From: an uncultured Flavobacteriales bacterium
GTDB taxonomy: Bacteria; Bacteroidota; Bacteroidia; Flavobacteriales_G; Salibacteraceae
DNA length: 64,000 nucleotides
Direction: 5' to 3'
NCBI GenBank assembly: GCA_913057205.1
Contig: CAJXNO010000012.1
Coordinates: forward strand, 1-64,000
In this document: positions 1 to 64,000 of the stretch, in pieces
Position numbering within the stretch: the stretch's first letter is position 1
How the letters are laid out: each line of letters opens with the position of its first letter
Made by a program: the position numbers and the translations under genes
Notes under the pieces: model-generated
Databases searched by the model: none
Told to the model about the DNA's origin: nothing
What the model saw: only the letters and a program-made list of their open reading frames with translations

Positions 1-134
1 GTATAAACGTCGCGGGCCATTTCTAGGGCCATTACTGCATCTGCAGCATGCAAACTGCCAGCGTGGCGATGACTTAAACCCGCCTTGCTGCGGATAAACA
101 CCTCCCAAAGGGGCCAATTCTTCTTCTTGCTCAT
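1..134 (-). CDS. paaB: 1,2-phenylacetyl-CoA epoxidase subunit PaaB (partial)
   Basis: This is the N-terminal 44 codons of PaaB; the rest lies left of the window. The protein is the structural, non-catalytic small subunit of the multicomponent monooxygenase that epoxidises phenylacetyl-CoA in aerobic phenylacetate degradation. The visible start (MSKKKNWPLWEVFIRSK, then GLSHRHAGSLHAADAVMAL) matches the family opening, including the LWEVFIR and SLHAADA motifs. It starts 13 bases after the paaA stop codon, so the two are co-transcribed leftward. Confidence is high despite truncation because both motifs are characteristic. Confidence 0.93.
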   Translation of the reverse strand, partial: MSKKKNWPLWEVFIRSKAGLSHRHAGSLHAADAVMALEMARDVY

Positions 135-147
135 AGTGGTGGTATTA

Positions 148-1098
148 TTAAGCTGCTTGCGTAGCTTCTCTACGTTTTTGTCGTTTCTCAGCGTATGCCA
201 TTGCTGCCTCGCGCACCCACTCACCATTGTCATAAGCGCCTTTTCGGTCGCGAAGACGTTGACGGTTGCACTTGCCGTTGCCGTTCACAACGTTCCAGAA
301 CTCGTCCCAATTGATTGGACCCATTTCCCAATGGCCGGTATCTTCATTGAACTTCAGGTCTGGATCCGGTACCTCACATCCCAACAAGTGGCATTGTGGT
401 ACGGTCATATCGAGGAAGCGCTGACGCAACTCGTCGTTAGAGAAACGCTTGATCTTCCAATTCATGCTCTTCTCTGAGTGAGACGATTCCGCGTCGTGCG
501 GACCGAACATCATCAAGGCAGGCCACCACCAGCGATTGATGGCATCCTGTGCCATACGCTTTTGCTCAGCAGTTCCATTGGCCATTGCCAACATGATGGA
601 ATATCCTTGGCGTTGGTGAAAGCTCTCTTCTTTACACACACGGATCATCGCACGACTGTAAGGTCCATACGAACATCTGCAGAGCGGCACTTGGTTCATG
701 ATCGCCGCCCCATCTACCAACCAACCGATGGCCCCTATGTCAGCCCAAGTCAAGGTTGGATAATTGAAAATGGAAGAATACTTCGCTTTGCCCGAGTGCA
801 GGTCTTCGATGGTATCATCGCGTTCCACCCCTAAGGTTTCGGCGGCGGAATAAAGGTAAAGTCCATGACCAGCCTCGTCCTGCACCTTTGCGAGCAGGGC
901 AACCTTGCGTTTCAAACTTGGTGCGCGGGTGATCCAGTTTGCCTCTGGAAGCATCCCCACCACCTCGCTGTGCGCGTGCTGGGAGATCTGACGGATCAAG
1001 GTCTTGCGGTAAGCATCGGGCATCCAATCCTTGGGCTCGATCTTCACTTCAGCGTCTACCTTGTCTTGAAAAATCTTCTCTAAATCCTTTTCAGCCAT
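148..1098 (-). CDS. paaA: 1,2-phenylacetyl-CoA epoxidase catalytic subunit PaaA
   Basis: The 316-residue catalytic alpha subunit of the phenylacetyl-CoA epoxidase, a ferritin-like diiron oxygenase that forms the ring 1,2-epoxide with electrons from PaaE. The two carboxylate/histidine iron-binding motifs are visible: [11 protein letters not shown] around residue 75 and [11 protein letters not shown] around residue 160. I start at [10 protein letters not shown] (base 1098). An in-frame extension to 1230 exists, but its 44 residues look non-coding, and the chosen start gives the usual family length. It lies upstream of paaB in a leftward operon, with the reductase gene paaE divergent on the other side of a 529-base gap. 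Confidence 0.96.
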
Positions 1099-1348
1099 AA
1101 TCAATCGTGTGTTGTGCGAATATAAAAATGAAAGTGCGTAGGTGGCTGCGTGTTGGTTGGAATCAGAGTTAAAACAGACGAAAATCAGGTTTGTTGAGCT
1201 GCGGTGATAGCTTTGGGCGTGTCCCCGCACCGATTACTCGGCACGGGGCCGGGCTTTCCACGCTACACGGTAGCTTGCTGCAATCCCTCACACGGTTTTT
1301 GATGGCATTAAGTACAATGTATTAGGTATTTTCTTATGCTCTACTCAT

Positions 1349-1470
1349 TCCCCCTCTGGGGAGGGGGGTCAGGGTGTGGGTCAAAACTCCCACCAAGAAA
1401 TCAAGCATCATGGGCAAACCAACCCAAAAACCAACCCACCCCTCGATCCCCTCCCAAGAGGGGAAGAGAC
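1349..1470. repeat. Inverted pair of G/C-run repeats in paaA-paaE gap
   Basis: Two copies of a purine/pyrimidine-run element of about 36-40 bases face each other: CCCTCTGGGGAGGGGGGTC, GGGTGTGGG at 1349-1384, and on the opposite strand CCCTCTTGGGAGGGGATCG, GGGGTGGG at 1431-1470. Each copy holds its own short palindrome (CCTCTGGGGAGG type) and the pair could fold into a larger hairpin. Dispersed elements of this style are familiar in Bacteroidota intergenic regions, which I state from general knowledge. The rest of the gap (1099-1348 and 1471-1580) shows no credible gene. Confidence 0.6.
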
Positions 1471-1580
1471 TGCCGGTTGACATTGGTCACTATCAGAATG
1501 GGGTTTCAGCAGCCCATTCGACAAACACATGCAAGCGTCTTCCGCTGACGGCAAAACGACCATTATCAGTTTTCTCTCCC

Positions 1581-1610
1581 TTGACGCATCCCCCCTAAGC
1601 ATTACATTTA
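1581..1610 (+). promoter_or_regulatory. Candidate paaE promoter (TTG-N19-TACATTTA)
   Basis: TTG at 1581-1583 is followed after 19 bases by TACATTTA at 1603-1610, one mismatch from the Bacteroidota -7 consensus TAnnTTTG with a normal spacer. The ATG of paaE follows 17 bases later, which supports starting paaE at 1628 rather than at the in-frame ATG 99 bases upstream. Confidence 0.5.
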
Positions 1611-1627
1611 CCGCCAAATTGCATCTT

Positions 1628-2707
1628 ATGCCGAAGTTCCATGCATTGACCGTTAGTGATGTTAGAAAAGAGACCGACGATACGGTTTCTGTTGCCTTTG
1701 AAGTTCCAGCCGAACTGGAAGAGTCCTATCAATTCAAGCAAGGGCAATACCTGACCTTGCGAACGGAAATCGACGGTGAAGATGTACGGAGAAGCTATTC
1801 GATCTGTCGGAGTCCGTTGGACAATGAACTTCGCGTTGCCATCAAAAAGGTAGACGGTGGTAAGTTCTCAACTTATGCCAATGAGGTGTTGAAGCCGGGC
1901 GATGAACTTCAGGTGATGACGCCGCTTGGACGTTTCTACACCCAGCTTGATCCTGCCAACGAAAAACACTACGTAGCCTTTGCTGCTGGTAGCGGCATCA
2001 CCCCAGTCATGGCACACATGCGTGCCATTCTACAAACGGAACCGAAGAGCGAGTTCACCTTGATCTATGGGAACAAATCCAGTGCATCCATCATCTTCAA
2101 AGAGGAGATCGAAGACCTGAAGAACGAATACATGGAGCGCGTTCGGGTTTACCACGTCTTGAGCCGCGAACAGAACGAAGTGCCCTTGCTTTTTGGACGC
2201 ATAGACAGTGAGAAGTGTAACCTATTCCTCAAGTATTTCATCGAGCCGGATTCCATCGATGAGGTATTCATCTGTGGTCCAGCACCGATGATCGATAATG
2301 TTCGAGAAGAGCTCAACAATGTTGGCGTCGACAAGAAGAAGGTTCACTTTGAACTCTTTGCCTCACCACAACAGTTGGCCGAGCGCAAAGGCAGAGAAGA
2401 ACCAAAAAAAGAACGCGAGAACATCCAAGCCAGGGTGCAGATCATTCTAGATGGGGTCTCTACGGAGTTCGAAATGAAGTCAGAAGACACCAACATCTTA
2501 GATGCTGCTCTCAAGAACGGCGCCGACCTACCCTTTGCTTGCAAAGGTGGTGTTTGTGCTACCTGTCGCGCCAAGATCGATGAAGGCCAAGTAGAGATGG
2601 ATGTGAACTACTCTCTTGAGCCAGATGAGCTGGAACGTGGATTCGTATTGACCTGTCAAGCACACCCAACGACGGATAAGGTGGTGGTGAACTTTGACGA
2701 GGCGTAA
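1628..2707 (+). CDS. paaE: Phenylacetyl-CoA epoxidase reductase subunit PaaE
   Basis: A 359-residue FAD and [2Fe-2S] oxidoreductase that passes electrons from NADPH to the PaaA diiron centre. The order is a ferredoxin-reductase FAD domain (RRSYSICRSP near residue 58), an NAD(P)-binding domain (AAGSGITPVMAH near 120 and CGPAPMID near 217), and a C-terminal plant-type ferredoxin domain with the CKGGVCATC cluster and a distal Cys near residue 345. The start at MPKFHALTV is chosen because a promoter-like element lies just upstream and the extra N-terminal residues look non-coding. It is transcribed away from paaAB. Confidence 0.93.
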   Translation: MPKFHALTVSDVRKETDDTVSVAFEVPAELEESYQFKQGQYLTLRTEIDGEDVRRSYSICRSPLDNELRVAIKKVDGGKFSTYANEVLKPGDELQVMTPLGRFYTQLDPANEKHYVAFAAGSGITPVMAHMRAILQTEPKSEFTLIYGNKSSASIIFKEEIEDLKNEYMERVRVYHVLSREQNEVPLLFGRIDSEKCNLFLKYFIEPDSIDEVFICGPAPMIDNVREELNNVGVDKKKVHFELFASPQQLAERKGREEPKKERENIQARVQIILDGVSTEFEMKSEDTNILDAALKNGADLPFACKGGVCATCRAKIDEGQVEMDVNYSLEPDELERGFVLTCQAHPTTDKVVVNFDEA

Positions 2708-2806
2708 AGATGCGCCTTATCTCCCCAGCCTAACGTTTGGTAATTTCCATCGCTGGTCGACTGAAATTTCGGCATTCCTGCACATATTTGCTCAAAGCAT
2801 TTAAAG

Positions 2807-3760
2807 ATGAGTGACACGCGCATTTTGGTGATCGGCGCCTGCGGGCAAGTGGGTACGGAACTGGTAGAGAACCTCGCATACATGTATGGGAAGGATGCTG
2901 TGATCGCATCCGACATCAAGGATGATCCGAGTTTTGATGTGGAGTACATCAAATTGGATGTGCTTGACCGAGAAAAGGTGAGGTCCACCATCGTTGACAA
3001 TAAAATCACAGAGGTTTACCACCTCGCGGCACTCCTTTCAGCTACGGCAGAACAGCATCCGGAATTTGGTTGGAAGCTGAACATGGAAGGCCTGTTCAAT
3101 GTGCTCGATCTCGCGAAAGAAGGCATCCTGAAAAAGATTTTTTGGCCCAGCTCGATTGCCGTGTTTGGTCCAACAACCCCGCGTCAAGACACGCCACAGC
3201 GCACCGTGATCGAACCTACCACTGTTTACGGCATCTCCAAGTTTGCCGGTGAACGCTGGTGCGAGTACTACCACAACCGATGGGGCGTAGACGTACGCAG
3301 CGTACGCTACCCTGGATTGATCGGCTACAAGAGCCTGCCCGGTGGAGGTACTACAGACTATGCCGTAGACATCTTCCATCAAGCATTGGAGAAAGGCAGC
3401 TATGAATGCTTCTTGAGCGCAGAGACCGCGCTGCCGATGATGTACATGAGCGATGCGGTGAAAGCCACCATCGATATCATGCAAGCACCCACAGAGCAGA
3501 TCAAGAACCGAAGCAGCTACAACATATCGGCCATGAGTTTTGATCCTGCTTCGATCGGAAAGGAGATCCAAAAACACATCCCTGATTTCACCATCAGCTA
3601 TGCGCCGGACTTCCGACAGAAGATCGCGGATAATTGGCCTGCGAGCATTGATGATACCGATGCGCGAACCGATTGGAATTGGCAGCACAGCTATGACCTT
3701 CCCGACCTTGTTGACGATATGTTGAAAAACCTCAGAACCCAGAAGGGCGTTTCTGCGTAA
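2807..3760 (+). CDS. SDR-type L-threonine 3-dehydrogenase-like epimerase
   Basis: A 317-residue NAD-dependent extended short-chain dehydrogenase. The Rossmann motif GACGQVG is at residues 10-16 and the catalytic YGISK (YxxxK) near residue 143, with the upstream SSIAVFG strand typical of the family. Length and motifs match the Bacteroidota L-threonine 3-dehydrogenase that oxidises threonine to 2-amino-3-ketobutyrate. Other NAD-sugar epimerases share the fold, so the substrate is inferred. Start is ATG at 2807; an imperfect -7 element, CATATTTG, lies at 2783-2790. Confidence 0.82.
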   Translation: MSDTRILVIGACGQVGTELVENLAYMYGKDAVIASDIKDDPSFDVEYIKLDVLDREKVRSTIVDNKITEVYHLAALLSATAEQHPEFGWKLNMEGLFNVLDLAKEGILKKIFWPSSIAVFGPTTPRQDTPQRTVIEPTTVYGISKFAGERWCEYYHNRWGVDVRSVRYPGLIGYKSLPGGGTTDYAVDIFHQALEKGSYECFLSAETALPMMYMSDAVKATIDIMQAPTEQIKNRSSYNISAMSFDPASIGKEIQKHIPDFTISYAPDFRQKIADNWPASIDDTDARTDWNWQHSYDLPDLVDDMLKNLRTQKGVSA

Positions 3761-3846
3761 TCATAGCCTGACACGCTACTTCAAATTGACCTGCGTATCA
3801 TCAAAATAAGTTTATCATTTTGGCCCGTTTCAAGATGGCCACATCC

Positions 3847-4725
3847 ATGAGAACATTCATTACGCTGATCTTCATTCTTACTGCAAGCTTTGTATTAGCT
3901 CAAAGTCAGACCAATGAAGGTGGACGTAGAATCGGCTATTGGAAGGTTACGGGTGCCGACAAGCCGACACCTGGTTTTAGCGAAAGCGCAGTGATCGAGG
4001 AGGGCGAGTATGACGCTGGCAGAAAGATCGGTGTTTGGAAGACCTACTACCCTTCCGGAAAGATCAAGAATGAGATCTCTTACGAAGGCGGCAGACCAAA
4101 AGGGCCGTACACCACCTACTATGAGAATGGCCAAATCGAAGAGAAAGGAAACTGGAGTTTGAACAAAAACCCGGGCAAGTTCACACGCTATTACTCGAAT
4201 GGACAGGTTCAGCAAGAGTTCAACTTCGACGAGACTGGTAAGCGAAATGGTGAACAGAAATACTTCCACGAGAATGGTCAACTGATGATGATTGGTAATT
4301 GGAACGGTGGCAAGGAAGATGGCGAGGTGAAGGAATACTACGACAACGGAGACTTGAAGTCCGTACGTGTATTCAATGGTGGAAAGATGGACGCTGCTGC
4401 TTCCCAGTTCAAAGAACCTACGAAGCCAGAAGTGGCTCCAAAGCCAGAACCAGAACCGGTGAAGACGACTGACAACAAGGTCAAGACGGCCGAAACGGTG
4501 CAGAAAGCCGAGTCAATTCCAAACATCGGCTACTTTGATGGAAACGGTCAACACACCTTATACAACAAGAACCGCCAGATCTCCCATAAAGGCGTATTCA
4601 AGAATGGCCAGCTGTTAGACGGTAAGGTCTATCGCTACAACCGGGATGGTATTCTCGTGAAGATCGAGGTGTATTCAGGTGGCTCTTACGTGGGTGATGG
4701 TGTGATCACCGACGACATGAAATAG
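3847..4725 (+). CDS. Secreted MORN-repeat (YwqK-like) protein
   Basis: About 292 residues: a signal peptide (MRTFITLIFILTASFVLAQ), then repeated units of about 23 residues with the pattern YYENGQ, YYSNGQ, YFHENGQ and YYDNGD, a linker rich in Pro, Glu and Lys, and a further unit at the C-terminus. Such repeats are often annotated as 'YwqK-family antitoxin', but a toxin partner is neither visible nor expected. The role is unknown; a periplasmic or surface scaffold is plausible. ATG at 3835 is an alternative start. A second MORN-repeat protein sits at 44033-44980. Confidence 0.8.
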   Translation: MRTFITLIFILTASFVLAQSQTNEGGRRIGYWKVTGADKPTPGFSESAVIEEGEYDAGRKIGVWKTYYPSGKIKNEISYEGGRPKGPYTTYYENGQIEEKGNWSLNKNPGKFTRYYSNGQVQQEFNFDETGKRNGEQKYFHENGQLMMIGNWNGGKEDGEVKEYYDNGDLKSVRVFNGGKMDAAASQFKEPTKPEVAPKPEPEPVKTTDNKVKTAETVQKAESIPNIGYFDGNGQHTLYNKNRQISHKGVFKNGQLLDGKVYRYNRDGILVKIEVYSGGSYVGDGVITDDMK

Positions 4726-4769
4726 CACGGATTTCGCGTCATTTCGCTGGCATGGGGTGCTTCGGACCT

Positions 4770-4777
4770 TATCTTTG
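4770..4777 (+). promoter_or_regulatory. -7 element TATCTTTG upstream of cysS
   Basis: A perfect match to TAnnTTTG, ending 20 bases before the cysS ATG. No clear TTG at the -33 distance was found. Confidence 0.55.
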
Positions 4778-4797
4778 CCCTCTATTTTCAAGACATT

Positions 4798-6267
4798 ATG
4801 GATACCCAACTGCACCTTTACAACACCCTCAGTGGTAGTAAGGAAAAATTTGAGCCGCTCAACCCTCCATTCGTAGGATTGTATGTGTGCGGCCCCACCG
4901 TTTACAGCGATGTGCATTTGGGGAACTGCCGCACCTTCATCTCCTTCGATCTGGTGAATCGCTACCTGCGTCACCTGGGCTACAAGGTGCGCTATGTTCG
5001 GAACATCACCGATGCCGGCCACTTGGAAAACGATGCCGACGAGGGAGAAGATAAGATCAGTAAAAGAGCACGCATCGAGCAGCTGGAGCCGATGGAGATC
5101 GTACAACAGTATACGCTTGATTTCCATGAAAAGATGCGCGTGTTCAACACCTTGGCGCCAGACATTGAACCCACCGCCACCGGACACATCGTTGAGCAGA
5201 TAGACATCATTCAAAAGATCATGGAAGCGGGCTTAGCCTATGAGGTGAATGGTTCGATCTACTTTGACGTACTCAAGTACAACGAACAAGAGCGCTACGG
5301 TATGCTGTCGGGCAGAAAGGTGGAAGAACTCATCAGCGGAACGCGAACCCTAGACGGGCAGGATGAAAAGCGCAACGCGCTGGACTTTGCCTTGTGGAAG
5401 AAAGCCTCTCCATCACACATCATGCGCTGGAACTCCCCTTGGGGCAAAGGCTTTCCAGGCTGGCACTTGGAGTGCTCCGTGATGAGCACCAAATACCTCG
5501 GTGAGACCTTTGATATTCATGGCGGTGGTATGGACCTCAAATTCCCACACCATGAATGCGAGATCGCGCAGAACCATGCTGCTCATGGCACACATGCCGT
5601 ACGCTATTGGCTGCATGGCAACATGCTCACCTTTGAGGGAACGAAGATGTCGAAGTCGCTGGGTAACTCGATCTTGCCGGACGAGCTGTTCACCGGAGAC
5701 CACAAGCTCTTGAATCGTGGCTTCCATCCGATGGTGGTGCGCTTCTTCATGATGCAAGCCCACTACCGCAGTACGCTTGATTTCTCCAATGAAGCTTTGG
5801 AAGCTGCTGAAAAAGGCTACCAGCGCTTAATGGCAAGTTTGAAGATCCTAGAAACCCTTCCTGAAACAGAGCAGAGCGATATTGACGCGGGTGCCTACGA
5901 AGCCAAGTTCTACGCTGCGATGAACGATGACTTCAACAGCCCAATCCTCATCTCCCACCTCTTTGATCTAGCAAAGACGATCAATTCTGCAGCAGAAGGT
6001 CGATTGAAGATCGATGCCACCACCAAGGTAGCCTTGCTGGAGTTGGTGGAGTCATTCGTGATTGATGTACTCGGACTACAAGCCATTGAAGAATCTGGCG
6101 ACTCTGACCTTGCCAATGGCTTGATGAACGTGATCCTGGATGTGCGTGCACGCGCAAGGGCAAATAAGGATTGGTCTACTTCTGATGCCATTCGGGATCA
6201 GTTGGCCGCTTTGGACATTGTTGTGAAAGACGGAAAAGACGGAGCTACATGGGAAGTCAAAAAATGA
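4798..6267 (+). CDS. cysS: Cysteine--tRNA ligase
   Basis: A 489-residue class I aminoacyl-tRNA synthetase that charges tRNA-Cys. Visible are the CGPTVY zinc ligand at Cys31, the HIGH-type motif HLGN at 40-43, the second zinc Cys in GWHLECS, the His-rich FPHHECE segment, and KMSKS near 283-287. Length is normal for the family. The 3' end overlaps the next gene by ATGA, indicating translational coupling to the M28 lipoprotein. Confidence 0.97.
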
Positions 6268-7280
6268 TCAGAACCGGCATCGGTGTTTTGAGCATCAGTC
6301 TGCTTCTGGTGGGATGTGGCGGGGAACCCTCCCGGAAGATTGAACCGGTGCAGCAAACGCCAGTTGCAGCTTCTAAGGTAGAGTTGATCACCACCCCTGA
6401 ATTCAGCGGAGAAAGCGCTTATCAATACGTTCAAAAACAGGTGGATTTTGGTCCACGCGTTCCCAACACAGCAACCCACAAAGCCTGTTCGGAATGGTTG
6501 GAGGAAGAATTGGACCGATTGGGGTGGAAAACCAATGTTCAAAAGGCCACCGTTACGGCCTACAATGACGACAAGCTATCCATTTACAACATCATGGGGC
6601 AATGGAACCCAGAAGCTAAAAAGCGCATCTTGCTGTCTGCACACTGGGATACGCGTCCTTACGCAGACCGAGATGTGAAAGACCGGAACAAGCCCATTGA
6701 CGGAGCCAACGATGGCGCAAGCGGGGTTGGCGTGCTGTTAGAACTCGCTCGTGTACTCTCTGAAGCAGAAGACAGCCTTAACATTGGGATTGACGTTGTT
6801 TTCTTTGACGCAGAAGACTATGGTAAGCCGCAAAGTTCGATGATCGGAAACCAAGCGAGTAATACCTGGGCCCTTGGCTCTCAGTATTGGTCAAAGAACC
6901 TCCCCATTTCAGGCTACAAAGCGGAATATGGTATATTACTAGACATGGTTGGCGCATCCAGCGCGGTCTTTCCGCGCGAGTACTACAGCCTGCAGTACGC
7001 TCCTGCTGTAGTAGACAAGGTATGGGAAATCGCCCATGCCATGGGTCATAAGGACTACTTCAGCAACATGAAGGGTAATCCGGTGATCGATGATCACTTG
7101 TTTGTAAACCAGAACGCCGGCATTCCCATGATCGACATCATTCACTATGACATGTTCCGAAACGATTTCGGTCATTTCCACCATACGCATGAAGACAATA
7201 TGGAGGTCATTGACGCTAACACCTTAGCGGTGGTGGGTGATGTGGTGCTTCAGGTGCTTTATCAAGAAAACGCAAAATGA
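6264..7280 (+). CDS. M28-family glutaminyl-cyclase-like lipoprotein
   Basis: A 338-residue predicted lipoprotein (lipobox LLLVGC, Cys18) with a zinc aminopeptidase/glutaminyl-cyclase fold. Metal-ligand motifs appear in order: [27 protein letters not shown] and, at the end, [20 protein letters not shown] with FDAEDYG is closest to animal-like (type II) bacterial glutaminyl cyclases, which convert N-terminal Gln to pyroglutamate on exported proteins, an activity suited to Bacteroidota whose exported proteins often begin with Gln after signal cleavage. Start is taken at 6264 (ATGA overlap with cysS); an ATG 15 bases upstream is possible. Plain aminopeptidase activity is the alternative. Confidence 0.8.
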
Positions 7281-7987
7281 TGAGAAGAATACTTTACACC
7301 CTAGTCCTTGCGCTGATCGCTTCAACGCTTACACACGCACAATGCAACGCCTACTTCGCCTATCAGGAAGGGGATGTATTTGAGCAAACGACCTACGATG
7401 CGAAGGGCAAAGAACAAGATCGGCAAACCATGAAGATCATGGAGGTTATTGATGGGATTGACATGACCACCTATAAGGTAAATGCCTCCAGCTCGATGAG
7501 TAAAAAGGGCGAGAGCTATGACCTTGAATTCACGTGCGAGGATGGTGTTTTCCGGTTTGATGGACAGAAGCTTTTGGAAAGCGTGATTAAGCAGATGCAA
7601 GCGGAGGGAATGGAAGTGACGATGGAAGGTGAAACAAGCTCCTACCCTGCCGATATGAGCGTGGGCGACCAACTCAATGAAACCTCGTTCACGATGACAA
7701 TGAGCGGTAACATGGAGGGGATGTCTATGGATGTAGTCACCACGATTGCCATTTCAGACAGGAAAGTGGTGGAGTCTGCCTCCATTACTACAGACGCAGG
7801 CACTTTCGACTGCTTGAAGATCAATTATACCATGACCAGCACAAGTGAAGTGATGGGCATGACCCAATCCTCTATCACCTCCGGCGTTGAATATGTGGCC
7901 AAGCGGGTTGGCGTAGTGCGGAGTGAAACCTTTGACAACAAAGGCAAGCTCATAACGCGTAACGAGCTGACAAAGACAAGCCTTTAA
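7277..7987 (+). CDS. Secreted TapB/DUF3108-like protein
   Basis: A 236-residue exported protein with a signal peptide ending LTHAQ, followed by a beta-rich body without catalytic motifs. The opening FAYQEGDVFEQTTYDAKGK and the later SYPADMSVGDQL pattern resemble Bacteroidota proteins annotated TapB/DUF3108-like. Methionine is frequent (MTMSGNMEGMSMD). It overlaps the M28 gene by ATGA and is translationally coupled to it. Function is unknown. Confidence 0.72.
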   Translation: MMRRILYTLVLALIASTLTHAQCNAYFAYQEGDVFEQTTYDAKGKEQDRQTMKIMEVIDGIDMTTYKVNASSSMSKKGESYDLEFTCEDGVFRFDGQKLLESVIKQMQAEGMEVTMEGETSSYPADMSVGDQLNETSFTMTMSGNMEGMSMDVVTTIAISDRKVVESASITTDAGTFDCLKINYTMTSTSEVMGMTQSSITSGVEYVAKRVGVVRSETFDNKGKLITRNELTKTSL

Positions 7988-7997
7988 ACGCTCCAAC

Positions 7998-8612
7998 ATG
8001 CCTCGGTTGTTGCGTTGCTTCTTGCTCGTACTTCTTTTTGCCATCATTGGCAGTGATTCAAATGCTTACGGCCAGAATGCGGACATCCGACTGCTCCGAC
8101 AGATTCATAGAGAGCGCAATCAAAACCTAGACGGATTCATCGCGGTGGTCAGTGAAAGTGCCATCCCAACAGCGATCTCTGTTCCAGCATCGTTCTTGGC
8201 GGCTGGCTTCCTCCAAAAAGACAGCAACACCTTCCGTCAAGGCTTAACCATGGTAGGTGCGCTGGCGCTGAATACAGGCATCACCTACGGCATGAAGTAC
8301 GCTATCGGTAGGCAACGACCCTACGATCGCTACGAAGACATTCAGCCCGTGCTCACCAGTGGCAGTCCGGCCTTTCCTTCTGGACATACCTCCACCGCTT
8401 TCACCACCGCCATGAACCTCAGCCTAGCGCTACCAAAATGGTACGTGGCCGTTCCTGCATTCACATGGGCATCAGCCGTTGGCTATGCACGCATGCACCT
8501 CGGTGTGCACTATCCGAGCGATGTACTTGTGGGCGCGATTGTTGGTGCCGGATCCGCTTGGTTGAGCTACAAAGCCAGCGCTTGGTTGCAGGACCGACCG
8601 AAGCGGAAGTAA
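7998..8612 (+). CDS. PAP2-family membrane phosphatase
   Basis: A 204-residue membrane protein of the type 2 phosphatidic acid phosphatase family, acting on lipid phosphates such as undecaprenyl pyrophosphate or phosphatidate. The three-part active site is present: KYAIGRQRPY (KX6RP), PSGH in SPAFPSGHTS, and RMHLGVHYPSD (RX5H). An N-terminal signal or membrane segment and further hydrophobic helices are visible. It follows the TapB-like gene by 10 bases and may be in the same transcript. The exact substrate cannot be told from sequence. Confidence 0.87.
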   Translation: MPRLLRCFLLVLLFAIIGSDSNAYGQNADIRLLRQIHRERNQNLDGFIAVVSESAIPTAISVPASFLAAGFLQKDSNTFRQGLTMVGALALNTGITYGMKYAIGRQRPYDRYEDIQPVLTSGSPAFPSGHTSTAFTTAMNLSLALPKWYVAVPAFTWASAVGYARMHLGVHYPSDVLVGAIVGAGSAWLSYKASAWLQDRPKRK

Positions 8613-8686
8613 GCGCTCAAAGCCACCTGAATTCATTCCTGCATTCCCGATTCTTTCTCCTATTTTTCGGCTTCTAAAGCAGTGCA

Positions 8687-11485
8687 ATGGCCGACGATAA
8701 AAAACTCTTTCTCCTAGACGCTTACGCCCTGATCTATCGGGCATACTATTCCTTCATCTCCAACCCACGGGTCAGCAGTAAAGGACTTAATACCTCGGCC
8801 ATGTTCGGCTTTACCAATACCCTGTGGGACCTGTTGAACAAGGAAAACCCCACCCACATCGCTGTGGTATTTGACCCGCCAAGTGGTGATACCGAGAATT
8901 TTCGAGTAGAGCAGTACGCTGAATACAAAGCCAATCGAGAAGCGATGCCGGAAGATATTGCATTGTCTATCCCCTACATCAAAGCCATTGTTGAAGGCTT
9001 TCGCATTCCCGTACTGGAAGTGGAGGGTTTCGAGGCCGATGATGTGATCGGTACCCTCGCCAAAAAAGCTGCAAAGGCTGGATACACCGTTTACATGATG
9101 ACTCCTGATAAGGACTATGCCCAGTTGGTAGAGGAGAACATCTTCATGTACAAACCCGGCCGACAAGGTTCAGACGTACAGATCATGGGTGTGCCGGAGG
9201 TTTGTGAACGCTATGGGATAGAGCGCCCAGAACAGATGATCGACATTCTCGGTATGATGGGCGATTCCGTGGATAACATCCCTGGTATTCCTGGTGTTGG
9301 TGAAAAGACCGCCATCAAGTTCATCCAGCAGTTCGGTTCAATGGAAGGCTTGTATGAGAACTTGGATCAGTTGAAAGGCAAGATGAAGGAAAAGGTGGCG
9401 GAGAACAAAGAACAAGCCTTCATGAGCAAGCAGTTGGCTACCATCATCCAAGACGTGCCGATCGACCTGGACGAGACCGACATCATCCGAGAGGAGCCCG
9501 ATAAAGAGCGCTTGGTAGAAATCTTCTCTGACCTGGAATTCAAAACACTCGCAAAGCGCGTCTTGGGCGAGGAGATCACCGTAACGCAGGACAGCGGCGG
9601 TCAACTCGACCTCTTCGGAGGAGGCGGCGACGAACAAGCTGCTTCGTCTGATGCTCCTACCACAGCTACGGAGCTCAAGACCCTCGACGATGTTGACGTG
9701 GACTACCAAGCCCTCACCACAGAGGCAGCATGGAAGGACCTTGCCAAAGAGCTTGCCAACGCGAAGCGTTTCTGCTTCGATACAGAGACCACCGGACTTG
9801 ATTCCATTACCGCTGAGTTGGTGGGGATGTCGTTCTGCACCGAAAAAGGAAAGGCATACTATGTGCCCGTACCCGAAGATCAGGATGAAGCCAAGGCCGT
9901 TGTGGCTCATTTCAAACCTGCATTTGAAGCAAGCAACGATAAAATCGGTCAGAACCTGAAATACGACATTGAAGTGCTGCGGCGCTATGATGTGCAGGTC
10001 AAGGGATTCTTATACGATACCATGATCGCTCATTATTTGCTGCATCCAGACATGAAGCACAGCATGGACGACATGGCTGAATTCTACTTGCAGTACCAGC
10101 CTGTGTCGATTGAATCCCTCATCGGTAAGAAAGGAAAGAACCAAGGCAACATGCGGGATGTAGCGCTTGAGAACATCACCCGCTATGCCTGCGAGGATGC
10201 GGACATCACCTTGCAGCTTTACCTGGCCCTAGAGCAGGAGTTGGATAAAGATCACTTGATCAAACTATTCAAAGAGATCGAGTCGCCCTTGATCAACGTG
10301 TTGGTGGATATGGAACTCGAAGGCATCAACCTCGATGTGGAGGCCCTGAAGAAGTTCTCCGCTGAGCTCCAAACCGACATCGAACGCCTGAACAAGGAAA
10401 TCTTGGATCTGGCCGGAATCGATTTCAACGTAGATTCCCCAAAGCAGCTGGGCGAAGCGTTGTTCGATCACCTGAAGATCGATGAGAAGGCGAAGAAGAC
10501 CAAAAGCGGACAATACGTCACCCGCGAAGACACCCTGCAAAAGCTAGCGAACAAACACGAGGTCATCCCGAAGATCTTGGACTACCGAAGTGTCAAGAAG
10601 CTCAAAAGCACCTACGTAGACAGCCTACCGGAAGTGGTCAACCCGAAAACCGGACGCGTGCATACTAACTACATGCAAACCGTAGCAGCAACCGGTCGAC
10701 TTTCATCCAACAATCCGAATCTGCAGAATATTCCGATCCGAACGGAGCGCGGACGTTACATCCGTAAAGCGTTCATTCCACGCGATGATCAGCATGTGAT
10801 CCTAGCGGCGGATTACTCGCAAGTGGAGTTGCGCATCATCGCTGCACTGAGTGAAGACCAGGGCATGATTCAGGCCTTCAAGGATGGCTTAGACATCCAT
10901 GCTGCCACTGCCGCAAAGGTATTTGGAGTGGACCTTGAGTCCGTTGACCGCGATCAGCGCAGCAAAGCTAAGGCCGTGAACTTCGGTATCGCCTATGGGC
11001 AGGGTGCCTTTGGATTGGCCGAGAACCTGAACATCAGCAGAGGCGAAGCCAAGGAGATCATCGACAATTACTTTGAGCAGTTTCCAGGGGTGGGCAAGTA
11101 CAAAGAAATGGCCATTGAGCAGGCGCGAGAGAAAGGCTATGCAGAAACCTTGCTGGGCCGCCGACGCTATCTACCAGACATTCAATCGCGCAACCACACC
11201 GTTCGTTCAGCCGCTGAGCGCAACGCCATAAACGCACCGATCCAAGGTTCGGCAGCAGACATCATTAAGTTGGCGATGATCAGTATTCACGAACTGTTCC
11301 TCAAAGAGAAGTATCGCTCTAAGATGTTGTTGCAGGTACATGATGAATTGGTTTTTGATGCGCACAAGGAAGAGTTAGACACCATCATTTCACTGATAAA
11401 AGAACACATGGAAAGCGCCTATACGCTAGCTGTTCCGCTAGTTGTTGACATCAATCATGGGAATAATTGGCTCGAAGCGCATTAA
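8687..11485 (+). CDS. polA: DNA polymerase I
   Basis: A 932-residue family A DNA polymerase for repair and Okazaki fragment processing. The 5' nuclease domain occupies about residues 1-300. The 3'-5' proofreading domain keeps its acidic residues (FDTETTGLD near 364, GQNLKYDIE near 422, YACEDAD near 503). The polymerase domain has motif A (DYSQVELRI near 708), motif B (RSKAKAVNFGIAYG) and motif C (QVHDELVFD near 883). All three activities therefore look intact. Start is ATG at 8687. Confidence 0.98.
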   Translation: MADDKKLFLLDAYALIYRAYYSFISNPRVSSKGLNTSAMFGFTNTLWDLLNKENPTHIAVVFDPPSGDTENFRVEQYAEYKANREAMPEDIALSIPYIKAIVEGFRIPVLEVEGFEADDVIGTLAKKAAKAGYTVYMMTPDKDYAQLVEENIFMYKPGRQGSDVQIMGVPEVCERYGIERPEQMIDILGMMGDSVDNIPGIPGVGEKTAIKFIQQFGSMEGLYENLDQLKGKMKEKVAENKEQAFMSKQLATIIQDVPIDLDETDIIREEPDKERLVEIFSDLEFKTLAKRVLGEEITVTQDSGGQLDLFGGGGDEQAASSDAPTTATELKTLDDVDVDYQALTTEAAWKDLAKELANAKRFCFDTETTGLDSITAELVGMSFCTEKGKAYYVPVPEDQDEAKAVVAHFKPAFEASNDKIGQNLKYDIEVLRRYDVQVKGFLYDTMIAHYLLHPDMKHSMDDMAEFYLQYQPVSIESLIGKKGKNQGNMRDVALENITRYACEDADITLQLYLALEQELDKDHLIKLFKEIESPLINVLVDMELEGINLDVEALKKFSAELQTDIERLNKEILDLAGIDFNVDSPKQLGEALFDHLKIDEKAKKTKSGQYVTREDTLQKLANKHEVIPKILDYRSVKKLKSTYVDSLPEVVNPKTGRVHTNYMQTVAATGRLSSNNPNLQNIPIRTERGRYIRKAFIPRDDQHVILAADYSQVELRIIAALSEDQGMIQAFKDGLDIHAATAAKVFGVDLESVDRDQRSKAKAVNFGIAYGQGAFGLAENLNISRGEAKEIIDNYFEQFPGVGKYKEMAIEQAREKGYAETLLGRRRYLPDIQSRNHTVRSAAERNAINAPIQGSAADIIKLAMISIHELFLKEKYRSKMLLQVHDELVFDAHKEELDTIISLIKEHMESAYTLAVPLVVDINHGNNWLEAH

Positions 11486-11512
11486 TTGCTGGGGGCAATG
11501 CCCCTAAGTTTG
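11486..11512 (+). promoter_or_regulatory. Candidate promoter TTG-N16-TAAGTTTG
   Basis: TTG at 11486-11488 and TAAGTTTG at 11505-11512, just beyond the polA stop codon and 17 bases before the ATG of the next lipoprotein gene. The -7 element is perfect and the spacer somewhat short. It argues for starting that gene at 11530 and for transcription independent of polA. Confidence 0.5.
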
Positions 11513-11529
11513 TTGTAATTCAAAGAGTT

Positions 11530-12438
11530 ATGAGATCACTATCCATTCTGCTTTGCTGTATTGGCCTGAGCATATTGGTTGGTTGTGGCGGTGAAGATGC
11601 CCCAAAGACAGCAGTACCAGACGCAGGCGCAGCCCTCGATACCAATGACATCAAGTCAAAACTGGGGGAAGAGATGTATGAGCTCTCACGCGATATCTTC
11701 TATTCCATGCCTTCACCTCTAGAGCTGCAAAGCATTGTGGAGCAAGCCGGTGGTTATTTCCGTGCGGATCTTTTGCATGACCCTCAGCTCTCTTCCCAAT
11801 ACCAAGGAACTGAGAAACTTGCTAGGATTCTAGGCATCTATGGCACCGACATGAGCTACGCTACCGTGTACAAACAACAGCAAGAGTCCATCCTTCATCT
11901 TGCTGCCTCTCAGCGTGTAGCGAAGGCAATGGGCATCACCGATCCATTTCAAGGACATCTGATCGATCGCGCCAATGCCAACATGTCGAACAAAGACTCC
12001 ATGATGCTGATTGTATCAGAGATGTATTGGGAAATGAACAGCCAGCTTCAAGAAGAGGAGCGCAATGCATTGGGTCTAGTAGTATTGACTGCGGGATGGG
12101 TAGAAGGAGTTTACCTCGGGAGTCAAATCGTAGACAAAGACAATCCAGAGAAAACAGTCGCCGAAGTCTTATTGGAGCAACGTTTCATCGCCCAGCAGAT
12201 CGATGCGATGTTGAGTGATTTTGAACAAGACCCGCTGGTTGCTGGTATGCAGATGGAGGTTCGTCCGCTACTGGATGCTTACATGGCCCTAGAGTTGAAT
12301 GAAACAGCTGCTACGGTTCGCAAGGAAAACGGGAAGACGGTGATCGGTGGAAAGCAGGAAATCACCTACACCACGGAAGATTTGAACAAGATCCGCAGTT
12401 TGGCCAAGGCCTTGCGTGAAAAATTCATCGCCTTATGA
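11530..12438 (+). CDS. Conserved-looking lipoprotein of unknown function
   Basis: A 302-residue predicted lipoprotein with signal MRSLSILLCCIGLSILVGC and lipobox LVGC. The body appears mainly alpha-helical, acidic, and without recognisable catalytic motifs. It ends in a Lys/Arg-rich helix (NKIRSLAKALREKFIAL). An upstream in-frame extension that overlaps polA is rejected because the signal peptide and -7 element mark 11530. It overlaps the next gene by ATGA. I do not recognise the family. Confidence 0.75.
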   Translation: MRSLSILLCCIGLSILVGCGGEDAPKTAVPDAGAALDTNDIKSKLGEEMYELSRDIFYSMPSPLELQSIVEQAGGYFRADLLHDPQLSSQYQGTEKLARILGIYGTDMSYATVYKQQQESILHLAASQRVAKAMGITDPFQGHLIDRANANMSNKDSMMLIVSEMYWEMNSQLQEEERNALGLVVLTAGWVEGVYLGSQIVDKDNPEKTVAEVLLEQRFIAQQIDAMLSDFEQDPLVAGMQMEVRPLLDAYMALELNETAATVRKENGKTVIGGKQEITYTTEDLNKIRSLAKALREKFIAL

Positions 12439-12881
12439 AAACAAGCTACCTACTACCCACCCTCTTATCTTGCTTCATACACATCGGCGTTGTTGGCGAA
12501 GGATTTGCGCAATGCAAGGGATTCACTAAAAGAAAATGCATAGCCGAACTGGGCGATTACACCGGTAATGGACAGTACAATGGTGCAGTGATGTTTGAAG
12601 GCGAGGAGGCCACCATGGTGCAAACCTTCTACTCCGGAAAAGACTATCGACTCTTTGTTTGCTCGCATCCAGCCATTGCAGACAGCCTTTACTTTGAAGT
12701 AACGGATTACAGCAGGAACATGATCTTCTCGAGCAAAGAAAGCGGGGATGCCTTCTTCGACTTCTCCCTTGAATCTACCAGGCAGCTGAATATCAAGGTC
12801 ATAGTTCCAGACTTGGGCACATCCAACGAATTAAAGAAGAATGGATGTGTGTCGATTTTAGTGGGCTTTAAAGACAATTAA
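12435..12881 (+). CDS. Small secreted protein of unknown function
   Basis: A 148-residue protein with an N-terminal signal peptide (cleavage near GEGFAQ) and a short beta-rich body with three or four cysteines (QCKG, KRKCIA, VCSHP, NGCVS). The segment with DSLYFEVTD and the polar C-terminus suggest a small extracellular or periplasmic beta domain. It is translationally coupled to the preceding lipoprotein by ATGA, so the pair may act together. No family is recognised. Confidence 0.68.
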   Translation: MKTSYLLPTLLSCFIHIGVVGEGFAQCKGFTKRKCIAELGDYTGNGQYNGAVMFEGEEATMVQTFYSGKDYRLFVCSHPAIADSLYFEVTDYSRNMIFSSKESGDAFFDFSLESTRQLNIKVIVPDLGTSNELKKNGCVSILVGFKDN

Positions 12882-12928
12882 GTCCACCGTCCTAGCATCC
12901 TTATCACGAGCATGCTTAATATTGCGGC

Positions 12929-13810
12929 ATGACTTTCTCCATGACAGGCTACGGCAAGGCCGTGGCGACCTATCAAGGCCGAATCATCACCGTTGAGATC
13001 CGGACGCTCAACAGCAAGCAAGGCGACTTGAACGTGCGCATGCCATCGATCTATCGAGAGCGTGAAATGGACCTGAGAAACCTTGTGGCTGAGCAGGTAG
13101 GACGGGGAAAGGTTGACCTCACGATTCAGCGCGACCTTGCGGATGGAGAAGGTTCCAATCAGATCAATCAAGCCATGGTTTCAAGCTACTATAAGCAATT
13201 GCACGCCTTGGCAGGCACCATGAAAGAGGAGAAGCCGAACGATGCTTTGGCCTACTTGAACCTGATCCTTCAACTACCCGATGCGTTGAAACCGGTAAGT
13301 GAAGAGTTGGAAGAGGGAGAATATGAGGCGCTTACTACGGCCCTAGCTGAATGCATCGCAGCAGTCAATCGATTCCGAGCACAAGAAGGCGAGAAATTAG
13401 CCACCGTACTGACCGAGAGCAACGAATCGATTCTATCGCTCTTAGCAGATGTTGAACCCTTTGAGAAGGAACGCATCGAACGAATCCGGAAGCGCATCCT
13501 GCAGAATTTGGACGATGCCGACAGTATGAGTTTAGACAAGGATCGCTTTGAGCAGGAGCTGATCTACTACCTTGAGAAATTGGATGTTTCTGAGGAAAAG
13601 GTTCGACTTAAAGCACACTGTGAATACTTCACCAACACCTTACAAGAAGAAGGCGCCAAAGGAAAGAAGCTTTCGTTCATCGCTCAGGAGATGGGACGCG
13701 AAATCAACACCCTCGGCAGCAAAGCTCAGCACGCAGAGATCCAGCGCATCGTGGTTCGGATGAAAGATGAGTTGGAGAAGATCAAGGAGCAAGTATTGAA
13801 CGTACTCTAG
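12929..13810 (+). CDS. yicC: YicC family protein (endoribonuclease family)
   Basis: A 293-residue YicC/YloC protein. It opens with the diagnostic MTGYG (FSMTGYGKA) followed by the EIRTLNSKQ block, and ends with the conserved QEMGREINTLGSKA segment and a helical tail. Members of this family have been reported as endoribonucleases; I rely on that family knowledge. It sits one base before gmk, and yicC-gmk adjacency is a widely conserved arrangement that supports the call. Confidence 0.93.
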   Translation: MTFSMTGYGKAVATYQGRIITVEIRTLNSKQGDLNVRMPSIYREREMDLRNLVAEQVGRGKVDLTIQRDLADGEGSNQINQAMVSSYYKQLHALAGTMKEEKPNDALAYLNLILQLPDALKPVSEELEEGEYEALTTALAECIAAVNRFRAQEGEKLATVLTESNESILSLLADVEPFEKERIERIRKRILQNLDDADSMSLDKDRFEQELIYYLEKLDVSEEKVRLKAHCEYFTNTLQEEGAKGKKLSFIAQEMGREINTLGSKAQHAEIQRIVVRMKDELEKIKEQVLNVL

Positions 13811-13811
13811 C

Positions 13812-14396
13812 ATGAGCGAAGCACCCAGAAAAGAAAAGGCCATCATTTTCTCCGCACCTTCAGGTTCAGGCAAGACCACGATTGTTCGTGCACTGCTAGA
13901 ACGTGGTATGCCGATGGCTTTCTCGATCTCAGCTACGAGTAGAGCTCCACGCGGACAGGAATTGAATGGCGTGGATTACTACTTCTTAGGCATCAACGGC
14001 TTCAAAGAAATGGTGGATAAGGATGCGTTGATCGAATGGGAGGAGGTGTATGTAGACCAGTTCTATGGTACCTTGAAAAGTGAAGTAGAGCGCATCTGGC
14101 GCACGGGAAAAGCGGTGGTGTTTGATGTGGATGTGTACGGCGGAATTGCATTGAAAGAAGCCTTTGGTGAGAAGGCCCTATCGATCTTCATTCAGCCGCC
14201 ATCGCTAGAAGAATTGGAGCGTCGGCTCCGCGGGCGGGGAACCGAAACCGAGGAGAAAATAAAAATCCGACTTGGCAAAGCGGAAGAAGAAATGGAGCAA
14301 GGCAAGTCGTTCGACGAATTAATAGTGAACGACGATCTTGAAACGGCGATCGCAAAAGCGCAAGCTCTGATCAAAACCTTTATGGCGGATGCGTAA
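13812..14396 (+). CDS. gmk: Guanylate kinase
   Basis: A 194-residue GMP kinase that phosphorylates GMP to GDP with ATP. The P-loop APSGSGKTT is near residues 15-23, followed by the GMP-binding SATSRAPRGQE segment and GVDYYF. The lid region RRLRGRGTETEEKIKIRL is typical. Length is normal. It follows yicC with one base between them and overlaps nadD by 8 bases, forming a tight yicC-gmk-nadD operon. Confidence 0.96.
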   Translation: MSEAPRKEKAIIFSAPSGSGKTTIVRALLERGMPMAFSISATSRAPRGQELNGVDYYFLGINGFKEMVDKDALIEWEEVYVDQFYGTLKSEVERIWRTGKAVVFDVDVYGGIALKEAFGEKALSIFIQPPSLEELERRLRGRGTETEEKIKIRLGKAEEEMEQGKSFDELIVNDDLETAIAKAQALIKTFMADA

Positions 14397-14997
14397 GAAC
14401 ATAGGGTTATACTTCGGCACCTTCAATCCCATTCACGTGGGTCATTTGATCATCGCTAATCACATGGTGCAGTACGCTGCGTTGGATGAGCTTTGGTTCG
14501 TGGTTTCTCCTCAAAACCCTTTGAAACCGAAGGCTTCCCTACTTGCTGACTACCATCGGCTTGCATTGGTACAGATTGCCGTAGAAGGCAATGATCGACT
14601 GAAGGCTAGCAACGTAGAGTTTGATTTACCTCAGCCTTCCTACACCATTCACACCCTGGTGGCGCTTACCGAGAAGTATCCCGATTACAGCTTTACGATC
14701 ATAATGGGGGAAGACAACCTCAACACCCTGCAGAAGTGGAAGAACTACGAGCAGATCTTAGAAGGTTACTCCATCCTCGTTTACCCGCGTGTAGAGAGCG
14801 ATGAGAACCTGAGTGTGAACCAAGCCGGACAAAGCAAGCTGCTTGACCACCCCAAAGTGACCATGATCGATGCTCCTCTGATGAAGATCAGCGCAAGTTT
14901 TATCCGCAAGTCCGTTCAAGACGGAAAAGACGCTCGTTACTTGTTGACCGAACCCGTGTTGAGGTACATCGACGAGATGAACTTCTACAAAGGCTAG
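14389..14997 (+). CDS. nadD: Nicotinate-nucleotide adenylyltransferase
   Basis: A 202-residue nucleotidyltransferase that adenylylates nicotinate mononucleotide in NAD synthesis. The GTFNPIHVGH nucleotide-binding motif is at residues 10-19, and the C-terminal ISASFIRKSVQDGKDARYLL segment corresponds to the ISxTxxR motif with an Ala for Thr variation. It starts within the last codons of gmk. A kynurenine-pathway dioxygenase gene further on (58999-59532) could supply quinolinate for NAD, although the two are far apart. Confidence 0.95.
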   Translation: MRKNIGLYFGTFNPIHVGHLIIANHMVQYAALDELWFVVSPQNPLKPKASLLADYHRLALVQIAVEGNDRLKASNVEFDLPQPSYTIHTLVALTEKYPDYSFTIIMGEDNLNTLQKWKNYEQILEGYSILVYPRVESDENLSVNQAGQSKLLDHPKVTMIDAPLMKISASFIRKSVQDGKDARYLLTEPVLRYIDEMNFYKG

Positions 14998-15005
14998 GGA
15001 ATCCG

Positions 15006-15013
15006 CATCTTTG
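15006..15013 (+). promoter_or_regulatory. -7 element CATCTTTG upstream of thiL
   Basis: One mismatch to TAnnTTTG, ending 18 bases before the thiL ATG at 15032. It makes the in-frame TTG at 15011, which lies within the element, an unlikely start. Confidence 0.45.
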
Positions 15014-15031
15014 CATCCCAATTCAGCATGC

Positions 15032-16063
15032 ATGAGCGACCGCACGGAACTAAGCGATTTTGGTGAGTTCAAACTCATCGACCATCTTACACAGAATATT
15101 CAGCACGTACAAGAGAGCACCACAAAAGGCGTAGGTGATGATGCGGCTGTCATTGACAGAGGGGATCATTTCGAAGTAGTGACCACCGATATGCTGGTGG
15201 AAGGCATTCACTTCGACATGTCGTACACTCCGTTGAAGCACCTCGGATATAAGTCGATCGCGGTAAACGTGAGTGACGTGTGTGCCATGAACGCAACTCC
15301 CACACACGTGACCGTATCGATCGCTATTTCGAATCGCTTTTCTGTGGAAGCGCTGGAAGAAGTTTACGAAGGCATGCTGCTAGCGTGCAAGGCTTATGGG
15401 GTTGACTTGGTAGGTGGAGACACCACCTCTTCCCTATCTGGCTTGGTGATTAACGTTACCGCCATAGGAAGTGTAGCAAAAGAAGCCATCACCTACCGTT
15501 CCGGAGCAAAAGAGAATGACCTGATCTGTGTATCGGGCGACCTTGGTGCTGCGTACATCGGTTTACAGATCTTAGAACGTGAAAAACAGATTTGGAAAGA
15601 GAATCCAGACATCCAGCCAGACTTGGAAGGGCATGACTACGTGCTGGAGCGCTTCTTGAAACCAGAAGCACGGCTAGATATCATAAAGACCTTGAAGGAG
15701 AACAGCATCGTACCTACGTCTATGATCGACGTATCAGACGGACTTGGCAGTGAGATCCTCCACATCTGCAAGCACAGCAACTGCGGCGCGAAGGTGTACG
15801 AAGAAAAGTTGCCCATTGATGCTACGGTAGCCAATCAGTCGGCGGCCTTCAAGTTGGAGCCTTCCGTTTGCGCTATGAACGGTGGCGAAGACTACGAATT
15901 GCTCTTCACGATCAAGCAGGAAGACTTTGAGAAGGTGAACACATTGCCAGAGATCCATGTCATCGGTCACATCGCAGAACCGATCGAGAAAGCTGCATTG
16001 GTTTATCCGCGTGGTGAAGAAATCTTCATCAAGGCGCAGGGTTGGTCGCACTTTGGAAAATGA
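15032..16063 (+). CDS. thiL: Thiamine-monophosphate kinase
   Basis: A 343-residue PurM/AIRS-fold kinase that phosphorylates thiamine monophosphate to the pyrophosphate cofactor. Typical features are GVGDDAAV near residue 37, the metal-binding TTDMLVEGIHFD, the DLVGGDTTSS motif, IDVSDGLGSE and the late NGGEDYELLF. The start at MSDRTELSD follows a promoter-like element. It is the last rightward gene before a hairpin that separates it from a leftward membrane gene. Confidence 0.95.
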   Translation: MSDRTELSDFGEFKLIDHLTQNIQHVQESTTKGVGDDAAVIDRGDHFEVVTTDMLVEGIHFDMSYTPLKHLGYKSIAVNVSDVCAMNATPTHVTVSIAISNRFSVEALEEVYEGMLLACKAYGVDLVGGDTTSSLSGLVINVTAIGSVAKEAITYRSGAKENDLICVSGDLGAAYIGLQILEREKQIWKENPDIQPDLEGHDYVLERFLKPEARLDIIKTLKENSIVPTSMIDVSDGLGSEILHICKHSNCGAKVYEEKLPIDATVANQSAAFKLEPSVCAMNGGEDYELLFTIKQEDFEKVNTLPEIHVIGHIAEPIEKAALVYPRGEEIFIKAQGWSHFGK

Positions 16064-16066
16064 AAA

Positions 16067-16087
16067 AAGGCCGGAAAATCCGGCCTT
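16067..16087 (-). terminator. Rho-independent terminator between convergent genes
   Basis: Perfect 9-bp stem AAGGCCGGA / TCCGGCCTT with loop AAA. Read leftward it is followed by a T run (16063-16068), so it best terminates the leftward gene ending at 16121. A second weaker stem (ACCTC-TCTCT-GAGGT, 16106-16120) with flanking A/T runs lies between. For thiL it has no T tail, though the stem may still stop polymerase. Confidence 0.7.
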
Positions 16088-16120
16088 CCATCCAATTAAA
16101 AAAACCACCTCTCTCTGAGG

Positions 16121-16411
16121 TTAAAAAAGGTTGATGAGTATGATAAACACGTCAACCAACAACGCGGCAATCATACCGCGAATGATGTATTTCATTGGTG
16201 CTACAGCGAGCATCAAGGATAGACTAAGCATGGTCACACCAGCAATGAAGCCGATCTGCCAAATGTGTTCGCGGGCAAAAATCCCTACGGTAATTCCTCC
16301 AACGATACCGATAAGCAAGAAGCCCACCGAAATAACGCTGAAGCGGTCGAACTCCGCACGCTCGTTGAAGCGTTGAATGAAGCTCTTAGGTTCGTTCGTG
16401 GTTGAATCCAT
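16121..16411 (-). CDS. Small three-helix membrane protein
   Basis: A 96-residue protein with a polar N-terminus (MDSTTNEPKSFIQRFNERAEFDRFSV) and three hydrophobic segments, at roughly residues 27-45, 50-68 and 73-93. The start at 16411 is preferred over a 22-residue extension, which is polar and poorly protein-like. No domain is recognised. It is transcribed leftward toward thiL, and the two share the hairpin region at 16063-16120. Confidence 0.7.
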   Translation of the reverse strand: MDSTTNEPKSFIQRFNERAEFDRFSVISVGFLLIGIVGGITVGIFAREHIWQIGFIAGVTMLSLSLMLAVAPMKYIIRGMIAALLVDVFIILINLF

Positions 16412-16540
16412 GGTCAGAGTTTTGTAGTGAATGATCGAACGAAATTCGGACAGTCTACCCCCATTGAAAATGACCAAAGCTTGTTGAAGGTCTGATAAAT
16501 ATCAGGAGATTCAACGGAGAGCATTTGCCTGACGACCAAC

Positions 16541-16548
16541 TATCTTTG
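16541..16548 (+). promoter_or_regulatory. -7 element TATCTTTG upstream of uspA-like gene
   Basis: Perfect TAnnTTTG ending 19 bases before the ATG at 16568. A TTTG at 16524-16527 is closer (13 bases) than the usual -33 spacing. Confidence 0.55.
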
Positions 16549-16567
16549 AGAGAAGACATCAGGAACC

Positions 16568-16999
16568 ATGAAAAACATACTCGTAGCTATCGATTTTGAC
16601 GCATCCACTCCAAAACTGGTAGCATACGCTAAAGCCATGGGCGAGGCGTTCGATGCAAAGCTTTGGTTGATTCATATAGCCCCAGAGGAACCTGATTTTG
16701 TAGGCTATCATGAAGGTCCGCAATACGTGCGAGATGGTTTCGCAAAAGAACTTCGAGAAGAACACAAAAAGCTTCAAACCATCTGTGAAGAACTGCGTGC
16801 CGAAGGAGTGAAAAGCGAAGGCTTGATGGTTCAAGGTCCGACCTTGGACATGCTTCTCGAAGAATCAAAGAAGCTGAATGTTGATATGATCATTACCTGT
16901 ACCCACAGAAGAAACTTCTTCTACAAGGCCTTCTTTGGCAGCGTATCTACAGAACTCTTTGAAGAAGCAGACATTCCTGTCTTGGCGATTCCCGCTTGA
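16568..16999 (+). CDS. Universal stress protein (UspA family)
   Basis: A 143-residue single-domain Usp protein with the opening MKNILVAIDFDAST (beta1 and nucleotide-site Asp), the central VQGPTLDMLLEESKKLNVDMII segment split by a helix, and the end FFGSVSTELFEEADIPVLAIP. The usual ATP-binding GX2GX9GS loop is replaced around THRRNFFYKAFFGS, so nucleotide binding is uncertain. It stands alone with its own -7 element. Confidence 0.88.
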   Translation: MKNILVAIDFDASTPKLVAYAKAMGEAFDAKLWLIHIAPEEPDFVGYHEGPQYVRDGFAKELREEHKKLQTICEELRAEGVKSEGLMVQGPTLDMLLEESKKLNVDMIITCTHRRNFFYKAFFGSVSTELFEEADIPVLAIPA

Positions 17000-17340
17000 T
17001 CGCATACAACGCGCTCGAACCGTTTCCCTTTGAAATAAAAAAAAGGACCGGCGTATCTGGAATACCGGCCCTCATATTGGGTAGGAACTGAAAGGGTCCT
17101 GAGGATAGTGGACGCTCCTTTCGTCCTGAATAGAAGACATGCGCAACGGACCTAGAACAGGAACCAAACCAAGGCTCCAAATAACAGCAGTCCGAGAAGC
17201 AAAAAGAGAATCAGGGTGCTTACTGAAACGATTGCGAATTTTTCAAAGCTGGGTCCATCTCTTCTAATTTTTACACATCAAAGGTGGCTTCGCTATACGC
17301 CTTAAAGAATGACCCGGGACACACGTAAACGTGACAATGG
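17000..17340. other. Intergenic region with hairpin and start-less membrane frame
   Basis: No confident gene. A hairpin (GGACCGGCGTAT / ATACCGGCC, 17045-17070) is followed, reading leftward, by a T run. On the minus strand, 17152-17277 is an open frame of 41 codons whose C-terminal half is a strong transmembrane helix (LILFLLLGLLLFGALVWFLF), but it has no ATG, GTG or TTG start before the helix. It could be a small-protein gene with a rare start, or a relic. Confidence 0.35.
17036..17070 (-). terminator. Leftward hairpin with T tail
   Basis: Stem GGACCGGCGTAT / ATACCGGCC with small asymmetries and loop CTGGA. On the minus strand it is followed by a run of eight T (17036-17044 on the plus strand is A-rich). 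It would terminate leftward transcription from the hydrolase side. Confidence 0.5.
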
Positions 17341-18120
17341 TCAAAGAATTCGCTTCAGCACATGAATGGTGGCGGGCAGGTCTTCCACGTAGCTCATGTG
17401 GCCGCAGCCTTTGAGCACGTGTAAATGGACGAACTCAGATATCGCAGCCTGTTCTTCCAGGTCCTTAAGCGGAATCCTCGGATCTTTTTCGCCTGCAATG
17501 ATGTGCACTGGATAGGGTGGGAATTTCAAGAGCAGTTCTCTGTTCGGTCGATCGCGCATACCTGAAAGTGCTGCTATGACGCCCTGCACTGGTGTTTCCA
17601 ATGCCAGCGCCTTCACTTCGTTGATCTGTGCCCTGAACTTGGTTCTGTTAACAGGGCGGAAAAGCATGGGAATGGACTGCCGAACGAAGCTGGAGGCCCG
17701 TTCTTTCACCAATGCAATCGCTCGATCTCTTCCCTTCTTCCCTTCCCGGCTATCGGCCCTGCTGGTGGATTGGTATAAGACCAGGCTTCTGAGGTCATCC
17801 GGATAACGCTCTGCGTATGCCAGTCCGACGTAGCCTCCCATGGAATGTCCGACTAGATCAATCTTGCGCAACCCAAGGTTCTGAACCACCGCTTTCACCA
17901 CTTCTGCCATCTCATCCATCGAATGGACGTAGCCGATGCATTCACTTTTACCGTGTCCGGGCAGGTCAATGGTAATCACACGCCGTGTCTTGGCCAGCTG
18001 AGGTGCAATGTCTTTCCACATCCAGCTTGCCTCAAGAAAGCCATGCAGGAGCACTACTGCTGGTCCCTTGCCGCGTTGTGCGTACTGGACCTTAACTCCT
18101 TTGAAGGTGATGTTAGGCAT
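17341..18120 (-). CDS. Alpha/beta-fold hydrolase
   Basis: A 259-residue alpha/beta hydrolase. The oxyanion segment LLHGFLEASWMW is near residue 24, the nucleophile elbow GHSMGGYVG near 91, the acid in GEKDPRIP near 213 and the catalytic His in CGHMSY near 242, so the triad is complete. There is no signal peptide, so it is cytosolic. The substrate is unknown; an esterase or a peptidase-like activity is possible. It overlaps the upstream Xaa-Pro peptidase gene by 8 bases and is probably co-translated with it. Confidence 0.87.
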   Translation of the reverse strand: MPNITFKGVKVQYAQRGKGPAVVLLHGFLEASWMWKDIAPQLAKTRRVITIDLPGHGKSECIGYVHSMDEMAEVVKAVVQNLGLRKIDLVGHSMGGYVGLAYAERYPDDLRSLVLYQSTSRADSREGKKGRDRAIALVKERASSFVRQSIPMLFRPVNRTKFRAQINEVKALALETPVQGVIAALSGMRDRPNRELLLKFPPYPVHIIAGEKDPRIPLKDLEEQAAISEFVHLHVLKGCGHMSYVEDLPATIHVLKRIL

Positions 18121-19402
18121 TCATCCAATCTTCGATCTCGTCTGCTTCAATGGGGATATTGGCCATCAGGTTCTGGTAGCCATCCTTGGTGATCAAGTAG
18201 TCATCTTCCAGTCGAATGCCAAGGTTCTCTTCCAAGATGTAGATACCTGGTTCAACCGTGAATACTGAGTTCTCTGGAATGGGAGCGTTCCACGGACCAT
18301 AATCATGCGTGTCTAAACCGATGTAGTGGGATGTCCCATGCATGAAATACTTCTTGTAAGCTGGCCAATCTGGGTTCTGGTTCTTGATGTCGTCCATGGT
18401 GATCAAGCCAAGGTCAACCAATTCCTTCTCCATGAGGTGTCCGACCTCCTTATGGTATTCTTTCAACGTAACTCCTGGCCGCAGGATCTCGATGGCCGCA
18501 TTCTTCACGCGAAGCACGGCATTGTACACGTCCTTCTGGCGTTTCGTAAACTTCCCATTGACCGGCACAGAGCGGGTGAGGTCAGAGCTGTAATTAGCAT
18601 ACTCAGCTCCAAAATCCATCAAAATAACATCACCGTCCTTGCATTCTTGGTTATTCTCAATGTAATGAAGCACACATGCACTTCGTCCAGAGCCAATGAT
18701 GGGTGTATAAGCAAACCCAGTAGAGCGATTACGAATGAACTCATGCCAAAGTTCCGCCTCGATCTCATACTCCATTATACCAGGCTTGATGAATTTCAGT
18801 ATGCGTTTCAATCCTTTCTCGGTGATGTTACACGCCTGTTGCATCAACTCAACCTCGACCGGATGCTTCACAGCACGATGCTTGTGCAGGATCTGGTTGG
18901 AACGGAGGTAAGTATGTCCTGGATAGGCTTGCTTACACCATTCGATCCAGCGATCTTCTCGGGTCTGCATAGATGTACTCGCACGCCAGTGTTCATTGGT
19001 ATTGATGTAAACGTTCTCTGCTTCGCTCATCAACTGCTTGAAGACAGATTCGAATTGGTTTAACCAATAAACCGTTTGGATGCCACTGGTTTCCAATGCT
19101 GCCTCTTTGGTCAGCTTCTCCCCTTCCCAGATCGCGATGTGTTCATTGGTCTCTTTCAGGAATAAGATCTCACGATGCTTCGGGTCATGACAATCTGGAA
19201 AGAGCACCAAGATACTTTCTTCTTGATCCACACCACTCAGCCACAGGATATCGCTGTGCTGCTTGAAAGGCTTGGTACTATCTGCACTGGTTGAGAAGAT
19301 ATCATTGGAGTTGAATACCGCCAATGCATTGGCTTTCATGTCTCCAGTGAAGCGTTTACGGTTATGGATGAAAAGTTCGTTGTTGATGCGTTCGTATCTC
19401 AT
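18113..19402 (-). CDS. pepP: Xaa-Pro aminopeptidase (M24B)
   Basis: A 429-residue dinuclear-metal peptidase that removes N-terminal residues before proline. The creatinase-like N-terminal domain spans about 1-170. The pita-bread domain carries all five ligands: DFGAEY and SSDLTRS (two Asp), HGTSHYIG (His), TVEPGIY (Glu) and IRLEDDY (Glu). Start at MRYERINN (19402) is preferred because a TTG-N20-AACATTTG element lies directly upstream and the 30-residue extension looks spurious. It overlaps the hydrolase gene downstream by 8 bases. Confidence 0.92.
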   Translation of the reverse strand: MRYERINNELFIHNRKRFTGDMKANALAVFNSNDIFSTSADSTKPFKQHSDILWLSGVDQEESILVLFPDCHDPKHREILFLKETNEHIAIWEGEKLTKEAALETSGIQTVYWLNQFESVFKQLMSEAENVYINTNEHWRASTSMQTREDRWIEWCKQAYPGHTYLRSNQILHKHRAVKHPVEVELMQQACNITEKGLKRILKFIKPGIMEYEIEAELWHEFIRNRSTGFAYTPIIGSGRSACVLHYIENNQECKDGDVILMDFGAEYANYSSDLTRSVPVNGKFTKRQKDVYNAVLRVKNAAIEILRPGVTLKEYHKEVGHLMEKELVDLGLITMDDIKNQNPDWPAYKKYFMHGTSHYIGLDTHDYGPWNAPIPENSVFTVEPGIYILEENLGIRLEDDYLITKDGYQNLMANIPIEADEIEDWMNA

Positions 19403-19419
19403 ATCATGATTTTGTTCCT

Positions 19420-19450
19420 CAAATGTTGTGAAAAGGAGGCGGAAAGGCAA
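19420..19450 (-). promoter_or_regulatory. Candidate pepP promoter TTG-N20-AACATTTG
   Basis: On the minus strand TTG (19450-19448) precedes AACATTTG (19427-19420) by 20 bases, one mismatch from the -7 consensus. The ATG follows 17 bases after the element. Confidence 0.5.
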
Positions 19451-19505
19451 CGGTTCAAGCGGAATGTCCGCGGAAAGTTGCTTTGAATGCACCTATGTTT
19501 GCATC

Positions 19506-20633
19506 ATGCGACTGGCCTACATTTCTTTTTAGTCGATCAACAACGGACTTACCCAAGCCACGGTACTTCCTGTGGTGCGCTACCTGCTTGCCGAGGGTTT
19601 TGTGGATCACATCATACTCTTCACACCTGAAGAAAGCCAAGAAGAGGAGGCGCCTACCATTGAGGGTATGACGTGACACCCTGTTCATTCCAGCCAAGCA
19701 GGATTTACAAGCTCCGGCTTCCAACTGCTCAAGACGATGTTCCGGAGCATTGCCCGATACCTTCATCAAAACAGAGGTGAAATAGATATGCTCTGGGCAA
19801 GGGCGAGCACTGCGGGTGGCTGCGCGGCGTTATTGGCCCGTAGATTCAATTTACCCTTCGGTGTTGAATCTTTTGAGCCGCATGCAGACTATATGGCAGA
19901 GAGCGGCGCTTGGAAGCGGAATGGACTGAAAGACCGCGTTCAACGTTGGTTAGAAGCACGTCAAGTCAGGAAGGCCGAGGTAATAATCACCGTTTCTGAG
20001 GCTTATGCGGATGTAATCCGGTCTAGACGAAAGCAGCAGGGGAAGGTCTTTTGTATTCCGTGCGTGGTTGATTTTGAAGGGTTTCAGCGTAGTGTCGAGA
20101 TGCGAGATAAACTAAGGACTGAATGGGGTATAGATCAAGCAGCACCACTGGACGTGTATCTAGGAAAACTTGGTGATATTTATTATGACAAGCCATTTAT
20201 TCAGCATATAAAGCGGCTACTGGAGCAGGATATGCTGTTTCAATTTTTATTCATTACCCCCAATAGAGCTATAATTGAAAAGCACATGCAAGACGCTCGC
20301 CTGGATTATAATCGAGTACGTATAGTTTCGGTTCGACATAAAGATGTACCAGGCCATTTATCAGCTGCAGACCTGGCATTTTGCCCTGTAAAACCAAGTC
20401 CAAGCAAGCGTTATTGCTCTCCGATAAAGAATGGAGAGTACTGGTGGTGTGGGCTTCCAGTCATTATGACACCCGGGGTAGGAGATGAAGCAGAAAACAT
20501 CCGTGAGGAACCCATTTTAGGTATACTATGGAACTTTGATTCTGAAAAAGTGAGGCGATTGAAATTGGATCATAAAACACCGGCATTCCTTTCGTATTCG
20601 ACATACAATCATTGGCCCATGGACTTTACCTGA
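19506..20633 (+). pseudogene. Glycosyltransferase (GT4-like) pseudogene
   Basis: Conceptual translation from ATG 19506 gives MRLAYISF, a TAG stop at 19530, then SINNGLTQATVLPVVRYL, a typical glycosyltransferase N-terminus. A frame change near 19620 is needed to continue as TPEESQEEE, and a second change after the TGA at 19675 returns to the first frame as VHSSQAGFTSSGF. From 19737 the frame stays open for 298 codons with DMLWARASTAGG, AEVIITVSEAY and the late SPIKNGEYWWCGLPVI donor-site region. The protein is therefore broken in its N-terminal domain by one stop and two compensating frameshifts. The C-terminal part may still be translated but would lack the acceptor domain. Confidence 0.75.
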
Positions 20634-20709
20634 TTCGTATATCTGACCTACGCAATCCTAATCTTAGTTATGTTCGCAAACTTGTGATTCAATAGGCCAA
20701 AACCCTGAA

Positions 20710-21534
20710 ATGTCTAAAACTGTAATTCGTCCAAGCACCTTCACCAAAATCTCTCTGCGAGAACTGCTGGGTTACAAAGAGCTCTTTTGGTCATTGGCAT
20801 TACGCGACTATAAGGTTCGTTATGCCCAAACCTCGATTGGTTTGCTCTGGGCTTTTATTCAACCGGTGACCTCTATTTTAATCCTTAATGTTGTTTTTGG
20901 CAGATTCGCGAATGTAGATTCCGAAGGTTTACCCCACATTTTATACACGACAAGTGGCATGGTCTGTTGGACATACTTTTCTTACGTTCTAACCAATAGC
21001 GGAAATTCAATCATTGCTTCACAAGCCATGATCAAGAAAATCTTTTTTCCGAGGATCATCGTACCTATTTCGAAAGCTGTTGTTGGCCTGATCGACTTCG
21101 CTATCGTATTGCTCATTTTGAGTGCTATGATGTTCTATTACGGTGTAGAACCCGCTTCAAATATTGCGGCCTTGCCTTTGTTTCTCCTACTCAACGTCAT
21201 TTCAGCCTTGGGTATCGGAATTTGGATAAGCGCTTTGACCGTTCGATTTCGAGACTTCCAATATGTAGTACCCTTTTTGGTGCAGCTAGGACTTTATATC
21301 AGCCCAGTAGCTTATCCATCTTCATATGCAATGGAGTACCTTCCTGAATGGGCAATCAAGCTATACTTCCTTAACCCAATTGCCGGTGTCTGTGACGGCT
21401 TTCGATGGGCTCTTTTTGGATTAGATAGTATTTCTGAGCTAACTGTCTTGAGTTTCGTAAGTGGACTAATTCTTTTTTCGAGCGGTATTCTCTACTTCCA
21501 AAGAGTCGAGGGTAAGATTGCTGATATTGTTTGA
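20710..21534 (+). CDS. ABC-2 type polysaccharide export permease (Wzm-like)
   Basis: A 274-residue inner-membrane permease for O-antigen or teichoic-type polysaccharide export. It opens with the LGYKELFWSLALRDYKVRY amphipathic segment usual for these permeases, followed by about six hydrophobic helices. The YISPVAYPSSY and YFLNPIAGVCDGFRWALFG motifs near the C-terminus are diagnostic of the family. It pairs with the Wzt-like ATPase at 21827. It appears intact even though the glycosyltransferase genes on both sides are broken. Confidence 0.92.
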   Translation: MSKTVIRPSTFTKISLRELLGYKELFWSLALRDYKVRYAQTSIGLLWAFIQPVTSILILNVVFGRFANVDSEGLPHILYTTSGMVCWTYFSYVLTNSGNSIIASQAMIKKIFFPRIIVPISKAVVGLIDFAIVLLILSAMMFYYGVEPASNIAALPLFLLLNVISALGIGIWISALTVRFRDFQYVVPFLVQLGLYISPVAYPSSYAMEYLPEWAIKLYFLNPIAGVCDGFRWALFGLDSISELTVLSFVSGLILFSSGILYFQRVEGKIADIV

Positions 21535-21548
21535 TTTGAGCGCTTCAA

Positions 21549-21746
21549 CTACGAAACATCAACGAACGGCTTTTGAAGGCTCACCTTCCAAGCACTTGGT
21601 TCGTTTAAAACATCCATAAATCTAACCGCGCTTCTGCCATCACCAAACTCAAAAGAGGGCTCAATTCTTTCAGAGCAATTAAGACCATTGATTGCTTTCA
21701 AAATATGTACCTCATCATTAGAGAATTGAAAAGCATCTATCTGCTG
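21549..21746 (-). pseudogene. C-terminal relic of a UDP-GlcNAc 2-epimerase-like gene
   Basis: On the minus strand a 66-codon open frame without a start encodes DAFQFSNDEVHILKAINGL followed by FEFGDGRSAVRFMDVL and ends at 21549. The FGDGxSA block with this spacing to the C-terminus matches non-hydrolysing UDP-N-acetylglucosamine 2-epimerases of the WecB/NeuC type. The N-terminal part is missing; a stop lies directly upstream. It lies antisense between the two ABC transporter genes. Assignment is by motif only. Confidence 0.5.
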
Positions 21747-21826
21747 TTATCTCGCATTGTTATACCTTCTTCCATCGCATACAGCACCGTAAGAGTATAC
21801 TTTCGTCTGTCGCATGGCTTGAAGGA

Positions 21827-23092
21827 ATGAATTCAAATCAAGCATTGATGAACGGGTCTTCAGAAGTGATCATAGAAGTAGAGGAACTCGGTAAAAAGTT
21901 TCAACTTGGAGCGATAGGAGCATCGTCGTTGCGAGAACAACTAGGTCAGCAATTAAGCTCCCTATGGAGAAGTGAAGATCGGTCCACAAAATCGTTCTGG
22001 GCACTAAGGGATATTAATTTCCAATTGAAAAAAGGCGAGGTGCTAGGAATCATTGGAAAAAACGGATCTGGAAAGAGCACCCTGCTTAAGATCCTCTCGA
22101 GGATTACAGGGCCAACAGAAGGCACCGTGACCATTGAAGGAAAGCTGAGCAGTCTGCTAGAGGTTGGCACTGGCTTTCACCCAGAGCTAACGGGTAGAGA
22201 AAACATTTTCTTAAACGGTTCCATCCTTGGAATGACCAGAAAGCAAATTGCTGAACAATTTGATGATATTGTTTCATTCGCTGGTGTAGTGGATTTCATT
22301 GACACACCGGTTAAGCGGTATTCTTCTGGAATGTATGTTCGTTTAGCCTTTGCCGTTGCCGCTCACCTGCAACCAGAGATTTTGATCGTAGATGAGGTCT
22401 TGGCCGTCGGTGACTTTGACTTCCAAAAGAAGTGTCTTGGTAAAATGAATGACGTTGCCCACTCTGGACGTTCAGTAATCTTTGTTAGCCACAACATGGG
22501 AGCTGTTGCCGAGCTATGCACTCGAGTGATTGTTCTAGATAAAGGCAAGATACAGTTCGATGGACCTGTTGATGAAGGAATACGCAAGTATATTTCTAAT
22601 ACGCGTTCTGCAAAGGGCTCATTCATGCTTACCGACGAGGAAATTGGATCGGACGCGCTAAAGGGAAACCATATTCGCAGGGCTTGGTGCGAAGACCTTG
22701 TTGGAAATCAGGTAGCAGAAATCCCGTTAGACCATGGCTTTCGTATAGGGCTTGAATATACTATGAACGAGACCGTTGGTAGCAACCGGGCAGCAATTGA
22801 ATTATACAGAGATGCTCGACCTGTCTTCACGAGCTTCTCAGACGATCAGGAAGTGGTGATCAACAAGAATGGCAAAGGCATCATCTATTTTGAGATACAG
22901 CCCTACTTCCTGAAAGGGGGTGACTACTCTGCAGAACTGTACTTGAGTCCGCCCGTGTTCAAATCACCCCAAGCCTTAAACTTTACCATCCAAGAAAACA
23001 GTGTTAATGTGTTTAACAAAGGTTATCGTCGCGATCGATTAGGAGACGTTGTAGCACAAGGAACTTGGAAAACCCCTCAAAACCTTGAATAA
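21827..23092 (+). CDS. ABC polysaccharide export ATPase with Wzt-like C-terminal domain
   Basis: A 421-residue ATPase. Walker A (GKNGSGKS) is near residue 80, the signature YSSGM near 165, Walker B ILIVDEVLAVGD near 185, and the switch His in VSHNMG near 222. Residues after about 260 form a beta-rich extension like the carbohydrate-binding domain of Wzt, which recognises the chain-end modification of O-polysaccharide. Together with the permease it would export a finished polysaccharide across the inner membrane. ATG 21848 is an alternative start. It overlaps the next (broken) gene by 8 bases. Confidence 0.92.
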   Translation: MNSNQALMNGSSEVIIEVEELGKKFQLGAIGASSLREQLGQQLSSLWRSEDRSTKSFWALRDINFQLKKGEVLGIIGKNGSGKSTLLKILSRITGPTEGTVTIEGKLSSLLEVGTGFHPELTGRENIFLNGSILGMTRKQIAEQFDDIVSFAGVVDFIDTPVKRYSSGMYVRLAFAVAAHLQPEILIVDEVLAVGDFDFQKKCLGKMNDVAHSGRSVIFVSHNMGAVAELCTRVIVLDKGKIQFDGPVDEGIRKYISNTRSAKGSFMLTDEEIGSDALKGNHIRRAWCEDLVGNQVAEIPLDHGFRIGLEYTMNETVGSNRAAIELYRDARPVFTSFSDDQEVVINKNGKGIIYFEIQPYFLKGGDYSAELYLSPPVFKSPQALNFTIQENSVNVFNKGYRRDRLGDVVAQGTWKTPQNLE

Positions 23093-24008
23093 CCGCATTT
23101 CCATATTAGCCAATATCATATCAGAGCTGGTAAGGAGACCTTCATCGATTTATAGGGTGCTTCAGTCAGACATAGAGGACGGCAAGTTTGGTCGTGATTA
23201 TGTCAAACAACGCCACCAAATCGAAAGCTTGCCAGCAGTAAGTATCGAGAGCTTGGTTGGACATCTCGTTCACAGGTATTTGCTTGCTCAAGAACGTAAG
23301 CTTTTACAATAAAGCGACCTGATTACAGTCCCAAGCTCACCGATCAAAAATGCTATTCAGAAAAGCTTTCCAAATAAGGTGACTGTTGCACTCCGTAACG
23401 TGCCTGATTGGGAGCAACACCTTTCTTTCAACAAAGAGAAAAATCCGATTCGCACGGAACTGGGAATCCCCAAGAGCTGCAAAGTGATCGTACATAGTGG
23501 GAACATCTATATGTCAGCAGAAAAAGCCAAAGAGTAGGTCAGTCGGATACTCATTACACTTCCAAATCATCATTAAATCTTCGTCAATGATCGGCAAATA
23601 GGCATTCAACTAGCTGATTTCGCTGGAACTCAACCTTGGTCTAAGAGATTTCACCGAGTAGGATTTCATGCGTATCGACAAGAAGAGATTCTCAAAGCCA
23701 GTGATGTTGGGTGGATGCATATGGAGAGTAAGCTTAAATCACGACTAATGACGTCTCCAAATAGATTGAACGAATATTTGTTCGCAGGAATACCCATTGT
23801 TAGCACATTGCAAGAAAAGGCAAAGTCACTAAAGAAGTACTACGGTGGCATTCATTTCTATAGTCAGAATAATCTAGCAGAGCTCCTACATCTTATACAG
23901 AACCTTTATCAGTTAAGCAAACCAAATCTAACCGCAATACATGACATGCATTGGAACATCGAATCGAAAGGATGGCTGCGCAGCTTCATAGCCATTAAAC
24001 CTAGTTAA
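23085..24008 (+). pseudogene. Glycosyltransferase pseudogene with three in-frame stops
   Basis: One reading frame runs the whole 308 codons but is interrupted by TAA at 23310, TAG at 23535 and TAA at 23574. Residues 1-55 (RRPSSIYRVLQSDIEDG, then YVKQRHQIESLPAVSIESL) resemble the N-terminus of Bacteroidota SAM-dependent methyltransferases. From about residue 60 it reads as a glycosyltransferase (LAQERKLLQ, stop, SDLITVPSSPI, then KVIVHSGNIY, VGFHAYRQEEILKASDVG and NRLNEYLFAGIPIVST). The likely history is a deletion fusing two genes followed by nonsense mutations. The apparent start is TTG overlapping the ATPase gene. Confidence 0.72.
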
Positions 24009-24077
24009 GAACCATTCCAAATAAACCAAAAAGCAGGTATTAGCGATAGGTTAGCAGTGCCAAAAACTTTTCGCTTT

Positions 24078-24085
24078 TACATTTG
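24078..24085 (+). promoter_or_regulatory. -7 element TACATTTG upstream of sdhC
   Basis: Perfect TAnnTTTG, ending 24 bases before the sdhC ATG. It would drive the sdhCAB operon. Confidence 0.55.
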
Positions 24086-24109
24086 TCTTGACTAAACAAG
24101 AAACTTAGT

Positions 24110-24790
24110 ATGGCAGCGAAATCAGCCCTTCTTAAATCCTCTCTGGCGAAGAAATATTGGATGTCGTTAACGGGTCTGTTCTTGATCCTGTTCCTCATCA
24201 CTCACCTTGCAGGAAACCTTGTGTTGTTGCAAGCACCAGAGGTAGCAGCACCCGCATTCAATGAGTATACGGAGTTCATGACCACTTTTCCATTGATTAA
24301 GATCATCTCTTATGTCCTCTACTTCTCCATCCTTTTTCATGCGGTAGACGGCATCTTGATCCTGTCTCGTGAAAACCGAAATGCTCGACCCATTCAATAT
24401 GCGCACAGTAAACCTCAGAACAATTCGATCTGGGCATCGCGAAATATGGGTGTACTCGGCACCGCCATCCTTGTTTTCATTGTATTGCACATGGCCAACT
24501 TCTGGTTCAAGTACAAATTCACTGAACTTCCCATGGGCGCTGGTGACCTTCCCGATATGTACGGACTGGTTGTTGCCTCATTCCAAGAAGGCTGGTACAG
24601 CGCGATCTACGTGGTGAGTATGATCATACTCGGCTTCCACCTGTGGCACGGATTTGAAAGTTCATTCCAAACGCTTGGATTGAATCACAAAAAATATACG
24701 CCAGTGATCAAAGTGATCGGCAAGGTTTATTCGGTGGTTGTACCTGCCTTGTTCGCCATCATCCCGATCTACCTATTCCTGAATTCATAA
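24110..24790 (+). CDS. sdhC: Succinate dehydrogenase cytochrome b subunit
   Basis: A 226-residue di-haem-type membrane anchor of succinate:quinone oxidoreductase, as in the b-type complexes with a single anchor subunit. Five hydrophobic helices are visible with conserved haem-ligand histidines (LITHLAGN, LFHAVDG, VLHMANFW, GFHLWHGFESS). It lies 9 bases before sdhA and is the first gene of sdhCAB, with its own -7 element. Confidence 0.95.
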   Translation: MAAKSALLKSSLAKKYWMSLTGLFLILFLITHLAGNLVLLQAPEVAAPAFNEYTEFMTTFPLIKIISYVLYFSILFHAVDGILILSRENRNARPIQYAHSKPQNNSIWASRNMGVLGTAILVFIVLHMANFWFKYKFTELPMGAGDLPDMYGLVVASFQEGWYSAIYVVSMIILGFHLWHGFESSFQTLGLNHKKYTPVIKVIGKVYSVVVPALFAIIPIYLFLNS

Positions 24791-24799
24791 TCGTATTGT

Positions 24800-26803
24800 A
24801 TGACCAAGCTCGATTCTAAGATACCTGAAGGACCTATTGCACAGAAGTGGGAACACCACAAGAGTAGCATCAATGTGGTAAGTCCAGCCAACAAGCGACT
24901 CATCGATGTGATCGTAGTAGGTTCCGGATTAGCCGGCGCTTCTGCAGCAGCCTCGCTTGCCGAAATGGGTTACAACGTGAAGAACTTCTGCTTTCAAGAC
25001 TCACCTCGCCGTGCGCACTCCATTGCCGCGCAGGGGGGTATCAATGCAGCAAAGAACTATCAGAACGATGGCGACTCGGTCTATCGTCTATTTTATGACA
25101 CGGTAAAAGGCGGTGACTATCGCGCTCGTGAAGCGAACGTTTATCGTCTGGCTGAAGTGTCAGCCAACATTATCGACCAGTGCGTAGCGCAGGGTGTTCC
25201 ATTCGCTCGGGAGTATGGTGGTTTGCTAGACAACCGTTCTTTCGGTGGGGTATTGGTTTCACGAACTTTCTACGCAAAAGGACAAACTGGTCAGCAGCTA
25301 TTACTTGGAGCTTATTCTGCGATGTCACGACAGATCAACAAGGGCAAGATCAAGATGTATAACCGTCATGAGATGCTCGACTTGGTGCTCGTAGATGGTA
25401 AAGCGCGAGGAATCATCGCACGCAACTTGGTTACTGGCGAGATCGAACGCCATGGCGCACATGCTGTTGTTCTTGCTTCTGGAGGGTATGGTAACGTATT
25501 CTTCCTTTCTACAAATGCAATGGGTTCTAACGTAACAGCAGCATGGAGAGCTCACCGACGTGGAGCGTTCTTCGCAAACCCTTGCTTCACGCAGATCCAC
25601 CCTACCTGTATGCCTCGCTCAGGCGATTATCAATCAAAGTTGACCTTGATGTCTGAGTCCCTGAGAAACGATGGACGTATCTGGGTGCCGAAAGAAGAGG
25701 AAGATGCTCAGGCAATTCGTGAGGGTCGCTTGAAGCCAACAGATCTGCCTGAAGAAAAACGCGATTATTATTTGGAGCGCCGCTACCCTGCTTTTGGAAA
25801 CTTGGTTCCTAGAGATGTTGCATCGCGTGCTGCCAAAGAGCGCTGTGACGCAGGTTATGGAGTCAATAAGACTGGAGAGGCCGTTTACCTTGATTTCTCT
25901 TCTGCGATCATGCGTTATGGAAGGGAACAAGCTACGGTTCAGAAACTGGATAATCCAACAGACGACCAGATTCGCGCACTTGGTGAAAAAGTGGTAGCGT
26001 CTAAGTATGGCAATCTCTTCGAGATGTATGAGAAAATCAATGCAGAGAATCCATACAAAACGCCAATGATGATTTACCCTGCGGTTCACTACACCATGGG
26101 TGGTCTTTGGGTAGACTACAATCTTATGACCACCATTCCGGGTTGTTTTGCCGCAGGCGAGGCGAACTTCAGTGACCATGGAGCTAACCGATTGGGAGCT
26201 TCTGCCTTGATGCAAGGATTGGCTGATGGCTACTTCGTGCTGCCATACACAATTGGCGACTTCCTTTCTCATGACATTCGAACTGGACCAATCTCTACCG
26301 ATTCACCGGAATTCGAACAAGCCGAAAAGGATGTTCGTCAACACCTCGAGTCGCTTTTGAACAACAAGGGAAGCAAGTCCGTTGACTACTTCCACAAGCG
26401 TTTAGGCAAGGTGATGTGGGATAAGGTGGGCATGTCGCGTAACGAACAAGGCTTAAAAGAAGCGTTGGATGAAATCCGACAAATCCGCGAGGAATTTTAC
26501 AAAGACGTATTTGTTCCCGGTAGCCTTGATGAACTCAACCCAGAATTGGAAAAAGCATCCCGTGTTGCTGATTTCCTAGAATTGGGAGAATTGTTTGCAA
26601 AAGACGCATTGGAACGTACGGAATCTTGCGGAGGTCACTTCCGTGAGGAATCACAAACAGAAGAAGGCGAAGCACTGAGAGATGATGAGAACTTCACCTT
26701 TGTTTCTGCTTGGGAGTGGACTGGAGACCCACGTGAATCGAAATTGCACAAGGAAGAACTCGTCTTCAACGACATCGAATTGAAGCAACGTTCTTACAAG
26801 TAA
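24800..26803 (+). CDS. sdhA: Succinate dehydrogenase/fumarate reductase flavoprotein subunit
   Basis: A 667-residue FAD-containing catalytic subunit. The dinucleotide-binding [15 protein letters not shown] is near residue 40, [15 protein letters not shown] (the His that covalently binds FAD) near 73, and the substrate-site FTQIHPTC and HYTMGGLW segments follow. It oxidises succinate to fumarate in the TCA cycle. It lies between sdhC and sdhB in one operon. Confidence 0.97.
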
Positions 26804-26829
26804 AACGAAACAGCGAAAAAGCTAAGATT

Positions 26830-27576
26830 ATGAAGCTTACATTGAAGATTTGGAGACAAAAGAACGCCACCGCTCAAGGAAAGATGGAGACGTACCAGGT
26901 CTCAGATATTTCAGAGCATATGTCTTTCTTAGAAATGATGGATGTGCTCAATGAACAATTGATCGCTGAAGGAAAAGAGCCCGTTGCCTTCGACCACGAT
27001 TGCCGTGAAGGCATTTGTGGCAGCTGCTCGATGTACATCAATGGTCAGCCACATGGTCCACGACAAGCCACCACTACATGTCAACTGCACATGCGTGAAT
27101 TCAATGATGGTGACACCATTTATATCGAGCCGTGGAGAGCGAAAGCTTTTCCCGTGATGAAGGATTTGGTAGTAGATCGATCAGCCTTTGACCGCATCAT
27201 TCAGTCGGGTGGCTACGTATCGGTAAACACATCAGGTAATACGTTGGACGCCAACGCAATTCCAATTCCTAAGGAAGATGCGGACGAAGCGTTCAATGCA
27301 GCAACTTGCATTGGTTGTGGTGCTTGTGTTGCAGCTTGTAAGAACGCATCTGCTATGCTGTTTGTTTCTGCCAAGGTATCACAGCTCAGCTTATTGCCTC
27401 AAGGTCAGGTTGAACGTAAAGAGCGGGTACTCAACATGGTGGATCAAATGGACAAAGAAGGATTTGGAAACTGCACCAATACAGGCGCTTGTTCCGTTGA
27501 ATGCCCTAAAGAGATCTCCTTGGAGAATATCGCTCGTATGAATCGCGATTATTTAGCGGCTTCTGTAACAAAATAG
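26830..27576 (+). CDS. sdhB: Succinate dehydrogenase iron-sulfur subunit
   Basis: A 248-residue electron-transfer subunit. The [2Fe-2S] ligands are in [17 protein letters not shown] near residue 57 with a downstream CQLHM. The [4Fe-4S] motif [12 protein letters not shown] is near 158, and the [3Fe-4S] region [13 protein letters not shown] near 215. It carries electrons from FAD to quinone via SdhC. It closes the operon and is followed by a strong terminator. Confidence 0.97.
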
Positions 27577-27600
27577 TAAAAAGACGCAATAGGGATTTAT

Positions 27601-27624
27601 AAGGGGCTCTCGCCCCTTTTTTTT
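27601..27624 (+). terminator. Rho-independent terminator of sdhCAB
   Basis: Stem AAGGGGC / GCCCCTT with loop TCTC, followed by a T run, 25 bases after the sdhB stop codon. Confidence 0.85.
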
Positions 27625-27739
27625 AATCTGGGCCCTATCCATCAAATTAATTTAGCGATTCGTCTGAACAAAAGACTCACTCATCGATGAAAAATCAACT
27701 TAAAAAATTAATCCTGCCTTAATATTGCTTCGATTTTTT

Positions 27740-27747
27740 TAAGTTTG
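27740..27747 (+). promoter_or_regulatory. -7 element TAAGTTTG upstream of the T9SS cargo gene
   Basis: Perfect TAnnTTTG in an AT-rich stretch, ending 26 bases before the ATG at 27774. Confidence 0.5.
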
Positions 27748-27773
27748 ATAGTACTTAACTAAACACAAGTCAT

Positions 27774-29600
27774 ATGAAAAAGCTATTACTCTCTCTCTTA
27801 TTTATCGCTAGTTCTGTGACGCTCAGCGCACAGATCATTCTCTCCGGGATATCTCCTTCGAGCATTCAAGGGAATTATGAATTCGCCTGGGCTGATCCAG
27901 GAGGAGGTGATTGGTCCTGCCCCGACTTCAATATACCAGGCACCTTTATTCAAGGTGAACTGATGGTTGTTGATGATGGTTCTACCGGTACTAACCCTCA
28001 AGGAAACCCCATTTCCGCGGAAGGATGTAATCCATTGGTAAATGACCTTACGGGTAAAATTGCGGTAATCTTCCGTAATACGTGTGAGTTCGGCACAAAA
28101 GCATTGAACGCACAGAACGCTGGTGCGATTGGTGCAATCATCGTAAACCGAGAAGAAGAAATCATCCAAATGGGTGGTGGAGCGAACGGTTTGAGCGTAA
28201 CCATTCCTGTAGGCTTCATCAAACTCAGCGACGGTCTAAACCTCATTAATGCGATGGGCGACGATCCAGTTGAGATGTTCTTTGGAAACCGGGCTGGTAT
28301 CTACGATAACGACCTGAGCCTTCGCCTTGACCGTATTCTGGTACCGAAGAAATCTTCACAGGCAGCTTTGCTTGCAAGTGCGGCTGGAGAATATGAGTTT
28401 GAAGTTGGCGCAGGTGTTTTCAACCTTGGTAACACGGACCAAAACGACGTCACATTGAATGCAACCATTACAGATCCAAATGGTAACGTTGTTTACGACG
28501 AAACCACCGGTTCTTTCTCATTGGTTGCGATCAATGGTAACACCATCGACAGTATCAATGTACTTCCTGGTGAAACAAACAGCCTTCCTACATTCTCTCC
28601 TACGTCTTGGGAGGAAGGAAAGTACACGCTAACATACACTGTAGCAAATGATACTGTGACCGATGATTTCCAAGATGACAATACGCAATCATTCGACTTT
28701 TTCATTGATTCCAACCTGATTGCATATGTGCCTGTAGAAGAATCAGCAATGCTACCTGAAGGACGTGATTTCTATCGTCCAAGTTCCAACCCAAGCTTGT
28801 TTTCTGTGTGCATCGCATTCCGTGATACCAATGCAGATCGTTTAGCAATGGAGGGTGTATCTTTCTCTGCGAGCAACACCGATTTTGCACTGACAGATGA
28901 GTTGTTCAACGTTACTGCTTTCCGTTGGTTGGATGAGTTCACCGACTTGAATGACCCGAACGTTGCTTTCAACGGGTTGGTTCCTGCAGCAACTGTGGCG
29001 TATCAGTACACAGAAGACCTTCAGCGCGAAACAGTATACGCTGAGTTCGATCAACCTCTTTACTTGAACAGCAATGAGCGTTACTTGGTGTGTGTTCAGA
29101 CGAACAATCAGAGTGTATTCTTGGGACACAACATCAGCCGTGAATATGGCTACAACCAGGGAACCTACCTTCAACCCATCCAAGTAACAGAATCTGACGG
29201 ACAATACTTTGCCGTTGGCTTTGGTGCTGACGTGATTCCAGCGATTGGTATCCACGTGGTTGATACCACAGGACTAGAGGTAGTAGAAGACACTTCTGGC
29301 AACGGTGGTAATGATGACCCACCCTTTGGTATCGCTGACAGTGAGTTTGGAGGAGTTAAGTTCTTCCCTAACCCAACAAACGGTGCATTGGTGATCGAAG
29401 CTGGAAACGGTTTCACTAACAACATGGATGTTACCATCACCGATCTTGCTGGACGTATTGTGTACCAGGAAAACAATGCCATTGCAGAAGGAGATCTTCG
29501 CTTGACGCTTGATCTTGGTGCATTGAACGAAGGCGTGTACTTTGTGTCATTGATCAACGAAAACGGTCAGCGTTTAGTGAGACAAGTGATGAAACACTAA
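27774..29600 (+). CDS. Secreted PA-domain protein with T9SS type A sorting domain
   Basis: A 608-residue extracellular protein. A signal peptide (MKKLLLSLLFIASSVTLSA) is followed by a protease-associated (PA) domain, recognised by DLTGKIAVIFRNTCEFGTKA, then NAGAIGAIIVNRE and VGFIKLSDG. Beta-rich domains of unknown type fill the middle. The C-terminal 80 residues are a type A T9SS sorting domain with FFPNPTNGALVIE, ITDLAGRIVYQ, and LNEGVYFVSLINENGQRLVRQ split across strands. No peptidase catalytic motif is visible, so it is probably a binding or surface protein. It is flanked by its own terminator. Confidence 0.87.
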   Translation: MKKLLLSLLFIASSVTLSAQIILSGISPSSIQGNYEFAWADPGGGDWSCPDFNIPGTFIQGELMVVDDGSTGTNPQGNPISAEGCNPLVNDLTGKIAVIFRNTCEFGTKALNAQNAGAIGAIIVNREEEIIQMGGGANGLSVTIPVGFIKLSDGLNLINAMGDDPVEMFFGNRAGIYDNDLSLRLDRILVPKKSSQAALLASAAGEYEFEVGAGVFNLGNTDQNDVTLNATITDPNGNVVYDETTGSFSLVAINGNTIDSINVLPGETNSLPTFSPTSWEEGKYTLTYTVANDTVTDDFQDDNTQSFDFFIDSNLIAYVPVEESAMLPEGRDFYRPSSNPSLFSVCIAFRDTNADRLAMEGVSFSASNTDFALTDELFNVTAFRWLDEFTDLNDPNVAFNGLVPAATVAYQYTEDLQRETVYAEFDQPLYLNSNERYLVCVQTNNQSVFLGHNISREYGYNQGTYLQPIQVTESDGQYFAVGFGADVIPAIGIHVVDTTGLEVVEDTSGNGGNDDPPFGIADSEFGGVKFFPNPTNGALVIEAGNGFTNNMDVTITDLAGRIVYQENNAIAEGDLRLTLDLGALNEGVYFVSLINENGQRLVRQVMKH

Positions 29601-29620
29601 TCCTATTGTAAATGCTACAG

Positions 29621-29649
29621 AAAAGGGAGCCAATCGGCTCCCTTTTTTT
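29621..29649 (+). terminator. Rho-independent terminator
   Basis: Stem AAAAGGGAGCC / GGCTCCCTTTT with loop AATC, continuing into a T run, 21 bases after the stop codon of the T9SS cargo gene. Confidence 0.88.
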
Positions 29650-29682
29650 ATTTCTAATGTTGAAAGTTAACACCCCGATTCC

Positions 29683-29713
29683 TTTCGGCTCGCACCTAGC
29701 CCTGTTACATTTG
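29683..29713 (+). promoter_or_regulatory. Candidate promoter TTTC-N19-TACATTTG
   Basis: TACATTTG at 29706-29713 is a perfect -7 element, with TTTC at 29683-29686 in place of the usual -33 TTG at 19 bases. The aminotransferase ATG is 20 bases downstream. Confidence 0.5.
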
Positions 29714-29733
29714 TCGCCTTAGATTCCATCTCC

Positions 29734-30891
29734 ATGCTACAGTATCCAAACAGTATCAGTTCTAAACTCCCTAAGGTCGGCACCACCATCTTTACGGTGA
29801 TGAGTAAGCTCGCTCATGAGCAAGGTGCCATCAACCTTTCACAAGGATATCCCGACTTTCCCGTGTCTCCAAAGCTGATCGAGTTGGTGCACGAGAACAT
29901 GCTTAAAGGCAACAACCAGTACCCGCCCATGCCAGGAGTGATGGCGCTACGCGAAAACATCGCTCATAAGATGAAACAACTCTACGGCAGGAGCTACGAT
30001 CCTGAGCATGAGATCACCGTGACCGCTGGCGCTACCCAAGCCATCTTCACGGCAATCATGGCGCTGATCAACGAAGGAGACGAAGTGATCCTCTTCACTC
30101 CTGCCTACGACTGCTATGCACCAGCGGTTGAATTAGCTGGTGGAAAGCCGGTCTATGTGCAACTCAACAACAAAGACTATAGCATAGACTGGAAACAGGT
30201 GAAGAAAATGGTAACGCGTCATACGCGAATGATCCTCGTGAACACTCCCCACAATCCTACGGGTAGCGTGCTCACGAAGAAAGACATCGATGAGCTAACT
30301 AAGATCACCAAAGACAACGATATAATGATCCTCAGTGATGAGGTCTATGAGCACATCGTTTTCGATGGTCAGCCGCATGTGAGCATGGCCCGCTATCCTG
30401 AATTGGCTGAACGCTCCATTATCGTGTACTCCTTTGGAAAGACCTTTCACGTCACGGGTTGGAAAACGGGCTACGCAGTTGGACCAGCAAACCTGATGGA
30501 AGAGTTTAGAAAAGTACATCAGTTCAATGTCTTCACTGCAAACGCACCCATCCAATATGCACTAGCAAGTTTTCTCGCAGATGAAGAGAACTACTTGCAC
30601 GTAGCTTTGGAGTATGAGCGTAAGCGCAACATTTTCTTGGATGCCGTAAAAGCTTCACGCTTCAAATTGAAGCCATCCAAAGGCACTTACTTTCAACTGT
30701 TGGATTACAGCGCTATCACGGACGAAGACGACACGGAAGTAGCTAGTCGATGGACGAAGGAGTATAAAGTTGCCTCCATTCCTGTTTCGGTCTTCTACAA
30801 CAACCCGGTTCAAAACCATGTATTGCGTTTCTGCTTCGCTAAAGAGGATGAAACCCTGATGCGTGCAGGTGAAATACTAACCAAAATCTGA
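29734..30891 (+). CDS. PLP aminotransferase (methionine/glutamine aminotransferase type)
   Basis: A 385-residue class I aminotransferase. NLSQGYPDFP near residue 34, the VTAGATQAIF cofactor site near 100, NTPHNPTGS near 170, and SFGKTFHVTGWKTGY with the PLP lysine near 236 place it in the YbdL/kynurenine aminotransferase group that uses methionine, glutamine or aromatic amino acids. It overlaps the next gene by TGATG; that gene encodes an omega-amidase-like nitrilase, which favours a glutamine-transaminase role in methionine salvage. Confidence 0.9.
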   Translation: MLQYPNSISSKLPKVGTTIFTVMSKLAHEQGAINLSQGYPDFPVSPKLIELVHENMLKGNNQYPPMPGVMALRENIAHKMKQLYGRSYDPEHEITVTAGATQAIFTAIMALINEGDEVILFTPAYDCYAPAVELAGGKPVYVQLNNKDYSIDWKQVKKMVTRHTRMILVNTPHNPTGSVLTKKDIDELTKITKDNDIMILSDEVYEHIVFDGQPHVSMARYPELAERSIIVYSFGKTFHVTGWKTGYAVGPANLMEEFRKVHQFNVFTANAPIQYALASFLADEENYLHVALEYERKRNIFLDAVKASRFKLKPSKGTYFQLLDYSAITDEDDTEVASRWTKEYKVASIPVSVFYNNPVQNHVLRFCFAKEDETLMRAGEILTKI

Positions 30892-31700
30892 TGAAACCAG
30901 CTGAAGAGCTGTACATATCATTGGTTCAAACCTCCGTCTATTGGGAATCCCCTGCAGAGAATCGATCGCGTTTCGAAGCGCTGCTCGAGGGTGTAGGCGA
31001 AACAGACCTGATTGTTCTACCAGAGATGTTCTCTACCGGGTTCTCGATGAAGCCCGAAGAGCTCTCGGAACCGATGGAAGGACCCTCCATGAAGTGGATG
31101 CAGGAACAAGCTCACCAACACCAAGCAGTTATCACGGGCAGCTTGATCATACAAGATGAAGGGAGGTTTTTCAACCGACTCATTTGGATGAGGCCAAACG
31201 GATCCTATGATTTCTATGATAAGCGACACCTCTTCTCTTTTGCACAAGAGGAAGAGCATTATACCGCTGGAAAGCATAGATTGGTTGTTGATTTAAACGG
31301 TTGGCGCGTTTGCCCACTTGTATGCTACGACCTTCGCTTCCCAGGTTGGGTCAGGAATCAAGCCTTGGATCACACTTCATCTGACCCGGTCTATGACCTC
31401 TTGATCTTCGTCGCCAATTGGCCTGCTGCCCGTTCTAGTGCGTGGACGAACCTCCTTGAAGCTCGGGCACATGAAAATCAGAGCTATGTTGCTGGCGTTA
31501 ATCGGATCGGAAAGGATGGGAATGGCATTCCTCATTCAGGAAACAGCTTGCTGATCGACCCGAAAGGAACGATTATTTCAGACATTGAAGCGAATCAAGA
31601 ATCGGTGCGCACCTATACCCTGAGCTACGCTCAGCTGGAAAGTTTTCGAGCAAAGTTCACAGCATGGAAGGATGCGGATAACCTATCACTCCGACGTTGA
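30891..31700 (+). CDS. Nitrilase-family amidase (omega-amidase, YafV-like)
   Basis: A 269-residue carbon-nitrogen hydrolase with the full catalytic triad: Glu45 in LPEMFSTGF, Lys111 in FYDKRHLF and Cys145 in PLVCYDLRFP. The FANW-type end of the active site is seen as FVANWPAARSSAW. Similar proteins hydrolyse the omega-amide of 2-oxoglutaramate or 2-oxosuccinamate. Its start codon overlaps the stop of the aminotransferase, so the two would form a transaminase plus omega-amidase pair that makes amine transfer from glutamine irreversible. It converges with the lipoprotein gene on the other strand. Confidence 0.9.
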   Translation: MKPAEELYISLVQTSVYWESPAENRSRFEALLEGVGETDLIVLPEMFSTGFSMKPEELSEPMEGPSMKWMQEQAHQHQAVITGSLIIQDEGRFFNRLIWMRPNGSYDFYDKRHLFSFAQEEEHYTAGKHRLVVDLNGWRVCPLVCYDLRFPGWVRNQALDHTSSDPVYDLLIFVANWPAARSSAWTNLLEARAHENQSYVAGVNRIGKDGNGIPHSGNSLLIDPKGTIISDIEANQESVRTYTLSYAQLESFRAKFTAWKDADNLSLRR

Positions 31701-33365
31701 GCCTGGCTCTTCCCCCTGAACTTCTTCCTCTCCAACACCCTTAAAATCCCAATCGATCTCTGTGACCCAATTGCTCCTTAGGTCAATGGCTTGATCAAAG
31801 AAAGCCACTTCCTCCGGCTGTTCACCTCGCAGATAATTTCCGGTGTCCCACTTTCCATTACCATTCTCGTCGAACAAGATCTTCAGCTTGTAGGAACCGG
31901 TTTTCAGGTATTCATAGGTGATTGTTCCTGTTGGTTGCACCTGATCTTCTTGAAGCACCTTCCCATCACTTTGCTGTAGTTGAAGCAAGTAAGGATGACC
32001 TTGCTCTGGAAGGTTATAGTTCAGCTGAAAGGTTCCAAAATCCTCCACCTTGGTCGCGGTCAAATTGTACTTTAAGGTATCATTGGTAAGGCCGAAGCGA
32101 TCCGTAATGGCGCTATCTGGAATGAAGAAACGGTACTTCTCCCCTTGTTTCCATGGGTAGTCGATGATTACTCTTCGGTCTTCCACCACAACATAAGGAG
32201 CTAGCTCCATCGAATCTTGTGCCTCGATCAAGAGTGCATCTACCCAATTAAAATTCCTCAAAGGTGTTTCCGAATTCAAGCTGAAGGTTTTGTAATGGGC
32301 AATCTTCGCGGTGGAGGATGCCTGCAGTTTCAAGCGCTCTTCCACCTGTTGCTTACCTCTTTCCTTGCCTTTGTTTCCAGTAGACGGCTTACGCAAGTAG
32401 AGGGTATCCAGAAAACCATCCAGATCCACAGAAAGGTGCAAGGAATCATAATCCCATGGCTCTGCAAACCAATAAACCAAGGAATCTCTTTCATCATTCC
32501 AGATCGAATCCCATCTCGAGATATCTTGACCGTTAATCTCTTCAATACTCCACTTCTCTGCAGGTCGGTTGAACTGAAAGCTCAGGCCTCGATTACCGAC
32601 CTGTTCATAGTCTGCGATGTATTGCAGGGTGTCCTCTTCTAAGAATAGGCGTAAATCCTCCAAATCTTCAGCGGTAGAATCTGCGGGTGAGCGTGAAGAA
32701 TACATCCCTTGAAGAAAGGCGATCGCCTCATCGGGTTGGTCGTAGAGGTAGCCATTGTTGACTGGCTGAAGGGCGAATACCTTGTAAGTACCTTCTGCGA
32801 GGTAACGCAACGAATAGCGTCCATTCTCATCGGTTCGCGCGAAGTAGCGAGGCAGCTTTTTATAAGGTAAGGAATCTTGGTCTTCAGGGTAGAGCATCAC
32901 CCATATATCCTCCATCGGCTTCAGGGTGAACGCGTCGATCACCCGGCCATTGAGGTAGAAGGAATCCAAATAATCACCTGTAGAGAAAACGAAGACGTTG
33001 CTATCGAGTGGATTGCTCTCATTTACATCCACGATACCATCCCCAAACTGAAACATATAGGTGGTTTCTTCCAACAGTGTATCCTGCCACACAAGGGTAA
33101 CCTTCTTACCTCGCATCTTGAACTCCACAGGGTACATGAGCGGTGGAGTAACCAACAGTTCTTTCTGAGCACCCGCCACACGCACATACTCGTCGAATTC
33201 AAAGAACCATTCATTTCCCGTGAAGTTCAGCGCGCCGTTCTGAGGCGAACTCTCTAGTATTCGCGGAGGTGTAGTATCCTTCTCACCACCAGATATTGTG
33301 CCTTGCTGGGCACATGAAGCAGCCAATGTAAGCAGCAGAATGGAATAGAAAAGCTTTCTGATCAC
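31686..33365 (-). CDS. Lipoprotein with N-terminal SbsA Ig-like domain
   Basis: About 559 residues. Signal MIRKLFYSILLLTLAASC with lipobox LAASC, then an Ig-like (BIg_5/SbsA type) domain recognised by DTTPPRILESSPQNGALNF and IVDVNESNPLDSNVFVFSTG. A carboxypeptidase-like fold (FYLNGRVIDAFTLKPMED, then RTDENGRYSLRYLAEGTYKV) follows, and the end has a DENGNGKWDTGNYLRGEQPE loop that may bind calcium. I start at GTG 33365, one base past the fRMsr stop; an upstream ATG at 33401 would overlap that gene. Such lipoproteins are common in Bacteroidota and are of unknown function. Confidence 0.8.
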   Translation of the reverse strand: MIRKLFYSILLLTLAASCAQQGTISGGEKDTTPPRILESSPQNGALNFTGNEWFFEFDEYVRVAGAQKELLVTPPLMYPVEFKMRGKKVTLVWQDTLLEETTYMFQFGDGIVDVNESNPLDSNVFVFSTGDYLDSFYLNGRVIDAFTLKPMEDIWVMLYPEDQDSLPYKKLPRYFARTDENGRYSLRYLAEGTYKVFALQPVNNGYLYDQPDEAIAFLQGMYSSRSPADSTAEDLEDLRLFLEEDTLQYIADYEQVGNRGLSFQFNRPAEKWSIEEINGQDISRWDSIWNDERDSLVYWFAEPWDYDSLHLSVDLDGFLDTLYLRKPSTGNKGKERGKQQVEERLKLQASSTAKIAHYKTFSLNSETPLRNFNWVDALLIEAQDSMELAPYVVVEDRRVIIDYPWKQGEKYRFFIPDSAITDRFGLTNDTLKYNLTATKVEDFGTFQLNYNLPEQGHPYLLQLQQSDGKVLQEDQVQPTGTITYEYLKTGSYKLKILFDENGNGKWDTGNYLRGEQPEEVAFFDQAIDLRSNWVTEIDWDFKGVGEEEVQGEEPGSTSE

Positions 33366-33366
33366 G

Positions 33367-33840
33367 TTAGCCAAGGTATGAACATATTTCCTCCAGTGCA
33401 TGGCGGTCTACCTCATTAAAGGTATTGAGATCCGCACTATCAATGTCAAGAACGGCCACCACTTCACGATTACGGAAAACCGGAACAACGATCTCAGATC
33501 GACTCAAAGTGCTGCAAGCGATGTGCCCTGGAAACGCATCCACATCAGGCACGACGATGGTTTCACCCTTTACCCAAGCAGTACCGCAGACGCCTTTACT
33601 TTTCTGTATTCTGGTGCAAGCAATCGGACCTTGAAAGGGGCCTAGGACGAGTTCATCGCCTTTGACGAGATAAAACCCGGTCCACAAGAATGAAAACGAC
33701 GCGTGAATGGCCGCCGCCGTATTTGCTAGGTTGGCGATCCAATCATCTTCTCCATGAATTAACGCCTTGATCTGGGGAAGGAGTTGCGCGTAACGTTCCT
33801 CTTTCGGTGCGGATAGATCAATGCTGAGGTTTTCTGCCAT
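33367..33840 (-). CDS. msrC: Free methionine-(R)-sulfoxide reductase (GAF domain)
   Basis: A 157-residue GAF-domain enzyme that reduces free methionine-R-sulfoxide. The three redox cysteines are at 75, 85 and 109 (GPIACTRI, SKGVCGTAW, FPGHIACS), with spacings of 10 and 24 that equal those of the characterised E. coli enzyme (Cys84, 94 and 118). SRSEIVVPV and VLDIDS motifs also fit. It lies between comF and the lipoprotein gene in a leftward operon. Confidence 0.92.
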   Translation of the reverse strand: MAENLSIDLSAPKEERYAQLLPQIKALIHGEDDWIANLANTAAAIHASFSFLWTGFYLVKGDELVLGPFQGPIACTRIQKSKGVCGTAWVKGETIVVPDVDAFPGHIACSTLSRSEIVVPVFRNREVVAVLDIDSADLNTFNEVDRHALEEICSYLG

Positions 33841-33874
33841 CCGGCAAAGATAGCATGAGCAGCTATGGCATAAC

Positions 33875-34579
33875 TCAAAAGGGAGCAGGACACGCCACTG
33901 TTGCTACCGAAACCTTGACCCCATCGATTTGCAGTAAGGTTTGTGCACAGGCTTCTAGCGTAGCCCCGGTAGTGATGACATCGTCGATCAGGAGCACATG
34001 CTTTCCTATGAGGTCCTCATCAGAAACTACAGCAAACCTGCTCCTTACATTCAACCATCGATCAAAGCGGCCTTTCTTGGTCTGGCTTGCATGGTGCTCC
34101 GTGCGGATCAAAACCTCGTCATTGAATCCGACCTTTAATTGCTCGGCCAAGGCTTTGCCGATGATGGAGCATTGGTTGTAGCCTCGTTTCTTCTCCTTCT
34201 TAATATGTAGTGGAACAGGAACGATAAGGTCACACTCGGCGTAAGGAGAAGCACGCAATACCTCGCCAAACTGTTCGCCCAAGATCCTACCTGGAACCGT
34301 GCGTCCTTGATACTTCAATGCATGCAGCATCTTCTGCACTTTCCCTCCTTGGTAAAAGAATAGGAATGAAGACGCGCTTTCCAAATCCACTTTCCCCCAG
34401 AACATCTGAGCAACTTCATTCGAAGGATCCTTCCAATAGTGGGTCAGTGGTAGTTCAGATAAACAACTACGACAGACCTCTTCTTCGCCTTCATCGAGCG
34501 AATGACCGCAGCCCAAGCACTGAAAAGGAAACAAAAAATGGCTCAGTCCCTGCCAATATGCGTTCAATAAAGCGTGCAT
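33875..34579 (-). CDS. comF: ComF family phosphoribosyltransferase-like protein
   Basis: A 234-residue ComF protein with an N-terminal zinc-finger-like pair (CLGCGHS and CRSCL) and a C-terminal PRPP-binding loop VLLIDDVITTGATL. ComF homologues are linked to DNA uptake and perhaps single-stranded DNA handling. The start is ATG 34579, with an unusually clear AAGGAGG just upstream, rare in this phylum. A longer in-frame extension overlaps the exonuclease gene and is rejected. Confidence 0.9.
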   Translation of the reverse strand: MHALLNAYWQGLSHFLFPFQCLGCGHSLDEGEEEVCRSCLSELPLTHYWKDPSNEVAQMFWGKVDLESASSFLFFYQGGKVQKMLHALKYQGRTVPGRILGEQFGEVLRASPYAECDLIVPVPLHIKKEKKRGYNQCSIIGKALAEQLKVGFNDEVLIRTEHHASQTKKGRFDRWLNVRSRFAVVSDEDLIGKHVLLIDDVITTGATLEACAQTLLQIDGVKVSVATVACPAPF

Positions 34580-34628
34580 AACCTCCTTCCAATAGCGCCA
34601 GAAAATTAAATAAACCTGAAAATAAGAA

Positions 34629-35618
34629 TCAATCGTCGCTGTCGTCTTGCTCACCAGTATAGGCAGTTCTCACCACAGAGGCATTGAGACCGCGTTCCAA
34701 GAGGTAGCGCGAGAAGGTCTCCGTATAGCCGTGGGTAACGTAGATGTTTTCTGCGCCGGTAGCATCAACGGCCTGATTCAGTTCATCCCAGTCTGCATGA
34801 TCCGAAAGCACAAATCCTCGGTCCGCATTTCTGCGCCTTCGTGTTCCACGCATCATCATCCAGCCACTAGCAAAAGCGGTTTGCGGACGTACGAAGCGTT
34901 TCATCCATGCACTGCTCTGAGCTGAAGGCGGTGCGATGACAAGCGCATTTTCAAAGGCCGACTTGGCTTGATCCTCGACCTTTTGCGTAGTGGGAATCAT
35001 CAATCCAAGTTTACGCAATACGGTGTTGGTATTCTCTACTGCGCCGTGGGTGTAGACAAGACCGATGGAAGGGTCGATCATCGCAAGCAGTCGTTGGGCT
35101 TTACCGAGTGCATAAGCAAAGAGTACCGAGGTACGCCCTTCTGCTGCATTCTTCCTCCACCATGCATTGATGTCATCCGCCACAAGCTGTTGATCTGGCC
35201 AACGAAACACAGGCAAGCCGAAGGTGCTCTCGGTGATGAAATGTTGGCATGGTACCACCTCAAAGGCCTCAGCGATCGGGTCGGGTGTGGTCTTGAAGTC
35301 GCCTGATACCACCCACACTTCTCCTTTGTATGCTACGCGAACCTGCGAAGAACCGGGAATGTGTCCGGCCGGATGCAAGGAGAGCTCTACGCCATTCATG
35401 TTGATGTGCTCACCATAATTGAGGGTTTCAACGGAAATATCGCCCAAGCGATGCCGCATGATGGGAGCGGTGAGCGTATGCGCGAGATAGTGTTTCATAC
35501 CCCAGCGGGCATGATCGCTATGTCCATGTGTGATGACGGCCTTATCTACCGGTTTCCAGGGATCGATGTAAAAACCTCCTTTCTTGCAGTAGATCCCTTT
35601 CTCTGTGAATTGAAGCAT
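34629..35618 (-). CDS. Ligase-associated-type MBL-fold DNA exonuclease
   Basis: A 329-residue metallo-beta-lactamase/beta-CASP-like protein with the motif THGHSDHARWG (HxHxDH) near residue 38 and GHIPGSSQVRV, SGDFKTT and FVLSDHADW further on. These match the 'ligase-associated DNA exonuclease' (Lhr-associated) family. The usual partner genes for an ATP-dependent ligase and an Lhr-type helicase are not in this window. It starts 4 bases after the fructosamine kinase stop codon and precedes comF, so a DNA-processing role is suggested. Confidence 0.85.
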   Translation of the reverse strand: MLQFTEKGIYCKKGGFYIDPWKPVDKAVITHGHSDHARWGMKHYLAHTLTAPIMRHRLGDISVETLNYGEHINMNGVELSLHPAGHIPGSSQVRVAYKGEVWVVSGDFKTTPDPIAEAFEVVPCQHFITESTFGLPVFRWPDQQLVADDINAWWRKNAAEGRTSVLFAYALGKAQRLLAMIDPSIGLVYTHGAVENTNTVLRKLGLMIPTTQKVEDQAKSAFENALVIAPPSAQSSAWMKRFVRPQTAFASGWMMMRGTRRRRNADRGFVLSDHADWDELNQAVDATGAENIYVTHGYTETFSRYLLERGLNASVVRTAYTGEQDDSDD

Positions 35619-35622
35619 CGGA

Positions 35623-36489
35623 TCAGGCAAAGCGTTGAATCAGCTGTTGAACCTGATGAACATATCCACCACCGAATAGGTTCACGTGAACTAAAAGCGG
35701 ATATAAGTTGGCGAGTTCTGCTCCTGCCATCCAATCGCTTCCCCACCCTCTTGAGCGAACGTAATGATCAAAAATATCTGGATCAAAACCTCCGAATAAA
35801 CGCATCATACCCAAGTCCATCAATGGGTGGCCGTAGTAAACCGCGGGATCCATGATCACCGGACCACCTGATGCTGCAACCATGTAATTGCCAGACCAAA
35901 GGTCGCCATGCAAGAGTGCCGGCATATGCGGAGGAAAGAACACATCCAAGCGGTTAAATATGCGCTCCAAGCTTTTCATGGATTCCTTGTCCATCAAGCC
36001 ACCGTCGATTGCTCGCATGAGTTGTGGTTCGACGCGCTCCAAACGAAAGAAATCCACCCAAGATCCATGCGGTGAATTGCTTTGCGGTAGGCTTCCAATG
36101 TAGTTGTCGTGATCCAGTCCAAAGTGATCATTGGTCTGTTCATGTAGGCTCAAAAGGGCTTGAGCAAACTCCTCCGAAAAGCCTGATTTTGGGGCACCTG
36201 TTGGGATGAACTCCATCGCAATCATGGACCAATCACCTTCAGCATAGGCGAAATACACTTCAGGAACAAAAAATGCTCCTGCACGTCGCAGCATGTCGAG
36301 TCCCTTGGCTTCTGCTTCGAACATACCCGGATAGCGATGGGCGTGGTTAGCCTTAATGAACACCTCCTGCCGACCATCATCTGCTCGAAAGGCATGGTTG
36401 ATACTTCCTCCACCGATGGAACGCAACTGAATGGCAGCTGAATCGAAACCAAGATAATCAGCTAGGCCTCTTCGAATGCTTTCTTCCAT
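35623..36489 (-). CDS. Fructosamine kinase family protein
   Basis: A 288-residue kinase with an aminoglycoside-phosphotransferase-like fold that phosphorylates protein-bound or free fructosamines (ketosamine repair). Key motifs are GGGSINHAFRA, MEFIPTG, LLHGDLWSGNYMVA (catalytic loop with Asp) and VIMDPAVYYGHPLMDLG (metal loop). Start is taken at 36489 (MEESIRRGL); ATG 36495 is also possible, and a TCATTTTG-like -7 element lies at 36501-36508. Longer frames would overlap the divergent peroxidase gene. Confidence 0.9.
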   Translation of the reverse strand: MEESIRRGLADYLGFDSAAIQLRSIGGGSINHAFRADDGRQEVFIKANHAHRYPGMFEAEAKGLDMLRRAGAFFVPEVYFAYAEGDWSMIAMEFIPTGAPKSGFSEEFAQALLSLHEQTNDHFGLDHDNYIGSLPQSNSPHGSWVDFFRLERVEPQLMRAIDGGLMDKESMKSLERIFNRLDVFFPPHMPALLHGDLWSGNYMVAASGGPVIMDPAVYYGHPLMDLGMMRLFGGFDPDIFDHYVRSRGWGSDWMAGAELANLYPLLVHVNLFGGGYVHQVQQLIQRFA

Positions 36490-36541
36490 GTGCATGTGAG
36501 CAAAATGATGCTTTCTTTGTTTCACCTCCAAACATTCAACC

Positions 36542-37090
36542 ATGAAAAGCTTATTTCTTTCCATCGCATTCCTAGCAACAATGACGACCGCAACAGACCC
36601 AACGATTTACCAATTCACCATGCAAAGCATTGAAGGTGAGGATGTTTCTCTCGAGCAATACAAAGGCAAAGTGGTTTTGATCGTGAATGTAGCGAGTAAG
36701 TGTGGCCTTACACCACAGTACAAAGACCTCCAGGCACTTTATGACCAGAAAGCCGACAAAGGCTTAGTGATCCTAGGCTTCCCGGCAAACAACTTTGCAG
36801 GGCAAGAGCCAGGTTCTGACGATGAGATCGCGACCTTCTGTGAAAAGAACTACGGGGTAACCTTTCCTATGTTCTCCAAGATCTCTGTAAAGGGAGATGA
36901 CATGCATCCACTGTATCAGTTCCTCACCCAAAAGGAAATGAACGGAGTTTCAGACTCCAAGGTGAAGTGGAATTTTCAGAAATACCTCGTTAGCAAAGAC
37001 GGCAAGTTGGTTGAGGTCATAAGTCCTACGACCTCCGTTCTAGAAGAAAGCGTGCAGTCGAAGATCGACGCACTTTTGGCACAGGGATAG
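36542..37090 (+). CDS. Glutathione peroxidase-family (thioredoxin-dependent) peroxidase
   Basis: A 182-residue peroxidase with an apparent N-terminal signal peptide (MKSLFLSIAFLATMTTA), implying export to the periplasm. The catalytic set is present: Cys54 in NVASKCGLTPQY, Gln88 in FAGQEPGS, and Trp142-Asn143 in VKWNFQKYL. Bacterial members usually use thioredoxin rather than glutathione. It is divergent from the fructosamine kinase gene, and its stop is only 4 bases before the -7 element of the tRNA-Ala gene. Confidence 0.92.
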   Translation: MKSLFLSIAFLATMTTATDPTIYQFTMQSIEGEDVSLEQYKGKVVLIVNVASKCGLTPQYKDLQALYDQKADKGLVILGFPANNFAGQEPGSDDEIATFCEKNYGVTFPMFSKISVKGDDMHPLYQFLTQKEMNGVSDSKVKWNFQKYLVSKDGKLVEVISPTTSVLEESVQSKIDALLAQG

Positions 37091-37093
37091 TTT

Positions 37094-37101
37094 TATATTT
37101 G
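37094..37101 (+). promoter_or_regulatory. -7 element TATATTTG of the tRNA-Ala transcript
   Basis: Perfect TAnnTTTG immediately after the peroxidase gene and 95 bases before the mature tRNA start, leaving a leader that contains the palindromic repeat. Confidence 0.5.
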
Positions 37102-37143
37102 TCGCCTCATTTGAGGGCCGTGTCAGTGGTTCATCATCCGGTA

Positions 37144-37175
37144 GTACCGAACGGTACGTTAGGGCGGGGAGCGCT
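37144..37175 (+). repeat. Palindromic repeat, copy 1 (tRNA leader)
   Basis: A 32-base segment centred on GTACCGAACGGTAC and ending GGGCGGGGAGCGCT. It is identical to 37565-37596 at 31 of 32 positions. In copy 2 the last bases (GAGCGCT) are the 3' side of a tRNA D-arm, so copy 1 may itself derive from a destroyed tRNA gene. Confidence 0.8.
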
Positions 37176-37196
37176 GAAGAAACATTCTCAACTAAC

Positions 37197-37270
37197 GGGG
37201 GATTAGCTCAGTTGGCTAGAGCGCTACACTGGCAGTGTAGAGGTCATCGGTTCGAATCCGATATTCTCCA
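37197..37270 (+). tRNA. tRNA-Ala (GGC)
   Basis: A 74-base cloverleaf. Acceptor GGGGGAT pairs with ATTCTCC (including the G3-U70 pair that marks alanine tRNAs). The D-arm is GCTC-AGTTGGCTA-GAGC, the anticodon arm CTACA-CTGGCAG-TGTAG with anticodon GGC at 37231-37233, and the T-arm ATCGG-TTCGAAT-CCGAT. The discriminator base is A and the 3' CCA is not encoded. Confidence 0.95.
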
Positions 37271-37275
37271 CATAA

Positions 37276-37308
37276 AAAAGCCTGCCTTTTTTGGCGGGCT
37301 TTTATTTT
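37276..37308 (+). terminator. Terminator after tRNA-Ala
   Basis: Stem AAAAGCCTGCC / GGCGGGCTTTT (one T-G wobble) with a T6 loop, followed by ATTTT. It lies between the tRNA and the GIY-YIG gene and ends 7 bases before that gene's ATG. Confidence 0.7.
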
Positions 37309-37314
37309 CATATC

Positions 37315-37524
37315 ATGAAGGTTTACGTACTTCAATCATCCGTAAATCAATCGCAGTATGTGGGTATGTCGGCTGATCCTGATCGACGTCTCCTTGAGCA
37401 CAATGCTGGCAAAGTGACCTCTACCAAAGCAAAGAAGCCGTGGTCGATAATCCATGTTGAGTCGTTTGAAAATAGACGTGAAGCAAGAGCAAGAGAAAAA
37501 TACCTCAAATCAGCAGCTGGCTGA
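37315..37524 (+). CDS. Minimal GIY-YIG nuclease domain protein, possibly truncated
   Basis: A 69-residue protein consisting only of a GIY-YIG domain: VYVLQSS for the GIY strand, QYVGMSADPDRR for the YIG strand and catalytic Arg, and a basic C-terminal helix (EARAREKYLKSAAG). It ends at a TGA in a place where relatives usually continue with two arginines, and the same frame stays open after the stop (RFRKKRSGSWLP). A CGA-to-TGA change is thus likely to have shortened it by a few residues. It sits between an intact tRNA-Ala and a broken tRNA-Ala copy, an arrangement suggesting a tRNA-linked mobile nuclease. The start at 37315 follows a terminator hairpin; there is no clear promoter of its own. 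Confidence 0.75.
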   Translation: MKVYVLQSSVNQSQYVGMSADPDRRLLEHNAGKVTSTKAKKPWSIIHVESFENRREARAREKYLKSAAG

Positions 37525-37564
37525 AGATTCCGAAAAAAACGCTCAGGTAGTTGGCTACCCTCCC

Positions 37565-37596
37565 GTACCGAACGGTACGTTCGGGCGGGGAGCGCT
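37565..37596 (+). repeat. Palindromic repeat, copy 2 (inside tRNA D-loop)
   Basis: Same element as 37144-37175, with one difference (C instead of A at 37582). The core CGTACCG-AA-CGGTACG is a perfect 7-bp inverted repeat. Confidence 0.8.
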
Positions 37597-37619
37597 TGAC
37601 TGGCAGTCAAGAGGTCGTG

Positions 37620-37642
37620 CCTGCCCGAATGGTACAGGCGGG
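37620..37642 (+). repeat. Related palindromic insertion in the tRNA T-stem
   Basis: A 23-base insertion with CCTGCCCG, AATGGTA and CAGGCGGG. GCCTG/CAGGC forms a stem and the CCCG...GGTA...GGCGGG order resembles the longer copies, so it is probably a diverged member of the same family. Confidence 0.55.
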
Positions 37643-37671
37643 GGTTCGAATCCCATCTTCTCCACAACTAT

Positions 37672-37711
37672 AAAGCGTAACTAATTGTTTAATAAGTGGT
37701 TGCGCTTTTTT
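37672..37711 (+). terminator. Terminator after tRNA-Ala relic
   Basis: Stem AAAGCGTAAC / GTTGCGCTTT (one wobble) with a 17-base loop and a T run. Confidence 0.6.
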
Positions 37712-38229
37712 GATTATCGCTTCTGACAACTATTAGCCAACCAAAGTGGATTTGCCGTTTAGGCTGCCCTTAAGATACAACTGTTTTGATATTCAAAATC
37801 CTTTCTGCTAAGCTCAACTAATTGAATCTAACCGAGCTGGTTGATAAAGCAGATATCCTAATTGATTAATCCAGTTTAGTGAGGCTTGTGTCAGATCCAT
37901 CGAAGGGTCATCCTGTAAAGTAAAAAGGATAGCCTCGATTCGTATAATTCGATATCTCTTAGGAATAGGTGTGCCGTCCTTCACAGCTATAGATTTACAA
38001 TACACATGAATCACTTAACCATGAGATGATTCTGATAAAGTCCGATCCTATTCTTCTTTCCCGAAATTATTTAAGGAGCCATTGAACCCGACCGATTTGA
38101 AAATACGCGATTCAATTAAATGAGGACTTAAATTGAGCGATAATTGGTTATTTTGATACTTAGATATGTGCACAGAGGAAGGAGAATTTAGTTGGTTCTG
38201 TAGAAGACGTTTTTCAATGGGAAGCGTTG
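37712..38229. other. AT-rich region with start-less open frames
   Basis: No confident gene. Two minus-strand open frames are present. One, 37814-38014, encodes 66 residues (ending LLYQPARLDSIS) from a start with no nearby promoter. The other, about 38048-38238, is open for over 60 codons (with LSLNLSPHLIESRIFKSVGF near its end) but has no start codon and begins beside the stop of the barrel protein. Both may be relics of genes lost from the island edge. Confidence 0.35.
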
Positions 38230-41200
38230 TTAATCTTCAAGCTCAATGAGAACTTCTTGATACTTTCCGAGCATGGTGGCGGTCTCAATCCCAACGTTTC
38301 TGAGACTATCAGAGAACCTGTCAGCACTTTTTTTATCAATAAAATCACGGTTCACTATTAAGTAGTCGTTTATGACTTCAATGTTGAGTTTATTGTTTTT
38401 AGCTACGTCAATCATTTGCTCTAAGTCTTCGTTTTTTAAAGACTCTTTGTAGGAGCCGATCACTAACCTATATTCAATTTGTCTCTCGAAATCATTGCCA
38501 ATTTGTTCAATAGCTTCTTGCCGAGATATGGTTTTACCAGGGTATTTATATGGCTCTAATTTATCCCCGCTCATTTCATCAGCCAAAGACTTAAAGAAAT
38601 CTGGCATTTCATTGGGTTGGGAGAGAGGCTCCTTCATTTCGTCCATTATTTGCTCTTCCGCTGGCTCCTGTTCCCCTAACTCTCCTCCAGAAAAATCAAT
38701 CAATCGATCTTTTTCATAAAATATAAAGTCGTAGCTATATTCCTTCATTCCATTAAAGTCAACTAGGGCCTCGGCATTTTTAGATTCTAACATTTCTTGG
38801 TAGCCATGCTTGCATGTTAGTTTGTAAATTCCCGCTCCTGGGATTGATAAATTGTAGTTCCCAAACTCATCCGTCAATGCTTTATAAACCTCACCATTTT
38901 CTGACTCTGCTGTAATTATGAGACTCTCCAAATTAAATGATGCTAATCGCGATCTCTTGGCTTTAATTATGGACACTGAACCTCGGACGTGATAATTCTT
39001 GATAAATGGGACTTCAATTATCTTATCCTCATTTAGAAGTATTTCTTGCTCAAACCCAAAAGTCGGGTGCAAATCAGACACATTAAAAAGCTCATAAAAC
39101 TTAATATCATAAGTCGCAGCAGGGATTTTTTAAGCCTTACCCTGCCAGAAATGTCCGTAATGAGATCAGTATTGGGCGACCGGGAATGCTTTTTATTAAT
39201 TAAATCTTGTTTTTCAGCTCTCAAGCTAATATTAACATTGGGCAAAAAGGGCTCATTGTTTTCTCTGCTTCCGTTACCGTTTAAGTCCTCGAAACATAAA
39301 ATTATGAGCTTATAAAATTTCTCGTAGGGTTGTTGCCAATAGAAGGACTTTTTTATTGCTGCGTTTATGTTAATGTTTTTATTGCTAATCTCTCCCGTTG
39401 GACTTTCATAGGAAGAAGCAAACCAATTGACGTAGCTAGTTATACTGATTCCTTTCGGAAGCATAGCGACAGCATTGGCTCCAACATTAAATTGCTCTGA
39501 TAGGGTAACAACGTCTAGGCTATAAAAGGCTCTTAGATTTAGAATTAAATCAATATTCGAAATTTTGATTTCTTTATTATATCCTGCAGATACTCGTATT
39601 AAGCCTGAGGAGAACGGGATGATTGCTGTATCTGCAGAGATTACGGAATAGTTATAAATAAAGAAAGGGCCCCTGAATACGTCTCCTGTGATATTTAACG
39701 TGTTATTTCTAGTATAGCGCAACCCAAAATTGTATGCCGGATTTAGGTCGGTTCGAACAGTGTAACCCCTTATAAGGGTTGGCTCAAAATCATAGACGGC
39801 ATGGGTAATCATTGGGTTAGCAAAAACCGAAATAACATCTAAGTGACTTAGCCGTTTACTAATGCCAAAGGATGAACCATAATAAAATGTACTTAGTCTA
39901 GCGGTCGAGGAGGACGCGACATTCTCTCTGACCAAACTGCGATACTGAGGAATGAGGCTCACCATCAGATTACCAGCAGTATTGTAAGTGGTTGTCCAAG
40001 ACGCGAATCTATTTTCTATGTTATTAGAAAAATCTTCACGTGTAAAATCTTGACTCATATTAGTAAGGTCAAAGCGGTGATCAAAGGTATTATTGGTCTT
40101 AATTTTTCCTGATAATACCAATGAGGCACGATCACCAGAAATAGTAAAGCCATTGACGGGCCTAAAATTCCAACGTCCTGACACAGAAACTTTTCCTGCA
40201 TTAAAATCTCCAGCAGCGTAATAACCAAATTGATTAATACTTCGTGGTGCTACCGCTGTAGGTGCGGTTATTTCTCCCATATAATAGGTAGCACCACCAC
40301 CTAATCTAAAAAAACGAAATACAGGCGTCTTAATTCCAGCTTCGAATGCACTTAAATTATAATCTCTATTACCAAAGGTTTGGGAATATCCTAAGTTAAA
40401 GGGTATTCCGAATCGGCTTACCGCAAGGGAAGAGCTAGAGACATAAGTATCGGGTCGGTAACTCTTGCCTAATTCTGATGAAAAGATAATTCTCTCACGA
40501 TGGTATTGATATCTTATGCCTTGATAGCAGATTGGGATATGCTTGTTATTGAGTCGGCTGTTTAATTCAAATCGATTGAATCCGGCTCTAAATCCAAGTC
40601 TATATTGGTAAACCCCTCTAATTGCGCCATCTCCAAGTGCTGCGCTTCCAACTTGGCCTAAATTGTAGCTTCCTAAGAAATAATCTAAATCTTTTTTAGC
40701 ACTTAATTGAAGTTTCCCACCTGCAGCAGTCATATATCGTTCTCCGCCAGGGCTCCCTATATTGTAAACTCCTCCCGAAATGAATAGCGGTGAAAGTCTT
40801 TTATATGTGTCATCTAATAGGCTTGATTGAAAATTTTCAATAAAAAAGCCCCCCTCTATTTGTGCATTGGATGAGGAGATCTTATAGCGCAATTCATCCC
40901 GTAAAGCATTATTACCATCTAAGGAATCCTTAATCAGCCTTCTCCTAATCTTTAGAGAAATTAATGTGTCTGATTTTGCCTTTAAATTAAAAGAAGTCAA
41001 GACGCGTGAACTAGGAGTAATCAAATCATAGTCAAGTGAATGGTCAAAAGATATTTGAATCGGTTCATTCACATTACCATCATTGATTATCCTTATGCCT
41101 GTCTCACCAGCGAGGGTGATGGGGTTTATACGAATTGAACTGGTTTGATTTATAGCAGTTAAGTTGAAAAGAGCTGTTTTTTGAACGTACGCATAAGTCT

Positions 41201-41717
41201 TTAATTTTTCGCCATCTTCAAGGATCACTGTAGCGCCTATTATGTATGATCGACCGCCTTCTAAATTCTTAGGGGCAATCAGTCGCATTGGTATATAAGT
41301 TGTTTCACGAGGGTTAGCTGTAAACTCTAATTGTTGAGAGGCCAAATGGCTCCAGCCATTTGGTAATTGTAGACTTAACTCACCTGATATGAGCGCCTGT
41401 GAGTTATTGACAAAAACCAAACTATTGAAAACAGAAGTTTGATCATCGATTTCTTGTTTATAAATAGAAAACTTAAATTCTTTACTAATGCTATCAGTTG
41501 GGGCGGTTAATTTTTCGGTGTTAATACTGTCGGACCTATCAAAAAACGGATCAATCGACTTAGCTATGCTGTCTAGAAATAATAAACTGTCTATTGTTAG
41601 CTCGTTCACTGCGCTGTCGCTTAATTCAAGAACATTCGTATCAGAGCGCTGTGAGATGGCGGGAGCTGCTACTACCGCGAAAAAGAAGGACAAGAGTATG
41701 ATTTGGCCTAATCGCAT
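38230..41717 (-). pseudogene. Usher-like outer-membrane beta-barrel protein with SPOR-like domain (frameshifted)
   Basis: Two overlapping frames (39033-41717, 894 residues; 38230-39081, 283 residues) form one protein of about 1160 residues if one A is restored in the A6 run at 39126-39131: the sequence then reads GRVRLKKIPAATYDIKFYEL into SDLHPTFGF. Order: signal peptide (MRLGQIILLSFFFAVVAAPAISQ), an N-terminal Ig-like domain, a long stretch of alternating Tyr/Phe/Gly-rich strands typical of an outer-membrane barrel (about residues 300-800), a DLNGNGSRENNEPFLPNV carboxypeptidase-like domain, another beta domain (TDEFGNYNLS), an acidic linker, and a C-terminal SPOR-like domain (YRLVIGSYKESL). 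Two fibre-like subunit genes lie upstream and a PapD-like chaperone is divergent, hence 'usher-like'. This may be a sequencing error rather than a true pseudogene. Confidence 0.65.
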
Positions 41718-41732
41718 TTTTTAGACCTCTAT

Positions 41733-42425
41733 CTAGTAATTAGGGTCTATGCATACTGTGCACTCAGGGACCAAGGTGAATGATATAGTAACATAGTATG
41801 CATCTGGCACATACCCTCCAGCCGCATCAATAAAAGGAACGGATAAAGCACAAGGCCCGCTCGCTGGAGATACTCCCATAAAATAATCAATACTTATTTG
41901 ATCAGTCGTCCAAAACCGATCAGCTACCTGTAAAGGGGAATTGTCCTCTTGAAAGATTGGCCCCCCTGCGGTTGGTATTTGGTCCAAGGCAACTTTCGTG
42001 CCCGTTACGGTGACTGCGGAGGCAGCGAAACCTGCCGATACTGTTGCAGAGGCTTCTAGAGCGCAGAGCGGAAGTGAATTGGCAGGATTCAACCCCGTGA
42101 AATTGGGATCATCTGTATCTAAATATATTGAGTAACCAGTAATGGTCGATCCTGCTATAGGATCCGCAGAGGTACCTCCTTCTGAATTGCAATTACAAAT
42201 TGATATCCCCATGACTGTGCTATTGGATTTTGTTATCCCGTTCTTATAGTCGCTGATGGTTTGGAAATTGAAATCCACACTCGACCCAGATAGCACGCTA
42301 AGTCTGGCGCTGTTATAATCAATTATGCCAACTGGAGCAGGATCATTACACGGAGAGCACTGTCCTCGGGCCTGCGTTATTGAAAAAAGCGCAACAATAA
42401 GGACGGAATTTCTTAGAAGGTTCAT
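41733..42425 (-). CDS. Secreted fibre-subunit-like protein 2
   Basis: A 230-residue exported beta protein (signal MNLLRNSVLIVALFSITQARG) with several cysteines (CSPCND, CNCNS, ECTVCIDPNY). It shares with the protein encoded at 42473 the block SVDFNFQTISDYKNGI and a final Y-V-I-F-L strand (DAYYVTISFTLVPEC), so the two are paralogues. The pattern recalls DUF4402-like or pilin-type subunits, but I cannot confirm the family. It lies 15 bases before the usher-like gene in one operon. Start 42425 is chosen at the signal peptide. Confidence 0.7.
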   Translation of the reverse strand: MNLLRNSVLIVALFSITQARGQCSPCNDPAPVGIIDYNSARLSVLSGSSVDFNFQTISDYKNGITKSNSTVMGISICNCNSEGGTSADPIAGSTITGYSIYLDTDDPNFTGLNPANSLPLCALEASATVSAGFAASAVTVTGTKVALDQIPTAGGPIFQEDNSPLQVADRFWTTDQISIDYFMGVSPASGPCALSVPFIDAAGGYVPDAYYVTISFTLVPECTVCIDPNY

Positions 42426-42472
42426 AAAAAGATAAAGGCGAACGACTGTAGCCACTCGCCTTAATTATCATT

Positions 42473-43153
42473 TTAATTATCAGAGATCTGCAGTTCAAAT
42501 AGAACGTTGACAACATATCTGTCGGGATCAACCCCATCCTGCTCAAGTAATGAAACAGCATTCATATCTCCTTCTGCAGTACCGCATCTCCAAGTGATGG
42601 TGAAGTCATTATCTGCCTCATCTCCTGCATTAGAAGCGCCCGTATTATCCCAACCTATAAGCTCAACTGGGTACACATCTAGGTCAGCCACAACAGTAGC
42701 GAGCGTGGTGGGGGCACTGATGATTTCACCCGTTCCAAAGGTGTGTGCTCCATTTGCTGCAAGTTGAAGTCCTACATTATCCAATGCTAAAGTGTTAGGA
42801 GTCGACCCATCATCTACTCCGATAAAAGTGGCGTTTTCGGCTCCATACATTAAGTCCCATTCAGTAGAGGATGAAATTGTAAATGAAGATTGATAAAACC
42901 CAAAAGAGGTAGCATCATTGGCAGAGCCGGACGCTGCGTCACCGGATAAACCATCACGATAATCATCGATGGTGTTGAAGACGAATTCGATGTTACCGCC
43001 ATCATAAATAGACATCCTTAAAACCTGGTTTAAGTTAACCGCTACAGGAATGACATTACGATCTCTGACGGCTTGAGCATTGGAGAGGGTGGAAAACATT
43101 AGACTAGTCAGAAGGGCACAGGCTGAGATAAAACTTAGGTGTCTTTTTTTCAT
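42473..43153 (-). CDS. Secreted fibre-subunit-like protein 1
   Basis: A 226-residue exported protein (signal MKKRHLSFISACALLTSLMF, cleavage near SNAQA). The block GGNIEFVFNTIDDYRDGL and the C-terminal strand DRYVVNVLFELQISDN align with the neighbouring paralogue. It has only one cysteine after the signal, unlike protein 2. It is the promoter-proximal gene of the leftward operon, as the major subunit of a fibre often is. Starts at 43153, 28 bases after a perfect TACTTTTG element; an upstream in-frame ATG is rejected. Confidence 0.72.
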   Translation of the reverse strand: MKKRHLSFISACALLTSLMFSTLSNAQAVRDRNVIPVAVNLNQVLRMSIYDGGNIEFVFNTIDDYRDGLSGDAASGSANDATSFGFYQSSFTISSSTEWDLMYGAENATFIGVDDGSTPNTLALDNVGLQLAANGAHTFGTGEIISAPTTLATVVADLDVYPVELIGWDNTGASNAGDEADNDFTITWRCGTAEGDMNAVSLLEQDGVDPDRYVVNVLFELQISDN

Positions 43154-43180
43154 GGCACATAGAATATTAGAAGATTTTAA

Positions 43181-43188
43181 CAAAAGTA
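43181..43188 (-). promoter_or_regulatory. -7 element TACTTTTG for the subunit-barrel operon
   Basis: Minus-strand perfect TAnnTTTG upstream of the subunit 1 gene, lying back to back with the chaperone promoter. Confidence 0.55.
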
Positions 43189-43232
43189 AATCATAGTCTA
43201 ATACCGTCACGGTTTTTTTTTGAAAAACTTGG

Positions 43233-43265
43233 TTGCCGACCTTGGAGAAATTATATTTAAATTTG
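43233..43265 (+). promoter_or_regulatory. Candidate chaperone promoter TTG-N22-TAAATTTG
   Basis: TTG at 43233-43235 and TAAATTTG at 43258-43265 are separated by 22 bases, with the chaperone ATG 12 bases later. The divergent pair of promoters would allow joint control of the whole fibre locus. Confidence 0.5.
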
Positions 43266-43276
43266 ATTTCAAAAAA

Positions 43277-44032
43277 ATGAGATACCTTACCATTTTACTA
43301 TTTGTTCTGGCTAACAGCCTTGCAGCACAGGATTTTGAGGTAAGCCCGGTTCTAATAGAGATTAATGCTAGCCAAGGAAGGGTATCAAAAGACGTCATGA
43401 TTTTCAATCATACTGACTCCCCGAAAATTTTTAATGTCAAGGAATATGATTTTATCATAGAAGATGAAGGTAAAAAGATGTCTGCCGAGTTTGGCTCTAC
43501 TCCCCGAACTTTGAAAGGAGTATTGAATATTTCTCCTTCAACTTTAATGTTGCAGCCAAATGAGAAAGGTTTCTTTACGGTAACTATTGACCCTATTGTG
43601 GGCTCCAAAATGCGATGGGGGAAATTGACAATAATTGCTGAGAACGAAGTGTCAGTGCTTGAGGAAGTAGCATCGCTGGGGGCAGGGGTCAAAATAAAAC
43701 CCGCCATTTCAGTAATGGTATATGCGCATACCGACCAAGCTTTGCCCGATGCGGAAATTTTGACTCCTGAAAAAATTGATTCAGGATACAGTGTGCTTAT
43801 TAGAAATACCGGGGATTCGAAATTAAAAGCAAAAGTCACTTTTCTCCTCACTAATGTTATGACGGGAGACGAAGTAGAGATAAACGAAATGGTAGCTGGG
43901 CTGTTGCCTGGGGAAGAGAAGACACTAATCACCGAGATTCCCGATCATGAATATCCAAAAGCAATGCTTACGGTTTTGATGGATTATAGCCCAAATGCGG
44001 ACTTAAAGGGAGTTCAAATTATTTTAGACTAG
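43277..44032 (+). CDS. PapD-like periplasmic chaperone
   Basis: A 251-residue exported protein (signal MRYLTILLFVLANSLAAQ). Domain 1 has the chaperone pattern FEVSPVLIEINASQGRVS, VMIFNHTDSPKIFNVKEYD and LNISPSTLMLQPNEKGFFTV. Domain 2 (VKIKPAISVMVYAHT onward, with GLLPGEEKTLI) is a second Ig fold. This two-Ig architecture is that of pilus chaperones that cap subunits by donating a strand. The start after a promoter element replaces a longer frame from 43220. It is divergent from two subunit-like genes and a barrel protein. Confidence 0.78.
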   Translation: MRYLTILLFVLANSLAAQDFEVSPVLIEINASQGRVSKDVMIFNHTDSPKIFNVKEYDFIIEDEGKKMSAEFGSTPRTLKGVLNISPSTLMLQPNEKGFFTVTIDPIVGSKMRWGKLTIIAENEVSVLEEVASLGAGVKIKPAISVMVYAHTDQALPDAEILTPEKIDSGYSVLIRNTGDSKLKAKVTFLLTNVMTGDEVEINEMVAGLLPGEEKTLITEIPDHEYPKAMLTVLMDYSPNADLKGVQIILD

Positions 44033-44980
44033 GTGTTGATTGTATTGATGTATTTCGGGGCGTTATTCCCATTAAACGCTCTGCAGGAGCCTGACACTAT
44101 AGTCGTAACTTACACGGGAGATACAGTTGTAAGGGAAGAATATTTGGTCGAAATAAATCAAGAAGGAGATACTCTTAGATGCGGCTTTTATAATTCATTT
44201 TACGAAAACGGGATGCCGGATCAAAAGGGGGGATATAAAAAAAATAATCTCAGCGGTGAGTGGAGGTTATTTGATCGAAATGGGTATTTAGAACAGAGAG
44301 TAAATTATAAAAAGGGGAAACAACACGGCTCATTCGAGAAGTATCATATTCAAACAGAAGAAGTCAGTTGCTACGGTAGGTATCGAAATAATTTACTCCA
44401 AGGGTGGGTATTCTTTTTTACTGAGCATGGGTCTCTTTTGGAAAAAAGCCATTACAAAAAGAACTTACGTGACGGAAAGACAACCACCTATTTCGAATCG
44501 GGAGGAATAAGAGAGGTTTCAAAATTTAAATTAGGAATCAGACACGGAAAGCGATTATACTATTCAGAGAGTGGAGGCCTCATTAAGTCGGAAAAATATG
44601 TTAGTGGCAGGTTGCAAGGTCAAACAGTGATATACCATGTGGATTCAAAAGTTATTTCTCAAAAATTGAGTTATCGCGATAACGTTCTGAATGGAATCCA
44701 TTTAACTTATTATTCAAGTGGCCAACTTAAATCAGAGTGTAACTATCTGGACAACAAAAGGATAGGTCGGTTTGTATCGTATCATGAAAATGGATTAGTG
44801 ATGGAAAGCGGGAATTATATTAACGGAGAGAAGAATGGGAATTGGGAGGTTTTCGATGAAAATGGAGTGTTAGTGAGTTCCGCATTTATGCAAAGAGGAG
44901 AGATTTCTGGGTATTTAAATATCTACAATAATCAAGGAGAGCTAATCAATAAAATTGATTACGATAATGCAGAAGAATAA
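44033..44980 (+). CDS. Exported MORN-repeat protein
   Basis: About 315 residues starting at GTG 44033, directly after the chaperone stop (ATG 44048 is an alternative), with an N-terminal signal-like segment. It is built almost entirely of MORN/YwqK-type repeats of about 23 residues, such as SFYENGMPDQKGGYKKN, YYSSGQLKSECNYLDNKR and SYHENGLVMESGNYINGEK. Similar repeats occur at 3847-4725. Its place in the chaperone transcript suggests a role in the fibre system, for instance as a cell-envelope scaffold. Confidence 0.75.
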   Translation: MLIVLMYFGALFPLNALQEPDTIVVTYTGDTVVREEYLVEINQEGDTLRCGFYNSFYENGMPDQKGGYKKNNLSGEWRLFDRNGYLEQRVNYKKGKQHGSFEKYHIQTEEVSCYGRYRNNLLQGWVFFFTEHGSLLEKSHYKKNLRDGKTTTYFESGGIREVSKFKLGIRHGKRLYYSESGGLIKSEKYVSGRLQGQTVIYHVDSKVISQKLSYRDNVLNGIHLTYYSSGQLKSECNYLDNKRIGRFVSYHENGLVMESGNYINGEKNGNWEVFDENGVLVSSAFMQRGEISGYLNIYNNQGELINKIDYDNAEE

Positions 44981-45296
44981 ACCGCCTATTCTATTAATTG
45001 CAACGCTGAATATCAGTTTAATCATCATTTGCTTAATTCAAGACGGGTGTAACAATTCAGTTGCCGAGTGTTCAAATACTTATGCCCTTGTCAGAACGAA
45101 TATTTCGAATGAGTGCAGTTTTGTAATCGTTTCTGAAAGTTTTATTTATGAGCCAGCAAATATTTCGCAGTTTAACTTTACAGCATCACTAGGCGATTCT
45201 ACCCAAATCCAAGCCGATTTCATGGTTTCTGATCAGTTTTTTCCGCAATGTATAGGAGATTACAGGGTGGAATTATTTTGCATAGAGCCTTTATAG
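44967..45296 (+). CDS. Small membrane-anchored or lipoprotein, unknown function
   Basis: A 109-residue protein whose start overlaps the last codons of the MORN gene. It has an N-terminal hydrophobic segment (ILLIATLNISLIIICLIQDGC) ending at a possible lipobox Cys, then a short beta-rich domain with six further cysteines (AECSN, NECSF, QCIG, FCIEPL). Last gene of the chaperone transcript. No family is recognised. Confidence 0.6.
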   Translation: MQKNKPPILLIATLNISLIIICLIQDGCNNSVAECSNTYALVRTNISNECSFVIVSESFIYEPANISQFNFTASLGDSTQIQADFMVSDQFFPQCIGDYRVELFCIEPL

Positions 45297-45540
45297 TTGC
45301 TGGATTCTCAATGCCCCGCATGTCAGCAAGGGAATGAGATTATTTGACAAATCAAACTTAAACCTCGTTTCGCTTGCTACGAAAAAACAGTTGAATTGTA
45401 GGGGAGGTTACATAACCAGAGCAACACCCATACCTACGACGCGATCTGATTTGATTGCTTCACTTATCACTGGCCCTTACTTGCCTTTGTTGCATCCATA
45501 CGTCTGTATAACGTAGGCTTTAATCGCAGATATTTGTCGC

Positions 45541-45804
45541 ATGTTACAAAAAGCTCCATTCCTACTCATCGTTTTTTTGACCGCTTTCTCCCTCTCAGGA
45601 TGTAAGAAGGATGACCCGGATGAGGTAATGGAAGAACCACCACTCCAAATCCAAACGAGCGAGTTCTGTGAGAATACGTGCGTTTTTGCCAACGATGGAG
45701 AATGCGATGATGGTGGTGCTAACGCTTCCTCCGACTTCTGCGAATACGGAACCGACTGTGAAGACTGCGGACTTCGCACCATCGTAAGAACCGTTGACCG
45801 ATGA
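45541..45804 (+). CDS. Cysteine-rich lipoprotein A (tandem pair)
   Basis: An 87-residue predicted lipoprotein (lipobox SLSGC, Cys21) whose mature part is one cysteine-rich module: CENTCVFANDGECDDGG, a short spacer, then FCEYGTDCEDCGLR. The acidic DGECDDGG core suggests calcium binding, as in LNR-like modules. A GATATTTG element lies at 45528-45535, six bases before the ATG. It overlaps by ATGA with a second gene for the same module. Confidence 0.78.
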   Translation: MLQKAPFLLIVFLTAFSLSGCKKDDPDEVMEEPPLQIQTSEFCENTCVFANDGECDDGGANASSDFCEYGTDCEDCGLRTIVRTVDR

Positions 45805-45989
45805 AGCAATGCGCGTACTACATACTCGTCTTCCTCGTCTTCTTCACCAGTGCGTGCACCCGCGAGCTATGCGATGATACCTGCTTCTGGCCCCAAGACG
45901 GAGAATGCGATGATGGTGGACCAGGTTCCTTGAACGACTACTGCGCCTTTGGAACCGATTGCTCTGACTGCGGAACACGAACAGAGTGA
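45801..45989 (+). CDS. Cysteine-rich lipoprotein B (tandem pair)
   Basis: A 62-residue predicted lipoprotein (lipobox FTSAC) that is almost only the same module: CDDTCFWPQDGECDDGG, then DYCAFGTDCSDCGTR. It is clearly a duplicate of lipoprotein A with a shorter linker, and the two are translationally coupled by ATGA. Such modules occur in a range of secreted proteins; function is unknown. Confidence 0.78.
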   Translation: MKQCAYYILVFLVFFTSACTRELCDDTCFWPQDGECDDGGPGSLNDYCAFGTDCSDCGTRTE

Positions 45990-45994
45990 CCTAA

Positions 45995-46405
45995 TTAAAT
46001 CAAGTTGAGTTTCTCCAAGATCGTCCGATGATCGAAGGCCATTTCTGGCAGGTCAACTATCGGAAACCATTTGGCATCGGCCGCATCATCGGCTTCCTTC
46101 ACTGACCTTCGCTCTTCCAAAACAGCATGATAGACCACGCTCACTGTTCTGAAACGTGGATCGCGACCTACCGAACCCTCAGTTGCTACGAGCTCCATTT
46201 CATGGACCGGGACTTTAAGTCCGGTCTCTTCCGCTAGTTCCATTACTGCGGCGTCTACGAGCTCCTCGTCGGTTTCGATGAACCCGCCTGGAAAGGCCCA
46301 CATTCCTTGGAAAGGTGGATTTCTTCGGCGAATCAATAACATGTATCCATCACGTGTGGTGACGATGTTATCCGCTGCTAAATAAATGTCCTGATCAATT
46401 GCCAT
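45995..46405 (-). CDS. Nudix hydrolase
   Basis: A 136-residue Nudix protein. The Nudix box runs from GGFIETDEELVD to VMELAEETGL; the usual Arg of REUXEEXGU is Met here, while the metal-binding Glu residues are kept. WAFPGGFIE and RRRNPPFQG resemble ADP-ribose or nucleoside-diphosphate hydrolases, some linked to NAD salvage. Start at ATG 46405; the longer frame begins with TTG. It converges with the lipoprotein pair. Confidence 0.85.
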   Translation of the reverse strand: MAIDQDIYLAADNIVTTRDGYMLLIRRRNPPFQGMWAFPGGFIETDEELVDAAVMELAEETGLKVPVHEMELVATEGSVGRDPRFRTVSVVYHAVLEERRSVKEADDAADAKWFPIVDLPEMAFDHRTILEKLNLI

Positions 46406-46430
46406 CCTTGCGTGTTTATAGGCTGTCAAG

Positions 46431-46464
46431 TTGCGTTTTAGCCCTTCAAATATTGCTACTTTTG
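46431..46464 (+). promoter_or_regulatory. Candidate panD promoter TTG-N23-TACTTTTG
   Basis: TTG at 46431-46433 and TACTTTTG at 46457-46464 lie 23 bases apart. The -7 element is perfect and the panD ATG follows 7 bases later, implying a nearly leaderless mRNA. Confidence 0.6.
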
Positions 46465-46471
46465 CAGCGAA

Positions 46472-46825
46472 ATGAAGATCGAGGTATTAAAATCAAAACT
46501 CCATCGCGTTAAGGTAACGGATGCACACTTGGACTACATTGGCAGCATCGAGATCGACGAAACGCTGATGGAAGCCGCCAACCTCATTGAGGGAGAGAAA
46601 GTAACGATCGTGAACATCAACAACGGTGAGCGATTCGAAACCTACGTCATCACTGGAAAGCGCAACTCTGGAACGGTAAGCTTGAACGGTCCGGCTGCAC
46701 GTAAGGTGCAGATCGGCGACATTGTGATCATCATTTCTTACGCCCAAATAGAATTCGAGGAAGCCAAGCAATTCAAGCCTTGGGTCGTATTCCCGGATGA
46801 AAAAACGAACACCTTAGTCGATTGA
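46472..46825 (+). CDS. panD: Aspartate 1-decarboxylase
   Basis: A 117-residue pyruvoyl enzyme making beta-alanine for pantothenate. The self-processing site Gly24-Ser25 is seen in DYIGSIEID, and the conserved [13 protein letters not shown] and [12 protein letters not shown] segments are present. Length is normal. It overlaps the next gene by TTGA. Confidence 0.96.
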
Positions 46826-47817
46826 ATAAGCGATTGAAATCAGCCCTGCAAGTGCTTTTCTCACTTGCGCTTGGTTTCTTCCTCATCTGGTTCATTTATA
46901 AAGATCTAACGGAGGAGGACAAGACGAATGTGATGAACTCCATCCGTGAGGCTAACTATTGGTGGATCGGTCTGTCTGCCCTTATCGCCATCTTGAGCCA
47001 CATCTTCCGTGCCTACCGCTGGAAGTACCCGCTTGAATCTCTGGATATTCGCATTGATATGCCGAACCGCTTTGCCGGCGTGATGATCGGCTATTTGGCC
47101 AATTTGGCTTTTCCTCGTTTAGGTGAAGTAACCCGATGCGCCGTACTGGCGAGAAAACACAAGTATCCATTTGAAAAGCTTTTTGGAACCGTGATTGCAG
47201 AACGCGTCGTTGATGCCATCATTCTGCTTGGTATGATCGTATTGGCTGTGGTCCTGCAGTTCAGCATACTGAGATCGTTCCTTACTGAGGCCCTCGGGCC
47301 AATGGCGGAAAAGGCACAAAACTTTGTAATCCTTGGTTTTATTGGAGTTCTTGGCGTAGTAGGATTCTACGTTTTCTGGCGTTTTGTACAACGTTCAACG
47401 CATCCATTAGCACTTCAGATCAAAGAGAAGATCAGGGGGTTGTTTGATGGCTTCGCCACCATCAAGCGCATGGACGGTCAGTTAGGCTTCTACTTTCACA
47501 CAGCACTGATTTGGATATCCTACATGTTGATGTACGTGGTAACCTTCCAAAGCTTACCTGAAACTCAAGGCGTTCCGATTGGTGGCATCTTAGCCTCCTT
47601 TGTGCTCGGTGGTTTATCCATCGTTGTGGTGCAAGGTGGATTGGGCGCCTATCCACTAGCGATCATGTTGATCTTGGCCCTTTACGGTGTGGAAGAGTCA
47701 ACCGGTTACGCCTTCGGATGGATCGTTTGGTCAGCGCAAACAGCAATGATCATCATACTCGGATTCGTGTCTATGCTTGCCTTACCGTTGTTGAATGTAA
47801 AAAAGGCAGCATCATGA
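46822..47817 (+). CDS. UPF0104/LPG-synthase-TM-like membrane protein (flippase-like)
   Basis: A 331-residue integral membrane protein with about eight hydrophobic helices and the family motifs [21 protein letters not shown] and [20 protein letters not shown]. It belongs to the lysylphosphatidylglycerol-synthase transmembrane (flippase-like) family without the synthetase domain, so lipid flipping or transport is possible. The start is TTG overlapping the panD stop; no nearby ATG fits. It overlaps rfaE2 by ATGA. Confidence 0.85.
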
Positions 47818-48305
47818 ACCAGAATCCGTTTGGAAAACTCTTCTCGTTAGCAGAAGTGAAGGACCAAAGCCAGCGCTGGCGGGAAAAAGGCGAACGGATC
47901 GTATTCACCAATGGTGTCTTCGACCTGCTTCATCCGGGGCATGTGCTCTATTTGCAAGAAGCTGCAGCGCTTGGGGATCGCTTGATAGTTGGACTCAACT
48001 CAGATCGATCTGCCAAACTCCTTAACAAAGGACCGGAACGACCAATCCAAGATGAACAGGCGCGGGCCACGATTCTAGCTGCACTTTCCATGGTAGATGC
48101 CGTCGTGCTGTTTGAAGAAGAGACACCACTCCACTTGATAGAATCGATCCAACCTGATACCTTAGTAAAAGGTGGAGACTACAGCATCGAACAGATCGTG
48201 GGTGCTGATTTGGTGCTCGGGAATGGTGGACAGGTGAAGCAGTTGCAATTCGTTCCGGGCTACTCTACTACCAACATCGAACAAAAGATCCGCAACAGCG
48301 GTTAA
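47814..48305 (+). CDS. rfaE2: D-glycero-beta-D-manno-heptose 1-phosphate adenylyltransferase
   Basis: A 163-residue cytidylyltransferase-fold enzyme like the C-terminal domain of HldE, which makes ADP-heptose for lipopolysaccharide core. FTNGVFDLLHPGHVLYL carries the HxGH nucleotide site, followed by GLNSDRSAK and VKGGDYSIE. A stand-alone protein of this kind implies a separate heptokinase elsewhere. The start at 47814 overlaps the membrane protein stop by ATGA. Confidence 0.92.
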   Translation: MNQNPFGKLFSLAEVKDQSQRWREKGERIVFTNGVFDLLHPGHVLYLQEAAALGDRLIVGLNSDRSAKLLNKGPERPIQDEQARATILAALSMVDAVVLFEEETPLHLIESIQPDTLVKGGDYSIEQIVGADLVLGNGGQVKQLQFVPGYSTTNIEQKIRNSG

Positions 48306-48315
48306 TCGCACGATC

Positions 48316-48750
48316 ATGAGTAAGAACATCAACGCCATACAAGACGAAATCATAGAAGAGTTCAGCTTCTTCACCGACTGGATGGAGAAGTACGAACACA
48401 TCATCGAGTACGGAAAAGGACTTCCCTCTTTGGAAGAATCCTTGAAGAACGATGACAACATCGTAAAAGGGTGTCAAAGCAGGGTGTGGTTGCACGCCGA
48501 CATGAATGAAGAGAAGCTCTGTTTTCAGGCCGATAGTGATGCTATCATTACCAAAGGTCTCGTGGGATTAATGGTTCGTGTGCTAAGTGGTCATTCCCCT
48601 GAGGAAATCGCAACAGCAGACCTCTACTTTATTGACCAGATTGGACTGAAAGAGCATCTATCACCCAATCGGGCGAACGGATTGGCTTCTATGATCAAGA
48701 AGATAAAGATGTACGCACTGGCATACGATGCCAAAAGTAAAGCCGAATAA
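48316..48750 (+). CDS. sufE: Cysteine desulfurase sulfur acceptor SufE
   Basis: A 144-residue SufE protein with the sulfur-acceptor Cys53 in VKGCQSRVW, and conserved LIxLGxxL-like segments in the helical N-terminus (EYGKGLPSLEES). It takes sulfur from SufS for iron-sulfur cluster assembly. The main sufBCDS genes are not in this window. It is followed by the MIP18-family gene and DUF2480. Confidence 0.94.
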   Translation: MSKNINAIQDEIIEEFSFFTDWMEKYEHIIEYGKGLPSLEESLKNDDNIVKGCQSRVWLHADMNEEKLCFQADSDAIITKGLVGLMVRVLSGHSPEEIATADLYFIDQIGLKEHLSPNRANGLASMIKKIKMYALAYDAKSKAE

Positions 48751-48752
48751 AG

Positions 48753-49073
48753 ATGGATCCAGCGAAGAAGAAACAACTTGAAGAGGCGGTCATCGCAGCG
48801 ATGAAGACGGTGTATGACCCTGAGATCCCAGTAGATATCTACGAACTTGGTTTGATCTATGAGATTAAGATCAACGAGGATTATGAGGCGACCATCATCA
48901 TGACCCTCACTTCTCCCAGTTGTCCAGTGGCTGAGAGCCTTCCTGTTGAGGTAGAGCAAAAAGTTGCTGGAGTAGAAGGCATCACCTCATCGAAGGTGGA
49001 ACTCACGTGGGAGCCGCCATGGGATAAGGACATGATGAGCGAAGAAGCTTTGGTTGAACTCGGATTGATGTAG
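48753..49073 (+). CDS. MIP18/DUF59 family iron-sulfur assembly protein (SufT-like)
   Basis: A 106-residue DUF59 protein with the core VYDPEIPVDIYELGLIYEI and the active-site-like TSPSCPVAESLP Cys. Homologues help mature iron-sulfur proteins; PaaD also belongs to this family, but the suf setting favours a SufT-like role. It begins 3 bases after the sufE stop codon. Confidence 0.92.
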   Translation: MDPAKKKQLEEAVIAAMKTVYDPEIPVDIYELGLIYEIKINEDYEATIIMTLTSPSCPVAESLPVEVEQKVAGVEGITSSKVELTWEPPWDKDMMSEEALVELGLM

Positions 49074-49075
49074 GC

Positions 49076-49582
49076 ATGGCTGATGTCATTGAAAATAAAG
49101 TTGCTAAAAGCGGCCTGATCACCCTTGACTTAGAGGAGCTCATGCCGAGGTGGGAAATCGTAGGCTTTGACATGGCCGATGTGCTGTGGCAAGGTTTAGC
49201 CCTCAAAGAGAAAGATTTTCGAGCCTTTGTGAAGGACCACGATTGGTCTGCTTACAATGGAAAGCAAGTCTATATTCATAACTCAGCAGACGCCATCATT
49301 CCAACGTGGGCGTACATGTTACTTGGAGCCGCACTTGATGCACATGCTGACCTGGTTGTTGTTGGCCCTGAACGTGATCTCAACGCCGCTCTCTGGGCTC
49401 GATTCGTTACTGCGTTCCAAGCGAGTCAATACGCTGATCAGCGTGTGATCCTTAAAGGATGTGGGAGCGTGGATATCCCCGAGTCGGTATATCTTCAATT
49501 GAGCCAGAAGCTGGTCAAGCAGGTCAAGACCTTGATGTTTGGTGAGCCCTGCTCAACCGTTCCGGTATTCAAAAAGAAATAG
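49076..49582 (+). CDS. DUF2480 family protein
   Basis: A 168-residue cytosolic protein of the DUF2480 family, characteristically found next to suf genes in Bacteroidota (general knowledge). It opens NKVAKSGLITLDLEELMPRW and has an internal YIHNSADAIIPTWAYMLL block. Role unknown; gene context suggests iron-sulfur metabolism. It begins 3 bases after the DUF59 gene and overlaps the convergent broken gene by 14 bases. Confidence 0.88.
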   Translation: MADVIENKVAKSGLITLDLEELMPRWEIVGFDMADVLWQGLALKEKDFRAFVKDHDWSAYNGKQVYIHNSADAIIPTWAYMLLGAALDAHADLVVVGPERDLNAALWARFVTAFQASQYADQRVILKGCGSVDIPESVYLQLSQKLVKQVKTLMFGEPCSTVPVFKKK

Positions 49583-50256
49583 TGCGTTTCGTGGCTTGCT
49601 CCACATAAGCGATGTAGGCTCCAAACAAGTCCACATCGTTTGAGGCAAGCTTTTCTCCATTCAAGTATTTATTCACGGCTGCTTCGGCGTAGCCCAATGA
49701 ACGCAACTCATTCGCATCGGCTTCTGCATCTAGCAAGCTACTAAACAAGCCAGCAGAGTAGGCATATGCTTGTTGAGATGACACCCCAAAGCTCAAGGGC
49801 TGATCGATATCGTTCACGAGGTCACGACCGCGAGGTTCCTCATAGGTGGCGAAGTATACGGTAAAAGAGATGTTCTCCAATTCACTTGGATCGCGCTGTC
49901 CGGTTTCAAAAGGAGTGCGATCACTCAGTAACATCAACGCGTCTTCAGGCAGGATGCTGACTTGGTTGAAAAAGGGCACCAATTCCAACTCTGTTTCGCT
50001 TACGCCTTCAGGAAGTTGTGGGATACTGGATAAAGCATCAGCAATATAGAAATAGGCACCATAATATACCTGCATCCCGGGTGATGAAGAAATCATCGTT
50101 CTTCCAATGAGCGGCTACCTGATCGGTCGTGATTTCCCATTGGAATATTAAGTACTGTGGAAGCTCTGGATTTTTGATACGTTCTTGAGCAGAAACGATG
50201 GAAACAAAAGCTAGTGACAAGACCAGCATCAACGCTACAGGGGCTAGATTTTTCAT
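49569..50256 (-). pseudogene. Frameshifted secreted protein gene
   Basis: Two overlapping frames describe one exported protein of about 228 residues. The first (50038-50256) has signal MKNLAPVALMLVLSLAFV and QVAAHWKNDDFFITRDA. The second (49569-50096) continues with VYYGAYFYIADALSSIPQL to EQATKRTISF. Removing one G near 50071 on the coding strand joins them seamlessly. No family is recognised; the mature part is acidic. The lesion may be genuine or a base-calling error. Confidence 0.65.
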
Positions 50257-50470
50257 GACATTAGAATTTTTCAGGTAAACAAGGTGTTAGGGCTCGTAAC
50301 TATTCTAATGCGGAGGGTGAAGCGGGGCTTCTGTAGTTTAAACGTGATTTGAATAAAAAATTTTGTCTTTTGTTCTTTATTTTTTCTTTTTATCCGAATT
50401 ATATTCTGTTTCAACAACCTTCATTTAGTCCGCCCAAATAATGCATAGCACGGTATACAAGCATTTTTCA

Positions 50471-50478
50471 CACATTTG
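50471..50478 (+). promoter_or_regulatory. -7-like element CACATTTG upstream of the TonB-dependent receptor
   Basis: One mismatch to TAnnTTTG, ending 16 bases before the receptor ATG. The preceding 50257-50470 is AT-rich and otherwise empty. Confidence 0.45.
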
Positions 50479-50494
50479 ACCGACCGCGCTCCAC

Positions 50495-52927
50495 ATGCGA
50501 TACCTACTGACCATATGCCTCTCATTTATCAGCGTGCTCGCGCTATGTCAAGACTTTACCCAAAGCATTCGAGGGCGAGTGATCGACAAGGATACACGTC
50601 AGCCTATTCCCGGCGTGAACGTAGCCTTGTTAGACGATCCAGAGAACATTACGGGAACGAGTACAGACATGGATGGCTGGTACTCTCTTGCAAACCTAGA
50701 TATTGGCAGACACGAATTGCGCTTTTCCTTCATTGGATACCTCCCTCAGATCATCAATAACGTTGAAGTAAACTCTGGTCGAGAAACCATCCTGAACATC
50801 GAGATGGAAGAGGCAGCCATTGAAATGAAAGCCGTTGAGATCACCGCCACACGCGATGGCGAGCCACTCAACGAAATGGCCATCATCAGTGCGCGCCAAT
50901 TCAATGTGCAGGAAACGGAGCGTTATGCAGGAAGCCGGGGAGAGCCCTCTCGAATGGCCTCCAACTTTGCTGGGGTGCAAGGTGCGGACGACTCCAGAAA
51001 TGATATCGTCATCCGTGGCAACTCGCCCCAAGCCATCCTCTGGCGGATCGAAGACCTGCCAATCTCGAATCCGAATCACTTCAACATACCAGGTACCGCC
51101 GGCGGATCAGTAAGTATCCTGAACAATAAGACCCTCGGTAACAGCGACTTTTACACCGGAGCCTTCCCCGCTGAATTCGGTAATGCTACAGCGGGTGTGT
51201 TCGCTCTGAACATTCGTGAGGGTAACAATCAATCGCACGAGTTTGTCGGACAGTTCGGCTTCCTTGGCACCGAGGCAATGATCGAAGGACCGATCTCGCG
51301 TGACAAGAACATTACCTACATGGCGGCCTACCGCTACTCCACCCTGGCGATGATCGGTGGATTAGGAATTGAATATGGAACAGACGCCATTCCAAAATAC
51401 CAAGACCTTACTTTCAAGGTAAACATCCCAGGTAAGGGCGCTTCTTCCTTCTCCATTTTCGGCGTAGGAGGTATCTCCGACATCGATATCTTGATCAGCG
51501 ACCAAGAGACCCCAGACGATCGGAACATCTATGGTGACAATGACCGTGACCAGTACTTCGGGTCTACCATGGGCATGGTTGGAGCAGCCTATACCCGGTC
51601 CCTCTCTGAACGAACCTATGCTAAGGCTGTGGTTGGCTACAACTACAGCGAAGTGAACTCCTACCATGAGTTGGTCTACCGATATGTGGATGGTGATGGC
51701 CGCTACCAGCTGGATTCGGTCAACGCATTCGATCCTCTTCTTGACTACACGTTTCGGGAGCAACGAACGGTAGGACATTTCTTTGTGAACAGCAAATTGA
51801 ACCGTCAACATGTGATCAAGGCCGGTGTGGTTGCAGAACACTTAAACTTTACCTACGAAGACAGCACATGGGTTTTTGATACAGCCTCACCTGATTTCGA
51901 CACGTGGAGGGTACGCTGGGACAGTCGGGATCAGTCCATCCTTCTACAACCCTACGTGCAATGGAAGTACCGCCCGAACAATGACTGGTTGGTCACCTTC
52001 GGACTCCACAGTCAGTATTTCTCCCTGGCCAACGCCCTTTCACCCATTGAACCGAGGGGTGCCATCCGAAAGACCTTCAGGGACGGATCGAGTTTCAATA
52101 TCGGTAGTGGATTGCACAGTCAAACCCAGCCCTACTACCTCTATTATTTCAGCGAGCAACGTGATGCCAATGGTAACCCAGTCTTGTACAACAGCACCAT
52201 GGACTTCACCAAAGCCATCCACTCCGTAGCAGGCTACGATCGCATGCTAAAGCCCAATCTCCGCTTCAAGACCGAGGTGTACTTCCAATGGTTATATGAC
52301 ATTCCTGTTGATCCGAACACGGCTTCCTTCTCTCTGGCCAATACCGGCTCTGGATTTGAACGATTCTTTCCTGACACTTTGGTTAATGCAGGATATCAAC
52401 GGAATTATGGCATCGAATTCACCCTCGAAAAGTTCTTTGCTAATCAGTATTACTTACTGCTCACAGGATCCGTGTTTGACAGCAAGTATCAGGGACCAGA
52501 CGGCCAGTGGCGAAATACGGATTTCAATGGAAACTTTGCAGCCAATGCCCTTTTTGCAAAGGAGTTTCAGCTCTCCAAGAAATCCATGTTATCATTGGGT
52601 GGAAAAGTCACCGTGGTTGGCGGCAGGTGGTATGGTCCGCCAGACATCGCCGCCAGCAACCAACAGCGCGAATTGATCGTGATCGACACGCTACGCAACA
52701 CCCAACAGTTTCCGCATTATTTCCGCGCTGATGTGAAAGTGAATTATCGACTTAATACCCGAAACATCACCCATGAGATCGGTATCGACTTGGTAAATGT
52801 GTTCGATACACGCAACGTGCTTAGCTTAACCTATGCACCCGATGAAAATGAAAATCCAAACGAATCGATCCGACGAGAATATCAGTTGGGTCGGTTACCC
52901 CTCTTCTATTACCGCATAGCCTTTTAG
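50495..52927 (+). CDS. TonB-dependent receptor with carboxypeptidase-like extension
   Basis: An 810-residue outer-membrane receptor. Signal MRYLLTICLSFISVLALC, then a carboxypeptidase regulatory-like domain (RGRVIDKDTRQPIPGVNV, then DMDGWYSLANLDIGRHEL), the plug domain (RNDIVIRGNSPQAILWRI, FYTGAFPAEFGNATAGVF), and a C-terminal barrel ending in an aromatic strand (LPLFYYRIAF). No SusD-like partner is adjacent, so it is not part of a SusCD pair. Likely ligand unknown (siderophore, metal or vitamin). It converges with purF, overlapping by 4 bases. Confidence 0.93.
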   Translation: MRYLLTICLSFISVLALCQDFTQSIRGRVIDKDTRQPIPGVNVALLDDPENITGTSTDMDGWYSLANLDIGRHELRFSFIGYLPQIINNVEVNSGRETILNIEMEEAAIEMKAVEITATRDGEPLNEMAIISARQFNVQETERYAGSRGEPSRMASNFAGVQGADDSRNDIVIRGNSPQAILWRIEDLPISNPNHFNIPGTAGGSVSILNNKTLGNSDFYTGAFPAEFGNATAGVFALNIREGNNQSHEFVGQFGFLGTEAMIEGPISRDKNITYMAAYRYSTLAMIGGLGIEYGTDAIPKYQDLTFKVNIPGKGASSFSIFGVGGISDIDILISDQETPDDRNIYGDNDRDQYFGSTMGMVGAAYTRSLSERTYAKAVVGYNYSEVNSYHELVYRYVDGDGRYQLDSVNAFDPLLDYTFREQRTVGHFFVNSKLNRQHVIKAGVVAEHLNFTYEDSTWVFDTASPDFDTWRVRWDSRDQSILLQPYVQWKYRPNNDWLVTFGLHSQYFSLANALSPIEPRGAIRKTFRDGSSFNIGSGLHSQTQPYYLYYFSEQRDANGNPVLYNSTMDFTKAIHSVAGYDRMLKPNLRFKTEVYFQWLYDIPVDPNTASFSLANTGSGFERFFPDTLVNAGYQRNYGIEFTLEKFFANQYYLLLTGSVFDSKYQGPDGQWRNTDFNGNFAANALFAKEFQLSKKSMLSLGGKVTVVGGRWYGPPDIAASNQQRELIVIDTLRNTQQFPHYFRADVKVNYRLNTRNITHEIGIDLVNVFDTRNVLSLTYAPDENENPNESIRREYQLGRLPLFYYRIAF

Positions 52928-54837
52928 TACGCCCGTTCTCGCTTGCCTTCGTAGTAGTTCACAAAAGCCCGGTTCACCACGCGGTTACCTCCAGTGGTCG
53001 GATAGTTCCCGCTGAAATACCAATCGCCTTTGTGGTTTGGACATGCCGCATGCAGTCCTTCGAGTGACTGATAGATGATCTCCAAGTCTGCATTCAAGTC
53101 CTCTGGCCGGAGCAATTCAGCGATTTTGGCTGAGATCTGTTCATCGGTAAAAGGCTCGTAGATCGCCTGAACGTGGTTCTTGAAGTTATGATTATTCGAC
53201 GCTGCCAACTCCTCCTTGCAACGTTCATACACATCCTTGATCAGGCTTTCTCTGCCGGTATCCTTCAGCAGCGCAATGGCGGCTTGAAAAGCTACGAAGT
53301 CTTGGAGCAGACTCATATCGATGCCATAACAGTCTGGATAACGGATCTGGGGCGCACTGGAAACTACTACGATCTTCTTTGGTCCAAGTCGATCTAAAAT
53401 TCGAAGGATGCTTTGCTTCAACGTAGTACCTCGAACGATGGAGTCATCGATCACCACCAAATTATCCTGTCCAGGTTTCACCGTACCATAGGTGATATCA
53501 TAAACATGCGCTACCAGATCATTCCGGTCACTGTCTTGTGTGATAAAGGTTCTCAGTTTTGCATCCTTGATCGCAACTTTCTCTGCACGTACACGCTCAT
53601 TGAGAATAGCACGTAAGGCATCCTTATCGTTCAGATCGATCTTCGCCAGGTCGTCTAATTTCCGCTCATTGTGGAACTCTTCCAGTCCCTTCAGCATCCC
53701 ATAGTAGGACACCTCTGCAGTATTGGGAATGAACGAGAACACGCTGTTATCAAGGTCTTCTCCGATACTCTTCAATACGCGAGGAACAACGGTTCTTCCC
53801 AATTCTAACCGTTCTCTATATATGTCGCGATCACTACCACGAGAAAAATAGATCCGCTCAAAAGAGCAGGAAAGCTTCTCACCAGGTTCTCGGATCATAT
53901 CCATGCTCACCTTGCCATCCTTGCGGATGATCAAAGCGTGTCCAGGATTGATCTCTTGCACGGTCTCAACGGGTACATTGAAAGCCGTTTGGATCACCGG
54001 CCGTTCGCTGGCCACCACAACCACTTCATCATCCTTGTAATAGAATGCCGGTCGGATACCATTCGGATCACGAAGCACGAATGCATCGCCATTCCCGATC
54101 ATACCTGCCATGGCGTATCCGCCATCAAAATCTTCAGCAGCACGTGTCAGGATATTGCGCACATCCATGTTCTTCGAGATCATTTCCGTGATCTCCACGT
54201 TGTCGTAACCCAGTCGCTTGTACTTATCGAAGAGCATCTCGTTCTCCTCATCCAAGAAATGACCGATTTTCTCCAATACGGTAACGGTATCTGCCTTCTT
54301 CTTCGGGTGTTGGCCCAATTCCAGCAAAAGACCAAACTGCTCATCCACGTTGGTCATATTGAAGTTCCCTGCTAACACAAGGTTGCGGGTCATCCAATTA
54401 TTCTGACGTAAGAACGGGTGACACGCCTCGATGCTATTCTCTCCGTAGGTTCCATAGCGCAGGTGACCTAGAAAAACCTCCCCGGTAAAGGGGGCATTCT
54501 CTTTGAGCCAATACGGATCATTCACTACATCCGGATTACCCTCAGAACGTTCATGGATGCGCTTCTTGATGCCACCGTAAACGTGATCAAAAATGTCTTG
54601 AATCGGCTTGTTGCTGTTCGATCGATGGCGGGAGATGTACCTGTTGCCAGGTTTTACGTTGAACTTGATATTGGCTAAACCCGCTCCATCCTGTCCGCGA
54701 TTGTGCTGTTTCTCCATGAGGAGATACATCTTATTTAGGCCGTAGAATGACGTGCCGTATTTTTCACGGTAATAGTCGAGGGGTTTGAGGAGCCGAATGA
54801 GTGCGATGCCGCACTCGTGCTTAATTTGATCACTCAT
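52924..54837 (-). CDS. purF: Amidophosphoribosyltransferase, long form
   Basis: A 637-residue PurF-like glutamine amidotransferase/phosphoribosyltransferase. The start MSDQIKHECGI gives nucleophile Cys9 after a short propeptide. The glutaminase domain has NRGQDGAG and HLRYGTYGEN, and the synthase domain has the PRPP loop VVIDDSIVRGTTLKQS and YPDCYGIDM. It is longer than the classical enzyme (about 505 residues), as in a second Bacteroidota form. A 97-residue N-terminal extension in frame is rejected because a perfect TACCTTTG lies just upstream of 54837. Confidence 0.93.
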   Translation of the reverse strand: MSDQIKHECGIALIRLLKPLDYYREKYGTSFYGLNKMYLLMEKQHNRGQDGAGLANIKFNVKPGNRYISRHRSNSNKPIQDIFDHVYGGIKKRIHERSEGNPDVVNDPYWLKENAPFTGEVFLGHLRYGTYGENSIEACHPFLRQNNWMTRNLVLAGNFNMTNVDEQFGLLLELGQHPKKKADTVTVLEKIGHFLDEENEMLFDKYKRLGYDNVEITEMISKNMDVRNILTRAAEDFDGGYAMAGMIGNGDAFVLRDPNGIRPAFYYKDDEVVVVASERPVIQTAFNVPVETVQEINPGHALIIRKDGKVSMDMIREPGEKLSCSFERIYFSRGSDRDIYRERLELGRTVVPRVLKSIGEDLDNSVFSFIPNTAEVSYYGMLKGLEEFHNERKLDDLAKIDLNDKDALRAILNERVRAEKVAIKDAKLRTFITQDSDRNDLVAHVYDITYGTVKPGQDNLVVIDDSIVRGTTLKQSILRILDRLGPKKIVVVSSAPQIRYPDCYGIDMSLLQDFVAFQAAIALLKDTGRESLIKDVYERCKEELAASNNHNFKNHVQAIYEPFTDEQISAKIAELLRPEDLNADLEIIYQSLEGLHAACPNHKGDWYFSGNYPTTGGNRVVNRAFVNYYEGKRERAY

Positions 54838-54852
54838 TGCTTTCGAAGAGCG

Positions 54853-54860
54853 CAAAGGTA
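54853..54860 (-). promoter_or_regulatory. -7 element TACCTTTG of purF
   Basis: Perfect minus-strand TAnnTTTG, 15 bases upstream of the purF ATG. It lies inside the spurious N-terminal extension of that gene. Confidence 0.6.
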
Positions 54861-54978
54861 TCAAGATTTTAGAGCTACCATTCCTCCGAATTAACGCTTC
54901 GGTAACAGCAACGAATAGGCAGGAAGTAGCGTCTAGTGGTTGTAGGTATCTCATCAAAAGGTATTTTAGAAGCTCATT

Positions 54979-57900
54979 GTGCGCGCACGACGGATTCTCA
55001 TAGCATGTTTGATCGCTTTTGCGAGCCTTCAAGGCCTGGGCCATGAGCATGACCATGGGCAATCTTTTGTGAAGACCAAAGACCTTCCGGTATCCACCGA
55101 ATTGAAGTTCGAAAAGAACCTCGGGCACCTACCAAAACAAGTTCAGTACCGAGCTTATGTTCCAGGAGGGGCAGTCTTTTTAGAAGGGCAGTGTGTAACG
55201 GTAAACTTACTCGATCTGGAAGAGCTGCAGCAGTTTTCAGACTTTCGCCATGGCATGACAGACAAGGTTCCTGAGAACTTTCATGGCCATGCATTCAAGA
55301 TCCATTTAGAAGGCAGTCAGCCCCCCACAGAAGTGGTCGAAGGCGAGCTCTTTGGCGATGTGGTGAATTACTATCTGGGAAACGACCCGACACAATGGGC
55401 GAGCAACGTACCGCAATTTCATGACATCACCTTCAAGAATGTCTATCCCGGAATTGATGTACGATACTACTCTTTGAACCAAGACTTCAAGTATGATTTT
55501 ATTGTGCATCCGGGCGCTGACATCAGTGATATCCAAATCCGGTATGAAGGCGTAGATGATGTTAAGCTGGGCTTCGATAATCTCTTGATCTCTACCTCGA
55601 TCGAGGAGATCGTAGATAAGGCCCCGGTTTCATGGGAGATCGAAAATGGGGAAAGGCGCTTTGTTGAAAGTGCGTTCATCCTAACTGAAAGGGATGGTGC
55701 AGCCATCGTTGGTTTTGATGCCAGCTACCGACCAAGTAAGACCTTGATCATTGACCCTACATTGATTTTCAGTTCCTACTCCGGATCTACGATCAACAAC
55801 TGGGGCTCTACGGCCACCTATGATTCGCTGGGAAACATGTATGCAGGTGGCTTTGTGCTTTCCGGCAGCAGTGTAGGTGCGGGCTACCCGGTAACCACTG
55901 GCGCCTATCAGACCACATTTGCTGGCGGACAAGGCGGTCTGGGCACCGATATGGCCATCACCAAGTTCAATGCTTCGGGAACCGCGCTGGTTTATTCCAC
56001 TTACTTAGGTGGTGCGGGCAATGAGATCCCACACTCTTTAGTGGTGAACGGAGACAATGAGCTTTACATCCTAGGAACAACCTCGAGCACGAACTTCCCT
56101 ACATCAAATAATGCTTTTGACGGCACCTTCAATGGCGGGACGAACATCAACAACTTTGGGATAAACAGTAATTCCAGTTCTATCGTCTACACGGGGGGTA
56201 GTGATATTGTCGTGTCTAAGCTCAACGACCTCGGAACTACCTTACTCGCCAGCACTTACATCGGAGGTAGTGGAAACGACGGAATCAACATGAGCGACAC
56301 GCTACAGAAAGCGTATGCCGATGAGTTTAGGGGTGAGATCATCGTTGACCAGAACGACAACTGCTACGTGGCAACGAGTACTTCAAGCGATGACTTTCCA
56401 ACCTCTAATGCGTTTCAGAACACCTATGGAGGTGGACTCACAGATGGTGTGGTCTTTAAATTCAACTCCAATCTGAGCAACCTGATATGGTCGAGCTATA
56501 TTGGTGGCTCCAACAAGGATGCTGCGTATTCCCTGCAGTTTGATCCGAATTTCGATGTCTTCTGTACCGGGGGTACGGTCAGCCTTGATTTTCCGACCAC
56601 GAACAATGCCCTTCACACCACCTATCGCGGCGGGATCACTGATGGCTGGGTCGCCAAGATCAGCAACAATGGTCAGAACCTCCTCGCTTCTACCTATCTT
56701 GGAACAACAGGTTACGATCAAAGCTTCTTTGTACAGCTTGACTTGAGTGGCTTTGTTTATGTAGTTGGACAGACCTTGGGTGCTTACCCTGTGACTCCTT
56801 CATGGGTTTATTCCAACCCAAACAGTGGTCAGTTTCTGCACAAGCTATCAAATAACCTACAGAACACCATCTTCTCTACCCGATGGGGAAGCGGGAACGG
56901 GGAGATCAATTTATCGCTCACCGCCTTCTTGGTGAATGAATGCAACCACATCTTCGTTTCGGGTTGGGGCGGAACGCTCTTTGGCACAGGTGCACCCACA
57001 AGCTTTGGCGGCACCACAACAACTGGACTCCCAACCACGGCGAACGCTGTTCAAACCACCACAGATGGCAATGATTTCTATTTCATCGTGTTTGAAGACA
57101 GTGCAACGAGTATTCTTTTTGCAAGCTATTACGGAGGAACTACGGGTGTAGCAGGCGGCGAACATGCAGACGGAGGCACCAGCAGGTTTGATAAGAAAGG
57201 AATCATTTACCAGGCTGCTTGTGCGAGTTGTGGACAAGCAAGCTCATTTCCAACAACCGGCGGCGCCTACAGCACAACCAAGCCAACTTCTGCTTCGTGC
57301 AATATGGCGGCGGTGAAGTATGACCTCGTTACCTTGATCGCTGAAGCAGATGTTGATGGTCCGTTGGAAACCTGCATCGATGACTCGATACAGTTCGTGA
57401 ATGAGAGTTTTGGAGGCTCCATCTACGTTTGGGATTTCGGAGACGGAAACTCGAGCGATGCTTTTGAGCCAAAACACGCTTACAGCAGTGCTGGAACTTA
57501 TGATGTGGTGCTCATCATACAAGACTCGGTGAGTTGTGTTTTTTCAGACACCGACTCCATCCAAGTGATTGTTAATCCTGGCCCTCAAGCCCAAGTCCCG
57601 AATTTTCCACGCGTATGCAACGGAGAGCAAGTGCAGCTGAATGCCAGTGGTGGAGACTCCTATTCTTGGTCACCTTCAACTGGACTTAGCAGTACCACCA
57701 TCGCGAACCCAATCGCAACGGTAGATGAATTGATCACCTACGTAGTAACCGTTGAAGACAGTTGTGGAACGGATACGGCCTGGGTAACCCTAAGGCCCTA
57801 CCCTGAGATCACTGACGCCATCGAAGACACCACTCTGTGCAAAGGACAATCTGGTAGGCTTTGGGCAGAAGGCGGAACAAGCTATTCGTGGTCGCCTCCA

Positions 57901-58989
57901 TTCTATTTGAGTTCTACTACTAGTCCCCGCCCCTTGGTAACACCAGACTCTACCACCGAGTATATCTTGACCATTGTTGACTCGTTTGACTGCTCCTATA
58001 CTTACCCGGTGACCGTTTTCGTAGAAGGCTCTCTTCCGAACGTAAGCGCAAGCGGTGATACGGTGGTCTGCGGCGGTGAACGCGTGTTGCTTACTGCAAG
58101 CGGCGCAACGTCCTACGAGTGGTTCCCGAAGACGGGAGTTCAAAATCCATTCTTACCCGTTACTCCCGTTTTTCCTGAAGAAACCACCATCTATACCGTT
58201 GTGGTAGAAAACTCATGTGGCATTGTCTCTGATTCGGTGAAGGTGGAGGTAAACCCCAATCAACTATTCGTATCCAACGACACGGCTGTTTGTTTGGGCG
58301 ACACGGTTTTCTTACGTGCCAGTGGTTCAATCGCCTACCGTTGGTTCTCGGATGAATTGGAGGAGGACTACTTCACCCCTAATCCGGCCTTTGTTCCTAC
58401 TAACAGTCAATTGATCTACGTTGAAGGGCGAAACTTGCAGAACTGTAAAAAACAGGACAGCATTTGGCTCGAGGTCAATCCCAAACCAAGCTTGAAGATC
58501 CCATTCAACGCAGATACGGTTACAGGCTTGCACAACATCCTTCTGGTGGCCCAAAGCAATGGAGACATCCGATGGGAGTCAGATGGTTTCCTGCCCTGCA
58601 CCACCTGTGACTCAATTGTTGTATACCCCAAGGAGAAAACCACTTACAAAGTGATCGCGACAGACAGCAATGGTTGCCAAGTTTCAGACTCAGTGGAAGT
58701 AGCGGCCATCAGTCAGCTCTTCATTCCGAACAGCTTTTCACCAAACGGGGATGGCGTGAATGACTTCTTTACAATCTTATCGCATAACGTGACAGGTTTC
58801 GAGATGGAGATTCGAAACAGATGGGGTGAGCTGGTTTTTGAAACCAACGACATGAAACGCGGATGGAACGGACAAAAGTTCAACAACGGTAGACACGAGC
58901 CAATCGGCTCTTATCCTTATGTGATCCGCTACACGGTGTTGCCCGGCGAACGATTAATCGAGACCGGCGTTGTGCACTTAATCCGTTAA
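54979..58989 (+). CDS. Giant SBBP/PKD surface protein with CHU_C (T9SS type B) C-terminus
   Basis: A 1336-residue exported protein from GTG 54979. After a signal-like segment and HEHDHG, residues about 30-270 form a DUF7948-type domain (VQYRAYVPGGAVFLEG, then GIDVRYYSLNQDFKYDF). Residues about 280-780 contain SBBP-type repeats (ALVYSTYLGGAGNEIPHSL, LIWSSYIGGSNKDAAYS). A PKD domain (YVWDFGDGNSSDAFEPKHAY) sits near 815, then several Ig-like repeats of about 85 residues with SWSP. The C-terminus (FIPNSFSPNGDGVNDFF) is the gliding-motility-associated CHU_C domain, a T9SS type B signal. It is probably a surface adhesin. Confidence 0.9.
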   Translation: MRARRILIACLIAFASLQGLGHEHDHGQSFVKTKDLPVSTELKFEKNLGHLPKQVQYRAYVPGGAVFLEGQCVTVNLLDLEELQQFSDFRHGMTDKVPENFHGHAFKIHLEGSQPPTEVVEGELFGDVVNYYLGNDPTQWASNVPQFHDITFKNVYPGIDVRYYSLNQDFKYDFIVHPGADISDIQIRYEGVDDVKLGFDNLLISTSIEEIVDKAPVSWEIENGERRFVESAFILTERDGAAIVGFDASYRPSKTLIIDPTLIFSSYSGSTINNWGSTATYDSLGNMYAGGFVLSGSSVGAGYPVTTGAYQTTFAGGQGGLGTDMAITKFNASGTALVYSTYLGGAGNEIPHSLVVNGDNELYILGTTSSTNFPTSNNAFDGTFNGGTNINNFGINSNSSSIVYTGGSDIVVSKLNDLGTTLLASTYIGGSGNDGINMSDTLQKAYADEFRGEIIVDQNDNCYVATSTSSDDFPTSNAFQNTYGGGLTDGVVFKFNSNLSNLIWSSYIGGSNKDAAYSLQFDPNFDVFCTGGTVSLDFPTTNNALHTTYRGGITDGWVAKISNNGQNLLASTYLGTTGYDQSFFVQLDLSGFVYVVGQTLGAYPVTPSWVYSNPNSGQFLHKLSNNLQNTIFSTRWGSGNGEINLSLTAFLVNECNHIFVSGWGGTLFGTGAPTSFGGTTTTGLPTTANAVQTTTDGNDFYFIVFEDSATSILFASYYGGTTGVAGGEHADGGTSRFDKKGIIYQAACASCGQASSFPTTGGAYSTTKPTSASCNMAAVKYDLVTLIAEADVDGPLETCIDDSIQFVNESFGGSIYVWDFGDGNSSDAFEPKHAYSSAGTYDVVLIIQDSVSCVFSDTDSIQVIVNPGPQAQVPNFPRVCNGEQVQLNASGGDSYSWSPSTGLSSTTIANPIATVDELITYVVTVEDSCGTDTAWVTLRPYPEITDAIEDTTLCKGQSGRLWAEGGTSYSWSPPFYLSSTTSPRPLVTPDSTTEYILTIVDSFDCSYTYPVTVFVEGSLPNVSASGDTVVCGGERVLLTASGATSYEWFPKTGVQNPFLPVTPVFPEETTIYTVVVENSCGIVSDSVKVEVNPNQLFVSNDTAVCLGDTVFLRASGSIAYRWFSDELEEDYFTPNPAFVPTNSQLIYVEGRNLQNCKKQDSIWLEVNPKPSLKIPFNADTVTGLHNILLVAQSNGDIRWESDGFLPCTTCDSIVVYPKEKTTYKVIATDSNGCQVSDSVEVAAISQLFIPNSFSPNGDGVNDFFTILSHNVTGFEMEIRNRWGELVFETNDMKRGWNGQKFNNGRHEPIGSYPYVIRYTVLPGERLIETGVVHLIR

Positions 58990-58998
58990 CAGATTGGT

Positions 58999-59532
58999 CT
59001 AATCGGTGAATCTGGGATCGGTTTCCATGACGGTACCACAGTTATCACACGTGCGCATTTCCTCGCTGTTGTAGAACTCCTTGAATCGGGGAAGAAAGTC
59101 CTGCTCGATATCCGTTAAGTGAAAATAGGTTTCATGAAGTTTGTGGTTGCAGTGATCGCAGAACCACATCAGCCCATCCTTATGCTGCGGCTCACGCACC
59201 CGCTCCACCACCAAGCCTACCGAACCTTCGGATCTTCCGGGGCTGTGTGGCACTCCGCCTGGTAGAAGAAACATATCACCTGGTCCCAGCTCCACATCCA
59301 CCGGCTTTCCGTTCTCTTGGATGCGAACATTGATCTTACCCTCTAATTGGTAGAAAAGCTCTTCTGTTTCATTGTAGTGGTAATCCTTTCTGGCATTTGG
59401 TCCGCCTACGATCATCACAATGTAATCGTCGCCTGCTGGATAGAGGTTCTTATTACCGACGGGTGGTTTTAGGAGGTCTCTGTTCTCTTCGATCCATTTA
59501 TGCAGGTTGAAAGGTCGCTGTACGTTACTCAT
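58999..59532 (-). CDS. nbaC: 3-hydroxyanthranilate 3,4-dioxygenase
   Basis: A 177-residue cupin that cleaves 3-hydroxyanthranilate in the kynurenine pathway, giving the precursor of quinolinate and NAD. The iron ligands lie in DYHYNETEELFYQLEG and GGVPHSPGR. The C-terminal rubredoxin-like iron site has four cysteines in two pairs (CDHC and CDNC). Start 59532 (MSNVQRPFNL) is chosen over a longer frame that begins in a terminator hairpin. No other kynurenine genes are next to it. It is convergent with the giant surface protein gene. Confidence 0.92.
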   Translation of the reverse strand: MSNVQRPFNLHKWIEENRDLLKPPVGNKNLYPAGDDYIVMIVGGPNARKDYHYNETEELFYQLEGKINVRIQENGKPVDVELGPGDMFLLPGGVPHSPGRSEGSVGLVVERVREPQHKDGLMWFCDHCNHKLHETYFHLTDIEQDFLPRFKEFYNSEEMRTCDNCGTVMETDPRFTD

Positions 59533-59550
59533 GGTATTGTTGCATTTGGG

Positions 59551-59558
59551 TAAATGTA
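59551..59558 (-). promoter_or_regulatory. -7-like element TACATTTA of the dioxygenase gene
   Basis: One mismatch to TAnnTTTG. It begins at the last T of the upstream terminator's T run, so the two signals abut or share a base. Confidence 0.45.
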
Positions 59559-59589
59559 AAAAAGGCGGGCCATATCGGCGCCGCCTTTT
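59558..59589 (-). terminator. Terminator of the T9SS cargo gene ending at 59611
   Basis: On the minus strand, stem AAAAGGCGG / CCGCCTTTT with a 12-base loop that can itself pair in part (GCGCC/GGCCC), followed by a T run. Confidence 0.7.
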
Positions 59590-59610
59590 CATGAACAATC
59601 ACAGGTTATC

Positions 59611-61590
59611 TTATTGAATTACGATTTGACGCTGCAGGTCGTATTCGTCATCTACAATTCTGAGCAAGTATGTTCCTGAAGGAAGGTCTGACACATTCAG
59701 CATGAGTTGCTCCCCTTGATTTAGATTGGCTTTACGCTGAAGCACAACCTTACCTTGAATATCCATAAGGATCAAATCAGCATCCGCCATTCCATGTGCA
59801 GGAACTATGTTTACAAATGCCGAGGCTGGATTAGGATAAACAAGCAAGCCTCCATTCTCTGCGATCTCACCGACAGATGCCGGCCAAATGTCTACCCGAA
59901 TGTTGTCTGTAGACGTACAGCCATTTGAGTCGGATGAAGTGACGGTGTAGGTTCCGCTAACCGCTACATTGATATTGTCATTGGTAGATCCTGTGTTCCA
60001 AAGGAACTGGTTCAGTCCCGGAGCTGCGGCGCTGATGTTCAATGGGCCGAGGCCGCTCGTATCTGGTCCGAGATCAACTGCTACGGGTACGGCAGCGATC
60101 ACCTCGATATCATCAGCACCCTCACAGCCATCTTCCGTTGTGACCGTAACAGCATAAACTCCTGCAGCACTAATGATGGTGGATGAGTTGGTATCACCGT
60201 TGCTCCATATGTAAGAAGGGTATCCTGGCTGCGAAACCAGCAACGCGATGCTCGAAGGACAGATCGTTACGTCATCACCAAGGTCTACGATTGGATCTTC
60301 GTATATAAAGCCGAGTGTTTCTTGGAAAACGCTTTCACACCCGTTGTCGTCAGTTACGGTGAGCTCATATTGTCCCGCTTCTACGCCAGTTTGGGACGCC
60401 GAACTTGCACCATTGCTCCAAGCATAGGAGTAAGGTGGTGTACCTCCCGACACTGAGCTCGCGATCTCACCTGTAGGACCCGTCTCACAAATAGCATCTA
60501 CGGTGATCATTTCGTTAATTACAGAAGACGGTGAAAAGACCTCATATTCCTCTTCACGCACGCAATCATCAGCATCGGTTGCCGAAACCGTATATGTGCC
60601 CCCTGCAAGACCCGTAATTGCATTCGTGGTGGCACCTGTTGACCAAGCGTATGTGAACGGAGAAGCACCTGTAGCCGTAAGGCTAATCGCACCATCTGTA
60701 TCACCGAAACAGTCGTTAGAATCCAGGATGGCATCCAAATCAGGCCCTCCGCTTACAAAGGTCCAGAATGTATCTCCACAGTTTGGAATAAAAGCAGTGT
60801 AGTCATTGGTTGTAGACCAGAATGTAGAATTCCTTCCTGGGGCTGCAAAGCCAACGGTACCCGTGCTGTTCTCGATCCCCATAGTGGTGACACCGTTGCT
60901 TGGTTTGGTGGTTGTGTGAATCTCGATTCGTCCGCAGCCCTCCCAGAGTTGAACTTGAGCCGTCACATTAGCGTTGGGTCCAGGTCCTGGCCAGTGTGGA
61001 ATGTCGACAAAGTTCATGATCAGCTTTCTGTTCGGTGCAGTTCCAACGGTTTGATAGTTGATCGAACCAACACCAAATGGGTCAAGGTCTTCCCAAGCAA
61101 ATGCGATCAAATTATTCGGATCCCATGTGTCGGGAATAAAATCTCCGGAGCAACAGCCATTATTTGTGGTGTTCCCAAAGGTGATGAAGCCGTTAGATGA
61201 AATGCGGAACTGCGTGTAGTTATTCTCAAAGAATCGAAACGTAAATCCGATCGGTAGGTCACCAGAAACCTGGTCATCTCCAAGATTCACCGAAGTGCCA
61301 CCAGCCGTGGTATCCGGATTGAATGTTCCAGACTGATCAACGGTGTAAGTGGCACCGCCCTGGATAACGGATACTGCAACAGAATCTTCACCTGCCATGC
61401 CTGGATGAAAGAAGCCGTTCTGATCTACACCGGCACCAACTATCTGGATGTTACCACCTCCAACACACGAAGCGGAAAGCTGACTTCCTGAGTCTGATGC
61501 GCAGTAAAAGGACTGTAGCCCCGTGAGGGTGCATTGCGAGAACGCATAGCCAGACAGCATCGTAAACGCTAGAGTTAAGAGATTTTTCAT
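59611..61590 (-). CDS. Secreted SprB-repeat protein with T9SS type A sorting domain
   Basis: A 659-residue exported protein (signal MKNLLTLAFTMLSGYAFS). Residues about 100-280 form a beta domain (IGFTFRFFENNYTQFRISSN, then WEDLDPFGVG) found in Bacteroidota surface proteins. They are followed by SprB-like repeats of about 70 residues with FTYAWSTGATTNAITGLAGG and YSYAWSNGASSASQTGVEAG. The C-terminal 80 residues form a type A sorting domain (LLVYPNPASAFVNIV, LPSGTYLLRIV). It is probably a surface-displayed adhesin or matrix protein, and has its own terminator. Confidence 0.88.
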   Translation of the reverse strand: MKNLLTLAFTMLSGYAFSQCTLTGLQSFYCASDSGSQLSASCVGGGNIQIVGAGVDQNGFFHPGMAGEDSVAVSVIQGGATYTVDQSGTFNPDTTAGGTSVNLGDDQVSGDLPIGFTFRFFENNYTQFRISSNGFITFGNTTNNGCCSGDFIPDTWDPNNLIAFAWEDLDPFGVGSINYQTVGTAPNRKLIMNFVDIPHWPGPGPNANVTAQVQLWEGCGRIEIHTTTKPSNGVTTMGIENSTGTVGFAAPGRNSTFWSTTNDYTAFIPNCGDTFWTFVSGGPDLDAILDSNDCFGDTDGAISLTATGASPFTYAWSTGATTNAITGLAGGTYTVSATDADDCVREEEYEVFSPSSVINEMITVDAICETGPTGEIASSVSGGTPPYSYAWSNGASSASQTGVEAGQYELTVTDDNGCESVFQETLGFIYEDPIVDLGDDVTICPSSIALLVSQPGYPSYIWSNGDTNSSTIISAAGVYAVTVTTEDGCEGADDIEVIAAVPVAVDLGPDTSGLGPLNISAAAPGLNQFLWNTGSTNDNINVAVSGTYTVTSSDSNGCTSTDNIRVDIWPASVGEIAENGGLLVYPNPASAFVNIVPAHGMADADLILMDIQGKVVLQRKANLNQGEQLMLNVSDLPSGTYLLRIVDDEYDLQRQIVIQ

Positions 61591-61697
61591 GGGTTAGTAG
61601 TTTAGTTTAGAGTTAGCCAAAATAGGAATTTCTCCTTTTTTAACAAACTCGTCGACTTTACCAACCCTTTCGTCGGCTATTTATATCGTTTCAACGG

Positions 61698-62408
61698 CTA
61701 TGGCAAAACAAGTTTAAACCCCTTTCCATGTTCATTAAGGATCTTTACACGCTCATCGCGTTTCAGGTATTTTCTGAGTTTGGCGATGTAAACATCCATG
61801 CTGCGTGAGTTGAAATAACTGTCATCCCCCCAAATAGCGAGCAAGGCTTGAGACCGGTCGGTGAGCTGATTAGCATGCAGGCATAGCATCTTCAGAAGGG
61901 CATTCTCTTTCGAGGTTAAATGCTGTTCTTCTCCATCGAACTTGAGTACCTGATTCTTGAAATCGAATGTGAATTGCCCGAGTTCAAACACCGTTTTCTC
62001 TGGTTCTTTTTCCTCGCCTTTCGTACGCCTTAGAATTGCCTTGATCCGCAATAGAAGTTCCTCCATGGAAAACGGCTTGGTGATGTAGTCGTCGCCACCA
62101 CTTTTGAAGCCTTCGATGGTATCTTCTTTCATCGATTTAGCGGTCAAGAAGATGATGGGTACCTCATCGTTTACCGTTCGAATCTCTTTTCCCAAGGTAA
62201 ACCCGTCTTTCTCTGGCATCATCACATCCAGGATACAACAGTCATAACTATCGTTCGAAAAATGCTTCCAGCCCTCTACTCCATTCTTCGCTAGGGTAGG
62301 CGCGTACCCCTTCGCTTGGAGGTATTCGGTTAAAATGGTTCCGAGGTTAGGGTCATCCTCCGCTACGAGGATTTTCAGTTTATCGTCGGTAATTACATCC
62401 TTATGCAT
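61698..62408 (-). CDS. OmpR-family response regulator
   Basis: A 236-residue regulator. The receiver domain has the acidic pair EDD near residue 17, the phosphoacceptor Asp in CCILDVMMPEKDG near 60, the Thr in FLTAKS and Lys in ITKPFS. The C-terminal winged-helix domain is seen in LTSKENALLKMLC and SMDVYIAKLRKYL. It overlaps the upstream kinase gene by 8 bases, so the two form a pair. Targets are unknown. Confidence 0.94.
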   Translation of the reverse strand: MHKDVITDDKLKILVAEDDPNLGTILTEYLQAKGYAPTLAKNGVEGWKHFSNDSYDCCILDVMMPEKDGFTLGKEIRTVNDEVPIIFLTAKSMKEDTIEGFKSGGDDYITKPFSMEELLLRIKAILRRTKGEEKEPEKTVFELGQFTFDFKNQVLKFDGEEQHLTSKENALLKMLCLHANQLTDRSQALLAIWGDDSYFNSRSMDVYIAKLRKYLKRDERVKILNEHGKGFKLVLP

Positions 62409-64000
62409 AGACTTCAGATTTGATGGGTAGTTCGATATAAAAAGTTGAACCCTCGTTCAACTTGCTTTCTACAGATACACGTCCGCCGTGGCGTTCAGTA
62501 ATGATCTTCACATAGCTTAATCCGAGACCAAAGCCTTTGACATTATGGACGTTGCCTGTGGGCACACGGTACAATCGATCAAAGATCTTTTTCAGGTTCT
62601 CAGCAGAAATGCCAATGCCTTGATCCTTTACGTCAAGGAGAAGCATGCCTTCTTGTTCTGAGCTGGAAATCTCGATCGCTGGTTCACCCTTTGAATACTT
62701 CACCGCATTATCCAATAGATTATAAAGCACGTTTGCCAGGTGATTCTTATCCCCTTCAATCAGGGAAGTAGGAGCATCGAGATGCAGCACTACTTTGCCT
62801 TTCCGTTCGGCCAGTTGGATCTGATACTTATCCACTACCTCCTCTACCAAACGATGAACATCCAGGTCTTCTCGCTTGAGTTTGAAGTCTCCTTTGTCTA
62901 ATACCGCGCTTTGCAGCACCTCCTCTACGAGCAGGCCCAAGCGCTTGTTCTCTGCATTGATGATCCCCAAGTAGCGGTTTTTAACCGATTCCACCTTACC
63001 TAACTCCGGATCATTCAAGGCTTCACACGCTAAGCTGATGGTACTGATTGGCGTCTTCAGCTCATGGGTCATGTTATTGATAAAGTCGTTTTTGATCTCA
63101 CTGTTCTTCTTTTGATTTGAAATGGTACGAATGGAGAAGAACGAAGTCCAGATGAGGGTAACAATCAACAACAGCGAAAGCAATAGGAGGCTGAGCAAAC
63201 TGTTGAAGATATAACTGCCTTGATTAGGGAAATAGACTTGCAGATAGTACGGCAGCTGAATGATATCGCTTGGGAAAAGCTGCGCCCTGACCTTACTGGC
63301 TCTGAGCTTGCCTTCATGACGTTCATTCCCAAAAACAAGCTCTCCTTGATCATCGAACACACCAAATTCATATTCGAGGTTTAGTCTATGATTCGCTAAA
63401 CAGATCAAGAGGAGCGAGTCAACCACTTTAGGGTCAATGCGCTGGTCTATAGGTTGATCCAAATTTACCTCGATGAGGCTTTGAACGATATCGCCCAGGA
63501 AGGCCTTCTTGGTTTTCAAGCGCTCCCGAAGAGCAGCCATATCTTGATTAAGCGCCTCTGACTCGCGCTCAAATTCCAAGCGTATCGAGTCGGCAGTGGT
63601 CATGTGCATCTTCAGCTCTTCGTCGAAGTTGGTACCGAAGGGGAGGTCTTGTACGGAATACGTGATCGTTTGCTCTTCCCGCTGACCGTTGCCCTCGCTT
63701 TCCACCTTCATTTCAACACGATCATCCGTACGCTGAATGTTCTTCTTCACCACAAACTCTACAAGGGAATCGTCTGGTGGGAAGTTGTCTCCTGCCTCAT
63801 CATCCTCCTCTATGAAGAGGTACTTGGCTTCTTGGTGGGAACGGATCTTCGTTAAGGTCTCATGCCGTTCTAACATGGAGATCAAATCATTCAACGCTTC
63901 GGTCGCCCCCCTCTCTATTCGTTCCTTCTCGAGCGAAACGGCGTTGTTGATCCAATAGATTTGTATCGCTACCAAGCCAACGAGTGCGACTGCGATGGCG
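62401..64000 (-). CDS. Sensor histidine kinase (5' end outside window)
   Basis: At least 533 residues are present, with an N-terminal membrane helix still open at the window edge (LVGLVAIQIYWINNAVS). A periplasmic sensor domain of about 240 residues follows, then a second helix (LLSLLLLSLLLIVTLIW), no HAMP domain, the HisKA box (MTHELKTPISTISLACEAL, with the phosphorylated His) and the HATPase_c domain (NLLDNAVKYSKG, DQGIGIS, GFGLGLSYVK). It is upstream of and coupled to the OmpR regulator. The input signal cannot be told from sequence. Confidence 0.93.
   Translation of the reverse strand, partial: AIAVALVGLVAIQIYWINNAVSLEKERIERGATEALNDLISMLERHETLTKIRSHQEAKYLFIEEDDEAGDNFPPDDSLVEFVVKKNIQRTDDRVEMKVESEGNGQREEQTITYSVQDLPFGTNFDEELKMHMTTADSIRLEFERESEALNQDMAALRERLKTKKAFLGDIVQSLIEVNLDQPIDQRIDPKVVDSLLLICLANHRLNLEYEFGVFDDQGELVFGNERHEGKLRASKVRAQLFPSDIIQLPYYLQVYFPNQGSYIFNSLLSLLLLSLLLIVTLIWTSFFSIRTISNQKKNSEIKNDFINNMTHELKTPISTISLACEALNDPELGKVESVKNRYLGIINAENKRLGLLVEEVLQSAVLDKGDFKLKREDLDVHRLVEEVVDKYQIQLAERKGKVVLHLDAPTSLIEGDKNHLANVLYNLLDNAVKYSKGEPAIEISSSEQEGMLLLDVKDQGIGISAENLKKIFDRLYRVPTGNVHNVKGFGLGLSYVKIITERHGGRVSVESKLNEGSTFYIELPIKSEVYA

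Follow-up and report, generated by a model that had tools for sequence, protein, structure and literature searches.

Organization of the tRNA-Ala(GGC) locus

The stretch of DNA analyzed here (hereafter the window) covers 64,000 nt, positions 1-64,000 of the forward strand of contig CAJXNO010000012.1 in assembly GCA_913057205.1, and harbors a single intact tRNA-Ala(GGC) gene, preceded by the remnant of an element of the arrangement termed type A below and followed by a second unit, composed of a GIY-YIG nuclease gene and a doubly interrupted tRNA relic (Table 1). ARAGORN and Rfam agreed on this tRNA as the only one in the window (66.8 bits), no other Rfam family being represented, and the genome-wide scan for Ala-GGC genes recommended by the first-pass annotation recovered no further intact copy, although three of the 33 tRNA matches were not individually read.

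Table 1. Features of the tRNA-Ala(GGC) module and its upstream neighbor, in window coordinates
Feature	Positions	Strand	Basis
Glutathione-peroxidase-like gene	36542-37090	+	ORF; family name from our own reading of the sequence
Bacteroidota-type promoter box TATATTTG, original promoter of the tRNA gene	37094-37101	+	Sequence; same box at empty sites
Type A element remnant (decayed 5' tRNA stub, palindrome, GAGCGCT, possible leftover nuclease 3' end)	37110-37196	+	Comparison with intact Ala-clade type A leaders
D-loop palindrome of the upstream remnant	37144-37168	+	Identity to the relic's copy
Intact tRNA-Ala(GGC)	37197-37271	+	ARAGORN, Rfam
Intrinsic terminator of the tRNA (terminator-like hairpin)	37276-37303	+	Hairpin
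GIY-YIG nuclease, 69 aa, TGA at an Arg of relatives	37315-37524	+	ORF, Pfam, fold model
tRNA-Ala(GGC) relic (tRNA nt 14-75), 5' acceptor strand gone	37540-37667	+	Alignment to the intact gene
32-nt palindromic insert of the relic, D-loop/D-stem border (GGCTA^GAGCGC)	37558-37589	+	Alignment
23-nt palindromic insert of the relic, T-stem	37620-37642	+	Alignment

The first-pass annotation had described the intact gene with its terminator, the 69-residue GIY-YIG gene, and a second tRNA-Ala(GGC) broken by palindromes in the D-loop and T-stem, and all of these were confirmed. The alignment of the relic with the intact gene comprises 54 matched bases and is interrupted by the two inserts; as had been claimed, the relic retains the GGC anticodon and U70, it lacks the 5' acceptor strand, and it was not called as a tRNA when the window was scanned with ARAGORN and Rfam. 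Its identification as a tmRNA was rejected, the Rfam match (13.8 bits) lying below threshold and involving only the common T-arm and acceptor end. In its anticodon arm and 3' end, the relic is closer to another tRNA-Ala(GGC) allele of the genus than to the intact neighbor: its central block is identical at 29 of 30 positions to the allele of genomes G004, G005, G012, and G015, and at 24 of 30 to the adjacent tRNA. Judging from these identities, the relic may either have arrived with the incoming unit or represent the displaced resident tRNA.

An older remnant upstream of the intact tRNA, consisting of a 5' tRNA stub and a D-loop palindrome, was absent from the earlier description. The D-loop palindrome and the GAGCGCT that follows it recur there at 37144-37175, with 97% identity over 32 nt to the relic's copy (37565-37596), and comparison with relatives leads us to infer that they are left from another copy of the element. 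The remnant occupies the spot where promoter TATATTTG would put the start of the tRNA. The same box lies approximately 12 bp ahead of the tRNA at empty sites in G003, G006, and G011; in the window it is placed as at those sites, but approximately 85 bp of remnant have come to lie between the box and the tRNA. The sequence GAAACATT ahead of the window tRNA is comparable to the nuclease ends of two other loci (L038 and L187), and the remnant can be read, by inference, as a type A leader that has lost most of its nuclease. The glutathione-peroxidase-like gene is a syntenic marker of the tRNA-Ala locus in the genus, with orthologues upstream of tRNA-Ala(GGC) in six congeners (65-74% identity) and in G015 (53%).

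The GIY-YIG protein

The window ORF matches the Pfam GIY-YIG family (PF01541, E 4e-15), and its membership of the superfamily is met by residues Y4, Y15, R25, H29, and E61, invariant among 11 relatives, and by a nearly invariant G17; the fold was modeled with a pLDDT of 92.5. Proteins of this family measure approximately 69-100 aa and consist of the catalytic domain alone, with no space for a separate DNA-binding domain. The similarity to UPF0213 extends over the whole domain (PDB 1ywl, E 1.6e-11; PDB 1zg2, E 3e-9; profile A1), and both sequence and fold place UPF0213 and Slx1 nearer than SegB or I-TevI. No NCBIfam model matches the window protein, and PHROG homing-endonuclease families gave weak matches only. 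According to the neighborhoods of the loci and the Rfam search of the window, the gene stands alone, outside any intron or intein.

The window ORF stops at a TGA (37522-37524) where relatives carry Arg, and beyond it the frame reads on as RFRKN, the C-terminus of the family, into the tRNA relic. As far as the sequence can tell, the protein may thus be truncated and may represent a recent nonsense mutant; since the TGA precedes the family C-terminus, this copy may be inactive.

Linkage to tRNA genes and architecture

The survey drew on 100 relatives (protein search), on the phylum (profile search), and on named GTDB contigs of Algoriphagus, Roseivirga, Ekhidna, Flavobacteriales MAGs, and MAGs of Chloroflexi, Chlorobiota, Parcubacteria, and Magasanikbacteria, all loci being selected on nuclease similarity alone. 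In the phylum search 235 of 395 genomes were positive at E<=1e-9, with up to 14 copies. An intact tRNA gene lay within 400 bp of the nuclease in 120 of 144 non-redundant loci, on the same strand in every one of the 120, as compared to the approximately 1.3% per gene expected by chance; the lack of such an association in related genomes, which the first-pass annotation had named as the finding that would refute it, can therefore be excluded. Of the remaining 24 loci, several are cut off by a contig edge, and two are found a short distance downstream of tmRNA, in the same orientation. In these two (L094 1085-1779 and L099 1569-2311) the nuclease relatives are approximately 130-150 bp from the tmRNA, which may therefore be a target as well. 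Four MAG loci, of Chloroflexi, Chlorobiota, Parcubacteria, and Magasanikbacteria (L192, L195, L197, and L198), show the same architecture, and the nuclease family thus extends past Bacteroidota. A phage or plasmid origin was considered and rejected, as no relatives were found in IMG/VR or among plasmids and phage matches were only 32-39% identical.

Beside the nuclease, 103 of the 120 tRNA-linked loci carry a partial copy of the same tRNA; the same caller detected copies in 140 of 163 flanks, vs. 8-20 in reversed, shuffled or distant controls. Two arrangements can be distinguished. In type A a 5' tRNA piece is followed by the nuclease and then by the intact tRNA. Of 59 such pieces, 54 begin at tRNA nt 1-3, and in 25 of 46 loci the stop codon of the nuclease falls within the intact tRNA. 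Type B opens with the intact tRNA, followed by the nuclease and by a 3' piece; of 77 such pieces, 72 extend to the tRNA 3' end. Both types form tandem arrays, in which the units are nearly identical and number up to five, e.g., five full nucleases in 450-bp units at a tRNA-Leu(CAG) (L232) and three at tRNA-Ser(TGA) (L234, L236, and L238). The promoter box was located ahead of the 5' piece in 15 of 41 loci and ahead of the intact tRNA in seven of 41. Terminators are equally frequent after the relic and after the intact tRNA (19/31 each), and a simple insertion into the tRNA is therefore not uniquely supported.

Two further loci lack part of this architecture. In G009 (L074, 1100-1900) a nuclease and a 3' tRNA-Met piece directly follow an IS3-type-like transposase gene, in a stretch without an intact tRNA. 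At one contig end of G007 (C32; L111 and L176), a 157-bp direct repeat carries a T-loop-type palindrome and a tRNA-like T-arm without a nuclease, and from its sequence it is possibly a solo remnant array.

Target fidelity, patchy occurrence and inferred spread

When the amino acid of the adjacent tRNA is mapped on a tree of 114 nucleases, 26 changes are required, as compared to a mean of 80 and a minimum of 71 after shuffling. The alignment has only 78 columns and good support is confined to few forks, so no single placement can be trusted; overall, the clustering by tRNA amino acid is far outside the shuffles. The fidelity of a lineage to one target across hosts, which is expected of homing endonucleases, is thus met on this tree, with the reservation of its few well-supported forks, and part of the isotype clustering could be due to vertical inheritance.

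The comparison of the locus with nuclease-free relatives, proposed in the first-pass annotation, did identify empty sites: the tRNA-Ala locus marked by the glutathione-peroxidase-like gene is unoccupied in four genomes (G001, G003, G006, and G011), while G015 has a type A element there, G009 a nuclease that is different and broken, and the window genome the module described here. Conversely, the Phe, Met, and Pro(TGG) loci are empty in the window genome and occupied in G003, G009, G015 or G020. Linkage to a target together with empty alleles in relatives, a further property of homing endonucleases, is therefore met. The window nuclease is 70% identical to the copy found at the tRNA-Ala of Algoriphagus, a member of another order, and only 46% identical to the broken nuclease of its congener G009 at the same tRNA locus, which points to lateral spread within one tRNA niche, insofar as sequence identities allow. 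The homing-like arrangement suggested earlier is supported by the linkage, the partial copies of the same tRNA, the isoacceptor specificity and the empty orthologous sites, a combination expected of homing, whereas recognition and cutting of the tRNA remain inferred.

Palindromic inserts

Of 141 inserts in the tRNA pieces, 85 were inverted repeats, many more than by chance (shuffled mean 28.8, maximum 42), and 37 of 46 clean palindromic inserts fell at loops or loop borders, where 21.7 were expected. Across isotypes the inserts have stereotyped positions: in 11 of 13 cases those of the T-loop split GTTC^GA or GTTC^AA, those in the anticodon loop at the Ser(TGA/CGA) loci share one identical point in seven of seven, and D-loop inserts are mostly found at TA^G. 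The consensus CCCGCCCGTACCGAACGGTACGTTCGGGCGGG is found again in relatives, and other clades have quite different palindromes. In the Leu and Ser(TGA) clades the position of the palindrome tracks the type A or type B arrangement and not the nuclease clade, which makes a single destroyed cut site less plausible.

The possibility that the palindromes are specific to the module was rejected, as the same kind is dispersed in the window genome (six copies, vs. one for the control) and in others; repeats resembling CCTGCCTGCCGGCAGGCAGG are likewise found away from tRNA sequence, G047 having 77 matches to the pattern. Caution is thus needed, since the palindromes are partly a separate dispersed repeat of these genomes. 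At two loci of G047 (L180 and L182), CCTGCCTGCCGGCAGGCAGG palindromes seem to occupy the loops of larger inverted repeats that lie away from tRNA, a placement that looks as if hairpin loops were the preferred site. Four Ala-type palindromes of G071 (L107, L113, L117, and L118) sit in another repeat context (TTTTA...TGGCTGAATT) without tRNA sequence, while three in the window genome (L157, L166, and L168, on C2, C14, and C30) have nearly identical flanks (GTCCGCC...GGCGGACAGGTGTCTTTCGTC), which, on sequence grounds, mark palindromes and flanks as a dispersed repeat of its own.

Whether the palindromes block a cut site, stabilize the insertion or are made by the nuclease is unresolved. A bolder proposal, that this minimal, domain-only GIY-YIG family consists of phylum-wide, isoacceptor-specific tRNA parasites whose enzymes also cut the hairpin loops of tRNA arms, fixing palindromes at the cut points (TTC^GA, TA^GAGC, and the anticodon loop) as footprints or products of the nuclease, remains doubtful.

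Proposed mechanism and alternative explanations

The window module is best explained as a single, decaying copy of a selfish element that is widespread in bacterial chromosomes. We assign a probability of roughly two in three to this element being a chromosomal, isoacceptor-specific, free-standing GIY-YIG homing endonuclease similar in action to the phage enzyme SegB, cleavage, site preference, and homing or transfer being inferred. The nuclease would cut an unoccupied allele of its tRNA gene, and the break would be repaired from an occupied locus or a neighboring copy via the common tRNA sequence; such a process would produce the structure observed at the loci, with the nuclease beside a tRNA that is kept intact and a displaced 5' (type A) or 3' (type B) piece left behind. 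Further rounds would build up the tandem arrays detected in the survey. The palindromes seen in the loops of the displaced piece might destroy its cut site, and might also shorten the direct repeats able to delete the element. Decay of the nuclease would finally leave solo remnants, such as the one observed upstream of the window tRNA, and stop codons are indeed found in relatives. Against homing, it is unclear how a domain-only protein would read a specific tRNA, and the intact tRNA beside the element still has the presumed site.

The tandem arrays, with their near-identical units, and the promoters or terminators duplicated in some loci could also result from local amplification only, where breaks made by a resident, vertically inherited nuclease lead to duplication of tRNA and nuclease, perhaps with a benefit of tRNA dosage, and the extra tRNAs decay without any horizontal homing, which is exactly what SegB does in phage T6 (PMC13096335). 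We consider this unlikely in view of the empty orthologous sites within one genus and of the higher similarity of the nuclease to one from another order than to that of a congener, which occupies the same locus; moreover, nearly all loci have a single intact tRNA copy, making a dosage benefit doubtful. Alternatively, a structure-specific nuclease resembling Slx1 or UPF0213 could open hairpin loops, those of tRNA arms included, which dispersed palindromes then enter, the tRNA linkage deriving from the strong hairpins. The preference of clean inserts for loops, the best sequence and fold matches of the protein, and the similar palindromes at other places, of which some seem to lie within the loops of larger inverted repeats, are in line with this scenario; it is nonetheless quite unlikely, leaving unexplained the isoacceptor specificity and the exact 5' and 3' ends of the pieces, and the numbers of palindromes and nucleases per genome appear unrelated by eye (77 and 4 in G047, 0 of that pattern and 7 in G013).

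The constant co-orientation of tRNA and nuclease, the stop codons inside the tRNA of many type A loci, which imply that tRNA processing would cut the message, and the clade-specific hairpins of the pieces, suggestive of constraint, could rather indicate a domesticated system at the RNA level, in which tRNA transcripts are the substrate of the nuclease or of its mRNA, and the tRNA-like piece, palindromic arm included, serves as a functional leader or trailer. The patchy presence, the stop codons found in part of the copies and the high variability of the pieces speak against it, we know of no RNase among GIY-YIG proteins, and we judge it very improbable. Finally, the decayed appearance of the window relic and ORF and the dispersal of palindromes in the genome might suggest the coincidence of a decayed duplicate tRNA, REP-like repeats and an unrelated small ORF nearby, the chances of which are practically negligible, as it is refuted by the linkage statistics over the 144 loci.

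If the homing interpretation is true, one to a dozen tiny selfish genes parasitize essential tRNA genes in most Bacteroidota genomes, and tRNA loci constitute a homing niche in bacterial chromosomes, as they do for SegB in phages. The family would then offer a catalog of very small nucleases with differing DNA specificities, account for puzzling tRNA pseudogenes and for ORF tails of tRNA sequence, and provide a testable model of a nuclease that spares a host whose sole tRNA copy is its target.

Comparison with known systems

No description of a chromosomal tRNA-linked family was found in the literature searched, whose coverage did not include most subscription papers and preprints, and a large Bacteroidota family located beside one particular tRNA and a damaged piece of it apparently had not been described before. 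The arrangement and its statistics are strong, while the mechanism rests on comparison. The single compact GIY-YIG domain resembles UPF0213 (PDB 1ywl and 1zg2) and the catalytic domain of Slx1; Slx1 acts together with Slx4 on branched DNA, and to our knowledge UPF0213 members have no tie to tRNA genes. Integrative elements that target and restore a tRNA likewise leave an intact tRNA beside a displaced fragment, but here the displaced piece can be the 5' or the 3' one and the nuclease is the sole gene: in the window and the loci read, no site-specific recombinase was found and there is no space for a further gene between the tRNA copies. With REP elements (PMC3733652) and Rickettsia palindromic elements the inserts share a length of 20-40 nt and their repetition in the genome, and they differ from both in their fixed loop positions within tRNA pieces; no Y1 transposase of the REP/RAYT kind (TnpA-REP) is present, the nuclease being the only gene-like ORF between the window palindromes.

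The closest parallel in behavior is SegB, a longer protein with a DNA-binding part after its catalytic domain. SegB of phages T4 and T6, whose first description is credited to Brok-Volchanskaya (2008, as cited in PMC13096335), is a free-standing GIY-YIG homing endonuclease that cuts within tRNA genes, prefers the motif RAWTSGAAC and drives tandem amplification of the tRNA-segB segment; a C-terminal truncation of 28 aa abolishes its toxicity, and the survey of its occurrence was confined to phage genomes (PMC13096335). By our own reading, the reverse complement of this motif, GTTCSAWTY, would correspond to the T-arm, and the T-loop palindromes described here split its center. Both systems have a non-intronic GIY-YIG gene co-located with tRNA genes of many isotypes, a T-arm motif, tandem repeats of tRNA and nuclease, and microhomology between the tRNA 5' end and the 3' end of the nuclease gene. 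They differ in that the carriers here are bacterial chromosomes, that the additional DNA-binding part of SegB is absent, so that membership of the SegB family is not met, and that the displaced tRNA pieces with palindromes have no counterpart that we found described for SegB. On the strength of this comparison we conclude that the present proteins are not members of SegB and would rather represent a separate, chromosomal, minimal variant that presumably works like it.
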